Source of the DNA: Paracoccaceae bacterium
Lineage (GTDB): Bacteria > Pseudomonadota > Alphaproteobacteria > Rhodobacterales > Rhodobacteraceae
DNA: 64,000 bases
Assembly (NCBI GenBank): GCA_026989355.1
Contig: JALSJM010000002.1
Coordinates: 248,001-312,000, forward strand
Direction: 5' to 3'
In this document: piece by piece, positions 1 to 64,000 of the stretch
Layout: each line of letters begins with the position of its first letter
Position numbering within the stretch: position 1 is the first letter of the stretch
Position numbers and translations under genes: made by a program
The notes under the pieces: model-generated
Told to the model about the DNA's origin: nothing
Databases searched by the model: none
Seen by the model: the letters and a program-made list of their open reading frames with translations, nothing else

Positions 1-156
1 ATGTCTATCCCACATCTCGGACAGGGTGCGGTCTGAAACCAGATTTATCCTGGGATTCCACTTTTTCAGAAGCGCCGCGTGTATTTCAAGCCGCTGCATT
101 GTTTCACGTGAAACACTGAACGCGCGCTGAAAGCGCACCCTTCCGGAATCGCTCAT
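1..156 (-). CDS. rsmG: RsmG, 16S rRNA (guanine-N7) methyltransferase, N-terminal part
   Basis: Only the first 52 codons are inside the window; the gene continues beyond base 1. The frame reads [13 protein letters not shown], then [10 protein letters not shown], then [13 protein letters not shown], which is the N-terminal signature of the RsmG/GidB family that methylates G527 of 16S rRNA. The ATG overlaps the TGA of mnmG (ATGA), so the two genes are translationally coupled in the usual gidA-gidB order. Codons 14 to 18 (VSRET) are encoded by a perfect parS palindrome, a feature common in alphaproteobacterial gidB genes. Assignment is firm; the catalytic SAM-binding part is not visible. Confidence 0.9.
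100..115. promoter_or_regulatory. parS centromere site inside rsmG
   Basis: The 16-mer TGTTTCACGTGAAACA is a perfect palindrome and matches the bacterial ParB-binding consensus at every position. It lies within the coding part of rsmG, where it is read as part of VSRETM. ParB nucleates here and spreads to build the partition complex. A second identical copy lies at 2017-2032. Confidence 0.93.
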
Positions 157-2024
157 CGAACCGCGCGCTTTTTTTCCACTTGACGCAACTTGCCGAGAAT
201 CAACGTAAGCGCTGCTGGAGTCATGCCCTCTATTCTTGCAGCCAGCCCCAGAGTTCCCGGCCGAACGGCCTCGAGCTTTGTGCGCAGCTCATTCGAAAGA
301 CCGCTCAGCGATGAATAATCAAAATCATAAGGAATTACATGCGCTTCATCACGAGCAAGGGCCTCAATATCCCGCTTCTGCCTGTCGATATAATGCATGT
401 AAAGCGCTTCTTTCTCGATCTGGGCGCGGATATGTTCCGGCACTTCATTCAAGTGCGGGTCAAGTCGCACCATGTCGTCAAATGATACATTCGGGAGGGC
501 GAGCACGCTGAGCCCGTCACGCCGACTGCCATCCTGACGCACCAAGATACCACAGGCCTGCAGATCACCCGGAGTATATTCCTGCCTCCGAAGAGTGGTT
601 CTGGCGTTTTGCAGCTGTTCCAGTTTTTTCCCGAACACCCGCCATCTCTCTTCACCCACACAGCCGAATTCCCGTCCCTTTGGTGTCAGGCGCTGGTCGG
701 CATTGTCCGCCCTCAATGAAAGACGGAATTCGGCCCGTGAGGTAAACATCCTGTATGGTTCGCTCGCACCCCGGGTTACAAGATCATCGATCATGACACC
801 AATATAGGAATCGGCACGACCAAACCTTATCTCGCCCCGACCCAACGCCTTGCCCACCGCATTGAGGCCAGCCACCAGCCCTTGTGCGGCGGCCTCTTCA
901 TAACCCGTCGTTCCGTTTATCTGCCCCGCCAGGAAAAGACCGGGAAACTCTTTTGCTTCAAGGGTTTGTCGCAAGGCTCGGGGGTCTACGTAGTCATACT
1001 CGATCGCGTAACCGGGTTGCAATATCCGGGCATTTTCAAGCCCTCTGATCGAATGCACATACTCTTCCTGCACCTCGGCCGGGAGAGATGTTGAAATGCC
1101 GTTCGGATACACGGTGTGATCCTTAAGCCCCTCGGGCTCTAGAAATATCTGATGTGCGTCCTTTTCTGCAAACCGGACGATCTTGTCTTCAATAGACGGG
1201 CAATACCGAGGCCCGACCCCTTCGATCATCCCTCCGTACATGGCTGATGATTCAAGGTTTCGTCGAATGATATCGTGTGTGCGCGTATTCGTGTGCGTGA
1301 TTCCGCAAGAGATCTGCTGCACAAATGGTCGTTCGTGCAGGAACGAAAACATTACCGGATCATCATCTCCTGGCTGGCTTTCCAGAGCACTCCAGTCAAT
1401 TGTTCTCCCATCTAGGCGAGGGGGCGTGCCGGTTTTCAGGCGCCCCAAAGCAAACCCCATATCTTGTATCCGTTCCGCAAGGTGGATCGAGGCCTTGTTC
1501 CCAATTCGGCCTCCTGGTTTGGTCTTGTTACCAATATGGATCATTCCCCGCAGGAATGTTCCGGTTGTCAAAACAACCGCCCCAGCCATGAGTCTGCTTC
1601 CATCGGCCAGCACAACACCACAAACTTGTGCGCCATCCAGCACAAGATCGCCCACCTCCCCCTGAATGATTTCGAGACCCGAGGTCCGGGAAAACTCTTT
1701 TTTCATTACTTCACGATAGAGCCCCCGGTCGGTCTGAGCGCGGGGGCCCTGCACCGCCGGACCCTTGGTTCTGTTCAGCAACCTGAACTGGATCCCCGCT
1801 CTGTCAGCTGCGCGCCCCATTATACCATCAAGCGCATCGATTTCGCGCACAAGATGCCCTTTTCCCAACCCGCCAATAGCAGGATTACAGGACATTACTC
1901 CGATATCGCTACGGGAAAGCGTGATCAGGATCACCCGAGCCCCCATCCGCATAGCAGCGTGGGCAGCTTCGGTGCCGGCGTGACCCCCACCGATCACGAT
2001 CACATCACTGGATCTGTGTTTCAC
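153..2024 (-). CDS. mnmG: MnmG (GidA), tRNA uridine-5-carboxymethylaminomethyl modification enzyme
   Basis: FAD-dependent partner of MnmE that installs cmnm5U at the wobble base of several tRNAs. Visible features are the Rossmann FAD motif [12 protein letters not shown] near the N-terminus, [16 protein letters not shown], the central SCGITHTN and RYCPSIEDK motifs, and [10 protein letters not shown] in the C-terminal part. The size (about 623 aa) is normal. The most likely start is GTG at 2022-2024 ([11 protein letters not shown]), because AGGA lies nine bases upstream; an in-frame TTG at 2031-2033 would add three residues but abuts the GAGGA. The start codon falls in the middle of a parS palindrome. 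It sits directly downstream of mnmE and overlaps rsmG by ATGA. Confidence 0.96.
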
Positions 2025-2032
2025 GTGAAACA
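2017..2032. promoter_or_regulatory. parS centromere site over the mnmG start codon
   Basis: A second perfect TGTTTCACGTGAAACA. In the mnmG frame it reads F-H-V-K-H, and the GTG taken here as the start codon is at its centre; the mnmE stop codon lies 5 bp away. Two perfect sites 1.9 kb apart in the gidA-gidB region are typical of the alphaproteobacterial partition region, with parAB usually lying next to rsmG (here outside the window). Confidence 0.93.
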
Positions 2033-2036
2033 ATCC

Positions 2037-3326
2037 TCATTTCCCAAGACAGAAACTCGCAAAGATTTCATCAAGTACATGTTCGACATCGATTCGGCCA
2101 ACCAGAGATTCGACCGCTCTTATAGCAGATCTGGTTTCTTCTGCGGCCACCTCGATCTGCCTTGGCCCATCCACAATCATTTCGCGTGCCGCTGCTATAT
2201 TTCTCAATGCTTTTTCAATGGCTTGCCTGTGCCTTTCGCGAATCGCCATTGCTGCACCAGCAGTTCGCTTTTCCAGGATCGAAGCGATTTTTTCTATCAG
2301 CTCGCCAATCCCCTGGCCAGTCTTGCCAGATACGGCAAACCCTGAAGTCTGGCGAAGATCAGCTTTTGCCTCGATCAATATATCATCACCATCAGGTTCG
2401 ATATCCTGACACTGAACCTCACCCTCAACAAGAAACAAGCGCAGATCAGCGTGTTTTGCCCGTTCTATGGCTTTTTGTATGCCAAGCCTCTCGATCTGGT
2501 TTTCGGTTTCCCGCAGTCCCGCCGTATCGAGAAAAGTAACCGGCAGGCCGCGCAGATCCATTCGAACCTCGATCACATCTCGTGTTGTTCCTGCAATTTC
2601 TGATGTGATGGCAGCATCGCGTCCTGCCAAGGCATTCAGAAGCGTCGATTTTCCAACATTCGGCGCCCCAATGATCGCCACTTCGAATCCATCCCTTATC
2701 CGTTCCGATACGTGCGAACCCCGGATTTCCGCCTGGAACTCACGGGTAATGTCGTCGAAGATCAGAATCACTTCCGGCGTTACATCTTCGGGAACTTCCT
2801 CATCGGCAAAATCGATTGATGCCTCCAGAAGCGCGGCTGCCCGGATCAGCAGGCTTCGCCATTGCTCCACCCTTTTTCCAAACTCCCCCGCAAATACGCG
2901 CGCGGCCTGGCGTCGTTGGACTTCAGTTTCGGCATTGATCAGATCAGCAAGACCCTCGACCTGCGCCAGATCAAGACGCCCGTTCTCCAATGCTCGCCGG
3001 GTGAATTCACCTGGTTCGGCCAGACGCAAATTTCCGATCTTTCCAAATTCTTCCTGTACTGCACGGATGATGGCCGGGCTTCCGTGCAGATGAATCTCGG
3101 CCACATCCTCACCGGTAAAGCTATGGCCATTTTCGAAGAAGATCACAAGCGCCTGATCCAGCAGTTCCCCGGTGGTTGTTCTAATGGCCCTGAGCGCAGT
3201 GCTGCGCGGCTCCGGCACCTTGCCTGCAAGTTTTTCAAGGACATATCTTGCCTGCGGACCTGAAATCCGCATTACCGCGATCCCCGCTTTCCCCGGAGCG
3301 CTTGCAAGGGCGTAAATTGTGTCCAT
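2037..3326 (-). CDS. mnmE: MnmE (TrmE), tRNA modification GTPase
   Basis: Potassium-dependent GTPase that works with MnmG on wobble uridines. The N-terminal folate-binding domain begins [16 protein letters not shown], the G1 loop is [14 protein letters not shown], and a G2/G3 region follows (AGTTRDVIE, then LDTAGLRET). The protein ends in CLGK, the conserved C-terminal C-x-G-K motif whose cysteine is needed for modification. Length 429 aa is normal. It lies 12 bp upstream of the mnmG start and 30 bp downstream of rho, so rho-mnmE-mnmG-rsmG may be one leftward transcript. Confidence 0.96.
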
Positions 3327-3356
3327 TCCTGTAAACTATTGTTTTACAACAATAAT

Positions 3357-4661
3357 TTAAGTGTTCATCGAATCGAAAAACTCTTCGTTCGTTCTGGTCT
3401 GTTTGAGTTTCGAAAGCAGAAACTCAATGGCATCCGTAGTTCCCATGGGATTCAGAATCCGACGCAGAACATACATTTTCTGCAAGTGTGCCTTGTCTAC
3501 CAAGAGCTCTTCCTTGCGAGTTCCGGATTTCAGAATGTCGATCGCAGGGAATACGCGCTTGTCGGCGATCTTGCGATCAAGAACAATCTCCGAGTTACCA
3601 GTGCCCTTGAACTCTTCGAAGATCACCTCATCCATGCGGCTTCCGGTATCGATAAGGGCAGTAGCAACAATAGTCAGAGACCCCCCTTCCTCGATATTGC
3701 GCGCCGCGCCGAAGAACCGTTTTGGCCGCTGCAGGGCATTGGCATCGACACCACCTGTCAGAACCTTGCCCGAAGACGGAATAACCGTGTTGTAAGCACG
3801 CCCCAGCCGCGTGATCGAATCGAGCAGGATCACTACATCGCGCTTGTGTTCAACAAGGCGCTTCGCCTTTTCGATAACCATTTCAGCCACGGCAACGTGG
3901 CGTGCTGCAGGTTCGTCGAACGTTGAAGAAACGACCTCACCCTTGACGTTGCGCTGCATGTCCGTCACTTCTTCCGGCCGTTCATCAATCAGGAGAACGA
4001 TAAGATAGCATTCAGGGTGGTTTTTCTCGATCGAATTGGCAATGTTCTGCAGCAAAACCGTTTTTCCGGTTCTGGGTGGCGCCACGATCAGCGAACGCTG
4101 TCCCTTGCCGATGGGTGCTACCAGATCGATGACTCGACCTGAACGGTCCTTTATGCTTGGATCCTCGATCTCAAGCTTGAAGCGCTGATCCGGATAGAGC
4201 GGAGTCAGGTTATCGAAATTGATCTTGTGCTTTGCCTTTTCCGGTTCTTCGAAGTTGATCTGAAGAACTTTTGTCAGAGCGAAATAACGCTCGTTCTCAC
4301 GAGGCGCCTGGATGACACCTTCGATCGTATCACCGGTTCTCAGGGAAAACTTTCGTATCATTTCCGGCGATACATAGATATCATCAGGCCCGGGCAGATA
4401 GTTTGCTTCGGGCGAACGAAGAAATCCGAAACCATCCTGAAGAACTTCAAGTACGCCATCGCCCGAAATTTCCCATCCTTCTTCTGCCCGTACCTTCAGG
4501 ATCGAGAACATGATATCGCCCTTGCGCATTGTCGATGCGTTCTCGATCTCCAGATCTTCAGCCATTGAAAGAAGTTCTTTCGGAGATTTTACCTTGAGCT
4601 CTGCAAGGTTAAGACGTTCGGTTGTCATGAGAATACCCGGCGCCTGCATGACGCGATCCAT
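3357..4661 (-). CDS. rho: Transcription termination factor Rho
   Basis: Hexameric RNA helicase. The Rho N-terminal domain ([20 protein letters not shown]) is followed by the cold-shock-like RNA-binding domain ([20 protein letters not shown]), the Walker A loop [16 protein letters not shown], and the helicase core with [16 protein letters not shown]. The first ATG gives 434 aa. A later ATG (codon 12, [12 protein letters not shown]) fits the family N-terminus better, and no strong ribosome binding site distinguishes the two. It is preceded by its own leader and probable promoter. Confidence 0.96.
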
Positions 4662-4680
4662 GTTGTGAATGGGAAATATC

Positions 4681-4733
4681 CTGCCGAATGGCAGACCTGC
4701 TGTCTATCTAGGATCTGTCATGCCGCGAGTCAA
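4681..4733 (-). promoter_or_regulatory. Probable rho promoter and leader hairpin
   Basis: On the minus strand TTGACT (4728-4733) is separated by 17 bp from TAGATA (4705-4710). The -35 matches the sigma-70 consensus at 5 of 6 positions and the -10 only weakly. Downstream in the leader, CTGCC-ATTC-GGCAG can form a small hairpin (4681-4694) before the rho start. The position right behind the hemJ stop suggests rho has its own promoter. Confidence 0.4.
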
Positions 4734-4735
4734 TC

Positions 4736-5185
4736 TCAGAACTTCAGAACAACCGAAAACACGATCAGCAGAAGCAGTATGGTCGGCACTTCGTTCATCA
4801 GACGGTATTTGCGCCCGCTTCTGGTATTTCTTCCATAACGAAAATCCTTCCATCGCAGGGCAAGCCAATGATGAAACCAGGTCATTATGATTACAGAAAG
4901 CGCCTTCAACCATGGCCAGATCTGCGACCAATCCACAATACCTGGCGTGAAAACAAGCATCAGCCCGAAAACCCAGGTTGCGATCATTGCCGGATTCATG
5001 ATCACACGTAACAGCTTTCGCTCCATGGTCACGAACAATGTGAATGTTTCGGATCCCGTAGAGACAGACTCGACATGGTAAACGAAAAGCCGGGGCAGAT
5101 AGAATATCCCGGCCATCCAGCTTATCACCGAGATGATATGCAGTGCTTTTGTCCAAGGATAAAGATTTGCAAGAATATCTGCCAT
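4736..5185 (-). CDS. hemJ: HemJ, protoporphyrinogen IX oxidase
   Basis: Integral membrane enzyme that oxidises protoporphyrinogen IX in haem and chlorophyll synthesis. The 149-residue product starts MADILANLYPWTKALHIIS and has about four membrane segments. It carries the conserved histidines of LHIISVISWMAG and FVYHVES, the WFHHWLALRWKDF loop and RLMNEVPT near the C-terminus. An upstream in-frame extension of 48 codons is open but AT-rich and unlike the family, so the ATG at 5183-5185 is used. It is the last leftward gene before the putative origin. Confidence 0.93.
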   Translation of the reverse strand: MADILANLYPWTKALHIISVISWMAGIFYLPRLFVYHVESVSTGSETFTLFVTMERKLLRVIMNPAMIATWVFGLMLVFTPGIVDWSQIWPWLKALSVIIMTWFHHWLALRWKDFRYGRNTRSGRKYRLMNEVPTILLLLIVFSVVLKF

Positions 5186-5581
5186 CGGCCATGCCCGTAT
5201 GATTTTGGTTTTCTCTAAATAACAATAAAGGAAAAGAAAATATTGTTGATTTAGTAGGGAACCACTTTCCTGTGGATTATTGTTCAGGCCACAGAGATAT
5301 CCACTTGGGAATGGATTGTGAATGAACATCTGGAAACATGAGAAAAGAGATCATTTCATAAGTATATCACAAAGGCACTGCCTTGGATTGTGGTATATGG
5401 TTGTTGTGGAAAAGCTGCTGTGAAGTATGTTGTCCTGTAAGAAAAACCATTCTTTTTCCTTGTCGAAAATCTTCCTGGAAGGGCTGATAAGCATGGGTCT
5501 TTTCAACAAGACGGATCGAAAGGCATCTGATCAGCAAGATTTGGGATTCCTTCCTTGCGTTTTTGTCACAGGTTCATGCAC
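5186..5581. other. Putative chromosomal replication origin (oriC)
   Basis: This 396-bp gap has no credible gene. Bases 5201-5250 are 78 % A+T, a possible unwinding element. Nearby are DnaA-box-like 9-mers: TGTGGAAAA at 5405-5413 (complement TTTTCCACA, fits TTWTNCACA), TGTGGATTA at 5271-5279 (one mismatch), TGTGAATGA at 5317-5325 (one mismatch), ATATCCACT at 5297-5305 (two mismatches) and TTTGTCACA at 5562-5570 (one mismatch). Genes diverge from here on both sides. In Caulobacter the origin lies beside a haem gene next to the maf-aroE-coaE-dnaQ run, which agrees. Function is inferred. Confidence 0.65.
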
Positions 5582-6181
5582 ATGACAGCAAGACTGGTGC
5601 TGGCTTCGGCTTCGGAAACACGACAAGCGCTTCTTCGAAACGCGGGTTTGAATTTCGAGGTAGATCCTGCGAATACAGATGAAGATGCCATCCGCTTGGC
5701 GCTGAAAGCCGAAAGCGTCAGACCCAGGGAAATTGCCGATGCTCTGGCCGAACACAAGGCGCGCAAGGTTTCTTCACGACGACCGGATGCTGTTGTGATC
5801 GGATGCGATCAGGTGCTTGATCTGCAGGGAACGGTCATCACCAAGGCAGAAACGGTTGAAGAAGCCGAAACCATACTGCGAAAACTCAGAGGGCAGACAC
5901 ATCAGCTTCTTTCATCTGTCGTGGTCTGTGAAGCCGGCAAGATTCAGTGGCGCCATGTTGGCATTGTCAGGATGACAATGCGCGCTTTTTCCGATGAATA
6001 TATTTCAGGTTATCTGAAAAGAAACCGGCTTGGTATTCGCGATTCCGTTGGATGTTACAAACTTGAAGGGGAAGGGGTTCGCCTGTTTCATCAGGTAAGT
6101 GGTGATTATTTCAGTGTTCTCGGACTACCCTTGCTGCCACTGTTGAATTATCTTGCGGACAGGGGGATCATCGCATCATGA
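5582..6181 (+). CDS. maf: Maf-family nucleotide pyrophosphatase (YceF-like)
   Basis: Maf proteins hydrolyse non-canonical or modified nucleoside triphosphates. The N-terminal phosphate-binding motif is [14 protein letters not shown] and the central catalytic motif is [12 protein letters not shown]. The DQV form, rather than DTV, resembles the YceF (7-methyl-GTP pyrophosphatase) branch more than the dTTP/UTPase branch. The ATG at 5582 has AGG nine bases upstream and matches the family start; an ATG two codons earlier and a TTG nine codons earlier are less likely. The stop overlaps the aroE start (ATGA), the first link in a maf-aroE-coaE-dnaQ operon. Confidence 0.92.
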
Positions 6182-7011
6182 ATGATAATGAAATACCTTT
6201 GGCAGGGGTGATCGGATCGCCTGTTGCACATAGCAAGTCTCCCATTCTGCATGGTCATTGGCTGAAAACCCATGGTATCAAAGGTCATTACATTCCCATG
6301 GATGTGGACCATCGGGATCTTGAATCCGTGATCCATGCCCTGCCGAAAATGGGGTTCGTCGGGGTAAACGTAACCATTCCCCACAAGGAAGCCGTTCTGG
6401 AACTTGCCGATCTGGTTACGGACAGAGCCGCGCTGATCGGGGCAGCAAATACACTTATCTTCCGCAAGGATGGCAAGGTTCATGCCGACAATACAGATGG
6501 CTATGGCTTCATGGAAAACCTGCGGCAAAATGTGCCGGACTGGAACCCGGAAGCCGGGCCTGCCGCAATATTCGGGGCGGGCGGCGCAGCGCGGGCAGTG
6601 ATCGCCGCATTGATCGAATCCGGGGTTAGCGAGCTGCGTCTTGCAAATCGCACACGGGCACGGGCTGAAGCCTTGCGCAGCGAATTCGGCCCGAAAATCA
6701 GCGTATATGACTGGGTTCAGGCCGGGGATATGCTTGAAGGAGCAGCAACTGTTGTCAACACCACATCCCTTGGGATGGCAGGTAAGCCCGAACTCCGTAT
6801 ACCCCTCGGCGGGCTGTCTCGGGATACGGTTGTAACGGATCTGGTATATGCACCGCTCGAAACAGGCCTTCTGCTGGCTGCACAAGAGAAGGGCTGCCGA
6901 GCGGTGGATGGTCTGGGTATGCTTCTGCATCAGGCCGTGCCCGCGTTTGAACGCTGGTTCGGTGTGCGCCCCAAAGTGAACGAAGCCTTACGAAGGGCCA
7001 TTCTGGCATGA
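6178..7011 (+). CDS. aroE: Shikimate dehydrogenase
   Basis: NADPH-dependent reduction of 3-dehydroshikimate in aromatic amino acid synthesis. Substrate-binding motifs [14 protein letters not shown] and NVTIPHKE (with the catalytic Lys) are followed by NTDGYGF, the dinucleotide-binding [10 protein letters not shown] and the C-terminal [10 protein letters not shown]. Length 277 aa is normal. Both ends overlap neighbours (maf upstream, coaE downstream) by ATGA, so the four-gene unit is tightly coupled. Confidence 0.96.
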
Positions 7012-7613
7012 AGAACGGCAATACTTTCCTGCTGGGCCTTACGGGATCCATCGGCATGGGAAAGACAACAACCGCACGTCTGTTTGCCGAAGCCGGGATT
7101 CCGGTGTGGAGTGCTGACGATACCGTGCACAAGCTTTACGAAGAAGGAGGGGCGGCAACCGAAGCGATCGCAGGGATATGCCCTGATGCCATTACCGACG
7201 GGGTTGTTGATCGGGAAAAGCTCAAGGCCTGGATTTCCCGCGATTCCAGAGCGATCGAGCAGATCGAAAAGGCCATTCATCCTCTGGTCGAAGCAGACAG
7301 GCAGGATTTCATCCGCACGGAAAGAGCCCCTGTTCTGGTCTTCGATATTCCCTTGCTGTTCGAAAAGGGAAATGAAACGAAATTCGATGCCATTGCAGTT
7401 GTGACGGCTCCGCCACAAGAACAGCGTCGGCGTGTTCTGGAGCGGAAAACCATGACCGAGGACATGTTCGAAACGATTCTGGCCAGACAAATGCCTGATG
7501 TTGAAAAACGCCGCCGCGCCGATTATGTGATCGTAACTGACAGTCTGGAAGGCGTACGCAGTCAGGTGTTTGATATTATTGATAAAATAAGAAAGACAAC
7601 AACCAATGCGTGA
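7008..7613 (+). CDS. coaE: Dephospho-CoA kinase
   Basis: Last step of coenzyme A synthesis, phosphorylating the ribose 3'-OH of dephospho-CoA. The P-loop is [19 protein letters not shown]; the family motif [12 protein letters not shown] follows, then [11 protein letters not shown] and the arginine-rich lid [18 protein letters not shown]. Length 201 aa is typical. It overlaps aroE by 4 bp and dnaQ by 8 bp. Confidence 0.96.
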
Positions 7614-8298
7614 GGTCGTCCTGGACACGGAAACCACTGGATTCGAGCCTGAAAACGGAGATCGTATTGTAGAGATCGGTGCTGTCGAACTGTGGAACCA
7701 CCTTCCCACGGGCAAAACCTATCATCAATACATGAATCCAGAACGCCCGATGCCACAATCGGCATTCGAGGTACACGGCCTTGGCGATGAATTCCTGGCC
7801 GACAAACCGTTGTTTCGTGATATCGTGCGGGATTTTCTGGATTTCATTCAGGACTCGCGTCTGGTGATTCACAATGCACCATTCGACATGAAGTTCATCA
7901 ATGCAGAGCTGCAATGGCTTGATCTCGCGCCGCTTCCCATGTCGCGGGCACTGGATACGCTGGCGCTTGCACGACGAAAATTTCCTGGTTCGCCAGCCTC
8001 GCTGGATGCGCTTTGCAGAAGATTCGGAATCGATAATTCAGCCCGCACCCTGCATGGCGCGCTTCTGGATTCGGAAATTCTTGCAGAGGTCTATCTGGAA
8101 CTGATAGGCGGTCGTCAGCCCGATTTTGGTCTGACGATCGGAACAACCCGGGCAGAGGTACAGATTACCCATGAAAAACGGTTTTCCCGGACCAGGCCCG
8201 AGCCTCTGGCTCCGCGATTGACGCCAGCAGAAGAAGCGGCGCACAGGAAGCTGGTGGATTCACTGGGCGCTGATGCCATCTGGAAGAAATACGGTTAG
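7606..8298 (+). CDS. dnaQ: DNA polymerase III epsilon subunit (3'-5' exonuclease)
   Basis: Proofreading subunit. The DEDDh exonuclease motifs are visible: Exo[11 protein letters not shown] at the extreme N-terminus, Exo[13 protein letters not shown], and Exo[20 protein letters not shown] with the catalytic His and Asp. The product is 230 aa, the usual alphaproteobacterial size. It starts inside the end of coaE and its stop overlaps the convergent secB stop by 4 bp, leaving no room for a separate terminator. Confidence 0.95.
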
Positions 8299-8801
8299 GA
8301 AACCGGCTTGTTGCCAGCTTCTTCCTGAGAGCGTCGCTGCAGCTCCGCGCGATACAGGGCGAGAAAATCGATATTTTCGAGATTGAGCGCAGGAAAGCCC
8401 CCATCGCGGGTGATATCGCCCACGATCCGCCGCACATAGGGAAACAGCATTCGCGGGCATTCGATCAGAAGAAAAGGATGCAACTGATCCTCAGGCACGT
8501 TTTCGATGTGAAAGATTCCGCCGTATTCCAGTTCAAGGATGAACAGAGGATCACCGCTTTTCTTGTTTTTCGAGGCAATGTTGAACTTGGAAATCACCTC
8601 GAACTGATGTTCGATCGAGCGTTTCTTGGCGTCAAGATTGACCTGCACCTGAATATCCGGGGTCACTTCTCCGCCCACGCCTTTCTGGGCAACGATATTC
8701 TCGAAAGAAAGATCGCGGATATACTGGGCCAGAACCTGCATCTTTACCGGAACAGGCTGGGGCTGCTGCTCTTCTTTCTTCTTCTCACCGTTATTGGCCA
8801 T
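8295..8801 (-). CDS. secB: SecB protein-export chaperone
   Basis: Tetrameric cytosolic chaperone that keeps preproteins unfolded and hands them to SecA. The charged head [13 protein letters not shown] is followed by the SecB fold signatures [14 protein letters not shown] and [20 protein letters not shown]. Its 168 aa is normal. It converges on dnaQ and lies downstream of fxsA, 52 bp away. Confidence 0.95.
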
Positions 8802-8853
8802 CGCTCTTCTCCTGCAAGATTTCGGTGTTCTCTAGCAGCTTGCCGGGATGGGC

Positions 8854-9330
8854 TCAATGCCCGTGGCGGCCCGGTGGCGGAACAGGCCTGTGATCGTGCG
8901 GCGTGACATCCGTGTAATCTGCATCGATGGGGCCGGTGCTTTCGTGGTATGTGTGGGCTTCAGCATTGATGCCGAAGCTTTTGATCTTCACCCGCGCTTT
9001 TACATATTTCATGACAGCTGCCCGCACAGGCGGTAGCAGCAGAAGGATGCCGGCAGCATCGGTGAAAAATCCCGGTGTCAGCAGCAGAACGCCGGCAACA
9101 AGAATCATCGCACCATGGGCCAGGGGCTCGCTTGGATCTTCCAGCCGACCAAGCGATTCGCGCAGCCGGCCAAGTGCTACGGCCCCCTGCATGTGCACCA
9201 GCCACGATCCGACAAGTGCCGTCAGAACGACGATTCCCAACGTGGGCCACAACCCGATCAATCCGCCGACCTTTATGAAAAGAGCGATTTCGATCATCGG
9301 AACCGCCACGAAAAGAAGAAACAACCACAT
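8854..9330 (-). CDS. fxsA: FxsA family inner-membrane protein
   Basis: The 158-residue product begins MWLFLLFVAVPMIEIALFI and has three or four hydrophobic segments in the first 100 residues, including VLLLTPGFFTDAAGILLLLP, the hallmark of FxsA. E. coli FxsA affects F-exclusion of phage T7, but its cellular role is unknown. The C-terminal 50 residues are polar and His/Pro-rich (PHDHRPVPPPGRHGH). The start is the ATG before MWLF; the open frame upstream has no family similarity. Divergent from the Tim44-domain gene. Confidence 0.88.
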   Translation of the reverse strand: MWLFLLFVAVPMIEIALFIKVGGLIGLWPTLGIVVLTALVGSWLVHMQGAVALGRLRESLGRLEDPSEPLAHGAMILVAGVLLLTPGFFTDAAGILLLLPPVRAAVMKYVKARVKIKSFGINAEAHTYHESTGPIDADYTDVTPHDHRPVPPPGRHGH

Positions 9331-9434
9331 ATTGCCCCCATCAGGCCTGTTCATACGGTGGACTTGCTCCCCGTCAGCCCCTACATATGTCTTGGCGCCG
9401 CCAGTTTCCATCCTGCCACCGCAAAAGTGAGAAG

Positions 9435-10091
9435 ATGAACGACCCAATGTTCCAGATAATTGTCCTTGCGGGAATTCTTTTGTTCCTTGTTCTGAAACTG
9501 CGCAGTGTGCTCGGAACTCGCGAAGGATATGAAAAACCGCGTGTCGAATGGGATGCCTCGGGGCCTGAATCACCCAGGTTTGAAGTGATCGAAGGTGGTC
9601 CGGACGCGGATATTGCCGATCATGTATCCTCTGACAGCAAAGCCGCCAAGGCACTTGCTGCAATGAAAGCGCTGGAGCCCGATTTCAGCGTTACGGAATT
9701 TCTGCAAGGTGCGCGCGGCGCATATGAGATGATCCTGATGGCGTTCGAGAGCGGCAATCTTGAATCGGTCATGCCGTTTCTCTCGAAGGATGTTTATGAA
9801 GCCTTTGCAAGCGTGATCGACCGGCGCGAGGAAAGCGGTATTTCGGTAGAAGCAACCTTTGTCGGTCTGCGCGAGATGGAACTGAAGGATGCCCATTTTG
9901 ATCCGGACACCAGGGAAGCCGAGATCACCGTGAAATTCGTGAGCGAACTGTCCTATGTGGTTCGCAATCGGGAAGGCGAGATCATCGAAGGGAATCCCAA
10001 CGAGATCAAGCGACAAAAGGATGTATGGACATTTGCACGCATCATGGGAGCGGATGACCCCAACTGGAAGCTGGTGGCAACGGACGCATGA
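9435..10091 (+). CDS. Tim44-like domain, membrane-anchored protein
   Basis: An N-terminal membrane segment (FQIIVLAGILLFLVLKL) is followed by an acidic linker and a C-terminal Tim44/TimA-like domain starting near SVTEFLQGARGAYEMILMAF. Alphaproteobacterial TimA homologues are related to mitochondrial Tim44, the motor tether of the import channel; the bacterial function is not settled. The gene occupies the same place (after dnaQ-secB) as the Caulobacter homologue near the origin. The start ATG at 9435 is preceded by GAGAAG. It overlaps mltA by 4 bp. Confidence 0.88.
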   Translation: MNDPMFQIIVLAGILLFLVLKLRSVLGTREGYEKPRVEWDASGPESPRFEVIEGGPDADIADHVSSDSKAAKALAAMKALEPDFSVTEFLQGARGAYEMILMAFESGNLESVMPFLSKDVYEAFASVIDRREESGISVEATFVGLREMELKDAHFDPDTREAEITVKFVSELSYVVRNREGEIIEGNPNEIKRQKDVWTFARIMGADDPNWKLVATDA

Positions 10092-11131
10092 GGCATGGAT
10101 TGCTGGCGCTGGCTTGTGCGGCGGGTCTGGCAATGACAAGGCCCGCGCCCGGCGCTGATGCAAGTCATTCGATTCTTCGGTTTGATGATCTTGCCGGCTG
10201 GCAGGACGATGATCATCAGGCCGCGCTTGATGTGTTTCTGAACACCTGCTCAATCATGAAGGATGCGGAATGGCAGGCGCTGTGCGCGCTGGCGCAAAGC
10301 GGGCCGGACGCACGCAGGTTTTTTGAACTGTTTTTCCGCCCGGTTCTGATAAATGATGGCAATCCTGCACGTTTCACCGGTTATTTCGAACCAGAGCTTT
10401 CCGGGTCGCGCAAGCGCAGTGCACGGTTTCGCTATCCGATTTACAGAAAACCTGCAGAGGTCAGGGAAGGTATCCCCTGGCTGACGCGGCAGCAGATCGA
10501 GGAAAGCGGTGTTTTGCGCGGCCGGGGGCTGGAACTGGCCTGGGTTGAGGATCCGGTCGATATTTTCTTTCTGCAGATCCAGGGCTCTGGGCGGATCAGG
10601 CTGCAGGAAGGGGGGGTGCTGAGGGTCGGTTATGGGGGATCCAATGGGAGAAACTACAGCTCGGTCGGGCAAGAGTTGGTCCGGCAGGGGGTTTATTCCG
10701 AGCATCAGGTTTCGGCGCAGGTCATACGCAACTGGGTGCGGCGCAACCCGGCAAGGGGCCGTGATCTGCTCTGGGTCAACCAGTCGTATGTCTTTTTCAG
10801 GGAAATCAAGGGGCTGGATCCCGATGCCGGCCCCGTTGGCGCAATGAATCGCCCGCTGACAGCCGAGCGCTCACTTGCCATAGATCCGCGCCATGTTCCC
10901 TTGGGGGCACCGGTCTGGATCGAGACCGAAGGAAAGAAGCCCGTGCGCCGACTGATGATCGCACAAGATACCGGGTCAGCGATAAAGGGTGCCCAGAGGG
11001 GCGATATTTTCTTTGGCACAGGAAGCGAGGCCGGAAAAAGGGCTGGTATGGTGCGTGATGGCGGCCGCATGATTGTGCTTTTGCCGATCCAGATTGCATA
11101 TGACCTTGTGCCGGAAGGCAATCCCGAATGA
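10088..11131 (+). CDS. mltA: Membrane-bound lytic transglycosylase A (MltA)
   Basis: Cleaves peptidoglycan glycan strands non-hydrolytically. A signal peptide (MRHGLLALACAAGLAM) leads into the MltA domain (FTGYFEPELSGSRKR, FFLQIQGSGRI), and the C-terminal 3D domain carries the catalytic Asp region MIAQDTGSAIKGAQRGDIFF. Length 347 aa is normal. No clear lipobox cysteine follows the signal peptide, so the protein may be soluble in the periplasm despite the family name. ATGA-type overlaps join it to the Tim44-like and Smr genes. Confidence 0.94.
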   Translation: MRHGLLALACAAGLAMTRPAPGADASHSILRFDDLAGWQDDDHQAALDVFLNTCSIMKDAEWQALCALAQSGPDARRFFELFFRPVLINDGNPARFTGYFEPELSGSRKRSARFRYPIYRKPAEVREGIPWLTRQQIEESGVLRGRGLELAWVEDPVDIFFLQIQGSGRIRLQEGGVLRVGYGGSNGRNYSSVGQELVRQGVYSEHQVSAQVIRNWVRRNPARGRDLLWVNQSYVFFREIKGLDPDAGPVGAMNRPLTAERSLAIDPRHVPLGAPVWIETEGKKPVRRLMIAQDTGSAIKGAQRGDIFFGTGSEAGKRAGMVRDGGRMIVLLPIQIAYDLVPEGNPE

Positions 11132-11751
11132 GCCGCAAGACAAGACGCCTTCGCCCTGACGAAGAAAGGCTGTGGCAACAAGTGGCCGGAAAGGCAACCC
11201 CCCTTGTATCGGGGAAAAGGCCACAGGAAAAAATCTTGCCGGACCCGATCGGGCAATTCGAGGAAAGGCCGCGTGGCAATGCAAGGATCAGCGGTTTCTC
11301 GATCGGTGAAAAGGCCGATCCGCCCGCTGTTCCCGTTGCCATCTGCAAGCCGGAGCGAAAGACGGTGTCCGTTTCCATGCACCGCAAGACATATGACAAG
11401 CTTCAGCGTGGCAAGCTTCGGCCGGAAAAACGCATTGATCTGCACGGCATGACGCTTGCGCAGGCACAGCCGGCACTGACACGGTTCATCCTGTCTTCGC
11501 ATTCCGCCGGGTGCAGGCTGGTTCTGGTAATCACGGGAAAAGGCGAACGGAACAGGGACGATGGCGGCCCGATCCCGGTTCGCATGGGCATTCTTCGCCA
11601 GCATGTGCCCCAGTGGCTGGCCAGGCCTCCGCTTTCTTCGGCAGTTCTTGAAATATGCCCGGCGCATCGCCGGCATGGCGGCGGGGGGGCATATTATGTA
11701 TATCTGCGCCGGCGCCGGAAAGGCGCATCATCACCGGTTCAAAGAACGTAA
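11128..11751 (+). CDS. Smr domain protein
   Basis: A basic, low-complexity N-terminal half ([15 protein letters not shown]) is followed by an Smr (small MutS-related) domain: [16 protein letters not shown], then VITGKGERN in place of the usual HGKG loop, and [11 protein letters not shown] at the end. Stand-alone Smr proteins have nicking or RNase activity in some species; the substrate here cannot be told from sequence. It is the third gene of the Tim44-mltA-smr unit and its end overlaps the convergent hslU by 13 bp. Confidence 0.9.
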
Positions 11752-13046
11752 CGGCTGAGGTCCGTTGATCTTGCGAGCTCGCCAAGATGCGTTTCCACAT
11801 AGGCCGCATCAATGATTTCGCGACAGCCGGATTTGTCCGGGGCGGAAAAGGAAAGCCCTTCGAAAACCCGCTCCATGACGGTATAAAGCCGACGGGCCCC
11901 GATATTTTCGACACTCTGGTTCACATCGGCCGCAATTCTGGCAAGTGCCGAAATTCCATCTTCGGTGAACTCGATTTCGACACCCTCGGTTTTCATGAGC
12001 GCCTTGTACTGAAGGGTAAGAGCATTGTCTGTTTCCGTCAGGATACGCACGAAATCGTCTTCGGTCAGAGCGCGCAATTCTACCCGGATCGGCAATCTGC
12101 CCTGCAGTTCGGGAAGCAGGTCGGAAGGTTTGGCCACATGAAAGGCGCCAGAAGCGATGAACAGGATATGATCCGTTCTGACCGGGCCGTATTTGGTTGA
12201 AACGGTGGTTCCTTCGATCAGCGGCAACAGATCGCGCTGCACGCCTTCACGGCTTACATCCGCACCGCGTGAATCGCTTCGTGCACAGACCTTGTCGATC
12301 TCATCCAGAAAGATGATGCCGTTTTCCTGCACGGATGCAAGCGCCGTGCGCGTAACGGTTTCCTCATCAAGAAGCTTGTCAGCCTCTTCGGCGATCAGCA
12401 CATCGTGGCTTTCGGCAACGCTCATCCGCCGCCGCACGGTGCGTCCGCCCAAAGCCTTTCCGAAAATGTCTCCGAGATTGAGCATCCCCATGCCCTGGCC
12501 GGGCTGTCCGGGAATATCGAATACCGGAAACACGTTGCTGTTGTCGGAAAGGTCAAGTTCGATGATGGTGTCGTCAAGCTCTCCGTTCCTGAGCTTCTTG
12601 CGAAACATCTCGCGTGTGGCTTCGCGCGCGCCTTCTCCGGCAATGGCATCGATCACCCGCTCTTCGGCCGCGGCCTCGGCCTTTGCCCTTACGTTCTCGC
12701 GCATGTGTTCGCGTGTCATGGCGATGGCAGCGTCGGCAAGATCGCGAATGATCTGTTCAACATCGCGCCCCACATAGCCGACCTCGGTGAATTTCGTGGC
12801 CTCGACCTTGATGAAGGGCGCGTGTGCCAGCCTTGCAAGGCGACGGCTGATTTCTGTCTTGCCGACGCCAGTCGGGCCGATCATCAGGATATTCTTGGGA
12901 TAGACTTCGTCGCGCAGATCATCGGGCAGCTGTCTGCGGCGCCAGCGGTTGCGAAGCGCCACTGCAACGGCGCGTTTCGCATCGTGTTGTCCGATGATGA
13001 AACGGTCGAGCTCGGAAACGATTTCACGAGGTGTCAGATCTGTCAT
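11739..13046 (-). CDS. hslU: HslU, ATPase subunit of the HslUV protease
   Basis: AAA+ unfoldase that feeds HslV. Walker A is [20 protein letters not shown], the central [13 protein letters not shown] motif and Walker [16 protein letters not shown] are present, and the C-terminal tail ends TDLSRYVL, the segment that inserts into HslV. Length 435 aa is typical. Its ATG overlaps the hslV stop (ATGA), so the pair is co-translated. Confidence 0.97.
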
Positions 13047-13600
13047 TTGCCGATTTTCTCCACCGTCAGGTTGCCGTTCGTGTAAACGCAGATATCGGCG
13101 GCAATCGCCATGGCCCGGCGGGCGATTTCTTCGGCGCCAAGGTCGCTGTCGATCAGGGCGCGCGCAGCCGCCAAGGCGAAATTGCCGCCCGACCCTATGG
13201 CGGCGATGTCATGTTCGGGCTCCAGAACATCACCGGCGCCGGTAATGACCAGAAGCACGTGGCCGTCTGTAACGATCAGCATGGCTTCGAGTTTCTGAAG
13301 GTATTTGTCGGTGCGCCAATCCTTGGCCAGCTCGACGCTGGCGCGCGCAAGATTGCCCGGCGTTGCTTCAAGCTTGGCTTCGAGCCGTTCAAGCAGGGTA
13401 AAGGCATCTGCGGTAGAGCCCGCAAAGCCAGCCACCACGTCATGGCCGCCGGGGGAAAGCCTTCGCACCTTGCGCGCAGTGCCCTTGATGACGGTTTGAC
13501 CCAGGCTCACCTGCCCATCACCAGCCACGACCACCTCTCCCTTCTTGCGGACGGCGATGATGGTTGTGCCATGCCAGCCGGGAAACTGCTCTTCAGACAT
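13043..13600 (-). CDS. hslV: HslV, proteolytic subunit of the HslUV protease
   Basis: Threonine protease of the proteasome-beta fold. After an 11-residue propeptide ([11 protein letters not shown]) comes [20 protein letters not shown], with the nucleophilic Thr as residue 12. The family motifs [20 protein letters not shown] and [16 protein letters not shown] are present. Its 185 aa is normal. It is the first gene of hslVU; I see no convincing heat-shock promoter in the 60 bp upstream. Confidence 0.96.
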
Positions 13601-13666
13601 GAGAAACCCCTTGTTAAACCCCGCCCGATACTATGGCGGCGTTAAGGACATACACAAGATCGCATG

Positions 13667-13690
13667 AAAAAGGGGCGCAATGGCGCCCCT
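13667..13690 (-). terminator. Rho-independent terminator downstream of trxA
   Basis: On the minus strand AGGGGCGC-CATT-GCGCCCCT forms a perfect 8-bp GC-rich stem with a four-base loop, followed by a run of five T residues. It begins about 20 bp after the trxA stop codon and separates trxA from hslVU. Confidence 0.9.
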
Positions 13691-13710
13691 TGGTGGCCCA
13701 GTGCCAAGGC

Positions 13711-14031
13711 TCAGATCGAGCCTTCGATCCACTCAACCAGCGAAGCCTTGGGTGCTGCGCCGATCTTGTTCGAAACAACCTGGCCATCCTTGAACAGGAA
13801 AAGCGCCGGAATGCCGCGCACGCCCATCTGGGCCGGAGTATTGGGATTCTCGTCAACATTCACCTTGACGATTTTCACCTTGCCATCCATCTCTTCCGAG
13901 ATTTCCTCAAGCGAAGGGCCGATTTGCTTGCAGGGACCGCACCATTCAGCCCAGAAGTCCACCACAACGGGAATATCGGACTTCAGAACTTCGTCTTCGA
14001 AGGTGGCATCGGATACAGCGACGGTTGCCAT
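13711..14031 (-). CDS. trxA: Thioredoxin 1
   Basis: A 106-residue thioredoxin with the redox site [13 protein letters not shown] and the cis-proline loop [13 protein letters not shown]. It starts at the ATG of [15 protein letters not shown]; the longer open frame upstream lies over the end of addA and is unlike the family. It follows addA at 62 bp and ends at a strong terminator, consistent with its being the last gene of the divL-to-trxA run or having its own promoter in the short gap. Confidence 0.96.
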
Positions 14032-14093
14032 GAAAAATCTCCTGCGTTCGGCCTTGGTTGCTTCGCGGAACCTAGGCGGCCCCTTCGGCAGCG

Positions 14094-17000
14094 TCAAGGG
14101 AGCTTGGTCGAACGCAGTGCCGCAGTTACAAGATCGTTCGGCAAGACCATCAGGCTGGCCGTATGCGTCCAGAGAATGGCAGATTCGATCTTGCGGCCGG
14201 GGCATATCCGGGCCAGAGCGGCCACATAGGCGCCCATCTGGCGCAGCAGGCCTTCGGGCACGTCGGCCACGCGTTCGGGAACGATCCGGTTGGTCTTGAA
14301 ATCAACCGCCAGCAGCTTGCCCCGGTGTTCCAGCAACAGATCGACCTTGCCATTGATCCGCTGGCCGTCCAGTTCCGGCAGCGCAACAGAGATGCCAACT
14401 TCTCTCAGGGCCTGCGGCGCGAACAGGTAGGCGAGGCCAGGTGATGTCAGAACGCGGGTTGCCTCTTGCAGCAGTTCCTGCATTTCGTGTTCAGTGCAGG
14501 GGTCGGGGGATGCAGCCAGTATGCCAGGGGCGATCTCGGGCCAGTCTGATCGGGGATGGTGGGGAAGGTGTTCGAGCAACAGGTGAACCTGCCGTCCCCG
14601 GCGCAGCGCATGGCCTTCGTCGTGACCGGTTTCGAGGGGCAGCACCTTTGCGCCGCCCAGATCCGATGGTGAAAGGGGTTGCTTCGGGCGTTCGAGTGCG
14701 GGGGCCGGGGCAAAAGCCCAGGCAGGAACAGACGGAACAGGCGACAGCCCGGCATCAGATGCTGGGGACGGAGGGGTTTCCCAGGCGCCGGACTGAAGAC
14801 GCAGACCCGGATTTTCCGTGTCAAAGGCAAAGCGATGAGAAAATGCGCCACTTTCCTTCATGCCCCGCCGTATGATTTCATACCAGCTGCTGCTCTTGCC
14901 CTCTTCCGCTCCTGCGCCACAGACGATCAGCCATTTTTCTGCACGGGTCATGGCCACATAGAGAAGGCGCAGCTTTTCTTCTGTCTGTCGTTTCTTCTCA
15001 CGGTCGTGCAGAGCCGAGATACTTTCAGGGCAGCTGTCGCCGGGCGGCCGCCAGATGATGCTGCTGCCATCTGCAAGCAGATTTTCTCTGGAGCGCGGGT
15101 TTTCCTTGAGTGTATCGGGTAAAATGACAATAGGGGCTTCAAGCCCTTTTGCGCCATGAACGGTCATCACCCTGATTCTGTCACCGGCGCTGTCAACCCG
15201 CCGCTTGACAATGATTTCTTCACTTTCGAACCAGGCCAGGAAACCGGTCAGGCTGGGCGGTTCGATTGTCTCATGAAACATGGCCCGGGAAAGCAGGGCG
15301 TCGATGCCATCTTCGGCTTCCGGGCCAAGCCGGCCGATCAGACGGCGGCGTCCGTCGTGTCGATTGAGGATACGCTCGATCAGATCATAGGGACGCATGA
15401 AGTCGGCCTTGTCTCGCAGGTCATCCAGAACCCGCATGACTTCCGGGAACGCTTTGCGTTGCGCCTTCAGCGCATCGAACAGCAAGGCGTTCTTCTTGCG
15501 TCCGTGCGCCAGGGTGAACAACTGTTGTTCGCTCAGCCCGAACAGGGGTGAACGCAGGACAGCGGCGAGCGACAGGTTATCATCAGGTGTCGTCAGGAAA
15601 GACAGAAGGGCAACCAGATCGCGCACGGCAAGCTCGGTACCGATCTTCAGCATGTCGGCGCCGGCAACGGGCAGGTTCCTGGCCTTGCATGCCTGGATGA
15701 TGGCGAAGAACAGATTCTGACGCCCTTGCACGAGGATCAGAAAATCGCCCGGCCGCACCGGGCGCATGTTCCAGGCTTCGTTGCCTGCCTTCTCGTGGGG
15801 GATCGTGGCATTCGCAAGCATGTCTTCGATCTGCCCGGCAATCCGGCTGGCCAGAACCGAATCGTGGTGATTCTGTGCTGGTTTGTCGACCGGATCGTGC
15901 CATTCGCGCATTTCGACTTCGGTTCCGGGCACCAGAGGCCAGAGATCAACCCGCCCTGGCATGTCGTTTCGGAAAGCCTTGTGGGCGATATTCTTGTCCA
16001 TACCGCCAGTATCGGCAAAGGGCCTGAACGTGTTGTCAACCAGGCGCAGGATGGGTTCGGCGGACCGGAAGGAATATTCCAGAAGCAGGTTCTGAAAGGG
16101 TTTGCATGCCCGTGTGATCCGATCCTGAAAATAGCCGCGCATGCGATCGAACCCGTCAGGATCGGCACCCTGGAAGGAATATATGGACTGTTTCCTGTCA
16201 CCCACAACGAAGATCGTGCGCTCAACATCGGGGCGAGCACCAACGCCGGCGGCAAATTCTTGCGCCAGACAACGTATGACCTCCCATTGATCGGGGCTGG
16301 TATCCTGTGCCTCGTCCACAAGGATGTGATCGATTCCGCCATCCAGGCGAAACAATATCCATTGCGCTGCACCGGGATCCTGCAGCAGCCACTTTGCGCA
16401 CAGAATCAGATCATCGAAATCAAGCCAGCCCTGTTGCTGTTTGCGCATCTCGTATTTCTTCAGGAAAACATGGGCGAACGCGTGCAGGGCAAGCGTCCGG
16501 TGTGCCGCCTGCAGGGACAGGCGTTGCTGGCGTGCCGTTTCGATGCGCTGCATCAGCATGTTCAGCTCTTTCACCCGATTACCGAGAGACATGCGTGTAT
16601 TCTTTGTGGGAAAGGTATCGATCCTGGCGGAGAAGGGGTGTTTTGCGCCCTTGCCGCTCAGAAAGACGGATTCCATGATTTCCAGGTCGGAAAATCCGAT
16701 GTTTCCGGGATCAATGGCCGATAATTTCTTTGCGGCCCTGACATCATTCGCTGACCCCCTGGGCAGGATATCAAGCAAAACCTTCAGCAGTGCCGATCCG
16801 TTATTGCCGAGCGCCCGGCTCAGGATGCTTTTCTCGTTTTCGGCAGGGTTCAGACCAAGAGTATTCCAGATGGCAGCCCTGTTCGGCGGTCGTGCCAGTT
16901 TCTCGCGATGCCTGGTGATTTCCCGGGTCAGCGATCCCAGATCCTGATCGCTGACATGTTGCGCAAGATCACGGACCAGGGGGGCATCGGGCCCGTTGGC

Positions 17001-17495
17001 CATTTCCTCAAGTATTTCATCACGAAGAATGTTTGCGGTAAGGTCGTCGATTTCTCCGAACTGTGGTGAAACCCCTGCCTCAAGCGGAAAGCGCCGCAAC
17101 AGGGATGAGCAGAAGGAATGGATCGTCTGGATCTTGAGCCCGCCCGGAGTTTCAATGGCGCGGGCAAAAAGACGCCGCGCCTCGCGCAGCTTCGCGTCAT
17201 CGATTGCGCTGCTGGCAATACCCAACCTTTCGAGCGCCTCGCGCAGGGGGTCATCCCCAAGCATTGCCCATTCGCCAAGCCGCCTGAACAGACGATTCTG
17301 CATTTCGCTTGCCGCGGCTTTCGTATAGGTGAGGCAGAGAATGTGAAGGGGCCGGACACCCTGCAGCAACAGGCGGGCAACGCGATCAGTCAGAACCCGG
17401 GTCTTGCCGGATCCGGCATTGGCCGAAAGCCATGTGGAGATTCCCGGGTCGGCCGCCAGAATCTGACGTTTGGTGGCTTTGTCATGCGGCATCAT
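14094..17495 (-). CDS. addA: AddA, helicase-nuclease subunit of the AddAB recombination complex
   Basis: UvrD-type helicase plus RecB-like nuclease that processes double-strand ends for RecA. Walker A is [20 protein letters not shown], and helicase motifs include [50 protein letters not shown] and [11 protein letters not shown]. The C-terminal nuclease has [20 protein letters not shown] with the metal-binding Asp residues. Length 1133 aa is normal for the alphaproteobacterial form. It overlaps addB by ATGA. Confidence 0.96.
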
Positions 17496-20437
17496 TCCAC
17501 CTTTTCCGGCACCGGTTCATCGGCGAGATCCCACTCTCCGAAACGGGCAAGGTGCTGATAGGGCAGATCATGGCGCAGCGTTTCGATCGCCCGACAGGAA
17601 GTGAACCCTCTTTCACGTTCAAGATAGGCCCCGACAAGTTGTCCAAGCTCTTTCCAGGTTCTGTCGGGCGGATAGCTGTCAAGCGGTGCTGATTGCTCGC
17701 TGTAGGATGCGCCTATCCTGATATAGGTTGCCTTGGCCACCTTGCAGTTCTTGCCCAGCGCCCTGAAGGCTCCGCGTTCGATCATGGCCGCAGTCAGCAA
17801 CAGCTGTTTCTGGAAGTATTTCTGCATTTTTCGGGATGGTGCCGTGCCGGTCTTGTAGTCATAGATCAGCAGGGTGCCGTCGTGCTTTCCACGATCGATG
17901 CGATCAGCCCGGGCGACAAGCGTGAAGTCAAGGGTCGGGATCTTCGCCTCACCGCGAATCTCCAGGGCGATCGGTTCGGCAGTTCGGGCACGATGCTCCT
18001 CATACTTAAGAAAATCGTCAGCAATCCGGGCCATCCTTGCAAGCCACAGATAGCGTATTGCAGGCCATGGCACCTCGTGCTCGAATACATTTTCGGCGAT
18101 TTCCAGAAGCTTGTCCTTTGCCTGCTTGCGCGGCCCCTTGGGTCTTTCTCTGATGAAGCGCTCGAAAACGGTGTGCAGAACCGTGCCTCGCAAGGCGGCA
18201 TCGGGCCGGCGCTTCAGCGGATCAAGGGGGCGCAGGCGCAGGATGTATTCCGCATAGATGGCGTAAGGATCGCGTATCAGCGTTTCGATCCGAGTGACCG
18301 ACAGCCGCTTCGGCCGCACTTCAACCGGCGGGCGTGGCGAGGGACGCGCGGCGGCAGGCACCGGCGCGGGTTTTTCAAAGGCGGCGGCAAGCTGCATCAG
18401 CGCTTCACCGCGCTGGCGCATGCCTTCAAGGGCGCGCGCCTCCTTGCCCAGTCCTGCAAGCAGATTGGTAAGGCGGTTGAGCCACCGGGAGGGAACCGTT
18501 TCGGTTTCGTCGTCGCGGATCGAGCGACAAAGAATCACCTCTTGCGCTGCAACGGCCTGTTGAAAATCATGGGCAGCCAGGCCGATCTGCCGGTCGGGCA
18601 GCAACAGTCCGGCCTGCTTGCGCATTTCGCGATTGAGCCAGGGATCGGCAGGTGCAGCCGAAGGCCATGTGCCTTCGTTCAGGCCGGCCAGAATCACCAG
18701 GTCGGCTCCTTGAACGCGTGCTTCAAGCGTGCCCCAGATCATGATGCCAGGGTAGGGCCGAAGGGGATCACGTATTTCATGCCGATCGAGAACCGCATGG
18801 AAAAGCGCGGCATAATCCGCCGGACACATGCTGCCGCCGTGAGAGACTTCCGAACGCAATTCGGAAACGGCCCGAAGCGCGGTTTCGCCGGCCTTGCGAA
18901 GCCAGAGAGCGCCCGAACCCTTTGCTCCGGGTCCGGCTGCCAGGTTTTCGGCCAGGGCGATATGGTGTTCAAGGTGGGCTGACAGGGAACGGGTGCCGAT
19001 CTTTTCCAGCCCCTCCAGAAGGCTGCCAAGCCACACGGCCCATTCGAACCGACCGTTATCGGCCGGTTCGCTGTTTGCCGCCCAGTCCTGCAGGCTTTCC
19101 GGGGTCGGGAACGAAGGTCCGTTCCGGCGCAGGTCAAGTTCAAGTGCGCGGGTCCATGAAAGATGCCGGCCACGTATTTCCTCGCTGCCGGCTGCCAATG
19201 GGTGTTTCAGCAGGGCCAGCAGGCGTTCAGAGGTCAGTTTTTGCCCGAACAGAGCTGCAATCTGTCGCAGAAACCTTCCCGGAGGGGAAAGCGGCAGAGG
19301 TTCGCCGGCGCTGTCATCGGGTTCGATGTTCCATCGGTCGAGCAGGGCGCTGACCCGGCGGGTCAGGGTTCTGTCGGGGGTGATCAGGGCGGCCGTCCTG
19401 CCGGTTTCTGCGCATTCACGCAGCTTGAAGGCAATGGCCAGGGCTTCGGCCCGTGGACTCGGGGCCTCGATCAGCGTCATCTGTGCCGTGGCATCTGAAA
19501 TATCAGCCATTTTCGGGCCTTCTTCGAGCCACGCATCGGTTACCGGCGCAGGTCGCAGGGCCAGCGAAACCAGCCGGTTGCGTGCGGGGCATGGCGCTTT
19601 TGCCGATTCTGTCCAGAGTTCGATGTCCTGCGATTCGAGGCTCAGGCCTTTCATCAGGGCACGAAAGCGGAACTGTGGGTGATCTTCGGCCGTCATCACG
19701 TCATCAAGGCTGAGCCATACATGTGGCGGCAGGTCGAAATCGAATCCGGGCAGAATCACCGCACCCTGAGGCTGACAGGCAACCGCTTCAAGCAGAAGTC
19801 TTGTCGTGCCGCGCGAACCGGTTGATCCGGCGATGATGACCGGATAGTCCGGCGGGTTCTCTTTCCATTGCCGGACAAGATGCTTGACAACCATGCGCTG
19901 ACGGCTTTCGGTATCGGGCCGTTCCGGGTCTTCGAAATGCTGCTGCACGATATTGATGAAGCGAAGCGCACGTTGCCAATGGCCGGAAAGGTCGGCAACA
20001 TCAAGATTGCGGATCGCTTCGGTGCCTATGCCTTCACCATGCATTTCACCCATGAGGTCGGCCAGGCTGTCGGCCAGATCGAAGGCTGCGGAGCGAGGGG
20101 CAAGATCCGGCTCGGCTTCGATCAGTCGGGCAACAAGCTGTGCAAGCTCGAGACGCAGGCGCAGGGGGGACATGGCCGGAGGCACACCAGGCACAAAAAC
20201 CGAAGCACCGATATCCGAGATCACATCGACCCGGGGCAGGATCAGCGCATCACCGGATGTGAGCAGCCTGATGATCCGACGTTGCATGCGGCGGGTGCTG
20301 ACGAATATCCGGACACGCGCAAGATCAAGCGGATTTGGGAAGGGGAACCGCTCGAACAGACCCTGAATCAAGGCTTTAGGAAAATCCGCACCAGGCGGTA
20401 ATGCAAACAGCTTGGCCCCGGCACGCGCTTCAGGCAT
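17492..20437 (-). CDS. addB: AddB, second helicase/nuclease-like subunit of AddAB
   Basis: Partner of AddA. It begins MPEARAGAKLFALPPGADFP, has family blocks such as VFVPGVPPAMSPLRLRLELA and VILAGLNEGTWPSAAPADPW, and ends in a RecB-type nuclease (GTLLIYDYKTGTAPSRKMQK). There is no canonical Walker A loop near the N-terminus, as is common in alphaproteobacterial AddB. The chosen ATG (20435-20437) lies inside the last codons of the upstream murU-like gene; the 27 open codons before it do not resemble the family. Confidence 0.94.
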   Translation of the reverse strand: MPEARAGAKLFALPPGADFPKALIQGLFERFPFPNPLDLARVRIFVSTRRMQRRIIRLLTSGDALILPRVDVISDIGASVFVPGVPPAMSPLRLRLELAQLVARLIEAEPDLAPRSAAFDLADSLADLMGEMHGEGIGTEAIRNLDVADLSGHWQRALRFINIVQQHFEDPERPDTESRQRMVVKHLVRQWKENPPDYPVIIAGSTGSRGTTRLLLEAVACQPQGAVILPGFDFDLPPHVWLSLDDVMTAEDHPQFRFRALMKGLSLESQDIELWTESAKAPCPARNRLVSLALRPAPVTDAWLEEGPKMADISDATAQMTLIEAPSPRAEALAIAFKLRECAETGRTAALITPDRTLTRRVSALLDRWNIEPDDSAGEPLPLSPPGRFLRQIAALFGQKLTSERLLALLKHPLAAGSEEIRGRHLSWTRALELDLRRNGPSFPTPESLQDWAANSEPADNGRFEWAVWLGSLLEGLEKIGTRSLSAHLEHHIALAENLAAGPGAKGSGALWLRKAGETALRAVSELRSEVSHGGSMCPADYAALFHAVLDRHEIRDPLRPYPGIMIWGTLEARVQGADLVILAGLNEGTWPSAAPADPWLNREMRKQAGLLLPDRQIGLAAHDFQQAVAAQEVILCRSIRDDETETVPSRWLNRLTNLLAGLGKEARALEGMRQRGEALMQLAAAFEKPAPVPAAARPSPRPPVEVRPKRLSVTRIETLIRDPYAIYAEYILRLRPLDPLKRRPDAALRGTVLHTVFERFIRERPKGPRKQAKDKLLEIAENVFEHEVPWPAIRYLWLARMARIADDFLKYEEHRARTAEPIALEIRGEAKIPTLDFTLVARADRIDRGKHDGTLLIYDYKTGTAPSRKMQKYFQKQLLLTAAMIERGAFRALGKNCKVAKATYIRIGASYSEQSAPLDSYPPDRTWKELGQLVGAYLERERGFTSCRAIETLRHDLPYQHLARFGEWDLADEPVPEKVE

Positions 20438-21131
20438 CTGAATGTTCCCGCAGCAGGTTTTCGGCAGTCGTGATGGCTTCCGGGTATCCCACATCACACC
20501 ACTGGCCCTTGTAGACAAGACCGAACAGGCGTTGTCGTTTGATCAGCATGTCCCATAGTCTGTTCAGGGAAAATACCTTTTCGGGAATCCTTGCCAGCAG
20601 TTCTGTCCGAATGATCTGTGCACCGCTGTAGACCAATCCGGCACCACGGGTGATCCGCCCGTCGGGATCGAGCAGAAAATCGCCCTGCCCCTTGTGGCCA
20701 AGAGCGTTTTTGCGCGGCAGCAGCAGCAGCAGACCGTCCATGATTTCGGGATCCCAGGCATTTCGTAGTGCCAGAAGCGGGTTTTCCCCAACCCATACGG
20801 CATCGCTGTTCAGGGTGAATACCGGGCTGTTTCCCAGTAGCGGCAATGCCGCACGCAGCCCGCCACCGGTTTCCAGAAGGTCTGGTATTTCGCGCGAGAT
20901 ACGCAGGTTCTTTGCGTGGCCATCAAGATACGCAGCCAAGGCTTCATGCCTGTAATGGGTGTTTACCACGACAGGGTCAATATCGGCATTGGTCGCCATT
21001 TCAAGTGCGTGATCGATCAACGGTCTGTCCCCCACCATTATCAGCGGTTTGGGCCTGTCTCTGGTCAGTGCTCCCATGCGTTTGCCAAGGCCGGCCGCAA
21101 ACAACATCAAAGAACGAGGTGTTCCGCACAT
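20430..21131 (-). CDS. murU: MurU-type N-acetylmuramate-1-phosphate uridylyltransferase
   Basis: Sugar-1-phosphate nucleotidyltransferase of 233 aa. The signature LFAAGLGKRMGALTRDRPKP leads into MVGDRPLIDHAL, with the metal-site region FTLNSDAVWVG and the C-terminal WCDVGYPEAI. Small size, no hexapeptide repeats and direct linkage to an AmgK-type kinase point to MurU, which makes UDP-MurNAc from MurNAc-1-P in peptidoglycan recycling. It overlaps amgK and addB by 25 and 8 bp. A related NDP-sugar role cannot be excluded by sequence alone. Confidence 0.88.
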   Translation of the reverse strand: MCGTPRSLMLFAAGLGKRMGALTRDRPKPLIMVGDRPLIDHALEMATNADIDPVVVNTHYRHEALAAYLDGHAKNLRISREIPDLLETGGGLRAALPLLGNSPVFTLNSDAVWVGENPLLALRNAWDPEIMDGLLLLLPRKNALGHKGQGDFLLDPDGRITRGAGLVYSGAQIIRTELLARIPEKVFSLNRLWDMLIKRQRLFGLVYKGQWCDVGYPEAITTAENLLREHSDA

Positions 21132-22132
21132 ATTGATCTCAATCGCTTCAGCATGGCCGCTGTCGGCTTGGGAAGGGTGTCAGCAAGAACAGACCGTAAT
21201 CCGAAAAGGCGGGGATGGGAAAGATCCCGGACAAGATTCGCCCAGACACGCGGCAGCAGGTCGATATATCCATCCCGTCCCTGTTCCAGGCAAAGCCGTG
21301 CGAAAACACCCAGAATGCGCAGGTTGCGCTGGGCCCCCAGAACATGCAGATCGGCGGACAGGCTGGCCTCTGAAAGGCCGCTGTGTTCGGCAAACCGCCG
21401 AACAGCCTGTCTGCGTGTTTCTTCACCCACATCGCGGCGTGCATCTTCCAGAAGGGAAACAAGGTCATAAGCCGGGTGACAGATCACGGCATCCTGAAAA
21501 TCTAGAAGCCCGACGGCAGACAGCCTTTTTCTCTCCGGTAACCACATCAGGTTTCCGGCATGAAAGTCGCGCAGGGAAAGCACAGGGTTTCCGGCCGAAC
21601 AGTTGTCAAGGGCTGCGCGTATCTCGGCCTGGCAGACAGATTTCAGATCTTGTTTCGAAATTCCCGTTCCGACAAGATACCAGTCGAAAACGGGAGCAAT
21701 GGCATCGGCCATTACCGTCGGCGAGTATTCGGAAAGCTCTTCGGGTGCAGGCGCGCTCTGGATCTTTGCAATCACATCCACGGCGCGCGCATACAGGGCT
21801 TGCTCTTGTGACGGTTCGTTTTCGAGCACCCGTGAAAAGACACCATCGCCCAGATCTTCAAGCAACATGAAACCGGCTTCGGGATCACAGACGAATATTG
21901 CCGGAGCGCTGAGATCAAGCGCTCGCAGGTGGTTCGAGATCCGGGCAAACCGGCACAGCTGTTCCGGTGCCGATACTCGGGCATCCATAAGCACTGCGCC
22001 TTTCCGTGCCCGGGTTGACGCCAGGCGGAAATAGCGCCGGCCCGAAGCATCGCCTGCAAGCGGTTCCAGCCTTGCCCCCTGCCTTCCTGCCGAGGCCAGC
22101 CATGCGCGAAGCGCTTGCTCACGACCGTTCAC
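21107..22132 (-). CDS. amgK: AmgK-type anomeric MurNAc/GlcNAc kinase
   Basis: Aminoglycoside-phosphotransferase fold. The glycine-rich stretch GDASGRRYFRLAS precedes the catalytic loop LRDFHAGNLMWLP and the metal site VGLLDFQDAVICHPAYDLVS. AmgK phosphorylates the anomeric carbon of MurNAc so that MurU can make UDP-MurNAc, bypassing de novo synthesis and conferring fosfomycin tolerance in organisms where it is studied. The GTG at 22130-22132 is chosen as the start because GGAGG lies six bases upstream; a longer frame exists but lacks a ribosome binding site. The start lies inside the end of tsaE. Confidence 0.9.
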   Translation of the reverse strand: MNGREQALRAWLASAGRQGARLEPLAGDASGRRYFRLASTRARKGAVLMDARVSAPEQLCRFARISNHLRALDLSAPAIFVCDPEAGFMLLEDLGDGVFSRVLENEPSQEQALYARAVDVIAKIQSAPAPEELSEYSPTVMADAIAPVFDWYLVGTGISKQDLKSVCQAEIRAALDNCSAGNPVLSLRDFHAGNLMWLPERKRLSAVGLLDFQDAVICHPAYDLVSLLEDARRDVGEETRRQAVRRFAEHSGLSEASLSADLHVLGAQRNLRILGVFARLCLEQGRDGYIDLLPRVWANLVRDLSHPRLFGLRSVLADTLPKPTAAMLKRLRSICAEHLVL

Positions 22133-22598
22133 GCATCGCCTCCACCGCATCGCCCCATCTGACTGCATCTCCCGAGATGACAAGCCGGCGTTGCCCGGAA
22201 CTCCCAGCCATTTCAAAGGAAAGGCGAAGTGCGTTTCGCGGGGTCGTCTTGCCCAGTATTTCAGGCCATTCGATCAGGCAGAGGGCCGTCTCGAAAGCGT
22301 CCTCCAGGCCAAGTTCGGCAATTTCGTCTGCCGCGGTCAGGCGGTAAAGATCACAATGCCAGATGTCGAAACGGTGCGCCGGATATGTCTGCACGATTGT
22401 ATAGGTTGGTGAGGGCACGTCTTCCGATGTGTTCAGAAGATGCTGGATCAGGCTGCGTGCAAAGAAGGTCTTCCCGGTTCCGATAGGCCCTTTCAGCAGA
22501 AGAGTATCGCCCCGTTGCAGGTGCGGCGCCAGCCTGAGAGCCAGCGCTGCAGTCTCGGCAGGTGATGAAAGATGAAACGTATGGCTGAGCGCCGACAT
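22119..22598 (-). CDS. tsaE: TsaE, ATPase for tRNA t6A modification
   Basis: P-loop ATPase of the TsaBDE complex that forms threonylcarbamoyladenosine at A37 of ANN-decoding tRNAs. Walker A is LKGPIGTGKTFFARSLIQHL; PSPTYTIVQTY, HCDLYRL and LIEWPEILG are the conserved TsaE blocks. From the ATG at 22596-22598 the product is 159 aa, normal for the family. The first codons are 48 bp from the upstream stop, and the 3' end overlaps amgK by 14 bp. Confidence 0.93.
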   Translation of the reverse strand: MSALSHTFHLSSPAETAALALRLAPHLQRGDTLLLKGPIGTGKTFFARSLIQHLLNTSEDVPSPTYTIVQTYPAHRFDIWHCDLYRLTAADEIAELGLEDAFETALCLIEWPEILGKTTPRNALRLSFEMAGSSGQRRLVISGDAVRWGDAVEAMRERS

Positions 22599-22645
22599 GC
22601 CGGCGACTTTAGCGAACTGGGAGCGCCCTGCAAGCCCCGTTCGCC

Positions 22646-24229
22646 TCAAGCCCTTGCCGACCAGGGTATCTTGCCCCGCTGGCTCTGGAAGGCTGCGCGA
22701 TCAGACGCGATCGCGAACCCGACCATGGCCATGCCGCCCGGCAGGGAAACAAGACGGTAATCAAGGCGCCGCCTGTCTTTCAGCGAAAGTTGTCCGCGTT
22801 GAGCGGCGTGCTTTCCGGGGGCGGCAAGAAATTCCCTTATCCGATACCATGTACCGGAATCGGCAGTGCAGTATTTCTGCCAGTGGCACAATGCCTCCGC
22901 GAGGCGGATATCGCCAAAAGCAGAAGTCGGATCATGTTGCCAGAGCGCAGCATATGCCTTGTTTGCCGTGGTCATGATGCCGCTTGGTGAAAAAACGGCG
23001 ATTGCCTCGTCGAAGCTGTTCATGACCGCCTGACCTGTTTCGATCTGGGAAAGGAAGCGGCGGGTCAGGGAAACTTCGGCACTGATGTCGTCAAAAAGAA
23101 AGGCAACGGCACCATCAGGGTGCGGACGGCCGATGACCCTGTAGGTTTGTCCGCCCGGCAGGTTCCAGATTTCCTCGTAAGTGCCGTTTTCAGCCTTTGT
23201 CTCGAGATCTTCCATCTGCTGACGCCAGCTCTTGTAATCTTTCGGCTCGGGAATCATCTGCTTTTCGCGCATTCGGTTCAGAAAGGCGTTGAGTGTCGGC
23301 CGCGCACTCAGGAAATCGACAGGCAGTGAAAGCAGATCTGTGAGGGCCGGGTTGAACAGTGTCAGCTGCCGCTTGCGGTCAAAGATAGCCAGCCCCGTGG
23401 GTAGATGGGCGAAGGTGAGAGAAAGAGTCTGGATGAAGTTCTGCAGCGCCTTTTCAGCGTGTATCACGGCATCGGCCGGGATGGCGAAGAACAGGTGCCC
23501 TTCCGACACGGCAAAAACCCTGCATTCGAACCACTGCCGGTTCTTGCCGTCGGCTGTTACGGAAATCCGGCGCATTCCGGGTGCTTCGCTTGCTTGGGCG
23601 GAAGTCAGGGCCGGAAACAGTTTTTGCAGAGGCCAGGCCCCCTCTCCCTCCGGGTTCAGCTTTTCAGCCAGCTTCAGATAAGCGCGGTTTGCCCAGGCAA
23701 TCTGACCGTCCGGGGTTTCCTGCCAGGCCAGATAGGGTGCAAGCTCGGCTGTTTTGCGAAGGATTTCCAGTTCACGTTCAAGCGCGCCAAGGCTGATCCT
23801 GTCGATCTTGGCCGGTTTCTGGCTTTCGGCAGCGGATTCCAGGCGAATCCGCACCATACTGCCCCACCATTCAGCTATCAGCCTGTCCTGCTCGGCCTGG
23901 TTGATCGGCAAAACCTCACAGGAGCCCTCGTCGCTTCGATTGGACAGCCTGTCCTTCAAGGAGGGAAAACGCGGCAGGAACAGGGCCTGGAAGCATTCCC
24001 ATCCACTGGTCTTGCCCGGCGCGGATTTCAGCAGATGGCGGGCCGAGGGGGTGGCATCGACAAGCTCTTCTCCGTCGAACAGGAAAACGATTCCCTCTGT
24101 GTCTCCGGGCCGGGCTTCGGCTGTGCGTCGCGACAGACCCATCCTGGATGCAACCCAGAGCGAAAGCAGTGCCGTAACGAAGGAAGCGGCAAGAACGGTG
24201 ACAAGAGCCAGAGGAGACAATGATGACAT
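22646..24229 (-). CDS. divL: DivL-like multi-PAS membrane protein without kinase domain
   Basis: One N-terminal membrane segment (residues about 6-27, LALVTVLAASFVTALL) is followed by three PAS-like stretches: about 170-275 (LAPYLAWQETPDGQIAWANR), 280-390 (TGLAIFDRKRQLTLFNPALT) and 395-500 (DEAIAVFSPSGIMTTANKAY). The protein ends there, with no HisKA or HATPase domain. Caulobacter DivL is a pseudokinase that steers the CckA-ChpT-CtrA relay; in Rhodobacterales the protein called DivL is PAS-based and I recall it encoded close to tsaE and the reg genes, as here. A perfect CtrA-type box lies 54 bp upstream. The symbol rests on architecture and synteny. Confidence 0.72.
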   Translation of the reverse strand: MSSLSPLALVTVLAASFVTALLSLWVASRMGLSRRTAEARPGDTEGIVFLFDGEELVDATPSARHLLKSAPGKTSGWECFQALFLPRFPSLKDRLSNRSDEGSCEVLPINQAEQDRLIAEWWGSMVRIRLESAAESQKPAKIDRISLGALERELEILRKTAELAPYLAWQETPDGQIAWANRAYLKLAEKLNPEGEGAWPLQKLFPALTSAQASEAPGMRRISVTADGKNRQWFECRVFAVSEGHLFFAIPADAVIHAEKALQNFIQTLSLTFAHLPTGLAIFDRKRQLTLFNPALTDLLSLPVDFLSARPTLNAFLNRMREKQMIPEPKDYKSWRQQMEDLETKAENGTYEEIWNLPGGQTYRVIGRPHPDGAVAFLFDDISAEVSLTRRFLSQIETGQAVMNSFDEAIAVFSPSGIMTTANKAYAALWQHDPTSAFGDIRLAEALCHWQKYCTADSGTWYRIREFLAAPGKHAAQRGQLSLKDRRRLDYRLVSLPGGMAMVGFAIASDRAAFQSQRGKIPWSARA

Positions 24230-24282
24230 TTTGGGCTTTCCGGATACCAGAACAGCAATGGGGCCACTGTGAGAAACAATGG

Positions 24283-24297
24283 TTAATGGCGCGTTAA
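24283..24297. promoter_or_regulatory. Perfect CtrA-type box upstream of the divL-like gene
   Basis: TTAA-TGGCGCG-TTAA, the full TTAA-N7-TTAA consensus, embedded in the longer inverted repeat GGTTAA-N7-TTAACC. It lies in the 116-bp gap between regB and the divL-like gene, 54 bp from the latter's start codon, where it could control transcription leftward into divL-tsaE-amgK-murU-addB-addA. Confidence 0.6.
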
Positions 24298-24345
24298 CCG
24301 AGGAGAGGGCGGACCCGGAAAATCAACCCGAAGGTCGGCAAGGCG

Positions 24346-25743
24346 TCAGCTTTCGACAGGCCGGTTTTCTCCGAGGGCCTGGCGATACACGTGCTCATCC
24401 ACCGCGATTTCATCATAAGGCCATGTAACAACAACAACAGAGCCGCATTTTTCGGGACGCTCATTGGCACGCAGGAACGGATCGGAACAATTGGCAAAAC
24501 TGAGTTCTGCGCCCGAACGCTCAAGCAGTGTCTTGGCAATGAACAGACCAAGCCCCATTCCTTCGTATCCGGGGCGCAGCGCACGTTCGACCGCAGATTT
24601 GCGATGGCGCAGAAACGGCTCGCCGATACGGCCCAGCAGGTGCGGGGGAAAGCCTTCGCCGTCATCCGTGATGCGAACCGTTATCCGGTCTTTCGTCCAG
24701 CGGGCTTCGATCCAGACATTCGCGCGCGCGAAATCCACGGCATTCTGGATAAGGGTCCGTAGTCCGTGGATGATCTCGGGCGCGCGCCGCATTTCGGGTT
24801 CGCTTCTTGAGGCATTGGGATCGGGGTGAATCTCGAAATGTATGGTCTTGCCGCGGTTCATATGCGGTTTTGCGGCTTCTTCGAGCAAAGCGGAAAGCGG
24901 TGCGTATCTGAGCAGGAGATCTTCTTTCCCGACCTCGCCCATCGAGCGCAGGATATCGCGGCATCTGTCGGTCTGATCCCGTATCAGCTGTATATCGGCC
25001 GCCAGATCCGGGTGATCCCGAAGGTCTTCAAGCAGTTCGGTGCTGACCAGCTTGATCGTGGTAAGGGGGGTTCCCAGCTCGTGTGCGGCTGCAGCAACCA
25101 CACCGCCCAGGTCCGTCAGCTTCTGCTGTCGGTCAAGTGCCATCTGCGTTGCCAGAAGGGCATGTGACATGGCGCGCACTTCTTCGGTAACCCGATGAGC
25201 ATAAAAGCCCAGAAATGCGGCGCCGATGATGATCGATATCCAGAATCCGAACACGAAGATTGGAGGCATTTCCACTTTGGTGCCCTGCTTGGTGTGCAGT
25301 GGAACATGGAAATAGGCCACAAGGGAAATCAGGCTGACGGCTATCAATCCCACGATGATTGTCGCGCGCAGGTTCAGAAGCGATGCGGCTATGGTAACGG
25401 GCGCAAGCATCAGCAGGGCGAAGGGGTTGTGCAGCCCGCCGGTAAGATAGATCAGGAAAGCCAGCTGCATGATATCAAACAGCAGCATGGCCGTGGCTTC
25501 CTTTTCCGACAGGCGCTTGTTTTCGGGATAGGCAATCATGGCCACCAGATTGGCAATGATCAGCGTGCCAACGGCCATGAAGCACAGACCAAGATCCAGA
25601 TCGAGTTCGAAATAGACGACCGCCACGACAACGGCAGCGATCTGCCCCAGAGCGGCGATCCAGCGCAGCACCACGAAGGTTCGCAACCGTACCGCATTTA
25701 CCTGTGCGGCATCTATCAGCAGTGGTGAAGGTCTGTCAGCCAT
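24346..25743 (-). CDS. regB: RegB (PrrB), redox-sensing histidine kinase
   Basis: Membrane kinase of the global RegB/RegA system that controls photosynthesis, respiration, nitrogen and carbon fixation genes. Six membrane segments precede the kinase core. Counting from MADRPSPLLID, the quinone-sensing GGLHNPF is at 102-108, the phospho-accepting His is H221 (AAAAHELGTPLTTI), and the redox-active cysteine is C261 (QTDRCRDIL). The ATP-binding domain has NAVDFA, DDGEGFPPHL and GMGLGLFIAKTLLERSGA. An ATG five codons earlier is possible. Divergent from senC, as in Rhodobacter. Confidence 0.96.
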   Translation of the reverse strand: MADRPSPLLIDAAQVNAVRLRTFVVLRWIAALGQIAAVVVAVVYFELDLDLGLCFMAVGTLIIANLVAMIAYPENKRLSEKEATAMLLFDIMQLAFLIYLTGGLHNPFALLMLAPVTIAASLLNLRATIIVGLIAVSLISLVAYFHVPLHTKQGTKVEMPPIFVFGFWISIIIGAAFLGFYAHRVTEEVRAMSHALLATQMALDRQQKLTDLGGVVAAAAHELGTPLTTIKLVSTELLEDLRDHPDLAADIQLIRDQTDRCRDILRSMGEVGKEDLLLRYAPLSALLEEAAKPHMNRGKTIHFEIHPDPNASRSEPEMRRAPEIIHGLRTLIQNAVDFARANVWIEARWTKDRITVRITDDGEGFPPHLLGRIGEPFLRHRKSAVERALRPGYEGMGLGLFIAKTLLERSGAELSFANCSDPFLRANERPEKCGSVVVVTWPYDEIAVDEHVYRQALGENRPVES

Positions 25744-25849
25744 TGCACACCCGTTCATGCGGCAACCTATCCGATTGTATTGCGCTTGGGGAAGGGTCAT
25801 CTATGTTGAAATCGGAGAGAACCTGCATTCCCGGAAAGCGGAGATCGAA

Positions 25850-26476
25850 ATGCCGAAATCATTTGTCGTGGGGGCTCTTGCCATAGGCAGCCTCCTGCTT
25901 GGCTGGCTGGCATACATGACCTATTTCAAAACACCCGATGATCCGTTCGCAGCTTGCAGAACAAGCCGGATTGCCGGAGGGGCTGGTGCCATCGGCGGAG
26001 CGTTCACCCTGATTGACGAGAACGGAAACACCGTTACCGACAAGGATGTGATCAAGGGGCCAACCCTGATCTATTTCGGCTACAGCTTCTGCCCGGACGT
26101 CTGCCCGCTTGACAGTGCAAGAAATGCAGAAGCCGTGCGCATTCTCGAAGAACGGGGCATCGAGGTGTCTCCGGTTTTCATTTCGATTGATCCCGAGCGT
26201 GACACCCCCGAGGTGCTGCGCGAGTTTACCGATGTCATGCACCCCCGCATGTTGGGGCTGACCGGAACGCCCGAGCAGGTGAAGGCGGCGTCCAGGGCTT
26301 TTCGGACCTATTACAAGAAACAGGAGGATGGTGATTCCGAATACTATCTGATGGATCACTCCACCTATACCTATTTCATGTTGCCCGCGCATGGTTTTGT
26401 CGAGTTTTTCGATCGCAATGTGAGCCCTGAACAGATGGCGGATCGTCTGGCCTGTTTCATCAAGGCTGCCCAATGA
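25850..26476 (+). CDS. senC: SenC/Sco1-type copper chaperone for cytochrome oxidase
   Basis: Periplasmic, membrane-anchored thioredoxin-fold protein needed for Cu loading of cytochrome c oxidases. One N-terminal anchor (FVVGALAIGSLLLGWLAYM), then the copper site SFCPDVCPLD (C81, C85) and H170 in YLMDHSTYTYF. The start is the ATG at 25850, with GGAG six bases upstream; the open frame further upstream overlaps the regB promoter region. Its place between regB and regA is the classic reg cluster arrangement. Confidence 0.96.
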   Translation: MPKSFVVGALAIGSLLLGWLAYMTYFKTPDDPFAACRTSRIAGGAGAIGGAFTLIDENGNTVTDKDVIKGPTLIYFGYSFCPDVCPLDSARNAEAVRILEERGIEVSPVFISIDPERDTPEVLREFTDVMHPRMLGLTGTPEQVKAASRAFRTYYKKQEDGDSEYYLMDHSTYTYFMLPAHGFVEFFDRNVSPEQMADRLACFIKAAQ

Positions 26477-26507
26477 GTGATGCCGGAATGAAAGCCCGCG
26501 TGAAAAT

Positions 26508-26535
26508 TTGACACCGCTCCGCAATAGCCTAGAAT
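26508..26535 (+). promoter_or_regulatory. Near-consensus sigma-70 promoter for regA
   Basis: TTGACA (26508-26513, perfect -35) is followed after 16 bp by TAGAAT (26530-26535, 5 of 6 for the -10). It lies 31 bp after the senC stop and 34 bp before the regA start, so regA has a strong promoter of its own besides any read-through from senC. Confidence 0.75.
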
Positions 26536-26568
26536 TGTTCAAGAACAGGACAGGGCCGGAGGCGCACA

Positions 26569-27123
26569 ATGTCGGACGACAGGCTGCAGGAGATTGGTGA
26601 GGACAGGTCGCTGCTTCTGGTGGATGATGACGAGCCGTTTCTGCGCCGTCTTGCGAGGGCCATGGAAAGGCGGGGTTTCGAACCGGAAACGGCTGAATCG
26701 GTTGCTGCAGGGAAATCGATGGCAACAGCCAGGCCGCCGGCTTATGCAGTGATTGACCTGCGACTGGAAGACGGCAATGGCCTGGATGTTGTCGAACTCA
26801 TCCGCGAAAAGCGCCCTGATGCGCGGGTGGTGGTTCTCACGGGGTATGGCGCGATTGCCACGGCCGTTGCCGCGGTGAAGATCGGTGCTACCGATTATCT
26901 GTCGAAACCCGCTGACGCCAACGACATCACCGCCGCCCTTCTGGCCAAGCCGGACGAACTGCCGCCGCCGCCCGAAAATCCCATGAGCGCCGATCGAGTG
27001 CGCTGGGAACACATCCAGCGGGTCTATGAGCTGTGCGACAGAAACGTGAGTGAAACCGCACGGCGTCTCAACATGCACCGGCGCACTCTGCAACGCATAC
27101 TGGCCAAGCGCAGCCCCAAGTGA
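26569..27123 (+). CDS. regA: RegA (PrrA), redox response regulator
   Basis: Receiver domain with the acidic pocket LLLVDDDEP (D19-D21), phospho-acceptor D63 in AVIDLRLEDG and the conserved Lys in YLSKPAD. A proline linker (PPPPENP) joins it to a Fis-type helix-turn-helix (DRNVSETARRLNMHRRTLQR). The 184-aa length and the C-terminal helix are almost invariant in this family. It is phosphorylated by RegB and binds GCGNC-GNCGC-like sites. The GTGA overlap links it to the next small gene. Confidence 0.97.
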   Translation: MSDDRLQEIGEDRSLLLVDDDEPFLRRLARAMERRGFEPETAESVAAGKSMATARPPAYAVIDLRLEDGNGLDVVELIREKRPDARVVVLTGYGAIATAVAAVKIGATDYLSKPADANDITAALLAKPDELPPPPENPMSADRVRWEHIQRVYELCDRNVSETARRLNMHRRTLQRILAKRSPK

Positions 27124-27446
27124 AACGGGGCGCGCTGTTTCTTGCGCTTTGTGCCTGTATGCCCGGCGTGCCGGACGAGAGCTGGCCCCGGCATGAATTC
27201 GAGCCGGATTCAGCCGGAATTTCAGTAAGGCCGGAACAGATGCGGATCGATTTCGGCCGTTCTCCGGCTGGGGTGATCCGTGCACTTGATCGCACACTTG
27301 GCGCGCATCGTGACGCAGGCCTGAAGGGATGCCCCAAGGGCATTGCGCAGCAGTTGCGATGGGGCGATCTGGTCCTGACTTTCAACCGCGAGCAATTCAT
27401 TGGCTGGCGGCAGGGCGGGAAAGCCGCGGGTGTTGTGTGCCGATGA
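27120..27446 (+). CDS. Small predicted exported protein behind regA
   Basis: A 108-residue product starting with GTG that overlaps the regA stop (GTGA), so it is probably translated from the same message. The N-terminus MKRGALFLALCACMPG looks like a short signal peptide, and the cysteines could form a weak lipobox (LCA-C). The rest is soluble, with the patterns DFGRSPAGVIRALDRTLG and QLRWGDLVLTFNREQFIGW. I do not recognise a family. In Rhodobacter the gene hvrA follows regA, but this product is not H-NS-like. Confidence 0.7.
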   Translation: MKRGALFLALCACMPGVPDESWPRHEFEPDSAGISVRPEQMRIDFGRSPAGVIRALDRTLGAHRDAGLKGCPKGIAQQLRWGDLVLTFNREQFIGWRQGGKAAGVVCR

Positions 27447-27484
27447 TGCGCCAACCAGCCTGGGGCAATATCTGAAAACAGGCT

Positions 27485-28075
27485 CTATATCTGCTCAAGA
27501 AGGCTCTTGTGGCGCCTCTTGAATGCCTCGCGCACTTCCAGCGGCGGGCGCGGGCGTATGCTCAGACTCATAACAGATTGCAGGCGAGGCTTGCCAAACA
27601 GCTTGTCGGCTTCGGCCTGCGAAAAACCTGCAATCTGGGTGGCTTCAAGCCAGGCGCTGATCCGGTCTGCCTGCTTGATCTGTTTCTTGATGCCGGCAGG
27701 CAGGATCGCGGGCAGACCGAAGCGGATGTGAATGGCCGCCGACAAGCGTTCGTCAAGTGCACCGTAATCCGGACCGACAGCAGCTTTCACCGGCGATATC
27801 ATGTCACCGATCACGTATTCCGGCGCATCGTGCAAAAGCGCGGCAAGGCGCCACCTTGCAGGTGCTTCGGGCCGGATCAGCAAGAAGATTTCCTCAACCA
27901 GAAGAGAGTGTTCGGCCACGGAATAGGGATGATCCCCGATCGTCTGACCGTTCCAGCGGGCCACAAAGGCAAGGCCGTGGGCGATATCTTCGATCTCGAT
28001 GTCTACCGGAGTGGGATCGAGAAGGTCAAGCCGACGGCCCGACAACATGCGTTGCCATGCACGGGGTTGTTTCAT
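27485..28075 (-). CDS. HD-domain phosphohydrolase (YfbR-like)
   Basis: Metal-dependent HD hydrolase of 196 aa. The histidine and HD motifs are [17 protein letters not shown] and [19 protein letters not shown], and a distal Asp is in [13 protein letters not shown]. YfbR is a 5'-deoxynucleotidase; this set of motifs is similar but substrate cannot be read from sequence. It lies between the regA unit and ahcY on the opposite strand and diverges from ahcY with a 127-bp gap. Confidence 0.86.
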
Positions 28076-28202
28076 CTGTTCCTCATGCTCTTCACAAAAC
28101 GGCCATCCGGCAGCAAATCACCGGCAAGCCATTCCTGCCATTGTGGCGCGCGAACGGCAATGCTATCAGGCGCGCGACCAATGCAAAGCAGGAGAACGGC
28201 AG

Positions 28203-29597
28203 ATGCCGAAGGATTATATTGTCAAGGATATCTCTCTGGCCGATTACGGGCGCAAAGAGCTGGACATTGCCGAAACCGAAATGCCGGGGCTGATGGCCCT
28301 GCGTGAAGAATATGGAGAGGAAAAACCCCTGAAGGGCGCGCGGATCGCCGGCAGCCTGCACATGACGGTGCAGACGGCGGTTCTGATCGAAACCCTGGTG
28401 GCTCTTGGTGCCGATGTGCGCTGGGCCAGTTGCAACATCTTTTCCACACAGGATCACGCTGCCGCGGTGATCGCCGCTTCAGGTGTGCCGGTTTTCGCGA
28501 TCAAGGGCGAAACACTTGAGGAATACTGGGATTATGCCGACCGCATCTTCCAGTTTCCCGAGGGTACGGCCAACATGATTCTTGATGATGGCGGCGATGC
28601 CACACTTTATGTGCTTCTGGGGGCGCGGGTTGAAAACGGCGAGGAAGAGTTGATCGCCACCCCGCATTCGGAAGAGGAAGAGGCAATGTTTGCCCAGATC
28701 CGCAGGCGCCTCAAGGAAAGCCCCGGCTGGTTCACCAGACAACGTGACATGATCAGGGGAGTCAGCGAGGAAACGACCACCGGCGTGCACCGCCTGTATG
28801 AGCTGATGAAAGAAGGCCGCCTGCCCTTTCCGGCAATCAACGTGAACGACAGTGTCACGAAATCGAAGTTCGACAACAAATACGGTTGCCGCGAAAGCCT
28901 GGTAGATGGCATCCGCCGGGCCACCGATGTCATGTTGGCCGGCAAGGTGGCCGTTGTCTGCGGTTATGGTGATGTGGGCAAGGGTTCGGCTGCCAGTCTG
29001 GCTGGTGCCGGTGCGCGCGTGAAGGTTACGGAGGTTGATCCGATCTGTGCCCTTCAGGCAGCCATGGATGGTTTCGAGGTGGTGCGCCTGGAAGATGTGG
29101 TGAAGGATGCAGATATCTTCATTACCACCACCGGCAACAAGGACGTGATCCGCATCGAGCACATGCGCGAGATGAAGGATATGGCCATCGTCGGCAATAT
29201 CGGCCATTTCGACAATGAAATTCAGGTGTCGGCCCTGCGCAACCACAAGTGGACCAACATCAAGGATCAGGTGGACATGATCGAAATGCCCTCGGGCAAC
29301 CGGATCATCCTGCTTTCCGAAGGTCGTCTGCTCAATCTGGGCAACGCAACCGGTCATCCCAGTTTCGTGATGAGCGCAAGTTTCACCAACCAGGTTCTGG
29401 CGCAGATAGAACTGTGGACCAAGGGCGACAAGTATGAAAACAGGGTTTATGTTCTGCCCAAGCATCTGGACGAAAAGGTGGCGCGGCTGCATCTCGACAA
29501 GATCGGAGTGAAGCTTTCGGAGCTTACACCCGAACAGGCCGCTTATATCGGCGTTCCGGTTGAAGGCCCTTTCAAGCCCGAGCATTACCGTTATTGA
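28203..29597 (+). CDS. ahcY: Adenosylhomocysteinase
   Basis: Hydrolyses S-adenosylhomocysteine to adenosine and homocysteine, keeping methyl transfer reactions running. Motifs: [53 protein letters not shown], the NAD-binding [18 protein letters not shown] and the C-terminal FKPEHYRY whose Lys/Tyr close the NAD site of the partner subunit. The start at 28203 has AGGAG eight bases upstream and gives 464 aa. I searched the 127-bp leader for SAM or SAH riboswitch features and recognised none. Confidence 0.97.
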
Positions 29598-29621
29598 GAT
29601 CATGCCGGGCCTGATGGCCCG

Positions 29622-29660
29622 AAAGCGCCGCGGGGCTTTCCGGTTCCGTCGGCGCTTTTT
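29622..29660 (+). terminator. Rho-independent terminator downstream of ahcY
   Basis: AAAGCGCCG (29622-29630) pairs with CGGCGCTTT (29650-29658), a perfect 9-bp stem with a 19-base loop, and ends in five T residues. A smaller GGGCC-TGAT-GGCCC hairpin lies just before it. The pair closes the ahcY transcript 25 bp after the stop codon. Confidence 0.85.
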
Positions 29661-29814
29661 CGCGTTTCGCGCAATGGGCGTGTCGGGGCATTTGAAAAAC
29701 GGCGGGATTCTTCATAAGAAGATGCAGACTGCAAGCCGAGTTCATGACAAGAGAGCGGTGTTTTTCCCTCTGGCGTCTTCTTTGCGAAGAGGGTTGGATG
29801 GCGGCGCTGACAAG

Positions 29815-30510
29815 ATGCGCAAAACCGAAGGCAGGGACAGAAGGACAGTGACCGCCAAGCGGATTTTCGATATCGGATTTGCGTTGGTGCTGATGGTGCC
29901 GGCACTTCCTGTTCTTGGTATCGTATGGGTGATCATGCGCATGCAGGAAGGCCGTGCTCCGTTCCTGTTCGTATCCGAGCGGATGAAAACCGTCGATCAG
30001 CCCTTCATGCTTTACAAGATCCGCACCATGCGCTGCGTTCATCCGCAGGAAAACAGGGGTGTGGCCGGCGGCGACAAGACGCACAGGATCACCCCGTTGG
30101 GCCGTTTCCTGCGGCGCACTCGGATCGATGAGCTTCCTCAACTGTTCAACGTGCTTCGGGGGGATATGAGCTTTGTCGGACCTCGCCCGCCAGATCCGAA
30201 CTATGTGAGGGCTTTTCCGGGCCTTTACGGTCAGATCCTGAAGAGCAAGCCGGGAATCACGGGCCTGGCCACGATCATCTATCACAATCACGAAGAACAT
30301 ATACTTGCCCGCTGCAAGACACCTGAAGAAACCGATGCGGTCTATCGGCGCCGCTGCATCCCGCGCAAGGCACGGCTGGATCTGATCTATCAGAGGAACG
30401 CAAACCTGAGGCTGGATCTCTATATCATGTATCTGACTGCCGCCGAGTTGTTCCGCCTGCCCCGCCGCAAGGCTGTCCGCTGGCGGGAAATTCATGTTCC
30501 GGCAGAATAG
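29815..30510 (+). CDS. Bacterial sugar transferase (ExoY/WcaJ C-terminal type)
   Basis: Polyprenyl-phosphate sugar-1-phosphate transferase that starts repeat-unit assembly of an exopolysaccharide. A membrane-inserted hairpin (RIFDIGFALVLMVPALPVLG) is followed by the catalytic blocks FMLYKIRTMR, LGRFLRRTRIDELPQLFNVL, GDMSFVGPRP and PGITGLATI. It lacks the multi-span N-terminal domain of full-length WcaJ, so it is the short PglC/ExoY form. The ATG at 29815 is the best start for this length (231 aa), but no strong ribosome binding site is seen; an open frame extends further upstream through the ahcY terminator. Confidence 0.88.
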   Translation: MRKTEGRDRRTVTAKRIFDIGFALVLMVPALPVLGIVWVIMRMQEGRAPFLFVSERMKTVDQPFMLYKIRTMRCVHPQENRGVAGGDKTHRITPLGRFLRRTRIDELPQLFNVLRGDMSFVGPRPPDPNYVRAFPGLYGQILKSKPGITGLATIIYHNHEEHILARCKTPEETDAVYRRRCIPRKARLDLIYQRNANLRLDLYIMYLTAAELFRLPRRKAVRWREIHVPAE

Positions 30511-30736
30511 GGCCCGTTCGCTGTGACTGGTTTCCATCACCTTCCCACATGAAGGCATCACCCGATGGTGCCGCTTGTGTCCGATGTTGCGTGGAAAGGC
30601 GAAATGTGCCGTATAGTTCGGATGTCGAGGGGTGGGTCTTGACGGACGGGCGGGCAATGTGTGCAGCGGAGAATGCAGGGAAGCGAAAAGCGCAGCCTGC
30701 CTGCGCAAGAGAATAGTTGCGAACGAAAGGCACAGG

Positions 30737-31696
30737 ATGCGCATCGTTATCACGGGCGGCCTCGGATTCATCGGGTTGAATCTGGCCGGCTATATCCGCC
30801 GCAATCACCCGGGCACCAGCCTGATTGCAATCGACTGGAACGAAAACAGCCTGACAGCAGGGCAGACCATCTTCGATCAGATATACAACTGCTGTTTTGT
30901 CTGCCCCGAGGCCCTGCCGGCCTATCGGGATGCTGATGTAATCGTTCACCTGGCAGGCTGCTCCACTGTTCAGGAATCGATCACCGACCCGACCTTCTGC
31001 CATGAAAACAACGTGAATCGAACGCATGTTCTGCTTGAGCATCTGCGGCAGGATAAAATCAGCGCCAAGCTGATCTTTGCATCAACCGGCGGGGCCATCG
31101 TCGGCAACAAGGAAACACCGATTAGGGAAAGCGATCCGCCCAATCCGCTTTCGCCTTACGGAGCCACGAAGCTTGCGGTCGAGGGTATGCTGGCCGCGTA
31201 TGCGGCGACATATGGCATGAACAACACAAGCCTTCGGTTTGCCAATGTTTATGGGCCCAACAGTGCATGTCATCAGGGCGTGGTGGCACGATTCTGTCGT
31301 GCCTGTCTGGGCGATGGTGTGTTGCGTGTAAACGGAGATGGTCATCAGAGCCGGGATTTCATCCATGCCAGGGATGTATCGCGTGCGGTGATGTCTGTAA
31401 TTTCCGAGGACGCCCGGGGAATTTACAATATAGGCACCGGCATCGGCACTTCGGTTCGCGATCTTGCGGCACTCTTTCAGAAGATCGCGGGTGATTTTTC
31501 AGCCCGTGTACGAATCGAACATGCTCCGATGTTGCCGGGGGAGGTGTTGCACAACGTCTGCGACATCACCCGCATTCGCAACAGGTGCAGTTTCAGGCCA
31601 CTGATCGATCTGGAAACGGGAATACGCCAGACGCTGGAATGGTTCCGCACCGGCACAGCCGGACGCACGGCCATTAACGCCGTAGTTGCTGAGTAA
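30737..31696 (+). CDS. NAD-dependent sugar epimerase/dehydratase (SDR family)
   Basis: Extended SDR of 319 aa. The Rossmann motif MRIVITGGLGFIGLNLAGYI is followed by VIVHLAGCSTVQES, the catalytic Ser-Tyr-Lys set (FASTGGAIVG, then SPYGATKLAVE), LRFANVYGPN and DFIHARDVSRAV. The pattern is that of UDP-glucose/GlcNAc 4-epimerase-like enzymes. It starts at ATG 30737, seven bases after AAAGG. It follows the sugar transferase by 226 bp and probably supplies its nucleotide sugar. Its end overlaps the convergent YjbF-type gene by 23 bp. Confidence 0.88.
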   Translation: MRIVITGGLGFIGLNLAGYIRRNHPGTSLIAIDWNENSLTAGQTIFDQIYNCCFVCPEALPAYRDADVIVHLAGCSTVQESITDPTFCHENNVNRTHVLLEHLRQDKISAKLIFASTGGAIVGNKETPIRESDPPNPLSPYGATKLAVEGMLAAYAATYGMNNTSLRFANVYGPNSACHQGVVARFCRACLGDGVLRVNGDGHQSRDFIHARDVSRAVMSVISEDARGIYNIGTGIGTSVRDLAALFQKIAGDFSARVRIEHAPMLPGEVLHNVCDITRIRNRCSFRPLIDLETGIRQTLEWFRTGTAGRTAINAVVAE

Positions 31697-32363
31697 CCAG
31701 ATAGCCGACACCGGGGCTGACCCACTGCCGGGCCTGCCAGATCCGGCCGGCAGAGTCTGTCCAATAGGTGTTTTCAACAGTCAGGTTGCCGGCATGGCAG
31801 GTTTCATCCACCCGGCGCGAGGCAATCCGAAGCTTGCCGATCGTCAGCGGCTGTGCGGGCCCCGGGATTACCGTGCACTGCAGATCCAGGCGGTATGTCT
31901 TGCCTTCGCCGTCAAGGAAGTACATTGCCCGCCAGCCTGTTCCGGCATGCCGGGTGCGGATCAGGGAGGCGACAGAGTCCACATCGGCGTTCATCAGATC
32001 GTCACCAAGGCCACGGGTTGCGGTGACGATCCCGTGTTTCAGGGTAACGGTCTGCCGGCTGGCGGTGATCCAGGTGCTGTAAGGGCCGTTTCGGGCGCTG
32101 CGCCCCATGATGGCAATGGCATTGCGGCTTTCCACAACAGCCAGCATCACCGGCCCCTTGACGGCGCGCAGGGCGATCGGAACAAGCCCGGCAGGGTCGA
32201 TGCTGGCCGGCGTGGTTTTCGGGGTGTCGTTCTGGCCGTTCCCCTTCAGAATACTGCCGATCAGCTGGGTGCCGGTTCCGCCGCCAGGGTCATTGCCGCA
32301 TCCGGCAAGCACAGCCACAAGCACCAGAAGGGGAAAGAGGATTCCTTGCCGCAAGCCTGTCAT
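31674..32363 (-). CDS. YjbF/GfcB-type exopolysaccharide lipoprotein
   Basis: A signal peptide with lipobox (FPLLVLVAVLAGCGNDPGGG) predicts an outer-membrane lipoprotein. The C-terminal 130 residues carry the YjbF pattern (TRGLGDDLMNADVD, then VENTYWTDSAGRIWQARQWV and YLVTQQLRR). YjbF and YjbH belong to the yjbEFGH exopolysaccharide operon in enterobacteria. Its ATG overlaps the stop of the YjbH-type gene. Partners equivalent to YjbE and YjbG are not seen here. Confidence 0.85.
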   Translation of the reverse strand: MTGLRQGILFPLLVLVAVLAGCGNDPGGGTGTQLIGSILKGNGQNDTPKTTPASIDPAGLVPIALRAVKGPVMLAVVESRNAIAIMGRSARNGPYSTWITASRQTVTLKHGIVTATRGLGDDLMNADVDSVASLIRTRHAGTGWRAMYFLDGEGKTYRLDLQCTVIPGPAQPLTIGKLRIASRRVDETCHAGNLTVENTYWTDSAGRIWQARQWVSPGVGYLVTQQLRR

Positions 32364-34531
32364 CTCCAGAACCTTCCCCAGCGTTCTTCCAGGTCGGGGC
32401 GATGGCTTTCGCGCACGCGTTCATACAGACGCCCATCCACATGGAGACGCGCCCCACCATCGCGATTGAGCGACCGCAGCGTGATCTTGCTGCTGGCGCG
32501 CGACGGTTGGCCGGTGAGCGCGCCAAAGGGAATTGTCAGGCGAATGCCCTTGTCGAACGAGCCTTCGCCGAATTCTTCCGCTGACACATTGGTAAATGTG
32601 GCATAGGCTCCGATCTTCCAGCCGTTGGCGAACTCCCGGTTCAGTGAAATCGTTGTGCCCCAGTCGCCAGCCAGATAGCGGCCAATGTCCACCTGTCCGT
32701 GGAAGCCGTTTCCGAAGATGTAGTAGGCTGAAACATGACCGGTAACGACACCGTAATCCTGAAATCCGAACAGTTGATCGAAATCCCTTTGCCGGACATA
32801 GTTGATCTCGGCTCCGAATGCGAGGCGGCTGTCAACAGGCTTCCAAAGCAATTCGCCGGAAACGCCGCCATACATCTGTTCAAGATAACCTGCGGTCATG
32901 CGGCTGTAGAGATTGCGCCCCGGACGGGCATACCAGGATACGGTCAGATGTTCGAGCGCCGGATCGCCCTCCCTGAAATAGAGATATGCATCCGAGCGCA
33001 CATGCGGCAGGGTGGAATCGGACACTCGCGTGATATCGTCGAGATTGCCGATCAGTTTCTTGCGGAGCGCGCCGGAAACCTCGAAACCCGGCGCAAACCG
33101 GTAGCTGGCCCGCACCCGAAGGCCGGCATCGCCACGCAGCGGGTTGTCGGGATCGAACAGGCTGAAGATCGTGTAAGGTGCGACCGACCATACAAGGCGC
33201 GGCGGTACACCTTCGGTAGGCACCGGGGTAGTATTCGCAATACCGGTGGAATCTTCGATCCGAGCCCGTGAAAGGATTGCTGCCGCCGGCGCATTTTCAA
33301 GCAATTCGATATCGCGTCGTTTCAGGGTGATGCGGCTGATCGGCAGGCCATGGTCGATATTGACGATGGTGATGGTCTCCACCGAATCGGGCAGGGCGCG
33401 TGTCAGCACGCGGGCGGTGCGCCCGATCGCCTGTGGCTGGGCCAGGTAGCGCCGGTTCTCAATATGAACTTCGGTGCTTCGCGGCCCGATCGCCATTGCC
33501 GTCAGCAGGATGCCATCCCTGGCCAGGGCTTCGGCGGCGGCTTTCTGCACGCCCCTTGCCGTATCGGGATCGGCTGTCCATGACGTATCCCAGCCAAGCG
33601 CTGCGGCGCTGGTGCGGGGTTTGACCGGAAGGGGGGCCGGTTCGTTGCCGCTGGGCGCACCGGAATGCCGGGGATTGATCGCGAAATTGAGTTGAGCGCC
33701 CACCTCGCTGCCATAAAGATAGTAGCCCGACAGCGTGATGCCCTTGCGGATCTGGTATTTGGCACCGAAATTCCATGGCAACCGGGGCCGGAACATGCCC
33801 CGTGCCTCTTCCTCGGCATAGGCATCGGATGAATATTCGGCGACAAGCGCAAGCCTGTCATTCACCTGCCAGCCGATCCCGCCGAAAGGTGCCACAGGTC
33901 CGCGGAACCATTGATCGAAATTCGGCTTGCCACCTTCCCCGAAATCCAGCGGCGGACGGGCTCCGAACGGGCTGCCGATGCCACCTGCACTTCCAAGCCG
34001 CCCCCAACCGAGGCCGACCGTCACATGCAGGCGATCGGTGATCGTCTTGGTGGCAACCACATATTCGCCTGAATAGATGCCGGTGCCCATGAAATCCTGA
34101 AGGCCGATGGCAACCGCCGGGCGCCAGCCGTTGCGCTCTTCATCCACAAGGCGAAAGCGCAGATCGAAGCTCCTGTCATAAAGGGTTTCGCCATCGGGAA
34201 AGCCGGGGGGATAATAACCACGCAATGCCGAGTAGCGGAAACTTCCGGAAAGGCGCGGGGTGATCTGGAAAGTCAGGGTATTGCGCGAAGTTTTTCCGAA
34301 GTGACCGGACGAAAAGGAAAGCTGCGCGTCAGGCGCACTTTCGGCGCTGGGCATGTCGATCAGACCGGGGGTGCCATAAAGATTGGTTCTCCCGGTCAGA
34401 AGGGCGTCGGCAAAAAGTGCCGTTGCCGAAACAGCGCCCAGCATCAGAGCGCTCACAACCACGCCTTTTCTGAAGATCGAGGGTTTCAATCTGCCCACCT
34501 GCCATGTTCTTGTTTTATGCAGATCTAGCAT
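32360..34531 (-). CDS. YjbH-type outer-membrane beta-barrel exopolysaccharide protein
   Basis: A 723-residue protein with a signal sequence (VVVSALMLGAVSATALFADA) followed by the YjbH start TGRTNLYGTPGLIDMPSAES. The rest is rich in alternating aromatic beta-strand patterns, as expected of an outer-membrane barrel with periplasmic domains. YjbH-family proteins are predicted secretion or modification components for a polysaccharide. The start is the ATG at 34529-34531, with GGAG four bases upstream. It overlaps the YjbF-type gene and lies convergently behind the sugar transferase/epimerase pair, completing a small polysaccharide locus. Confidence 0.87.
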   Translation of the reverse strand: MLDLHKTRTWQVGRLKPSIFRKGVVVSALMLGAVSATALFADALLTGRTNLYGTPGLIDMPSAESAPDAQLSFSSGHFGKTSRNTLTFQITPRLSGSFRYSALRGYYPPGFPDGETLYDRSFDLRFRLVDEERNGWRPAVAIGLQDFMGTGIYSGEYVVATKTITDRLHVTVGLGWGRLGSAGGIGSPFGARPPLDFGEGGKPNFDQWFRGPVAPFGGIGWQVNDRLALVAEYSSDAYAEEEARGMFRPRLPWNFGAKYQIRKGITLSGYYLYGSEVGAQLNFAINPRHSGAPSGNEPAPLPVKPRTSAAALGWDTSWTADPDTARGVQKAAAEALARDGILLTAMAIGPRSTEVHIENRRYLAQPQAIGRTARVLTRALPDSVETITIVNIDHGLPISRITLKRRDIELLENAPAAAILSRARIEDSTGIANTTPVPTEGVPPRLVWSVAPYTIFSLFDPDNPLRGDAGLRVRASYRFAPGFEVSGALRKKLIGNLDDITRVSDSTLPHVRSDAYLYFREGDPALEHLTVSWYARPGRNLYSRMTAGYLEQMYGGVSGELLWKPVDSRLAFGAEINYVRQRDFDQLFGFQDYGVVTGHVSAYYIFGNGFHGQVDIGRYLAGDWGTTISLNREFANGWKIGAYATFTNVSAEEFGEGSFDKGIRLTIPFGALTGQPSRASSKITLRSLNRDGGARLHVDGRLYERVRESHRPDLEERWGRFWR

Positions 34532-34617
34532 GAAACTCCACAACATGCAGCAGAAAACCACAAGATGAAGCATGGTTTGGCAAACTGTCGCACAAACACG
34601 CGACTTACGGCCGTTGT

Positions 34618-35700
34618 TCAGGTGTCGATCGGCTCATCCGCAACAAGCATCGCTTTTTCAGGAGAGAGTGCTACATGGACCGTGTCTCCTGCCCTGAAGG
34701 GCGTGTGAACAGGTGGAGCAATCACGAACAGATTGCCGAGCTTGCCGTGAATCGTATACTGGATCTGGCTGCCGAGATAGGTTGCATAGGAAATCGAGGC
34801 AGGGAAACGTGCCGGACCGGGTTCGGTGGTTAACGACAGGTCATGTGGCCTCAGAACAAGCCGCGCCGGCCCTTGTGCCGCAAAACCGACAGGCAGGGTG
34901 ATTTCCTGTCCGGCCACACGCACCCGGCATGTCTGCACCCCGACTTCGAGCACCTCGCAGTTCACCAGATTCGCATCTCCGATGAAATCGGCGATGAAGG
35001 CAGAATTCGGCCGCTGATACAGATCATGGGGGCTGCCGGCCTGTGCGATTTCGGCATTGCGCATGACGATGATACGGTCGGAAACGGCCATGGCCTCTTC
35101 CTGATCGTGGGTCACGTAAACGGTTGTCAGGCCCAGATCCTGCTGAATCTGACGGATTTCTTCACGCACCCGACGCCGCAACTTTGCATCCAGATTGGAA
35201 AGAGGCTCGTCCAGAAGCAGAACTTCGGGCTCAAGAACGATGGCACGAGCAACCGCCACGCGCTGTTGCTGGCCGCCTGAAAGCTCGGATGGCAACCGTG
35301 CGCCGAAACCTGCCAGCCCCACCATTTTCAGGCCGTCTTCAGCTTTTGCGTGGGCTTCGGCGCGCGACATGCCGCTGACCGTGAGGCCATAAGCCACGTT
35401 TTCGGCCACACTCATGTGGGGAAACAGCGCGTAGGACTGAAACACCATGGAAACCCGGCGATAGGTGGCCGACAGATGGGTTACATCCTCACCGCCGATG
35501 AAGATCCGGCCTTCCGTGGCAGCTTCAAGGCCTGCGATCAGGCGAAGCATGGTCGTCTTGCCGCAGCCCGAAGGGCCAAGAAGCGTGACCAGTTCACCCG
35601 GAGCAATCGAGAGCGAGAGCTTCTTCAGGGCGGTAACGTCGCCATAGCGTTTCACCACATCGGTGAACACGACCGAACCCTTTCCCGTGCCGTCCCTCAT
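34618..35700 (-). CDS. ABC transporter ATPase, Fbp/Afu (FbpC/AfuC) type
   Basis: Walker A TLLGPSGCGKTTMLRLIAGL, signature LSGGQQQRVAVARAI, Walker B VLLLDEPLSNLDAKLRRRV, the H-loop VYVTHDQEEAM and a C-terminal TOBE domain ending AMLVADEPIDT. At 360 aa it is the usual size of importer ATPases that serve SBP/permease sets such as FbpABC, AfuABC or PotA. The start ATG (35698-35700) overlaps nothing and is 25 bp from the permease stop. Third gene of the binding protein-permease-ATPase unit. Confidence 0.93.
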   Translation of the reverse strand: MRDGTGKGSVVFTDVVKRYGDVTALKKLSLSIAPGELVTLLGPSGCGKTTMLRLIAGLEAATEGRIFIGGEDVTHLSATYRRVSMVFQSYALFPHMSVAENVAYGLTVSGMSRAEAHAKAEDGLKMVGLAGFGARLPSELSGGQQQRVAVARAIVLEPEVLLLDEPLSNLDAKLRRRVREEIRQIQQDLGLTTVYVTHDQEEAMAVSDRIIVMRNAEIAQAGSPHDLYQRPNSAFIADFIGDANLVNCEVLEVGVQTCRVRVAGQEITLPVGFAAQGPARLVLRPHDLSLTTEPGPARFPASISYATYLGSQIQYTIHGKLGNLFVIAPPVHTPFRAGDTVHVALSPEKAMLVADEPIDT

Positions 35701-35725
35701 GCCTTGCCCCTCCGGATGCTTTTCC

Positions 35726-37927
35726 TCATACGCGTGCTCCGGTCGTGCCTGTGGCCTCGATCCTGGTTTCGCGGCGCAAGCGACGGCGGCCCAACATGAG
35801 CTGCGTTGCAAGGATCACTGCGAGCATGGTAACAATCAGCACTGCCGAATAGGCGATGGCAAGGCCGTAATCACCATTTTCCACCCGGCCGACGATGAAG
35901 GTTGTCGCCATGTTGTGCTTTGCCGTGTACAGAAAGATAACCGCCGAAACCGAGGTGATCGCACGCACGAAACTGTAGGTAAGCGCAGCCACCATTGCCG
36001 GCCCGAGCAGGGGTGCGATTACCCGGCGGACCGTGGTGAAGGTATTGGCGCCAAGCGTGATCGAAGCCTCATCAAGGCTTCGGTCCAGTTGGCTCATTGC
36101 GGCGATCCCGCCGCGCACGCCCACCGGCATGTTGCGAAACACGAAGACGACGATCAGGATGATCGCCGTTCCGGTCAGTTCAATCGGAGGGAAGTTGAAG
36201 GCCAGCACATAGCTTACCCCGATCACCGTTCCCGGTATGGCAAAGCTCAGCATTGTCGAAAACTCGAAAGCGCTTTTGCCGCGGAAGTTCTGGCGCACAA
36301 GCAGATAGGCCGTGGTCAGCCCCACCAGCGCAGTGAGTGGTGCAGCGATGGAGGCGATCTTGAGAGTGGTGAAATAGCTGTCCCAGGCAACGCCTGAAAA
36401 CTTCAGAACACCATCCCTGATCTTCGTGCCGAAAGCGCGGATGTAATGTTCGAGCGTAAAGCTGTGATCATAACCCCAGAGCTTCACGAAGCTTCCGAAG
36501 ATGATCATGCTGTAAACTATGGCTGTAAAGGCGGCCCAGGGTAATGCGGCAAGATAGCAGACCCATTTTACACCGGCGCTCAACCCCACGTGAACGCCCG
36601 AATCCGCCTTTCCGGTGACCGTGGCATAGGATTTCGTGCCCACCCAGCGACGCTGGGCCAGAAAGGCGCCAAGCGTCAGGGCAAGCAGAACGATCGCAAG
36701 AGTTGCAGCGCGTGCCGGATTGGCCACCGCACCGACGATCGAAAAATAGATTTCGGTTGAAAGCACGTTGAAGTTGCCGCCAAGCACCAGCGGATTACCG
36801 AAATCGGCAAGACTTTCGATGAACCCGAGCAGAAAGGCAGCAGCAAGCCCCGGACGCATCAGCGGAAGGGTAACCCGCACGAAGGTTTGCCAGCGGTTGG
36901 CGTTGAGCGTTTGCGACGCTTCTTCCATCGAGGGACTTACTCCCTCGACAACGCCGATCAGAACAAGGAAGGCGATCGGGGTGAATGAAAGCATCTGTGC
37001 AATGTAGATCCCCCAGAAACTGTAGAGCCAGCGAGACTTTTCGATACCGAAAATATCAGAGAAAAGCTCGGTTGCGGCTCCGGTACGCCCGAACAGAAGG
37101 ATCAGTGCCAGACCGATCACGAAAGGGGGCGTGATGATCGGGATCACGGAGAGCACCCGCAGAAGTGGCTTGGCGATGAATTGCGTGCGGGTGAAGATGA
37201 GCGCGAAGGCCAGCCCCAGAAGGGTGGTTCCCGCGCCAGTGGCAATTGCAAGGATGAGCGAGTTGATCGCCGGACCACAACCGCCCTGTCCGATCAGGCA
37301 ACCGATGCCCCAGATCTCGGGATCGAAGAAGCGTGAGATGAACAGGGCAAGGTCGAACAGGCCGGTTCTTGTCTGGAAGGCGCTGATCAGGATATGTACT
37401 ACCGGATAGAAGACAAAGATTCCCACCAATGAAACGATCAGGCCGATCATGCCGGTAACAAAGGCATCTCCCCGCCCCCGACCCATGCCGGATATGGCGG
37501 TTGTCAATACGAACAACAGCCCCAGAAGCGTGACAGCAGCACCGGCGCCAAAGCCGATCTGCCCGGTTTCGGCTGGCGTATTGGCCAACAGATCGTGGAA
37601 CAGGCGTGGCCCGCTGCGCACGATGATCAGGCCCTGGAGCATTGTCCAGGCCAGGCCGGCTGCAGCGATTGCGGCGGTAAACCGGGCGGCCCGCACCGGA
37701 GATTTCACGGCGATCTGCACAATTGCCGCCGCGACCAGCGCGATCAGAGCGCCGGCCAGCCAGAAGCGGCCATGAAGCAGAACCTGCAACAGTGCCGGCG
37801 CATTCTCGGACAGGGTCAGATCGCCCAGCCAGCGAAAGCGCCAGAAACCGCTGTCTGTCATATACCAGGGTATCAGGCAGAATCCTGCCAGACCTGTGGC
37901 AATCCACTGAAAGACAATCCGTTTCAT
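35726..37927 (-). CDS. Fused ABC permease, Fbp/Afu (FbpB/AfuB) type
   Basis: A 733-residue inner-membrane protein with about 12 membrane segments and two binding-protein-dependent permease domains in tandem. The first EAA-like loop is EEASQTLNANRWQTFVRVTL and the second is DEASITLGANTFTTVRRVIA. This duplicated layout is typical of FbpB/AfuB. The start is the ATG at 37925-37927 with GGA eight bases upstream. A strong hairpin lies between this gene and the binding-protein gene. Confidence 0.93.
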   Translation of the reverse strand: MKRIVFQWIATGLAGFCLIPWYMTDSGFWRFRWLGDLTLSENAPALLQVLLHGRFWLAGALIALVAAAIVQIAVKSPVRAARFTAAIAAAGLAWTMLQGLIIVRSGPRLFHDLLANTPAETGQIGFGAGAAVTLLGLLFVLTTAISGMGRGRGDAFVTGMIGLIVSLVGIFVFYPVVHILISAFQTRTGLFDLALFISRFFDPEIWGIGCLIGQGGCGPAINSLILAIATGAGTTLLGLAFALIFTRTQFIAKPLLRVLSVIPIITPPFVIGLALILLFGRTGAATELFSDIFGIEKSRWLYSFWGIYIAQMLSFTPIAFLVLIGVVEGVSPSMEEASQTLNANRWQTFVRVTLPLMRPGLAAAFLLGFIESLADFGNPLVLGGNFNVLSTEIYFSIVGAVANPARAATLAIVLLALTLGAFLAQRRWVGTKSYATVTGKADSGVHVGLSAGVKWVCYLAALPWAAFTAIVYSMIIFGSFVKLWGYDHSFTLEHYIRAFGTKIRDGVLKFSGVAWDSYFTTLKIASIAAPLTALVGLTTAYLLVRQNFRGKSAFEFSTMLSFAIPGTVIGVSYVLAFNFPPIELTGTAIILIVVFVFRNMPVGVRGGIAAMSQLDRSLDEASITLGANTFTTVRRVIAPLLGPAMVAALTYSFVRAITSVSAVIFLYTAKHNMATTFIVGRVENGDYGLAIAYSAVLIVTMLAVILATQLMLGRRRLRRETRIEATGTTGARV

Positions 37928-37944
37928 TGGACGATCCGCCGACA

Positions 37945-37968
37945 GGAGGCCGAACAGCGCCGGCCTCC
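37945..37968. repeat. Intercistronic stem-loop between binding protein and permease
   Basis: GGAGGCCG (37945-37952) and CGGCCTCC (37961-37968) form a perfect 8-bp inverted repeat with an 8-base loop and no T-run. Hairpins at this point in ABC operons often protect the binding-protein message or lower downstream transcription; that role is inferred. Confidence 0.65.
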
Positions 37969-37985
37969 ACAAGGGCCCGGGCTTG

Positions 37986-39008
37986 TCAGTTGTCTGTTCC
38001 TTTCACCTCTTCGTCCCACCGCTTGAGCAGCCGCTCACGCGTCTCGCTGCTGCCATAGGTGGCAAAATCGTAGTCGATCAGCTTGATCGTCGAGGGGTCG
38101 GGTGCTTCCGGCGGCAGGGTCGCATTCTTGTTTGAGGGCACGTTATACACGCCAACCTGCGGCCCGAGTGATTGGGCCTCGGCGCTCAGCGCGAATTCCA
38201 CGAATTTTTTCGCGGCATCGAAATTTCTTGTTCCATTGATGATGCTGACGCCGCCCACCTCGTATCCGGTGCCCTCGCAGGGCGAAACGATCTTCAGCGG
38301 AAAACCCTTCTTGGCGAGCTTAACCATGTCATGCATGAACCCGATCGAGATGCCGGTTTCGCCACGCGCTGCTGCCTTGGAGGGAGCAGAGCCGGATTTC
38401 GTGTACTGGTTGACATTCTTGCCGATCTCGCGCAGCAGCTTGAAGGCCTCGTCTTCGCCGAACACCTGCACCAGCGTTGCCAGCTGGGTATAGGCCGTGC
38501 CCGAGCTGTTGGGATTGGCTACCTGGATCTCGCCCTTGTACTGGGGATCGGCCAGATCCTTCCAGCAGGCGGGCGGAGCAATGCCCTTTTCCTTCAGCAC
38601 GTCTTCATTATAGGCGACTCCGAGCACGCCAAGGTGGATACCGATGGTGCGTCCTTCCGAAATGTCGGCCATGCGCTGGGCCCAGCCCAGAAGCTCTGAG
38701 GTGTCAACTGTGGAAGGCTGGGTCAGACCCTCGGCGGCGGCGATCAGATGCGGATCACCGGTGCCCCCCCACCAGACGTCGATCTTCGGATTGCCAGCCT
38801 CGGCGCGCACCTGGGCCAGGGTTTCGCCGGTGCTTTTGCGCACCATGGAAACGCCGATCCCCGTCTTGTCCGTAAAGGCGCTGGTCATCAGGTCGCACCA
38901 ATCCTGTTCGTTGCTGCATACGATACTGAGTTCTTCGGCCGTGGTCTGCTGGGCGGCGGTCAGCGCCGAGGCCAGCACGGCTGCGGCAAGGAAATGCTGT
39001 TTCATCAT
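37986..39008 (-). CDS. Periplasmic binding protein, Fbp/AfuA-like; probably sugar-phosphate
   Basis: A signal peptide (MMKQHFLAAAVLASALTAAQ) and a type II binding-protein fold (LSIVCSNEQDWCDLM, then DVWWGGTGDPHLIAAAEGL). The region where FbpA proteins carry the iron-binding Tyr-Tyr pair instead reads GISIGFMHDMVKLAKKG, and E250 follows 23 residues after D227. The H226-D227 ... E250 spacing matches the hexose-phosphate ligands I recall for Actinobacillus AfuA. I therefore favour a phosphorylated sugar or similar organophosphate over ferric iron, although databases may label it iron(III). First gene of its unit. Confidence 0.85.
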   Translation of the reverse strand: MMKQHFLAAAVLASALTAAQQTTAEELSIVCSNEQDWCDLMTSAFTDKTGIGVSMVRKSTGETLAQVRAEAGNPKIDVWWGGTGDPHLIAAAEGLTQPSTVDTSELLGWAQRMADISEGRTIGIHLGVLGVAYNEDVLKEKGIAPPACWKDLADPQYKGEIQVANPNSSGTAYTQLATLVQVFGEDEAFKLLREIGKNVNQYTKSGSAPSKAAARGETGISIGFMHDMVKLAKKGFPLKIVSPCEGTGYEVGGVSIINGTRNFDAAKKFVEFALSAEAQSLGPQVGVYNVPSNKNATLPPEAPDPSTIKLIDYDFATYGSSETRERLLKRWDEEVKGTDN

Positions 39009-39294
39009 GTCTTGTCTCCCTTGGAGTTCAGATGCCGCCCGTTCGGTCTGAAAATATGCACTTCGGGCGGTCGCGTTATCGTGATCGGCATGGGTAATGC
39101 CCTGATGACACTATTACATCCCGCTCTGTGTCCCACGCCGGTTTGTGTTAACAATATTTTGCCGGTAGGCAGGCAGTGATTGCAATCCCGGCCCTGATGC
39201 GTCGCACTGCCGGGCGACATGAACCGCAAGACCGTTTGGACGAGAACACGGAATGCATTAGATTGAAAGAAGAATGAGAAAGCCAGGGGAAATG
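39009..39294. promoter_or_regulatory. Divergent control region, transporter versus two-component system
   Basis: This 286-bp gap must hold promoters for both the binding-protein gene and the response regulator gene. A small inverted repeat GGCAT-GGGTA-ATGCC lies at about 39087-39101 and an AT-rich stretch (GTTAACAATATTTT) at about 39146-39160. I see no convincing -35/-10 pair or clear direct repeats for the regulator, so operator positions stay open. Confidence 0.45.
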
Positions 39295-40044
39295 ATGAAT
39301 GCATCCTTCGAAGGTCGGCCGACCATAGCGATCGTCGATGATGATCCCGACATGCGTAACACGTTGGCCGAATTGCTTGGTGACAACGGATTCGAAACCA
39401 TCCTGCTGGGCAGCAGCAGGGAATTTCATGCCCTGGGCAAGTATCCGGATATCGATCTTGCGCTGATCGATCTCAAGCTTCAGGGGGAATCGGGCCTGAC
39501 GCTTGCGATAGATATACGTAACCGTCTCGATTTGCCGATTGTCATGCTGACGGGTGTCGGAGATGTGGTTGACAAGATCGTGGGCCTTGAAACCGGAGCC
39601 GACGATTATCTGATGAAGCCGTTCAATCCGCGCGAACTGATCGCGCGCCTGCGGGCCGTGTTGCGCCGATATGGCGCGACACAGGGCCCGCCCCGCAAAC
39701 ACATGACGGCAAATGGCGACAGCGACCTCGGTTTTGGTGGTAATGTGCTCGATACCGTGCACAGGGCGCTTTATGCTTCCGATGGTTCCGAGATACCGCT
39801 GACCAACGCGGAATATCGGTTGCTGGAATATTTTCTGCGCAACCCCAACAGGGTTATCCCCCGCACCGAACTTCTGGCAGAGCTTGGCAATGATCTGTCG
39901 CAATACGTTGACCGCACGATTGATGTGCTGATCCTGCGTCTGCGCCGCAAGATAGAGGTTGCCCCTTCGAAGCCCGTGCATCTCCAGACGCGCCGCGGTC
40001 AGGGCTATATATTTGTAACCGATCCGGGCGGGCTGGAAAGATGA
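39295..40044 (+). CDS. OmpR-family response regulator
   Basis: A receiver domain (TIAIVDDDPDMRNTLAELLG, phospho-acceptor in LALIDLKLQG, Lys in YLMKPFNPRELIARLRAVLR) followed by a winged helix (LTNAEYRLLEYFLRNPNRVI, then RTIDVLILRLRRKIE and RRGQGYIF). The ATG at 39295 is best, with AGGGG five bases upstream; two earlier in-frame ATGs exist. The ATGA overlap with the hybrid kinase gene shows they form one unit. Divergent placement suggests it controls the transporter. Confidence 0.93.
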   Translation: MNASFEGRPTIAIVDDDPDMRNTLAELLGDNGFETILLGSSREFHALGKYPDIDLALIDLKLQGESGLTLAIDIRNRLDLPIVMLTGVGDVVDKIVGLETGADDYLMKPFNPRELIARLRAVLRRYGATQGPPRKHMTANGDSDLGFGGNVLDTVHRALYASDGSEIPLTNAEYRLLEYFLRNPNRVIPRTELLAELGNDLSQYVDRTIDVLILRLRRKIEVAPSKPVHLQTRRGQGYIFVTDPGGLER

Positions 40045-42614
40045 AAGGCAGACGCCGCCCGGGAAGCGCAACGCCGGGCATTCGTCTGAGGTTGCATCTG
40101 GCTCTGGCATTGCTTGCCGCTGCCACGTTCCTGATGGGATTGCTGTCCTGGTATGCCCTCGACAGGGCCGATGAAAAGCTGGAGAACCTGCATCGCGATA
40201 CCCTGACGGAAGTTGCCCGCGCACTGGCGCTTTCAAAGCGTTCGGCCGAGCTTGTGACATCGGCGCCGTTCCTGCTGGGCCTTCGGTCCCCTTATCTCAT
40301 CCGTTCGGAGGGAGAGGCGCTGATCCGGGCGATCCAGGAAATCGATTCCCAGTTGTCGGCAAACGAAAATGGCAGAAACATCACTGCCAACGGCTTTGCC
40401 AGACAGGTATCGTCATCACTGACAAACATGAAGCAGGCTCTGGCCGATCTGATCGTTGCGGCTGACCGGCTTGATGCGCAGCATGACATCATGATCCGGC
40501 AACGCGCCATTCTTGCCGAGTTCGACAAGCTGTTTGCCAAAAATGCAAGCGATGGATCGCGGGAGCCGGAAGAGCGCCGCAACTGGACTGCCCTGCAGAA
40601 GGCGGCTGGCGCATTGATCAGCGCGGCCTATGTGGACAGCCTTCCGAGCCTTGGCGAATATCAGCGCAAATTCACCCGAACGGTGGCTCAACTAGGCCAG
40701 ACCGCAGGAATGACGGCCGAGCAGCGCGGATTCCTTGCCGAGATGCTTGCCCTGAGTGAAGGCGAGGATGGCCTGTTTGCCGTGCGCCGGCGCGACCTGG
40801 ATCAGAATCTGTTTGCGCAGAGCGCGCTGTTTCGTATCCGCTATGAATCCGGCCGAATCAGCGAAGTGGCGATGGAGCAGGCCAGGGCCGCTGAAGATGT
40901 TCTTTCCCAAAACCGGCAGGAGACCACCAGCTCGATCAACCTTGCGAAGCTGGCGATCATCGGTATCGGGCTAGGCAGTGGTTTCACGGCCCTAATCGCG
41001 GCATTGTATGTTTCGGGTTATGTCACCGGCAATATCCACGCGATTTCCGATGCAATGGAACGTCTTGCCAAAGGCGACCGCAAGGTGGATCTGCCGCGCC
41101 CGAAAGGAAAGGTAGATGAAATCGGCAAGCTTCTGCGGGCGTTCCGGGTTTTCCGCGCCAATGCGCTTCGGCTTGATCGAAGCAATCGGCAATTGCGGCA
41201 GAGAAACATGTTGTTCGAGCGGATATTCAACAACATCAGCGATGGGGTGGCGATCACCGATGAAACCGGGCGCCTGACAGCCGCAAACCCGTGTCTGCCG
41301 CGGGTTCTGCGTTTGCCCGACGGTCTTATGCTGCGCAATGTGCCTATCACTCAGGTGCTGGCATCGTCCCCGTTTGCCGGGGATGCCGAAAGACAAGAGC
41401 TTGGTAACGGCTTCCAGCCGCGCATGGTACTGCATGGCAAGGATGGCGATGTATTGGAAGTGCGCTGCTCGCGGCTTCCCGACGGTGGTGAAATATGGCT
41501 GTTCACCGATGAGACCGAACGCCGCAAGGTTGAAGAGCGCCTGAGTCAGATCAGGCGCATCGAAAGCCTTGGCAGGGTAACCGGCGAAGTGGCGCATGAT
41601 TTCGCCAATATCCTTTCATCGATTTCGGGCAACCTGCACCTGCTGGAAGTGCGCGGCGATGTGGGGGATACATCGGCCGTACGCAAGCGTATTGCGAGCG
41701 CTGTCGAAATCGGCACATCGCTTACCGAGCGGCTGCTCGCTTTTGCCCGCAAGCAAAGGCTGGAACCCGAAGTGATCGAGCTGAACACGCTTGTGGCGGG
41801 TCTGGAAGATCTGGTGAGCATAGGCCTCAAGGATGGTGTGCGGCTTGAGACGGACCTTGGCCCAAAACCCCTGCATGTGCGGGTTGATCCCGGCCAGTTG
41901 GAAAGCGGAATACTCAATCTCTGCCTCAACAGCAGCCAGGCGATCGAGGGCGCTGGCCATATCCGCATTTCAGTGCGCAAGGGGTCAGACCACATGGCCG
42001 TGATCGAGATCGAAGATGACGGGTGCGGCATGGATGAAGGCGAACTCAAGCGCGCAACGGAGCCTTTCTATTCGGCGCGCGGGGATGGCGGGGGAACGGG
42101 GCTTGGCCTTTCAAGCGTGTATGGTTTCATCGTTCAGTCGGGAGGGGATCTTCAGATTGAAAGCCGCCCCGGCGAAGGCACACAGGTGCGCCTGCTGTTG
42201 CCCGTTGTGGAAGAAGAAACCGAAAAGACCGAACCATGCACCCAGCCGGTCAGGATCCTGCTGGTCGAGGATGAGGCCGATGCATTGCGGAAAACAGCGC
42301 GCCTCTTGCGGCGGATGGGCCATGATGTGCATGGTGCTTCGCATTTTTCCGAGGCCCGGCGGCTGCTGCTGGAAAATCACGAATACGATGTGCTTCTGAC
42401 CGATATCCATCTGGACGAAGGGCATTCCGGTCTGGAACTGGTTGATCTCTGTCTGGAACGGCGCGCTCCCTGGCGCATCATCGTGACATCGGGACGGGAG
42501 GCCGACCTGTCGGTGTTGTCTCGCAAGCGTGGTGATCGGGTGTGCTTTGTGCCCAAGCCGATTGACGCGGCTGCGCTTGCCATGTTCCTTGCTGAAGCAA
42601 AGGTCGAAGCATGA
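40041..42614 (+). CDS. Hybrid sensor histidine kinase (TorS-like layout)
   Basis: An 857-residue protein with TM1 at about 17-40, a periplasmic helical sensor of about 260 residues, TM2 at about 302-325 and HAMP (VTGNIHAISDAMERLAKGDR). A PAS domain follows (ITDETGRLTAANPCLPRVLR), then the H-box with H519 (GEVAHDFANILSSISGN), the ATPase (NSSQAIEGAG, then GGTGLGLSSVYGFIVQSGG) and a C-terminal receiver with D788 (DVLLTDIHLDEG). The helical sensor with HAMP resembles TorS and PgtB, kinases that often read a partner binding protein. Together with the AfuA-like protein next door this suggests nutrient sensing. Confidence 0.92.
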   Translation: MKGRRRPGSATPGIRLRLHLALALLAAATFLMGLLSWYALDRADEKLENLHRDTLTEVARALALSKRSAELVTSAPFLLGLRSPYLIRSEGEALIRAIQEIDSQLSANENGRNITANGFARQVSSSLTNMKQALADLIVAADRLDAQHDIMIRQRAILAEFDKLFAKNASDGSREPEERRNWTALQKAAGALISAAYVDSLPSLGEYQRKFTRTVAQLGQTAGMTAEQRGFLAEMLALSEGEDGLFAVRRRDLDQNLFAQSALFRIRYESGRISEVAMEQARAAEDVLSQNRQETTSSINLAKLAIIGIGLGSGFTALIAALYVSGYVTGNIHAISDAMERLAKGDRKVDLPRPKGKVDEIGKLLRAFRVFRANALRLDRSNRQLRQRNMLFERIFNNISDGVAITDETGRLTAANPCLPRVLRLPDGLMLRNVPITQVLASSPFAGDAERQELGNGFQPRMVLHGKDGDVLEVRCSRLPDGGEIWLFTDETERRKVEERLSQIRRIESLGRVTGEVAHDFANILSSISGNLHLLEVRGDVGDTSAVRKRIASAVEIGTSLTERLLAFARKQRLEPEVIELNTLVAGLEDLVSIGLKDGVRLETDLGPKPLHVRVDPGQLESGILNLCLNSSQAIEGAGHIRISVRKGSDHMAVIEIEDDGCGMDEGELKRATEPFYSARGDGGGTGLGLSSVYGFIVQSGGDLQIESRPGEGTQVRLLLPVVEEETEKTEPCTQPVRILLVEDEADALRKTARLLRRMGHDVHGASHFSEARRLLLENHEYDVLLTDIHLDEGHSGLELVDLCLERRAPWRIIVTSGREADLSVLSRKRGDRVCFVPKPIDAAALAMFLAEAKVEA

Positions 42615-42674
42615 AGATGGGCTCCAGTTCAGACACCCCCATCCTCAGCGCCGTTCGTTAAGGTGGACATCGGA

Positions 42675-43451
42675 TCAAGTCGGAAGTCTTACAGTTTGAA
42701 CCAGAGCGCTTTGTGTCTGAAGGTCCGCGCGAAGCAAAAAGAGCCGGATCAGCTTTTCTCTTTCAGAGGAGTCAGAGAAGCGGCTGATGTCGCTGTTGCC
42801 GAAGGCTTGTTCGGCTCGGGCCCTGAACGTTTTCAGTTGAGTATCCAGATCGATCGCGGCAAAGGAAGAGGGAAGACCGAAGGCTGTTTCGAATACCTTG
42901 CGCAAAGGCGGACGGCCCATGATTTCATACCACTTTGTATTTTCGCTGTTGTTCTTGCCCGAGATTTCTGCCAGATCCCGCTCGAGGGAAAGCGCCAGGC
43001 GCATGTCTGCATTCTGTTTCCCAACGGCAATCTCGAACTGACGTGTCTCATAAAGCGCGGTTATCTCTTTCGGGAAATCGCTGATCTTGTTCCGTGGGAC
43101 TGCAAGGTCGCCGAATCCGAAGGCCTTGGACAACTCAAGATAGCGTTTGTCGGGAAGCCTGTTGGCCAGTGCCTTGGGAGAAAGGGTTCCTTCCTCCAGG
43201 ATCTTTTGAATGAAGGCCTTGCTGTTGATGTCATCATCAAGGCCAAAAGCGCCAAGGGCAACTTTCAGCAAGGTGCGGTCATTAACCAGTTCGGCAGCGC
43301 TGTTGATCTTGCCGATGTGCTTGCGGAAATATGCGGTGTCTCGCTGGATACCGGATGCATTCGCAAAAGTTTCCCGCTGTTTCTCCAAGGTGCGGGTCAG
43401 AAAGGCCCAACCCGCATAACCGCCAAACGGGACAACGGGTTGAAACATCAC
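42675..43451 (-). CDS. DUF1217-family flagellar protein
   Basis: A 258-residue soluble protein, MMFQPVVPFGGYAGWAFLTR at the start, with repeated helical patterns (DRTLLKVALGAFGLDDDINS, then KRYLELSKAFGFGD). This is the DUF1217 family of rhodobacterial and rhizobial flagellar clusters; its exact role is not established. It overlaps flbT (ATGA) and follows the flagellin-flaF-flbT order. The convergent hybrid kinase gene ends 60 bp away. Confidence 0.86.
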   Translation of the reverse strand: MMFQPVVPFGGYAGWAFLTRTLEKQRETFANASGIQRDTAYFRKHIGKINSAAELVNDRTLLKVALGAFGLDDDINSKAFIQKILEEGTLSPKALANRLPDKRYLELSKAFGFGDLAVPRNKISDFPKEITALYETRQFEIAVGKQNADMRLALSLERDLAEISGKNNSENTKWYEIMGRPPLRKVFETAFGLPSSFAAIDLDTQLKTFRARAEQAFGNSDISRFSDSSEREKLIRLFLLRADLQTQSALVQTVRLPT

Positions 43452-43852
43452 ATCGCATGAGCAGCGAGGAGCCGCTCTTCCCTGGGCAGCAGGGTGCGCA
43501 ATGCCTTCAGTGCCTGATAGAAATTCCCGGAGAGGGCAGCCTCGGTGGCTGTGTCCAGGTGCTGGCGGCTGTCATGATCGGTGAGGGCCCGGCTGAGTTG
43601 CTCGATACCGCGCAACAACTGCATGCGCCCCTGTTCTTTTTCCGCATCGCCCGACAGCACGAGCTGCGCAATATAGCAGACACGGCGAACCGGCGTGTTG
43701 ACCTCATCCGGATGGATGGCGTCACGGAGGCGCAGAATATTGGCGTTTGGTGTCAGGATGCACAGACGACTGCGCCTGTCGCCGTTTTCGATTACGGCTC
43801 CATTGATCAGAATACGTTCCTTGGGAGAGAGTTTCAGAACAAGTCCGCTCAT
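43448..43852 (-). CDS. flbT: FlbT, flagellin translation repressor
   Basis: A 134-residue protein with the family start MSGLVLKLSPKERILINGAV and the central VRRVCYIAQLVLSGDAEKEQ. In Caulobacter FlbT binds the 5' leader of flagellin mRNA and promotes its decay when the hook is incomplete. It is co-transcribed with flaF (ATGA overlap) just behind flagellin. Confidence 0.95.
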   Translation of the reverse strand: MSGLVLKLSPKERILINGAVIENGDRRSRLCILTPNANILRLRDAIHPDEVNTPVRRVCYIAQLVLSGDAEKEQGRMQLLRGIEQLSRALTDHDSRQHLDTATEAALSGNFYQALKALRTLLPREERLLAAHAM

Positions 43853-44223
43853 GCCACGGTCTCCTGATTGCGCAGGCCACGCATGATTGCGGTATTGATA
43901 TCGATCAGAACGTCGATTGCGGCATCGTGGTTCAAAACACGGCGGCTCTGAACAGCAGTAAATTCGGCAAGATAGAGAATCTGGGCACGCAGATGTGCTG
44001 GCAGGGCGTTGCCTTCAGAGGCAATATCCGCCGCCAGAATGTTCCACAGACGGCGATTGTCGTGCAGGGCTTTTGCAAGCAGAGGAAAATCACCGGGTTT
44101 GGATGCGGCCCGTTTCATCTGGCGGGTGATGCGCGCGAAAGCGTCGTATTCGGTATCGCGGTCGGTGCGGACTGGAGCGGTGGTTGCGGCATAGGTGGTG
44201 CGGGCCATGTCGTAAGCGTTCAT
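43849..44223 (-). CDS. flaF: FlaF, flagellin synthesis regulator
   Basis: A 124-residue protein starting MNAYDMARTTYAATTAPVRT, with LLAKALHDNRRLWNILAADI in the middle, the FlaF signature. FlaF acts opposite to FlbT and is needed for flagellin translation or secretion in Caulobacter. It lies 72 bp behind the flagellin gene and overlaps flbT. Confidence 0.94.
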   Translation of the reverse strand: MNAYDMARTTYAATTAPVRTDRDTEYDAFARITRQMKRAASKPGDFPLLAKALHDNRRLWNILAADIASEGNALPAHLRAQILYLAEFTAVQSRRVLNHDAAIDVLIDINTAIMRGLRNQETVA

Positions 44224-44295
44224 GTCGCGTCCTTCGGATTTCTGGGGTCACGGATGCTGGGGAAGCGGGACACCTTTCGATGCCCCGCCAATGCC

Positions 44296-45588
44296 CTAGC
44301 GGAAGAGCGACAGAACCGACTGCGGTGCTTGGTTGGCGATGGAAAGGGCCTGAATGCCCAGCTGCTGTTGCACCTGCAGTGCCTGCAGCCGTGCCGAAGC
44401 CTCTTCCATGTCGGCATCGACCAGCGCTCCGATTCCGGCTTTCAGTGAATCGGTGAGCTTGCTGATATAATTGCTCTGAATTTCGATCCTTCCTTCGACC
44501 GAACCGAAGCTGGCCGAGGCATCAATCGAGGTCTGGATCAGATTCTCGATCGAGCCGAGTGCAGCCGTGGCGTTGGTTGCGGTGGTCACGTCGATCGATC
44601 CAAGGGCAGACAGCCCGCCCGACCCGCGAGAGGCCGAGAACGAGAAGCTGACCGCCGCGTTTGTATTATTGGTGATCGTCAACTCGCCGGCAACCGTACT
44701 GATGTCCATGGTGAAATCGGCACTGCTCAGCCCCGCTGCCTGGAAGGCGGTTTTCATCCCGGCCACGATCGCTTCCGCGGTATCACCTTCACGCACGGTG
44801 TATTTGGCCTCGATGCTTCCAATCTGGAAGGTCAGTTCGTCGCCGGCCATCAGGCCGCCGGCCACGGTATTGTCCAGACCTGCAGTGCCGCGAGCAAGAG
44901 CTACCGAGCCGGTGGCGCCACCGGAGGCATCAAGGAATGCGAAAGTATCGAGCTTGATGAAGTCGGTGGTGCCGCCATCATTGGCATCGATGACGCCAGC
45001 CGTGCCGCCGTCGGTGCCAACCGAAGCTGCGGCTGGAGTCAGCGCCAGGCCGCCGGTCAGCGACAGGTTCTGCGCCGCCACGCCGATCGAGCTGGAAGTC
45101 ACGGTACCGGCAGCATCTCGGTCGAGCGAGGACAGAATGTCGATCCCGATATTGCCATCGGTATTGGTGGTGGTCACGGAACCATCTACCAGGTTGAGGC
45201 CGTTGAACTGAGCGGCGCTTACGACGGATTCGATCTGCTTGGTAAGGGCGGTGATATCAGCCTGGATCTTGTTGCGGTCCACATTGTCTTCTTGCGCGGC
45301 TACGATCTTGCCCTTGATCTGGGTCAGCAGGTCGGTAACGGTTTCCGCGGCCTGCCGGGCGACGGCAACTGTGGATTCACCAAGCGCAAGGCTGTCCGAG
45401 ATGGCCTTGAAACCGTTCACATCGGCTTCCATGACCTTGGAAATCGCCCAGATCGCCGAGTTGTCCTTGGCCGATGCAATCGATTTGCCGGTGGAAATCT
45501 CGTTCTGTGCCTTCATCAGATTGCTGTTGGTGTTCTTCAGGGTCTGAAGAGCCACCATTGCGCTGGTATTTGTCAGAATACTGGACAT
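44296..45588 (-). CDS. fliC: Flagellin
   Basis: A 430-residue filament protein with the conserved helical ends MSSILTNTSAMVALQTLKNT and LGIQALSIANQAPQSVLSLF. A central domain (about 150-330) is rich in Gly, Ala, Thr and Asp, as expected of the exposed part. The start ATG has AAGGA eight bases upstream. A single flagellin gene is seen here, followed by its regulators flaF and flbT. Confidence 0.96.
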   Translation of the reverse strand: MSSILTNTSAMVALQTLKNTNSNLMKAQNEISTGKSIASAKDNSAIWAISKVMEADVNGFKAISDSLALGESTVAVARQAAETVTDLLTQIKGKIVAAQEDNVDRNKIQADITALTKQIESVVSAAQFNGLNLVDGSVTTTNTDGNIGIDILSSLDRDAAGTVTSSSIGVAAQNLSLTGGLALTPAAASVGTDGGTAGVIDANDGGTTDFIKLDTFAFLDASGGATGSVALARGTAGLDNTVAGGLMAGDELTFQIGSIEAKYTVREGDTAEAIVAGMKTAFQAAGLSSADFTMDISTVAGELTITNNTNAAVSFSFSASRGSGGLSALGSIDVTTATNATAALGSIENLIQTSIDASASFGSVEGRIEIQSNYISKLTDSLKAGIGALVDADMEEASARLQALQVQQQLGIQALSIANQAPQSVLSLFR

Positions 45589-45835
45589 GTTTTTATTCCT
45601 TCATGCATGCCTTGAGACGCTTTTGCGCCGGCGTTTCGTGAACTGCCCGCCAGGGCAGAAGGACTGTCATTCTGACGCATACGGACAAGCCGGGATTTCC
45701 CGTTTCCGTGCCATCCTTTCCGGATGCAGGGCAACTTTGGAGGTGATTTGCTAAGGGAATCCTAATGGCGGAAGGGTGATTTCGGGCAGATTTGAATCAA
45801 CTGAACATTACCGGAACCACCGCGGGTTCCGTCTT
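45589..45835 (-). promoter_or_regulatory. Flagellin promoter and leader region
   Basis: The 247 bp upstream of flagellin hold no gene. A perfect hairpin (CTGCCC-GCCA-GGGCAG, 45643-45658) lies 55-70 bases before the start codon, probably inside the message leader, where FlbT is known to act in Caulobacter. I see no good sigma-28 or sigma-54 promoter; a TTAG-N7-TTAG pair at 45751-45765 is only a weak CtrA match. Confidence 0.4.
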
Positions 45836-46201
45836 TCAGGCCTTTCTTTCAAGCCCCCGACCTCCGGAAGTCAATGTCAGGCGGCGGCCGTCCCGGCCAT
45901 AGGTATTTAGCGGGGCGGGGCCTTTGCGCAGCGCCTCGATCTGCTTCATTGCTGCACGCACACCATCAATAGCGGCCGAAAGCAGGGCCTGGTTGCGTTC
46001 TGCCCGGTGGCGGATGCGGCGGACAGGTTCCGGGTCTGTATCGTGAGCGGGTGCCTGCAGGGCCGGGTGATCCAGCAGGCGCAGCTTTCGGGACACGAGC
46101 CGACAGGCGCCATCAAGATTTCCCGTCATCAGAAAGCGGTGCTCCTGCTCCAGCAAATCTTCAAGCGCTTCCAGATATTCTCGTGAAACGTCATGGGGCA
46201 T
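45836..46201 (-). CDS. FlgN-like flagellar export chaperone
   Basis: A 121-residue, mainly helical protein (LEALEDLLEQEHRFLMTGNL, then RIRHRAERNQALLSAAIDGV). Size, coiled-coil character and place between the rod-binding gene and flagellin fit FlgN, the chaperone for hook-associated proteins, but sequence conservation of this family is poor. It overlaps the flgJ-like gene by 11 bp. Confidence 0.65.
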   Translation of the reverse strand: MPHDVSREYLEALEDLLEQEHRFLMTGNLDGACRLVSRKLRLLDHPALQAPAHDTDPEPVRRIRHRAERNQALLSAAIDGVRAAMKQIEALRKGPAPLNTYGRDGRRLTLTSGGRGLERKA

Positions 46202-46505
46202 GAGAGCGCTCCTTCAGGGCTTCAAACAGACTTTCTGCCAGACCGATCCCGCCGGCCCGCGCCATTGCGCGCGCCTGTTCAAGCCGCAGGAATGAAGAGA
46301 ATTGATCCTCGCCTTCTCCTCCGCCGAAACTGCGGTTTGCCTTCGAAGCACCTGAGGCTTTCAGCATTTCGGCCAGGAAATTTGCTTCGAGCTCGCGGGC
46401 CGCCGTGCGCAGGGCCTCGTCTTTCCGGGCTTCGCCGGAGAGTGGCTTGCGCACGAAAGAAGCATGTGCGGGAGAGGTATCGGAAAACACGATCGGATCG
46501 GCCAT
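46191..46505 (-). CDS. flgJ: FlgJ-like rod-binding protein (muramidase domain absent)
   Basis: A 104-residue protein with the FlgJ N-terminal signature AARELEANFLAEMLKASGAS and SSFLRLEQARAMARAGGIGL. It lacks the C-terminal peptidoglycan hydrolase domain of enteric FlgJ, as is usual in alphaproteobacteria, where a separate transglycosylase opens the wall. First gene of the leftward pair with the FlgN-like gene and divergent from fliK. Confidence 0.85.
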   Translation of the reverse strand: MADPIVFSDTSPAHASFVRKPLSGEARKDEALRTAARELEANFLAEMLKASGASKANRSFGGGEGEDQFSSFLRLEQARAMARAGGIGLAESLFEALKERSHAP

Positions 46506-46620
46506 GACGGTTCCTCAAATTGGAATCAGTTTTCCCGAGGATGGCTTCAACCGGTAAAGAAAACGGTAAGCTGTTGCTGTCAGGGTGCAGGCTGGTTCGG
46601 GAAGAATTCCGGGAAGCGAA

Positions 46621-48513
46621 ATGCACATATCAATGCCGATAGCCACTCTGGCAGAGGTGATCAATGAAGGAGGGATTCCTTCTCGGCACGGCATACCCGA
46701 AGATCCTCTGGGCGGTGGTGTGCCCGCTCGTCCGGCTGCTGCTTTCGAAAAGATGCTTGGCAGGGAGTTTACCGATTTCGCATTACCCCCGAAAGGGCGT
46801 TCATCCCTGCCTGCGAGCATGCCGGAGCGTTACGAACAGGCAGCCAGCTTGGCCCTGTCCGGGCATTCAGCGAACGAAGATCATCCCGTGCCCGTGGCTG
46901 CCGAACGGGGCTCCGTGGGTTTTTCCGGGCCGGGCGCACGGCCTTTTCTGTCGCGGCCCGCCGCTGCCTTGCAGATGAACGGACTCATGCTTGCCGCTGA
47001 CGGACAGGCCCGTGATCAGGGGTCGGCAGATCATTCCGTATCTCACGCCACAACTCATCCTCTTTCCCGGTCCGGGAAAATGCCGGAAGAGGGGGTGATC
47101 GGAGATGGCGAAAATGTGCCGACAGATCTGCCGGCTGTATTTCTGGTGCTTTCTGCATCGGGTGAAAAGCTTCCGGTGCAGCCGGCGTCTGTGCCACCGG
47201 CATTGCCGCAGGATCCGGCAGCAAAACCGGCTGCCGATATCCCTCTTTCGTTTGGGCCATCGAAAGAATCCGATCCGGTGCGGTCTGCCGCAGCCGAGAG
47301 GATTCCTCCGAGCTGGGCGGGCGGTTCGGAATATTTCGGCAATCGGGAGATGCGTCTTGCTTTGCCGCAACCGTCAGCGGATGACCCGGCTGGCGGTGCG
47401 CTGGTTGCAGACAGGAGCGGGCAGGGGAAATTCTTCGCCGAACACGGGTTGCCGACGGGTTCTCTTGCCGAAAACGCACCCCGGAACCGTGCTTTGCCTG
47501 CGTCCGCGCCGGCAATGGCGGATCTGATCCTGCCCGGCTTTCAGAAAAGTGCAGAGTTGCAAGGCGATGGTTCTGGCGGCGCCATGACGACGGCGCCCTT
47601 GTTGGCCGAAAGATCGTCGGGTTTCAGTCAATCTGATATTCCGCCGATGCCTTCTTCCGGATCTTCCGGGGGGCAGGGCGCAGTTCGGGCTGAAGATGGT
47701 TCGCAGCAAGCTGTCCGGCAGGTTTCATCCGGCACGGCGTTGCAGGCCCTGGCAGCCGATGCGGCCCCTGTTTCCAGACAGATATTGATGCATGGACCAG
47801 CCACGGAGCCGGTTACGGCGCTTTCCGAAACGGGTGCTTCCATTCCCGTGATGCAGGCTTCTGCCCGGATTACAGGCGTATCGGCCGAAACCGGTGGCAC
47901 AACCGGCCGGGAAGTGTTGCCGGTCCGGTTCGACGGACAGATCGCGGCGGATGCGGCCGGCGCCAGCGAAGTGTCGGCTGAACCGATATCCCAATCTTCG
48001 GAGCGGCCTCCGTTGCAGTTTGCAGAAGATGGCATGACACACGGGCGGATACCCGAAGCAACGGGTATGAACCGTAGCCATATGCAGCATGGCCTGTTGC
48101 CGATCGAGCGTCATGCCGCGTATCAGATCGCCATGGCCGCCGCACAGTTTTCCGAACGCCCCGTCGAACTGGTTCTTAGCCCCGAGGAACTCGGACGTGT
48201 CCGCATCACCCTTTCGCTGGGTGACAACAATGCAATCACGGTCAGCATTGTTGCCGACCGCCCCGATACCCTGGATCTGATGCGCCGCAACATCCCGGCA
48301 CTGGCGCAGGAATTCCGTGACATCGGCTATCAGAACGCATCGTTCAGCTTCGGCCCCGGCAGTGGCGAAAAAGGTGGCCTTCCGCAGGCGCATGGCAGCG
48401 CTGCAGCAGGCAGTTCGTCATCATCGGTGCCGGAAGAGAGCGATGTCTCGGCGCCTCCATCATCCGCCACCCTTGTACTTGACCCCCAGGACAGGCTCGA
48501 TCTGAGGTTGTAA
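46621..48513 (+). CDS. fliK: FliK, flagellar hook-length control protein
   Basis: A 630-residue protein with a long, Pro/Ala/Ser/Gly-rich, poorly conserved N-terminal part and the conserved C-terminal domain (ERPVELVLSPEELGRVRITL, then VADRPDTLDLMRRNIPAL and LAQEFRDIGYQNASFSFG). FliK measures hook length and switches the export specificity. The ATG at 46621 is preferred over a GTG twelve codons upstream. It precedes flgD by 24 bp. Confidence 0.9.
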   Translation: MHISMPIATLAEVINEGGIPSRHGIPEDPLGGGVPARPAAAFEKMLGREFTDFALPPKGRSSLPASMPERYEQAASLALSGHSANEDHPVPVAAERGSVGFSGPGARPFLSRPAAALQMNGLMLAADGQARDQGSADHSVSHATTHPLSRSGKMPEEGVIGDGENVPTDLPAVFLVLSASGEKLPVQPASVPPALPQDPAAKPAADIPLSFGPSKESDPVRSAAAERIPPSWAGGSEYFGNREMRLALPQPSADDPAGGALVADRSGQGKFFAEHGLPTGSLAENAPRNRALPASAPAMADLILPGFQKSAELQGDGSGGAMTTAPLLAERSSGFSQSDIPPMPSSGSSGGQGAVRAEDGSQQAVRQVSSGTALQALAADAAPVSRQILMHGPATEPVTALSETGASIPVMQASARITGVSAETGGTTGREVLPVRFDGQIAADAAGASEVSAEPISQSSERPPLQFAEDGMTHGRIPEATGMNRSHMQHGLLPIERHAAYQIAMAAAQFSERPVELVLSPEELGRVRITLSLGDNNAITVSIVADRPDTLDLMRRNIPALAQEFRDIGYQNASFSFGPGSGEKGGLPQAHGSAAAGSSSSSVPEESDVSAPPSSATLVLDPQDRLDLRL

Positions 48514-48537
48514 TTCGTATCTGAAAGGAAAACAGCA

Positions 48538-49209
48538 ATGGTTACCGTTCCGCCTTCAGGCCCACCCTCACCTGCTCCACAGATATCCGGAAATTCCGCC
48601 CAGGCGCAAAACAACGCGCTTTCCGGAGATTTCGATACCTTCCTCAAGATGCTCACGATCCAGATGCAGAATCAGGATCCTTTCAATCCGATCAAGTCGG
48701 AAGAATTTGCCGTTCAGCTTGCCACGTTCTCCGGGGTTGAGCAGCAGATCAAGACAAACAAGCTTCTGGAAACGCTTGCCGGAGGGTTTTCGGGAAACAG
48801 TCTTGTTCAACTGGCCGGCTGGGTGGGCATGGAGGCGCGTGCACAGATGCCGGCCCGTTTCGCGGGCAGTCCCGTGACGATCTTCCCTGCCCCGCATCAG
48901 GATGCCGATCAGGCGGTGCTTGTCGTGCGGGATGTAACTGGCGCGGAAGTCAGCCGCAGTGCCATTGGTCTTTCGGGTGCAGCTGTCGAATGGGCCGGTG
49001 TCAGCGAAAGCGGTCAACCCTTCCCGCCCGGCATCTACAGTTTCAGTGTTGAAAGCTACAAGGAGGGAAAATCGCTGGGCACGAAACACGCCGAAATCTT
49101 TGCCACCATCCGAGAAGTGCGCCTTGAAGACGACAAGGCTGTTCTGGTAATGGACAGCGGCGAGAAAGTGACGGCAGAAGACATCACTGCGCTGCGCACG
49201 CCCGGCTGA
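48538..49209 (+). CDS. flgD: FlgD, hook-capping scaffold protein
   Basis: A 223-residue protein with the N-terminal FlgD block DFDTFLKMLTIQMQNQDPFN, then EEFAVQLATFSGVEQQIKTN, and C-terminal Ig-like strands (PFPPGIYSFSVESYKEG). FlgD caps the growing hook. It is the second gene of fliK-flgD, the usual pairing. Confidence 0.95.
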   Translation: MVTVPPSGPPSPAPQISGNSAQAQNNALSGDFDTFLKMLTIQMQNQDPFNPIKSEEFAVQLATFSGVEQQIKTNKLLETLAGGFSGNSLVQLAGWVGMEARAQMPARFAGSPVTIFPAPHQDADQAVLVVRDVTGAEVSRSAIGLSGAAVEWAGVSESGQPFPPGIYSFSVESYKEGKSLGTKHAEIFATIREVRLEDDKAVLVMDSGEKVTAEDITALRTPG

Positions 49210-49474
49210 ACACAGGTGCGGAGCTGACAGGCAGCCGATATGCCCTTCTTTTCGTGTCGGGCAGGTCCGCTGTCCTGCGGGCTTCATGCAAGGCAGCAGC
49301 AGCGGTGTGCGGCGTTTCGGCTTGCCCGGGCGCCGGGTTCGACCTTTCATGCGGGTTCGGGCAAGGGTGTTGACCGGCGCAAAGCACCGTTTGCCGGGGT
49401 TCAAGTGTCCGGGGTTGACAACCTTCCCTTTCGGTTTCCTGTTAGCCATTCCCGCAACCGAAGGAACCGAACCG
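49210..49474. other. Gap between flgD and the kinase gene
   Basis: No gene is convincing in these 265 bp. GCAGG-N8-CCTGC (49261-49278) could form a short hairpin without a T-run. TTGACA occurs at about 49416 but without a matching -10 at 16-18 bp. The upstream extension of the next frame through this gap has no family resemblance. Confidence 0.4.
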
Positions 49475-50395
49475 ATGGCCCAGCATGCCACCGCCAGGGC
49501 AGTTACAAGGGGCAACACCCCCCCGACCTTGCTGTTCGGGGCGCTTCAACAGGCCGGGGCCATTCCGGCCAACGCATCCTGGAAAAGGCTTTCGGGGGGG
49601 CGCAGCAATCATGTGTGGCGGGTGCGATGGTCCGGAGCCGATGTGGTGGTCAAGCTTTTCCCGAAAACCGGCATGAAGAACCCGCTGTTTCCGAATTGTC
49701 CGATTACCGAATACCAGGCGCTCGGACGGTTTGCACCACTGGGCCTCGCACCAGAACCTTCCGGATTTGTCGAAACGGGGGCCGGGTCCTGTCTGATCTA
49801 TGAATATCAGCCGGGCCGCCCTGGTGCATGCACCCCAAAGGCCGCTGGTCGCCTGTTGCGCCGACTGCATATGGTGCCGGCAGATTGCCGGGCACAGGCC
49901 CTGCGCCGGATTGCCTCGGGCGCACATGCACTTCGCTTGCAAGCGCGAGCCATTCTGACCCGGTGCCCGGCGGGCATGGCGCGATGCCTGGCTGCGTTGA
50001 TGCCGCAAGGCGATGTGCCGCCGCTGATGTCACCCGTGCCGGTTCATGGTGATGCGGTTCCGGGAAACATGATCCAGAAAGATGACGGCAGGCTCGTGCT
50101 GATCGATTGGCAATGCCCCGCGTTGGGTGATCCTTGCGAAGATCTGGCCATGTTTCTTTCTCCGGCCATGCGTTTTCTTTATGGCGCGCGATCGCTTTCC
50201 CGTGCAGAAGAGAATATCTTTCTGGCGGCATATGGCGATCCCACGGCTGTGGCGCGCTATCGCCGCCTGGCGGCGTTCTTCCATTGGCGGATGGCTGCCT
50301 ATTGTTTGTGGCGTGCCGCCCGGGGCGCACATGATTACGGGCGCGCCCTGCCGCTCGAGATCATGGCGCTGAAACGCAGCCGGAACCGACACTAA
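49475..50395 (+). CDS. Choline/thiamine kinase-like phosphotransferase
   Basis: A 306-residue protein of the aminoglycoside/choline kinase fold. It has a small N-lobe ([17 protein letters not shown], then VVKLFPKTG) and the catalytic and metal motifs [14 protein letters not shown] and [21 protein letters not shown]. The loop reads HGD-x3-N rather than HxD-x4-N of classical antibiotic kinases, closer to choline/ethanolamine or thiamine kinases. The start ATG has AAGGA nine bases upstream. It ends 4 bp inside the convergent fmt gene. Substrate unknown. Confidence 0.85.
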
Positions 50396-51291
50396 CGCAG
50401 CCGTTCTGGCAATGCCTTGCCACGCAGGAATTCTTCTGCCGACAGTGCCAGCTTTCCTGGTCGTTGTGCCTCCAGGATTTCAACCGCGTTTTCACCGCAG
50501 GCCACCGTGAAGCCCTTCAGAACCTCGCCTGGAGCAGCTTTGCCTCTGGCCGGACGGCTGCGCAGAAGTTTCACCCGCTCATCCCCGATCATGCACCAGG
50601 CACCGGGAAAGGGACTGAGCCCGCGGATATGGCGATCAACATCATCAGCCGGGCGTCTCCAGTCGATCCGCGTTTCTGCCTTGTCGATCTTCCGGGCATA
50701 GGTGATGCCTTCCTGCGGCTGGGCTCTGGGTTCCAGTTCGTCCAGCCGTTCAAGCGTTGTCACGATCAGATCGGCACCCATTCGCGAAAGGCGGTCATGC
50801 AAGGCAGCGGTGGTGTCTTCGGGTGTGATCGCCGTGCGTTTGCAGATCAGCACCGGGCCGGTATCAAGCCCTTCATCCATCTGCATGATACACACGCCTG
50901 TTTCGTTATCGCCCGCCATGATTGCGCGGTGAATGGGCGCGGCACCCCGCCAACGGGGCAAAAGAGAGGCATGAATGTTGAGGCATCCATGTCTCGGGGC
51001 CTCAAGCACAGGCTGTGGCAGGATCAGCCCATAGGCGGCTACCACCGCAACATCGGGTTGAAGTTCGGCAAATTCGGCCTGCGCTTCGGCATCTTTCAGC
51101 GAGACGGGATGACGAACGGAAAGGCCCAGTTCTTCGGCGCGCAGATGCACGGATGAGGGACGTGCCTTTCTGCCACGCCCTGCCGGCCGTGGCGGTTGGG
51201 TATAGACGGCCGCGATTTCATGTCCGGCCTCGGTCAGCGCACTCAGCGCCGGCACCGCGAAATCCGGTGTTCCCATGAAAACCAGACGCAT
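50392..51291 (-). CDS. fmt: Methionyl-tRNA formyltransferase
   Basis: Transfers formyl from 10-formyl-THF to initiator Met-tRNA. It begins [19 protein letters not shown] and has the catalytic Asn/His region [20 protein letters not shown] and [13 protein letters not shown]. Length 299 aa is normal. It lies 10 bp downstream of def, the usual def-fmt unit that adds and removes the formyl group. Confidence 0.96.
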
Positions 51292-51301
51292 GGTTCTTTC
51301 C

Positions 51302-51829
51302 TCAGGCCTTTTCGCGTGCTCGCTCGCGCTTGAGCTTGATCATCTTGCGGGTGATCAGCTGGCGTTTCAGCGGCTTCAGGTAATCAATGAACAGCACCCC
51401 GTTCAGATGATCGATTTCGTGCTGAACGCAAGTGGCCCAGAGGCCGTCGAAATCCTGCTGGCATTCTTCACCCCGGGTATCGATCCAGCGCACAGTCACT
51501 TCGGCCGGGCGAGTCACTTCGGAAAACTGTTCGGGGATTGAAAGGCATCCTTCTTCATAGGTGTTCAGATTGTCGGATTTGGCGATCACTTCCGGGTTGA
51601 ACATCACGATGGGTGCGCGAGGCGCATCCTTGTCGCGCTGGGCATCCAGCACGATCAGGCGCTTCAGCACCCCCACCTGGGGTGCGGCAAGGCCTATGCC
51701 CGGTGCGTCATACATGGTTTCAAGCATGTCCTGGGAAAGCCTGTGCAGCTCGCCGGTGATGTCCTTGACCGGGGGGCAGACCTTCTTGAGGCGCGGATCG
51801 GGGTGAATAAGGATCGGGCGTATGGTCAT
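51302..51829 (-). CDS. def: Peptide deformylase
   Basis: Metal-dependent removal of the N-formyl group. All three motifs are present: [20 protein letters not shown] (with the metal Cys) and [12 protein letters not shown] (HExxH, second and third ligands). From [15 protein letters not shown] the protein is 175 aa. Two further ATGs lie just upstream. Divergent from the patB-type gene. Confidence 0.96.
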
Positions 51830-51924
51830 GCACATCATTTAGGGCAAGGGGGGGATCTGCGCAACGCCTCTTGCGCCCGCCGTTCTTTGCGCTAGTTTGA
51901 TCCCGAATTTCCAGGAGGCCTCAT

Positions 51925-53097
51925 GTGAATTTCGATTGCAATATTGACCGCCGCAAGACCCATTCCCTGAAATGGGACATGATGGAATCCATCTACGGCG
52001 TGCCAGAGCAAGACGGGCTGCCCATGTGGGTGGCCGATATGGATTTCCAGGCACCCGGATGCATTCGGACAGCCCTGCAGAAGATGGTTGATCACGGGGT
52101 GTTCGGTTATTATGGCGATGACGAAAGCTATCGTGATGCGATCTGCTGGTGGATGGCCGAGCGCCACGGCTGGGAAGTGGACTCTGCTGCAATCTTTACC
52201 ACCCACGGGTTGGTGAACGGCACGGCATTGTGTATCGAGGCCTTCACCCGGCCAGGCGATGAGGTGGTGTTGTTCACTCCGGTCTACCATGCGTTCGCCC
52301 GGGTGATCCGTGCCAGCGGACGACGTGTGAAGGAATGCCCGTTGCTGATGCGCGACGGTCGTTACGAAATGGATTTCGATGCCTGTGATGCGCTGATGAC
52401 GGGCAACGAGAAGATGGTCATTCTTTGTTCACCGCACAATCCCGGGGGGCGGGTGTGGCGCCACGAGGAACTGCGCGCAATGGCCGGGTTTGCCCTTCGC
52501 CATGATCTGGTGCTGGTATCGGATGAGATCCACCATGATCTGGTGATGCCGGACTACCGGCATATTCCAATGGCCGTAGCCGCGCCCGATGTTTCCGACA
52601 GGCTGATAATGCTGACCGCGCCGAGCAAGACCTTCAACATCGCTGGTGGACACAGCGGCAACGTGATCATTCATGATCCGGCCCTGCGCAAGCGTTTTAG
52701 CGACACCATGGCCAGGTTTGGCATATCGGCAAACAGTTTCGGATTGGCGATGACAGAAGCCGCCTACAGCCCCGAAGGGGCCAGGTGGGTGGACCAGCTG
52801 GTGTGCTATCTGGATCGAAACCGGCGCCTGTTTGATGAAGGCATAAATGCTATTCCCGGGCTGCGGTCGATGCCATTGGAAGCTACCTATCTGGCCTGGG
52901 TCGATTTCTCGGGCACCGGCATGGGGCAGGATGAAATACTGCGTCGTGTTGAACAGGGGGCAAAGATTGCTTCCAACCACGGCGAAAGCTTCGGAAAAGG
53001 CGGCGAGAGCTTCCTTCGCTTCAATCTGGCCACTCCCCGGGCGCGGGTGGAAGATGCGGTTGCCCGCATGAGATCGGCTTTCGCCGACCTGCAATAG
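51925..53097 (+). CDS. patB: PatB/MalY-type cystathionine beta-lyase (C-S lyase)
   Basis: PLP-dependent enzyme of the aminotransferase I fold, 390 aa. It begins NFDCNIDRRKTHSLKWDMME and has LPMWVADMDFQAP, the phosphate-cradle region FTTHGLVNGTALCIEAF, CSPHNPGGRVW and the PLP lysine in LTAPSKTFNIAGGHSGN. The family cleaves C-S bonds of cystathionine and related thioethers. GTG is the start: AGGAGG ends six bases before it, and the ATG two bases upstream is immediately followed by a stop codon. Confidence 0.93.
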   Translation: MNFDCNIDRRKTHSLKWDMMESIYGVPEQDGLPMWVADMDFQAPGCIRTALQKMVDHGVFGYYGDDESYRDAICWWMAERHGWEVDSAAIFTTHGLVNGTALCIEAFTRPGDEVVLFTPVYHAFARVIRASGRRVKECPLLMRDGRYEMDFDACDALMTGNEKMVILCSPHNPGGRVWRHEELRAMAGFALRHDLVLVSDEIHHDLVMPDYRHIPMAVAAPDVSDRLIMLTAPSKTFNIAGGHSGNVIIHDPALRKRFSDTMARFGISANSFGLAMTEAAYSPEGARWVDQLVCYLDRNRRLFDEGINAIPGLRSMPLEATYLAWVDFSGTGMGQDEILRRVEQGAKIASNHGESFGKGGESFLRFNLATPRARVEDAVARMRSAFADLQ

Positions 53098-53117
53098 CAA
53101 AAGCAAGCGTCATGTTC

Positions 53118-53158
53118 CCGGATGGTTGCGGTGCAGACAGGATCGCAACCATATCCGG
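53118..53158. repeat. Long inverted repeat downstream of patB
   Basis: CCGGATGGTTGCG (53118-53130) pairs with CGCAACC plus ATCCGG (53144-53158) with a two-base AT bulge, giving a 13-bp stem around a 13-base loop. There is no T-run. It lies 20 bp behind the patB stop, between convergent genes, so a bidirectional terminator or message-stabilising hairpin is plausible. Confidence 0.6.
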
Positions 53159-53275
53159 CTGATGCCGTATTTCGCAAATGGCGAAGCCCTCACCCTGCCA
53201 GAGCGCAGATTTCGGTGCCGGAATCGAAAACCAGCGGCGTATCACGCCGACCGGAGCAAAAACCGAAACCCGATC

Positions 53276-53626
53276 CTAACCCTGCCCCAGAAGGGCAATG
53301 GGCGCATCGTCCGGGCGCACGAAATCAAGCGGTGCCTTGTCCTTCGCTTCCGTCACCCGCTTGAATTCATAGCTTGTCACGTCGTTTTCCTTTTCCGAGG
53401 CAACGATCAGGCATTGATACAGGTGCCGCCCACCCTCGTAAAGGTCAACCAGACCACGCAGATGCGGTGCGTTCTCGGCATCAAGAGCAAAACCCGTACC
53501 CCAGAACTTCAACACCGGAAACACTTCGTTATCCGTATGCACGCGCAGGCGGCTCTTGCGATAGAGATCACGCTTCCGGGCCTTCTCCAGCCCTTCGCGC
53601 ACTTCCTTCGGCAGAAATTCAAACAT
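53276..53626 (-). CDS. Conserved hypothetical protein
   Basis: A 116-residue soluble, basic protein starting MFEFLPKEVREGLEKARKRD, with VFPVLKFWGTGFALDAENAP, HLRGLVDLYEGGRHLYQCLI and a C-terminal DFVRPDDAPIALLGQG. I associate this sequence type with Rhodobacterales genomes but know no function. No membrane segment, metal-binding cluster or catalytic motif is obvious. It lies behind cobM in the same direction (102-bp gap) and convergent with patB. Confidence 0.8.
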   Translation of the reverse strand: MFEFLPKEVREGLEKARKRDLYRKSRLRVHTDNEVFPVLKFWGTGFALDAENAPHLRGLVDLYEGGRHLYQCLIVASEKENDVTSYEFKRVTEAKDKAPLDFVRPDDAPIALLGQG

Positions 53627-53688
53627 CGGTTCACCCCCAGTGCGGTCAGAATGCCATGTTCGTGGTGAACGTCAAGTTACCGGCCGGG

Positions 53689-53723
53689 AAAACCACGCAG
53701 GGCGGCGGGCGGTTGCGCGGTTT
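53689..53723 (-). terminator. Possible weak terminator downstream of cobM
   Basis: On the minus strand AAACCGCG and CGTGGTTT can pair over 8 bp (one G-U) around an 18-base loop, followed by only one or two further T residues. It starts 5 bp after the cobM stop and may end the leftward cobalamin transcript; the short T-run makes this tentative. Confidence 0.35.
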
Positions 53724-53728
53724 CGTCT

Positions 53729-54520
53729 TCAGGTATTGTTTTCTTCGATCAGATCAACACCCGCAACGGGGCGCAAAACATGAGGTCTGGCCGGATCATA
53801 CAGGGCTGAGTCCTTGAAATCTTTAGAATTTCCAAGCGCCGGGCCCACCAGGATCAGTGCTGTGCGGGTGATCTTTTCGGCACGAACCTTCCGACGGATA
53901 TCTTGCAGGGTACCGCGAATCAGCATCTGCTCGGGCCAGCCGATCCGATAAGCCACCACCACCGGGCAGTCGGGGCCGTAATGGGGGGTCAATACACGCT
54001 CGATCTCGCGCATGTTGCGCACGCCCAGATGGATGGCAAGCGTTGCGCCGGTGCGAGCGAAGTTTTCAAGAGTTTCGCCCCCGGGCATGGCAGTTGATTG
54101 CATGGAAACCCGGGTCAGGATCACCGACTGCGCAATTTCGGGAATCGTCAGTTCCTGCCCAAGAGCCGCGGCTGCGGCCGCATAGGCGGGCACGCCAGGG
54201 ATGATCTGGTAGGGAATGCCATCCGCTTTCAGGCGTCGGATCTGCTCGGCGATTGCCCCGTAAAGCGATGGATCGCCTGAATGCACGCGGGCCACGTTCC
54301 GGCCTTGTTCATGCGCGGCACGGATTTCGGCGTGGATTTCATCAAGTGTCATTGCTGCGGTATCCAGAATCCGCGCGCCTTCCGGTGCGCCAGACACCAC
54401 TTCGGGCGGCACCAGTGATCCTGCATAAAGGCATATCGGACATGCTGCGATCAGGCGCTGCGCCTTCAGGGTCAGAAGTTCCGGATCTCCGGGCCCTGCA
54501 CCGATGAAATAAACCGTCAT
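53729..54520 (-). CDS. cobM: CobM, precorrin-4 C11-methyltransferase
   Basis: SAM-dependent methylase of corrin ring synthesis. Motifs: MTVYFIGAGPGDPELLTLKA, CLYAGSLVPPEVV, VARVHSGDPSLYGAIAEQIR, IIPGVPAYAAAAAALGQELT and LTRVSMQSTAMPGGETLENF. Length 263 aa is normal. The start at 54518-54520 has a GGATCTGG stretch upstream. Last gene of the leftward cobalamin run, 55 bp behind cbiG-cobJ. Confidence 0.95.
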   Translation of the reverse strand: MTVYFIGAGPGDPELLTLKAQRLIAACPICLYAGSLVPPEVVSGAPEGARILDTAAMTLDEIHAEIRAAHEQGRNVARVHSGDPSLYGAIAEQIRRLKADGIPYQIIPGVPAYAAAAAALGQELTIPEIAQSVILTRVSMQSTAMPGGETLENFARTGATLAIHLGVRNMREIERVLTPHYGPDCPVVVAYRIGWPEQMLIRGTLQDIRRKVRAEKITRTALILVGPALGNSKDFKDSALYDPARPHVLRPVAGVDLIEENNT

Positions 54521-54575
54521 TTCCAGATCCTTTCGAGTGATCCGCAATTATTCTGCCGAAGGCGTTCCATGGGGG

Positions 54576-56369
54576 TTATCCGTCGATCCGTTTGGCATAG
54601 CCGCGCGGGGTGAACATGCGAGGCCCTTCTCCGAGGCTGGCCAGCCGGCTTCTGGACGAACCGACCAGAACCAGCGTCAGCATGTCCACCTCGTCAACCT
54701 GCAGATCGGCCAGCTGGCGATACAGCAGGTTTTCTTCAGGGCGGCCAAGGCTTGACGCAAGCAATACCGGAGTATTGGCAGGGCGGTGTGCAAGCAGGAT
54801 GTCGCGGGCTTCGGTCAGCAAACTGCGTCGGCGTCTTGAAACGGGATTGTAAAAGGCGATCACGAAATCCCCTTCGGCGGCGGCATGGAGGCGCCTGATG
54901 ATATCTTCGCGCGGGGTCAGGAGATCGGACAGCGAGATGGCACAGAAATCATGGCCAAGCGGTGCCCCGGCGCGCGCGGCAGCCGCCTGCAGCGCCGATA
55001 TGCCGGGCGCGACGATCACTTCGGAACGGCGCGCGGCATCGCTCACGCCTGCATTTTCCGGGGTGCGGTCGAGAAGTTCGAATACCAGCGCACCCATGGC
55101 GTAAATTCCCGCATCTCCTGAGCATACCAAGGCAATGTTGCGCCCCTTGCCGGCCTCTTCAAGGGCATAGCGGCAGCGTGCCTCTTCCCCCCCGAGGGGA
55201 AAATCGCGCCGGGGTTTCCCGGCAACCGGGGGGCCCAGAAGATCGATATAAAGCCCGTATCCCACCAGTTCATCGGCTTCTGCGATCAGGCGGCTGGCTT
55301 CGGGTGTGCGCCAGGCTGCCTGTCCCGGGCCGATTCCCACCACCGCAAGCCGCCCGCGGGCGCGCCCGGCATGGGTGACGATCGGCTCTGGTGCGCGCGC
55401 CAGGGCCGCAGTGCAACTGGCGTTCCTGCATTTTTCCACGGCCAGAACGCCTTTGTTTCCTGCGGCAGCCAGTGCCGCCCCTTCGGCTACGCCGGGGCAT
55501 CCCACTTCAGCGCGTACCACTTCCGAAGGATTGGCCAGGCGCCCTTCTTCCCGGGCCAGTTCTCCGGCCGAAAACAGCCTCAGGGGGATACCCAGCCGGT
55601 GCGCCAGTGCATTCACGGCGGGTTCATCGGCTTTCAGGTCAAGGGTATTGACGCTGGCCACCGCGCCCGGTGCGATCCCGGCGTCGCTCAGCACCCTTTG
55701 CACCAGCTGCCACAGTTCATCGGGGCTGGCACCGCGTGCGCAGCCAACTCCCAGTGCGAACTGCTTCGGATGATAGACAAGCCGCTTTTCGCTTCCCTTT
55801 GCAGGGGCTTCGCTTACACGGATTTCCAGCGTGCCGTTGGCGGTATCGGGCAGGTTGAACAGCCGCTCGCCCGTTTGGCGCAGGCTTGCACCTGAAAGAA
55901 GCGCGGCCATCATCTTTCTGGCGTCCGAAGGATTGGCCAGCCGATACCCCGGGGGCGGTTCATCAAGAGCAACGCCAAGCGCTGTATCGCCTGCAGTGGT
56001 GATAGCGGCATTCGCTTCCAGGGTTTCGGCGATTTGTCGTGCCATCCGGTTGGCGCCGCGATGCCCGCCCAGAAGTGGCACGACCACTGCTCCATCGTCG
56101 GAAATCGAAAGCACCGGCGGTTCGGCATGCTTGTCGGTCAGCAGCGGGGCTACGGCCCGGATCAGGATGCCGCTGGCACATACCCCCACTATGGGAATTC
56201 CCGAGGCAAACAGCGTGCGGATATGCTCGAGCGCATCGGGAAAGAAGACATCGGCCCGTGCCACCCGGCCTTCACGGCCATGCAGCGGCACGCCAAGCGC
56301 ATCCGCCACGCCGCGCGCCACCGTTTCGCCTGTCCGGGACAGGCATATGACAACCGGATCTAGAGCCAC
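54576..56369 (-). CDS. cobJ: CbiG-CobJ fusion: precorrin-5A hydrolase plus C17-methyltransferase
   Basis: A 597-residue fusion. Residues 1 to about 340 are CbiG-like: VVICLSRTGETVARGVADAL at the start, VGVCASGILIRAVAPLLTDK, LLGGHRGANRMARQIAE, and a CobE-like end with VGCARGASPDELWQLV and VGCPGVAEGAALAAAG. Residues from about 345 are a CobJ/CbiH methylase (LAVVGIGPGQAAWRTPEASR, NIALVCSGDAGIYAMGALVF, DFCAISLSDLLTPREDI, FYNPVSRRRR). CobJ performs C17 methylation and ring contraction; CbiG removes the two-carbon fragment in the anaerobic route. It overlaps cobI by 10 bp. Confidence 0.92.
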   Translation of the reverse strand: MALDPVVICLSRTGETVARGVADALGVPLHGREGRVARADVFFPDALEHIRTLFASGIPIVGVCASGILIRAVAPLLTDKHAEPPVLSISDDGAVVVPLLGGHRGANRMARQIAETLEANAAITTAGDTALGVALDEPPPGYRLANPSDARKMMAALLSGASLRQTGERLFNLPDTANGTLEIRVSEAPAKGSEKRLVYHPKQFALGVGCARGASPDELWQLVQRVLSDAGIAPGAVASVNTLDLKADEPAVNALAHRLGIPLRLFSAGELAREEGRLANPSEVVRAEVGCPGVAEGAALAAAGNKGVLAVEKCRNASCTAALARAPEPIVTHAGRARGRLAVVGIGPGQAAWRTPEASRLIAEADELVGYGLYIDLLGPPVAGKPRRDFPLGGEEARCRYALEEAGKGRNIALVCSGDAGIYAMGALVFELLDRTPENAGVSDAARRSEVIVAPGISALQAAAARAGAPLGHDFCAISLSDLLTPREDIIRRLHAAAEGDFVIAFYNPVSRRRRSLLTEARDILLAHRPANTPVLLASSLGRPEENLLYRQLADLQVDEVDMLTLVLVGSSRSRLASLGEGPRMFTPRGYAKRIDG

Positions 56370-57061
56370 GGATCGCCCCCCTTTACCAGAAGGATCATCG
56401 AGAAATACGGTGCCGGATCGGGGGCTTCTGCCAGCGGCAGCACGCGTTCGTCCGGCAGGCTGGCGCGCTCCACATAGACGGCCCGCTTGCCAAGCCCGAG
56501 GCTTTTGAATACCCGCCTGATCTTCCCGATGTGCCGTCCTACCTTCATGATCACGACACTTTCTGCGCCTTCTATCCGCATTCTCAACTCGTGTTCAGGC
56601 AATGGACCGGGCAGAACGGTGATCCGCTCGTTGCGGGCCGCAAGGGCCAAGCCTGCGGCGGCTGCGCAGGCGGTGACGCTTGTAACCCCCGGTATGATCT
56701 TGCAGGAAAACCGGGGCACAAGGCGTGCCATCAGATACATGAACGAGCCATAGAACAATGCATCGCCTTCGCAGAGCACGGCCACATCCCGCCCTGCCGC
56801 GAGTTCATCGGCGATGGTGGCGGCGTGATGGTCATAGGCGGTCTGAGCGGGCGTGCGGGCCGAGGTCATGGGAATGTCCATGCGGATTTCGCGGGTGCCG
56901 GAGGCGATATGAGCGGCGGCGATGGTCCGTGCCAGGCTTTCCTTTCCGGGCAGGGCCGGCCAGGCCACCACCGGGCTTGCCGCAATCAGCCGGGCCGCTT
57001 TCAGCGTCATCAGATCGGGATCGCCGGGCCCCAGACTTATGCCGTAAAGCGTGCCGCTCAT
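56360..57061 (-). CDS. cobI: CobI, precorrin-2 C20-methyltransferase
   Basis: First committed methylation towards the corrin ring. Motifs: SGTLYGISLGPGDPDLMTLK, DVAVLCEGDALFYGSFMYLM and KIIPGVTSVTACAAAAGLAL. Length 233 aa from the ATG at 57059-57061, which overlaps the cobL stop (ATGA). Aerobic CobI and anaerobic CbiL cannot be separated by eye. Confidence 0.94.
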   Translation of the reverse strand: MSGTLYGISLGPGDPDLMTLKAARLIAASPVVAWPALPGKESLARTIAAAHIASGTREIRMDIPMTSARTPAQTAYDHHAATIADELAAGRDVAVLCEGDALFYGSFMYLMARLVPRFSCKIIPGVTSVTACAAAAGLALAARNERITVLPGPLPEHELRMRIEGAESVVIMKVGRHIGKIRRVFKSLGLGKRAVYVERASLPDERVLPLAEAPDPAPYFSMILLVKGGDPWL

Positions 57062-58257
57062 CGCTTGATCTGGCTCCATTGCACCACCGGGCGCAAGGGA
57101 TGCCAGCCATGCATCTTTCCGAGCGGCTCAAGCCGGCTGGTACCGATCCGCACCAGGTTTCCGCCATGGCGGCGATGAAGGGCGACCAGAACCGCTTCGC
57201 TTTCGATCGTCACGGCATTGGCCACAAGCCGGCCCAAGGGGCGCAGCGCTTTCCAGCAGGCGGCAAAGGTTCCGGAAGAAAGCCCGCCACCGATGAAAAT
57301 TGCATCGGGCGCGGGCAGCCCTGCAAGTGCTGCAGGGGCCTTGCCGTCGATCATCCGCAACCCCGGCACCCCAAGTGCCAGCGCATTCTCTGCTGCAATG
57401 GCGCGACGGTCGGCACGCGGTTCTATTCCGATGGCCCGGGCATAGCGCGCGGCCCGCATCCATTCGATCGCGACCGATCCGAAACCACAGCCGACATCCC
57501 ACAAGAGCGCCCCGCGCATCGGCATCAGCTTGGCCACGGTGACGGCGCGCACTTCCTGTTTTGTCATCGTGCCATCGTGGTGGAAAAGATCGTCCGCCAG
57601 CCCCGGCACCCGTGGCAGAAGTGCCGCATCGGGTGCGGCGATGCATTCCACAGCCAGCGTATTGAAGGGAGGCACTTCGGTTTTCCAGCATTCCGCCACA
57701 CCCTCGAAGCGCGCCTCTTTCGGGCCGCCCATGTTGGCCAGCACCACCATACGACTTTGGCCGAAACCGCGTTCGGTCAGGAATCGTGCGATCTGGCGTG
57801 GTGTTTCGGCGCCTGTCGTGAGGATCAGAAGCTTCTGGTCGGGCTGGATGAAGGCGATCATCTGCTCGATCGGGCGTCCGTGAACGGTCAGCGTTTCAAC
57901 ATCGGCCATCGACCACCCCAACCGCGCCGCCGCAAGCTGGAACGCGCCCACATGAGGGTGATAGGTTATCTCATCCGGTGCAAACAGCTGGCCAAGCTTT
58001 GCACCTGCCGAATACCACAGAGGGTCGCCGGAAGTGAGCACTACCACCCGCCTGCCCCGCAGGGATGTCAGCTTTTCTGTCAATGTATCAAAGGGTGAGG
58101 GCCAGGTTATGCGCCTGGCACCGGGATTGCGCGCCAGATCGTGATGGCGCTCGCCCCCCACGATCACCTCGGCCGCTTCCACCACCGCGCGTGTAGCGGG
58201 TGAGAGCCCCTGGAGGCCGTCTTCACCGATGCCCACCACATGCAACCAGGGTTTCAT
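57058..58257 (-). CDS. cobL: CobL, precorrin-6Y C5,15-methyltransferase (CbiE-CbiT fusion)
   Basis: A 399-residue bifunctional methylase. The CbiE half (1 to about 200) starts MKPWLHVVGIGEDGLQGLSP with VVLTSGDPLWYSAGAKL. The CbiT half (from about 210) holds the SAM motif LLWDVGCGFGSVAIEWMRAA and DAIFIGGGLSSGTFAACW. CbiT also decarboxylates the C12 acetate. The start is the ATG at 58255-58257, overlapping the cobH stop; the open frame further upstream runs over cobH and is not used. Confidence 0.95.
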   Translation of the reverse strand: MKPWLHVVGIGEDGLQGLSPATRAVVEAAEVIVGGERHHDLARNPGARRITWPSPFDTLTEKLTSLRGRRVVVLTSGDPLWYSAGAKLGQLFAPDEITYHPHVGAFQLAAARLGWSMADVETLTVHGRPIEQMIAFIQPDQKLLILTTGAETPRQIARFLTERGFGQSRMVVLANMGGPKEARFEGVAECWKTEVPPFNTLAVECIAAPDAALLPRVPGLADDLFHHDGTMTKQEVRAVTVAKLMPMRGALLWDVGCGFGSVAIEWMRAARYARAIGIEPRADRRAIAAENALALGVPGLRMIDGKAPAALAGLPAPDAIFIGGGLSSGTFAACWKALRPLGRLVANAVTIESEAVLVALHRRHGGNLVRIGTSRLEPLGKMHGWHPLRPVVQWSQIKR

Positions 58258-58895
58258 GCGTTGTTTTCCTTCCCGATGCCTGTTGCAAGCGCGTTTACCG
58301 CTGCCGAGGCCATGGCCGAACCGCCGCGCCGCCCCCGCAGTGTCACGTATTCGCAGCCCCGAGAATCGCGGGCAAGCTCTGCCTTGCTTTCGGCAGCACC
58401 CACGAAACCCACCGGAAATCCGAGGATCAGCGCGGGTTTCGGCCAGCCTCTGTCGAGAAGCTCCAGCAAATGGAAAAGTGCCGTGGGCGCATTGCCGATT
58501 GCAACTACCGCGCCTTTCAGGTGATTGCGCCAAAGTTCGACTGCTGCTGCCGAACGGGTATTGCCGATCTGCTGTGCCAGATCAGGCACGGCGGGCGCGT
58601 TGAGCGTGACGATGACGTCGTTTCCGGCCGGCAGATAACGCCGGATCACGCCGGCGGCTGCCATTTCGCAATCGCAAAGCACCGGAGCGCCCTCTGCAAG
58701 GGCTGTCCGTCCGGCCCCGAAGGCCTCGGCCGAAAAATCCAGCCGGTCGGCCACATCGATCATTCCGCAGGCATGTATGAGGCGCACCGCGATTGCTTCC
58801 ATATCCTGCGGAAAACGATCAAGCCGGGCTTCGCGGCGAACGATTGCGAAGCTCTGCGCATAGATTGCACTGGGATTCTTCTCATAGGGACGCAT
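58254..58895 (-). CDS. cobH: CobH, precorrin-8X methylmutase
   Basis: Moves the C11 methyl to C12, giving hydrogenobyrinate or its cobalt form. The catalytic His is in AIAVRLIHACGMIDVADRL; further blocks are LCDCEMAAAGVIRRYL, VVAIGNAPTALFHLLELL and ALILGFPVGFVGAAESKAEL. Length 213 aa is normal. It lies between cbiX and cobL, overlapping the latter by 4 bp. Confidence 0.96.
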   Translation of the reverse strand: MRPYEKNPSAIYAQSFAIVRREARLDRFPQDMEAIAVRLIHACGMIDVADRLDFSAEAFGAGRTALAEGAPVLCDCEMAAAGVIRRYLPAGNDVIVTLNAPAVPDLAQQIGNTRSAAAVELWRNHLKGAVVAIGNAPTALFHLLELLDRGWPKPALILGFPVGFVGAAESKAELARDSRGCEYVTLRGRRGGSAMASAAVNALATGIGKENNA

Positions 58896-58934
58896 CGTGC
58901 ACCTGCCTGCTGCCCGATGTGCCCTTGTCGCGGA

Positions 58935-60029
58935 TCATGCCCCTGCCTTTCGCACGCTTTCGGGGCCAAGGGGATGTTTTGCATGCGGGTATTCCGGATG
59001 ATGATGGTGATGATCATGATCGCCGTGGTGGTGATGTCCGTGATGATGCACCATATCCAGACGGCATTCCCCGGTGCAGAAATCTTCACACAGACTGCAA
59101 TCTGTCACGTTCGATCCCGGCGCACTTGCGCCCTGGCCCTCCACATGGTGGTGGTGGCTTTCCTGGACCGCCCCTACCTCGGCCTCGAAACCCAGCACCT
59201 GGGTGCGATACTTGCAGGTGCCGCAGGTGGGAGGCACCATTTCGCCAATCTGTTCCGTTATCCGTTCGGCAAAGGTTTCCAGCACCTTGGGGTGGTCGCT
59301 CAGATAGCCCGCCTTCACGAATTCGATTCCGGGATGTCTGGCGGCCACGCGATCGGTGAAGCCATAGATGCGATCGATCAGGATGCCGGTGAAAAGGAAA
59401 TAGGGAAACACGATGACCCGCCGATAGCCAAGGCGGGCCACATGTTCGAGCGTTGGTTCAACCAGGGGAAACGTGACACCCGAATACCCGACCTCGCACC
59501 AGCCGAACCCCATGCCTTCCCAGAGCATGCGGGCAATCTTGGCCACATTGGCATTGGCGTCCGGGTCGCTGGCGCCGCGTCCGATGACAGCCAGACAGGT
59601 TTCGGAAAGCGGTATCTCGCCCAGTTCGGCATTGGCCTGCGCCACTGCCGCGCGCACCCGATCACCGGCCGCCGCCAGCATCTTCGGATCCACGCCCAGC
59701 TCTCGGCCATAGGTTATCCTGATCCCGTGTCTGCGGGCATAGGTGTTGAGCACGGTGGGGATATCGTTCTTGCTGTGCATGGCGGCAAACAGCATGCCCG
59801 GTACCGCCAGGATGCGGGTGCAACCCTTTTCACGCAGGCGGTCAAGCCCGTCGCGGATCACCGGGTTGGCGAATTCAAGATAACCATATTCGGTTTCCCA
59901 GTTGTCGGGCAGCAGGGCGGGCAGTTTTTCTGCCAGCACGGCGAATTCGTCCACTGCGGCCTGCGCACGCGATCCGTGGCCGCAGATCATCACGCCAATC
60001 TTCTGGTTGTCTGTGTGTTTTGCGGGCAT
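58935..60029 (-). CDS. cbiX: CbiX-type cobaltochelatase with cysteine- and histidine-rich tail
   Basis: Long-form CbiX of 364 aa. Two class II chelatase domains are visible (IGVMICGHGSRAQAAVDEFA at the N-terminus, then CLAVIGRGASDPDANANVAK and VIVFPYFLFTGILIDRIYGF). The C-terminal third has cysteine motifs (MVPPTCGTCKYRT, DCSLCEDFCTGEC) that may hold an iron-sulphur cluster. It ends in a tail with runs of three to five histidines (HHHGHHHHGDHDHHHHH), a likely cobalt store. It inserts Co into a sirohydrochlorin-type ring. The start ATG is six bases after AGGAGAGG-like bases. Confidence 0.93.
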   Translation of the reverse strand: MPAKHTDNQKIGVMICGHGSRAQAAVDEFAVLAEKLPALLPDNWETEYGYLEFANPVIRDGLDRLREKGCTRILAVPGMLFAAMHSKNDIPTVLNTYARRHGIRITYGRELGVDPKMLAAAGDRVRAAVAQANAELGEIPLSETCLAVIGRGASDPDANANVAKIARMLWEGMGFGWCEVGYSGVTFPLVEPTLEHVARLGYRRVIVFPYFLFTGILIDRIYGFTDRVAARHPGIEFVKAGYLSDHPKVLETFAERITEQIGEMVPPTCGTCKYRTQVLGFEAEVGAVQESHHHHVEGQGASAPGSNVTDCSLCEDFCTGECRLDMVHHHGHHHHGDHDHHHHHPEYPHAKHPLGPESVRKAGA

Positions 60030-60236
60030 CGCACCTCTCCTTTCGAGCCAACCCAAAAGGGGTGCGCGCGGCCTTTGCCACCTGCTCCCGACGACGCTGC
60101 TTCGAATCCCCGGCTTGGGTCGATCGTCATGCAGCCAACCGTTCTGGCCCTCTGGGCTTCGTCACTCAAGGGGTATAGGCCCGGGGCCCGACGCATGCAA
60201 TCGGAATTGTGCCTTTTGCGGGGCGGATTGCGACGG
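60030..60236. other. Gap upstream of cbiX
   Basis: A 207-bp stretch before the leftward cobalamin run. I searched for the B12-box and other conserved parts of the cobalamin riboswitch and saw none. GCAATC and GATTGC form a 6-bp inverted repeat with a wide loop near 60198-60232. A 46-codon frame from ATG 60128-60130 overlaps the cbiX start but has no recognisable relatives. Confidence 0.4.
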
Positions 60237-60599
60237 TCAGTGATGGGTTGCGTAATGCTGTACCATTGCGGCCAGATCCTGCGGCGGGGTTTCGCTTTGC
60301 AGGAAGGCACAGGCGTTCGGGATATGCTGAAAAATGGACCCGTCCGAAAAGAAGGTGGTGTTCGTCACGAAAACCACGCGGGCATCAGGCTGGCGGTAAC
60401 TGGCGAAATCGGCAATCGCAAAGGCACTGCCGTCTTCCAGCACCAGATCCAGCACGATCACCGCTACATCCTTTTCCCTGAGGATGTCGATCGCCTGTTT
60501 CTGGGTTGTCGCAAGTGTAACGTCAAACCCCAGCCTTTCGAGATGACGCAACCATATCCTGCCCAGGTTCTCGTTACTTTCCACTATCAGAACCAGCAT
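60237..60599 (-). CDS. Atypical single-domain response regulator
   Basis: A 120-residue receiver-like protein, MLVLIVESNENLGRIWLRHL, with no output domain. The phospho-acceptor Asp is present in VAVIVLDLVLEDG and the Thr in VVFVTNTTFF, but the acidic pair at strand 1 reads E-S instead of D-D and the conserved strand-5 Lys is Ser (CAFLQSETPP). Phosphorylation may therefore be weak or absent. It lies inside the cobalamin cluster and has CtrA-like boxes upstream. The ATG at 60597-60599 is chosen over one six codons earlier. Confidence 0.85.
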   Translation of the reverse strand: MLVLIVESNENLGRIWLRHLERLGFDVTLATTQKQAIDILREKDVAVIVLDLVLEDGSAFAIADFASYRQPDARVVFVTNTTFFSDGSIFQHIPNACAFLQSETPPQDLAAMVQHYATHH

Positions 60600-60660
60600 G
60601 AAGCCTCCGTGTGTCATTCACCAGCTTTACCGACACACCGTTCCCCCCGCAAATGTTTCC

Positions 60661-60706
60661 TTAACACTAGCTAACAAATGGTTAATGCTTTCCTAAGATA
60701 TGTTAA
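60661..60706. promoter_or_regulatory. Cluster of CtrA-like half sites
   Basis: TTAA-TGCTTTC-CTAA (60682-60696) is one base off the TTAA-N7-TTAA consensus and reads TTAG-N7-TTAACCAT on the other strand. Two more TTAA half sites flank it at 60661-60664 and 60703-60706. The cluster is about 85 bp upstream of both divergent genes, the atypical receiver (leftward) and the DUF1636 gene (rightward). Confidence 0.5.
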
Positions 60707-60779
60707 CAATTCTGACCAACTTGCCAGATGAGCGAAAATCCGCTTCATCGGGCTTCGTGTACATGCGGTGGAGGAAGAC

Positions 60780-61157
60780 GTGACGACCTGGATAACAATC
60801 TGCGATACCTGCAAGCGGGAAGGCGCTGAAAACAGGGCCGAAGATAACGGACATTGCACCGATGGCGAAACCTTGGCGGCACTGATCGAGGAAAACGCGA
60901 ACGGAGATGTCAGGACGCGCCGGTTTTCCTGCCTGATGGGATGTTCACGCGCTTGCAATGTTTCCATTCAGGCTCATGGAAAGATCGCTTACAGCCTTGG
61001 CGAATTCACCCCCGACAGGATGGCAGCCGAGGCCATCTTGTGCTTTGCTCGCCTGCATGCCGAAAGCCGCAGTGGCCAGGTGCCCTATCGGCAATGGCCC
61101 GAAGGGGTCAGGGGCCACTTCGTTTCGCGCCATCCACCGCTGATTGATGCCGAATGA
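60780..61157 (+). CDS. DUF1636 family, ferredoxin-like metal-binding protein
   Basis: A 125-residue protein whose cysteines (WITICDTCKREG, then FSCLMGCSRACNVSIQ) follow the thioredoxin-like 2Fe-2S pattern of DUF1636. Members are commonly encoded beside cobalamin or cobW-type genes, but the function is unknown. The GTG at 60780 is preferred because GGAGG lies five bases upstream; an in-frame GTG four codons earlier is possible. The stop overlaps the cobC start by ATGA. Confidence 0.88.
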   Translation: MTTWITICDTCKREGAENRAEDNGHCTDGETLAALIEENANGDVRTRRFSCLMGCSRACNVSIQAHGKIAYSLGEFTPDRMAAEAILCFARLHAESRSGQVPYRQWPEGVRGHFVSRHPPLIDAE

Positions 61158-62122
61158 GCGCGCCCCGCGATCACGGAGGCGGGCTGGATGCCGCGATTGC
61201 CGTGCATGGCGGTGCCCGTGCTGACTGGATGGATCTTTCCACCGGGATCAATCCGCATGCTTATCCGGTGCCCCGCATTCCGCATGAGGCCTGGGCGGAG
61301 CTGCCGGACGAATGCGCCTGCCGGGCCCTGGAACACGCCGCACGGGCATTCTGGGATGTGCCGGATGTGGCTGCCGCGCTGGCGGCACCGGGGCTGTCAG
61401 CGCTGATATCGCGGCTTCCGGGGGTGCTGCCTCCGCAACGGGTGCGCATCGACATGCCCACCTATAACGAATATGCAGCGGCATTTTCAGCAGCCGGGTG
61501 GGAGATCTGCGAAGCCTCTGGCAAAATCGCCGCTGAAATTCGTGTAATCGTGCACCCGAACAATCCCACGGGGGATTTCTGGATACCCGACCGTGACAAG
61601 CCTGCAGGAAAGGCGGGCCCTCATCGGATCATGGTGATCGATGAGAGCTTCTGCGATCTTGCACCTGCGCGCAGCCTGATTCACATGGCCCGACAGCCTG
61701 GCGTTCTGATCCTGAAGAGCTTTGGCAAGTTCTGGGGACTTGCGGGGCTGCGGCTGGGTTTCGCGTTTGGCGATCCCGCCGTAATCACCCCGTTGCGGGA
61801 GGCGCTTGGCCCCTGGCCGGTTTCCGGGCCGGCACTTTCGATTGCAACCCGTGCCCTGGCCGACCGAGTCTGGGCCGAGCAGATGCGCGCACGCCTTGCA
61901 AGGGATGCTGCCCGTCTCAATATCTTGATGGTTCGTCACGGGGCCAAACCCGTTGGCGGCACCGATCTGTTTCGCCTTTACGAGGTTCCGAGTGCACGGC
62001 AATGGCAGGACAGCCTTGCCGGGCATCGTATCTGGAGCCGTATCTTTCCCTATTCCGACACATGGCTGCGCCTCGGGATACCCGGGGCAGATGGCTGGCC
62101 GCGGCTGGAGGCGGCTCTGTGA
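61154..62122 (+). CDS. cobC: CobC, L-threonine-O-3-phosphate decarboxylase
   Basis: PLP enzyme (322 aa) that makes (R)-1-amino-2-propanol phosphate for the nucleotide loop. It begins with DHGGGLDAAIAVHGGARADW and DLSTGINPHAYPV, and has VIVHPNNPTGDFW, VIDESFCDLAP and the PLP lysine in LILKSFGKFWGLAGLRLGF. Joined to DUF1636 and cobD by 4-bp overlaps, the usual cobC-cobD pair. Confidence 0.94.
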   Translation: MSAPRDHGGGLDAAIAVHGGARADWMDLSTGINPHAYPVPRIPHEAWAELPDECACRALEHAARAFWDVPDVAAALAAPGLSALISRLPGVLPPQRVRIDMPTYNEYAAAFSAAGWEICEASGKIAAEIRVIVHPNNPTGDFWIPDRDKPAGKAGPHRIMVIDESFCDLAPARSLIHMARQPGVLILKSFGKFWGLAGLRLGFAFGDPAVITPLREALGPWPVSGPALSIATRALADRVWAEQMRARLARDAARLNILMVRHGAKPVGGTDLFRLYEVPSARQWQDSLAGHRIWSRIFPYSDTWLRLGIPGADGWPRLEAAL

Positions 62123-63033
62123 GCGGTTCGGCAATTCTTCTGATGGCACTGCTGCTCGATGCAACCCTGGGAGAACCAGACTGGCTCTGGCGCCGCTACC
62201 CGCACCCTGCAGTGCTTATGGGAAAGGCCGTTTCCTGGCTGGACAAGACCCTGAACCATCCCCCGAGCCGCCGTCTCAGGGGGGTTGTGGCGATAATCGC
62301 CCTCGTCGCCGGTGCATGGGGTGCAGGCCTGGCCATTCACATTCTGCCCGATTTCGGCCTGCTCGAAGCGCTTCTTGTTGCAATTGTTCTGGCACAGCGC
62401 AGTCTTGCGGACCATGTCCGGAAGGTTGGCGAAGCCTTGATGCATTCGGTTCGGTCGGCCCGGCGCGAGGTGGCCCGGATCGTTGGGCGCGACACGGCTG
62501 ACATGGATGAAACCGCAATAGCCCGTGCCGCCATCGAAAGCGCGGCCGAGAATTTCTGCGATGGCGTCATGGCGCCGGTTTTCTGGTATATGGTGCTGGG
62601 GCTGCCGGGCCTGCTGGTCTGCAAGACCGTCAATACGGCCGATTCCATGATCGGCTACAGAAATGCCAGATACGGTGCGTTCGGCTGGGCCGCAGCGCGG
62701 CTTGATGATCTGTTCAACTGGATTCCGGCCCGCCTTGCCGCCCTGCTGATACTGGCGGTTCATGGTCGTCTGGGCGCTTTTCCTCTGGTGCTGCGCGATG
62801 CCCGGTTGCACCGTTCGCCGAATGCGGGCTGGCCCGAGGCCGCAATGGCTGTGGTTCTGGGCGTTTCACTGGCCGGTCCGCGCAGCTATGACGGGCAGAT
62901 GCGCGATTTTCCCCATGTGTATCCGGAGGGGCGCACGCCGGCACCCGCGGATATTGCAAGTGCCGTTTCTGTGTTGTGGCGCAGTTGGGCTGTGCTGGTG
63001 GCCATTGTCGTTCTTGCCGTGCTTTCGGGGTGA
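62119..63033 (+). CDS. cobD: CobD/CbiB, adenosylcobinamide-phosphate synthase
   Basis: Integral membrane enzyme attaching aminopropanol phosphate to adenosylcobyric acid. Motifs: LLDATLGEPDWLWRRYPHPA, RIVGRDTADMDETAIARAAI, ESAAENFCDGVMAPVFWYMV, NTADSMIGYRNARYGAFGWA and ARLDDLFNWIPARL. GTG at 62119 overlaps the cobC stop and has GGAGG seven bases upstream, giving 304 aa, the family length. An open frame further upstream lies over cobC and is not used. Confidence 0.95.
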   Translation: MSGSAILLMALLLDATLGEPDWLWRRYPHPAVLMGKAVSWLDKTLNHPPSRRLRGVVAIIALVAGAWGAGLAIHILPDFGLLEALLVAIVLAQRSLADHVRKVGEALMHSVRSARREVARIVGRDTADMDETAIARAAIESAAENFCDGVMAPVFWYMVLGLPGLLVCKTVNTADSMIGYRNARYGAFGWAAARLDDLFNWIPARLAALLILAVHGRLGAFPLVLRDARLHRSPNAGWPEAAMAVVLGVSLAGPRSYDGQMRDFPHVYPEGRTPAPADIASAVSVLWRSWAVLVAIVVLAVLSG

Positions 63034-63097
63034 ATGCTTGCTCTGTGGCCCTGGATCGTTACTCTGGGGTTGTCCCTGTGCAATGCGGGAGCCATTC

Positions 63098-64000
63098 ATG
63101 AGAATGCTTTGTCCAGTCATTCGGGCCCTTGTCCTTTTTCTGGTCCTTTCGGATTTTGCAACTGCTTCGGCTGCAGCACAGACGAGGTGCGGAGGCAGTT
63201 TTGGCCAGTTTGTGAAGGGGCTGAAGAAAGAGGCCGTGGCGCGGGGGCATGATCCGGCTGTCGTTGACAGATTCTTTCACGCCGTGGCCCATGATCCGAA
63301 AGTGATCCGTGCTGATCGCGCCCAAGGTGTTTTCCGCAAGAGCTTCATTGATTTTGCACGTTCGGTGATCAGCAGAAACCGTATGATCAACGGACGGGCC
63401 AACGCAAGAAAATATGCCCGTGTGTTCGATCGTATCGAACGGGAGTTCGGCGTTTCACGCGGCGTGCTGCTGGCCTTCTGGGCGCTTGAAACCGATTACG
63501 GAAAGGTGCAGGGCAGCTTCAACACGCTGAATGCGCTGGTGACGCTGGCGCATGACTGCCGGCGACCGCACCTGTTTCGCCCCCAGATATTTGCAGCGCT
63601 GAAGCTGTATGAGCGCAGCGATTTCGATCCGGTTCGGACACGGGGCGCCTGGGCTGGCGAAATCGGCATGGTGCAGATGCTGCCCGGCGATATTCTTGAA
63701 AGCGGGGTAGATGGTGACGGCGATGGTCACATTCGCCTGAAGACATCGCCCCCTGATGCGCTGATGAGCGGTGCGAACATGCTGCGCAGCCTGGGCTGGC
63801 GTCCGGGCGAGCCCTGGCTTCAGGAAATCGTGGTGCCGCATGATCTGGACTGGAGCAGGACAGGCCTTGGCCACAAGCTGTCGGTCAGACAGTGGGTGGC
63901 CATGGGGGTAAGGCCGCGCACGGGCCGGTTCCTGGGCAGAGGCAATTCGAAGGCCTCGGTCCTGTTGCCGATGGGCCGCAAGGGGCCGGCCTTTCTGGCT
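63098..64000 (+). CDS. MltB-type lytic murein transglycosylase, 3' end outside window
   Basis: The first 301 codons are present and the frame runs open to the last base. A signal peptide (MRMLCPVIRALVLFLVLSDF) leads into an SLT_2 domain: FVKGLKKEAVARGHDPAVVD, the catalytic Glu in AFWALETDYGKVQGSFNTLN, and WAGEIGMVQMLPGDILESGV. The substrate loop reads GEIGMVQ rather than GAMGMPQ of enteric MltB. A C-terminal peptidoglycan-binding part may follow outside the window. The start has GGGAG six bases upstream. It lies 64 bp behind cobD and is probably unrelated to cobalamin. Confidence 0.9.
   Translation, partial: MRMLCPVIRALVLFLVLSDFATASAAAQTRCGGSFGQFVKGLKKEAVARGHDPAVVDRFFHAVAHDPKVIRADRAQGVFRKSFIDFARSVISRNRMINGRANARKYARVFDRIEREFGVSRGVLLAFWALETDYGKVQGSFNTLNALVTLAHDCRRPHLFRPQIFAALKLYERSDFDPVRTRGAWAGEIGMVQMLPGDILESGVDGDGDGHIRLKTSPPDALMSGANMLRSLGWRPGEPWLQEIVVPHDLDWSRTGLGHKLSVRQWVAMGVRPRTGRFLGRGNSKASVLLPMGRKGPAFLA

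Follow-up and report, generated by a model that had tools for sequence, protein, structure and literature searches.

The gene-free gap between hemJ and maf as the predicted replication origin of a Paracoccaceae chromosome

Where does replication of the main chromosome begin in this Paracoccaceae bacterium, and does the gap that separates hemJ from the divergently oriented maf mark the place? The question was addressed in a genome of 2,590,491 bases (about 2.59 Mb; 19 contigs, 99.7 % complete), in which the window, that is, the whole stretch of 64,000 nucleotides analysed, corresponds to C2:248001-312000; positions below are those of the window unless a contig is named. Among named genomes, the closest relatives of its maf belong to Rhodobacteraceae, which identifies it as an alphaproteobacterium of the Rhodobacterales type. 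The gap spans 5186-5581, from hemJ (UPF0093; PF03653, 5.6e-58; 4736-5185, minus strand), whose ATG ends at 5185, to maf (PF02545, 3.1e-45; 5582-6181, plus strand), whose ATG lies at 5582, with a second in-frame ATG at 5576. Both flanks belong to longer runs, with parB-parA-rsmG-mnmG-mnmE-rho-hemJ on the minus strand to the left and maf-aroE-coaE-dnaQ on the plus strand to the right, beyond which secB lies on the minus strand. The gene-free interval and the divergence of its neighbours were thus as the preliminary description had stated them. Its reading of the gap as oriC was in turn supported by a switch in strand composition at a skew minimum, a cluster of DnaA boxes, an A+T-rich tract, a parS/parAB neighbourhood and the conservation of sites, and we consider the hemJ-maf gap to be the predicted replication origin of the main chromosome with a probability of about 0.96.

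The place of the skew minimum was determined on all contigs, the short contigs C9 and C11 being left out (read as N), and skew was followed contig by contig rather than round the whole circle because of the 19-contig assembly. On C2 (556 kb), cumulative GC skew reached one deep minimum only, located at C2:253,024, position 5024 of the window and 162 bases from the gap, and it climbed from there to the end of the contig. No comparable minimum was found on the other contigs, the large ones keeping one skew sign throughout except for a weak dip on C13 at 20.6 kb. The check that had been proposed for the oriC claim, a sign change of the skew at this locus and not elsewhere, therefore turned out in its favour. 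The preliminary description had also named dnaA and repABC as places where the origin might lie instead. Many bacteria indeed have oriC next to dnaA, which would leave the hemJ-maf gap merely a promoter region; here, however, the single dnaA copy (C2:380 kb), encoding one canonical DnaA with its box-binding domain, lies 127 kb from the gap within uniformly positive skew that makes no switch there, and no top-ranked DnaA-box window adjoins it, so that we regard this placement as extremely improbable. A repABC-type origin was rejected, since no RepC family protein was found in the genome.

Divergent gene runs and their promoters could by themselves produce a skew switch and an A+T-rich gap, in which case the true origin would lie elsewhere, for instance at the C13 minimum (position 20,575; -341 over 20 kb). 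Skew was accordingly also calculated from third codon positions only, after each gene strand's mean had been removed. On C2 the minimum persisted after this correction, at position 5198, inside the gap at its hemJ edge, and thus does not stem from the divergence of the genes. By contrast, the dip on C13 is shallower by an order of magnitude, and the same contig carries a dif-like site at 139.2 kb. Together with the family-wide conservation of the DnaA boxes, which are the best conserved 9-mers of the gap, and with the presence of the only two parS sites of the genome at the hemJ-maf locus, these results make an origin elsewhere very unlikely. Among the named relatives, skew minima in 12-kb loci were too noisy for origin placement.

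Other irregularities were recorded in the same genome. The weak second minimum of cumulative skew, at C13:20.6 kb, may reflect a rearranged or acquired end segment. To the left of the window, at C2:100-165 kb, a block of about 60 kb has near-zero or positive skew within the negative-skew arm, a pattern that would fit either an inversion or an acquired island. Unrelated to replication, C1:226.6-227.2 kb holds a short peptide gene that ends in CASCNNSGTSCW and has a small reading frame downstream of it; this gene resembles the precursor of a ribosomally made peptide.

DnaA boxes were clearly concentrated in the gap. A 414-base stretch held seven 9-mers within two mismatches of TTATCCACA, where 1.75 were expected (1 of 1000 shuffles gave as many), and two within one mismatch, where 0.16 were expected; the 400-bp window at the gap ranked first of 51,547 genomic windows by DnaA-box score. 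A ranking of box counts over gaps between open reading frames was unusable, as over-long reading-frame calls had shortened this gap to 225 bases. The reported cluster, and the one box said to fit TTWTNCACA, are confirmed. It should be noted, against the oriC reading, that none of the DnaA boxes in the gap is perfect and that just two have as few as one mismatch. These best boxes are TAATCCACA at 5271-5279 (minus strand), about 13 bases from TAGTAG triplets, and TTTTCCACA at 5405-5413 (minus strand), which has one mismatch and is the one that fits TTWTNCACA; many relatives have a box on the same strand as the latter, about 150-225 bases from hemJ. A weak box, ATATCCACT, lies at 5297-5305 (plus strand), in columns where several relatives have TTATCCACA or a near match, and TCATGCACA (5574-5582, plus strand; two mismatches) overlaps the start of maf, where most relatives have TTATCCACATG or a near match and several have TTATCCACATG itself.

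A cluster of this kind could also be a datA-like site near the origin, titrating DnaA or regulatory in function, without being the origin. Indeed, the second-ranked DnaA-box cluster of the genome lies in coding DNA at C2:61.5-61.9 kb, so that clusters alone are no proof of an origin. Only the cluster in the gap, however, is joined to a skew minimum, an A+T-rich tract and parS/parAB, and we give a purely titrating or regulatory role for the gap almost no credence beside an oriC. As for the cluster at C2:61.5-61.9 kb itself, it may have arisen by chance or serve as a DnaA titration site; it was rejected as an origin, lying in coding DNA without other origin signs.

The A+T-rich element that is expected beside the boxes of an oriC is present at 5201-5256, where an A+T-rich tract is followed by GAT and TAG triplets and, from its A+T content, its conservation and the strand bias of GATGATG, is a probable unwinding element. 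A+T content over 5201-5250 was 78 %, exactly the value given in the preliminary description, for a genome mean of 36.7 %, and only 0.003 % of genomic 50-base windows are as A+T-rich. Conservation was evaluated in an alignment of 18 hemJ-maf gaps, our own and those of 17 relatives from the family, in which 52 DnaA boxes with at most one mismatch were counted, compared with 2.1 in shuffled sequences. Conservation peaks coincided with DnaA boxes: among all 9-mers of the gap, the box at 5271-5279 ranked highest (identity 0.83, mean 0.41), the box at the maf start came second among the sites, and it was accompanied at the next level by the A-rich/GAT tract at 5232-5258. GATGATG occurred on the strand of the tract in 9 of the 18 gaps and on the opposite strand in none. 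When a strict pattern of the opening module, AAANGATGNTG...GGGGATTA, was applied to 101 genomes, the sole genome with a match was G049, at the hemJ-maf locus, which indicates that the module is too variable for an exact pattern.

The neighbourhood of the gap also carries the segregation system. The genome holds exactly two parS sites, both exact copies of TGTTTCACGTGAAACA, the ParB centromere site, and both to the left of the gap: one at 100-115, 5.1 kb away, and one at 2017-2032, at the start of mnmG, 3.2 kb away; parAB adjoins rsmG just left of the window. At the other end of the replication cycle, a dif-like site, GCATAATCAGTATTATGGTAA, was found once in the genome, at C13:139219-139239, some 0.6 kb short of the contig end and near the skew maximum there. 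Nearly the same sequence occurs in the closed genome of the relative G006, in which the dif-like site (1,597,390) and the hemJ-maf locus (3,477,437 of 3,558,757) divide the circle 53:47. The polarity of KOPS (GGGNAGGG) near the origin was too weak for use.

From a mechanistic point of view, DnaA binding, melting and origin activity can be predicted at the gap from what is known of bacterial origins. DnaA-ATP would bind the boxes located from 5271 to 5582 and would spread from an anchor, the box at 5271-5279, onto the GAT/TAG triplets of the tract at 5201-5256. The duplex would melt over this tract, the helicase would be loaded and two forks would leave outwards, after which ParB, bound to both parS sites on the left side, 3-5 kb away, would segregate the new origins.

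Origins in this abundant marine order are, as far as we found, mostly predicted by software. The placement proposed here would fix the zero point of the chromosome, and thereby an anchor for studies of gene dosage, replichores and strand bias, while the boxes, the triplets and the box at the maf start offer a conserved and testable origin layout.

The gap closely resembles what has been described for the family. Origins were predicted in 101 closed Rhodobacteraceae strains (an Ori-Finder set) from skew, DnaA boxes and parAB (PMC6699656), and the gap has the same properties, namely a minimum of GC disparity, a local GC minimum, DnaA boxes and parAB nearby; in these properties we found nothing that sets it apart from the predicted set. 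Judged from its sequence, it is an ordinary DnaA-type oriC of a known kind. Its order of elements is also like that of the basal unwinding system (BUS), in which a DnaA box has at least three NAN triplets on the correct strand no more than 16 bases away, with a spacer peak at 10-13 (PMC8287927): an A+T-rich tract, TAG triplets on the expected strand, a spacer of about 13 bases and a DnaA box. The main box at 5271-5279, however, has two TAG triplets instead of the three of the BUS rule (PMC8287927). In the gap, at least three triplets accompany only a weaker box near 5461-5469; among relatives, the rule holds in L054, L073 and L076, and some relatives have runs of at least five triplets.

With the Caulobacter origin, Cori, the gap shares a length of about 400 bp, a small number of DnaA boxes, an A+T content above the genomic level and a downstream maf-aroE-coaE-dnaQ run. 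The flanks differ, as the Cori of Caulobacter crescentus is bounded by hemE and COG1806, not hemJ and maf, and contains five CtrA sites and one IHF site (PMC1914354). On the flanks, the likeness drawn in the preliminary description thus needs correction. Here, hemE lies on another contig (C5:267 kb), and COG1806 (PF03618) was found neither in our genome nor in the relatives G006 and G058. TTAA is lacking from the gap altogether, as are TTAA-N7-TTAA and loose CtrA sites, which bears out the reported absence of CtrA boxes, and neither strand matches the IHF consensus WATCAN5WTR, although this consensus may miss divergent sites. In its flanks, CtrA sites and IHF site, the gap is thus not a Caulobacter-type Cori. 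The absence of CtrA boxes was common to nearly all relatives' gaps examined (TTAA-N7-TTAA occurred in one, L082), and CtrA is not essential in R. capsulatus, a member of the order (PMC2877005), so that this absence is not peculiar to our genome. The earlier remark that initiation control may differ from that of Caulobacter is a fair one, but it is not new. The genome has a ctrA gene on C18 (79 % identity over 80 residues to a CtrA N-terminus), and an indirect effect of CtrA at this origin may exist. Tentatively, and at slightly less than even odds, we suggest that in Rhodobacterales the two boundary genes of the Caulobacter origin were lost, as were the CtrA sites, while an opening module common to the family was kept (A-rich tract, GATGATG-type triplets, short spacer, TGTGGATTA and the DnaA box at the maf start), and that CtrA would thus not act directly at the origin as a brake, the timing of initiation being based on DnaA.
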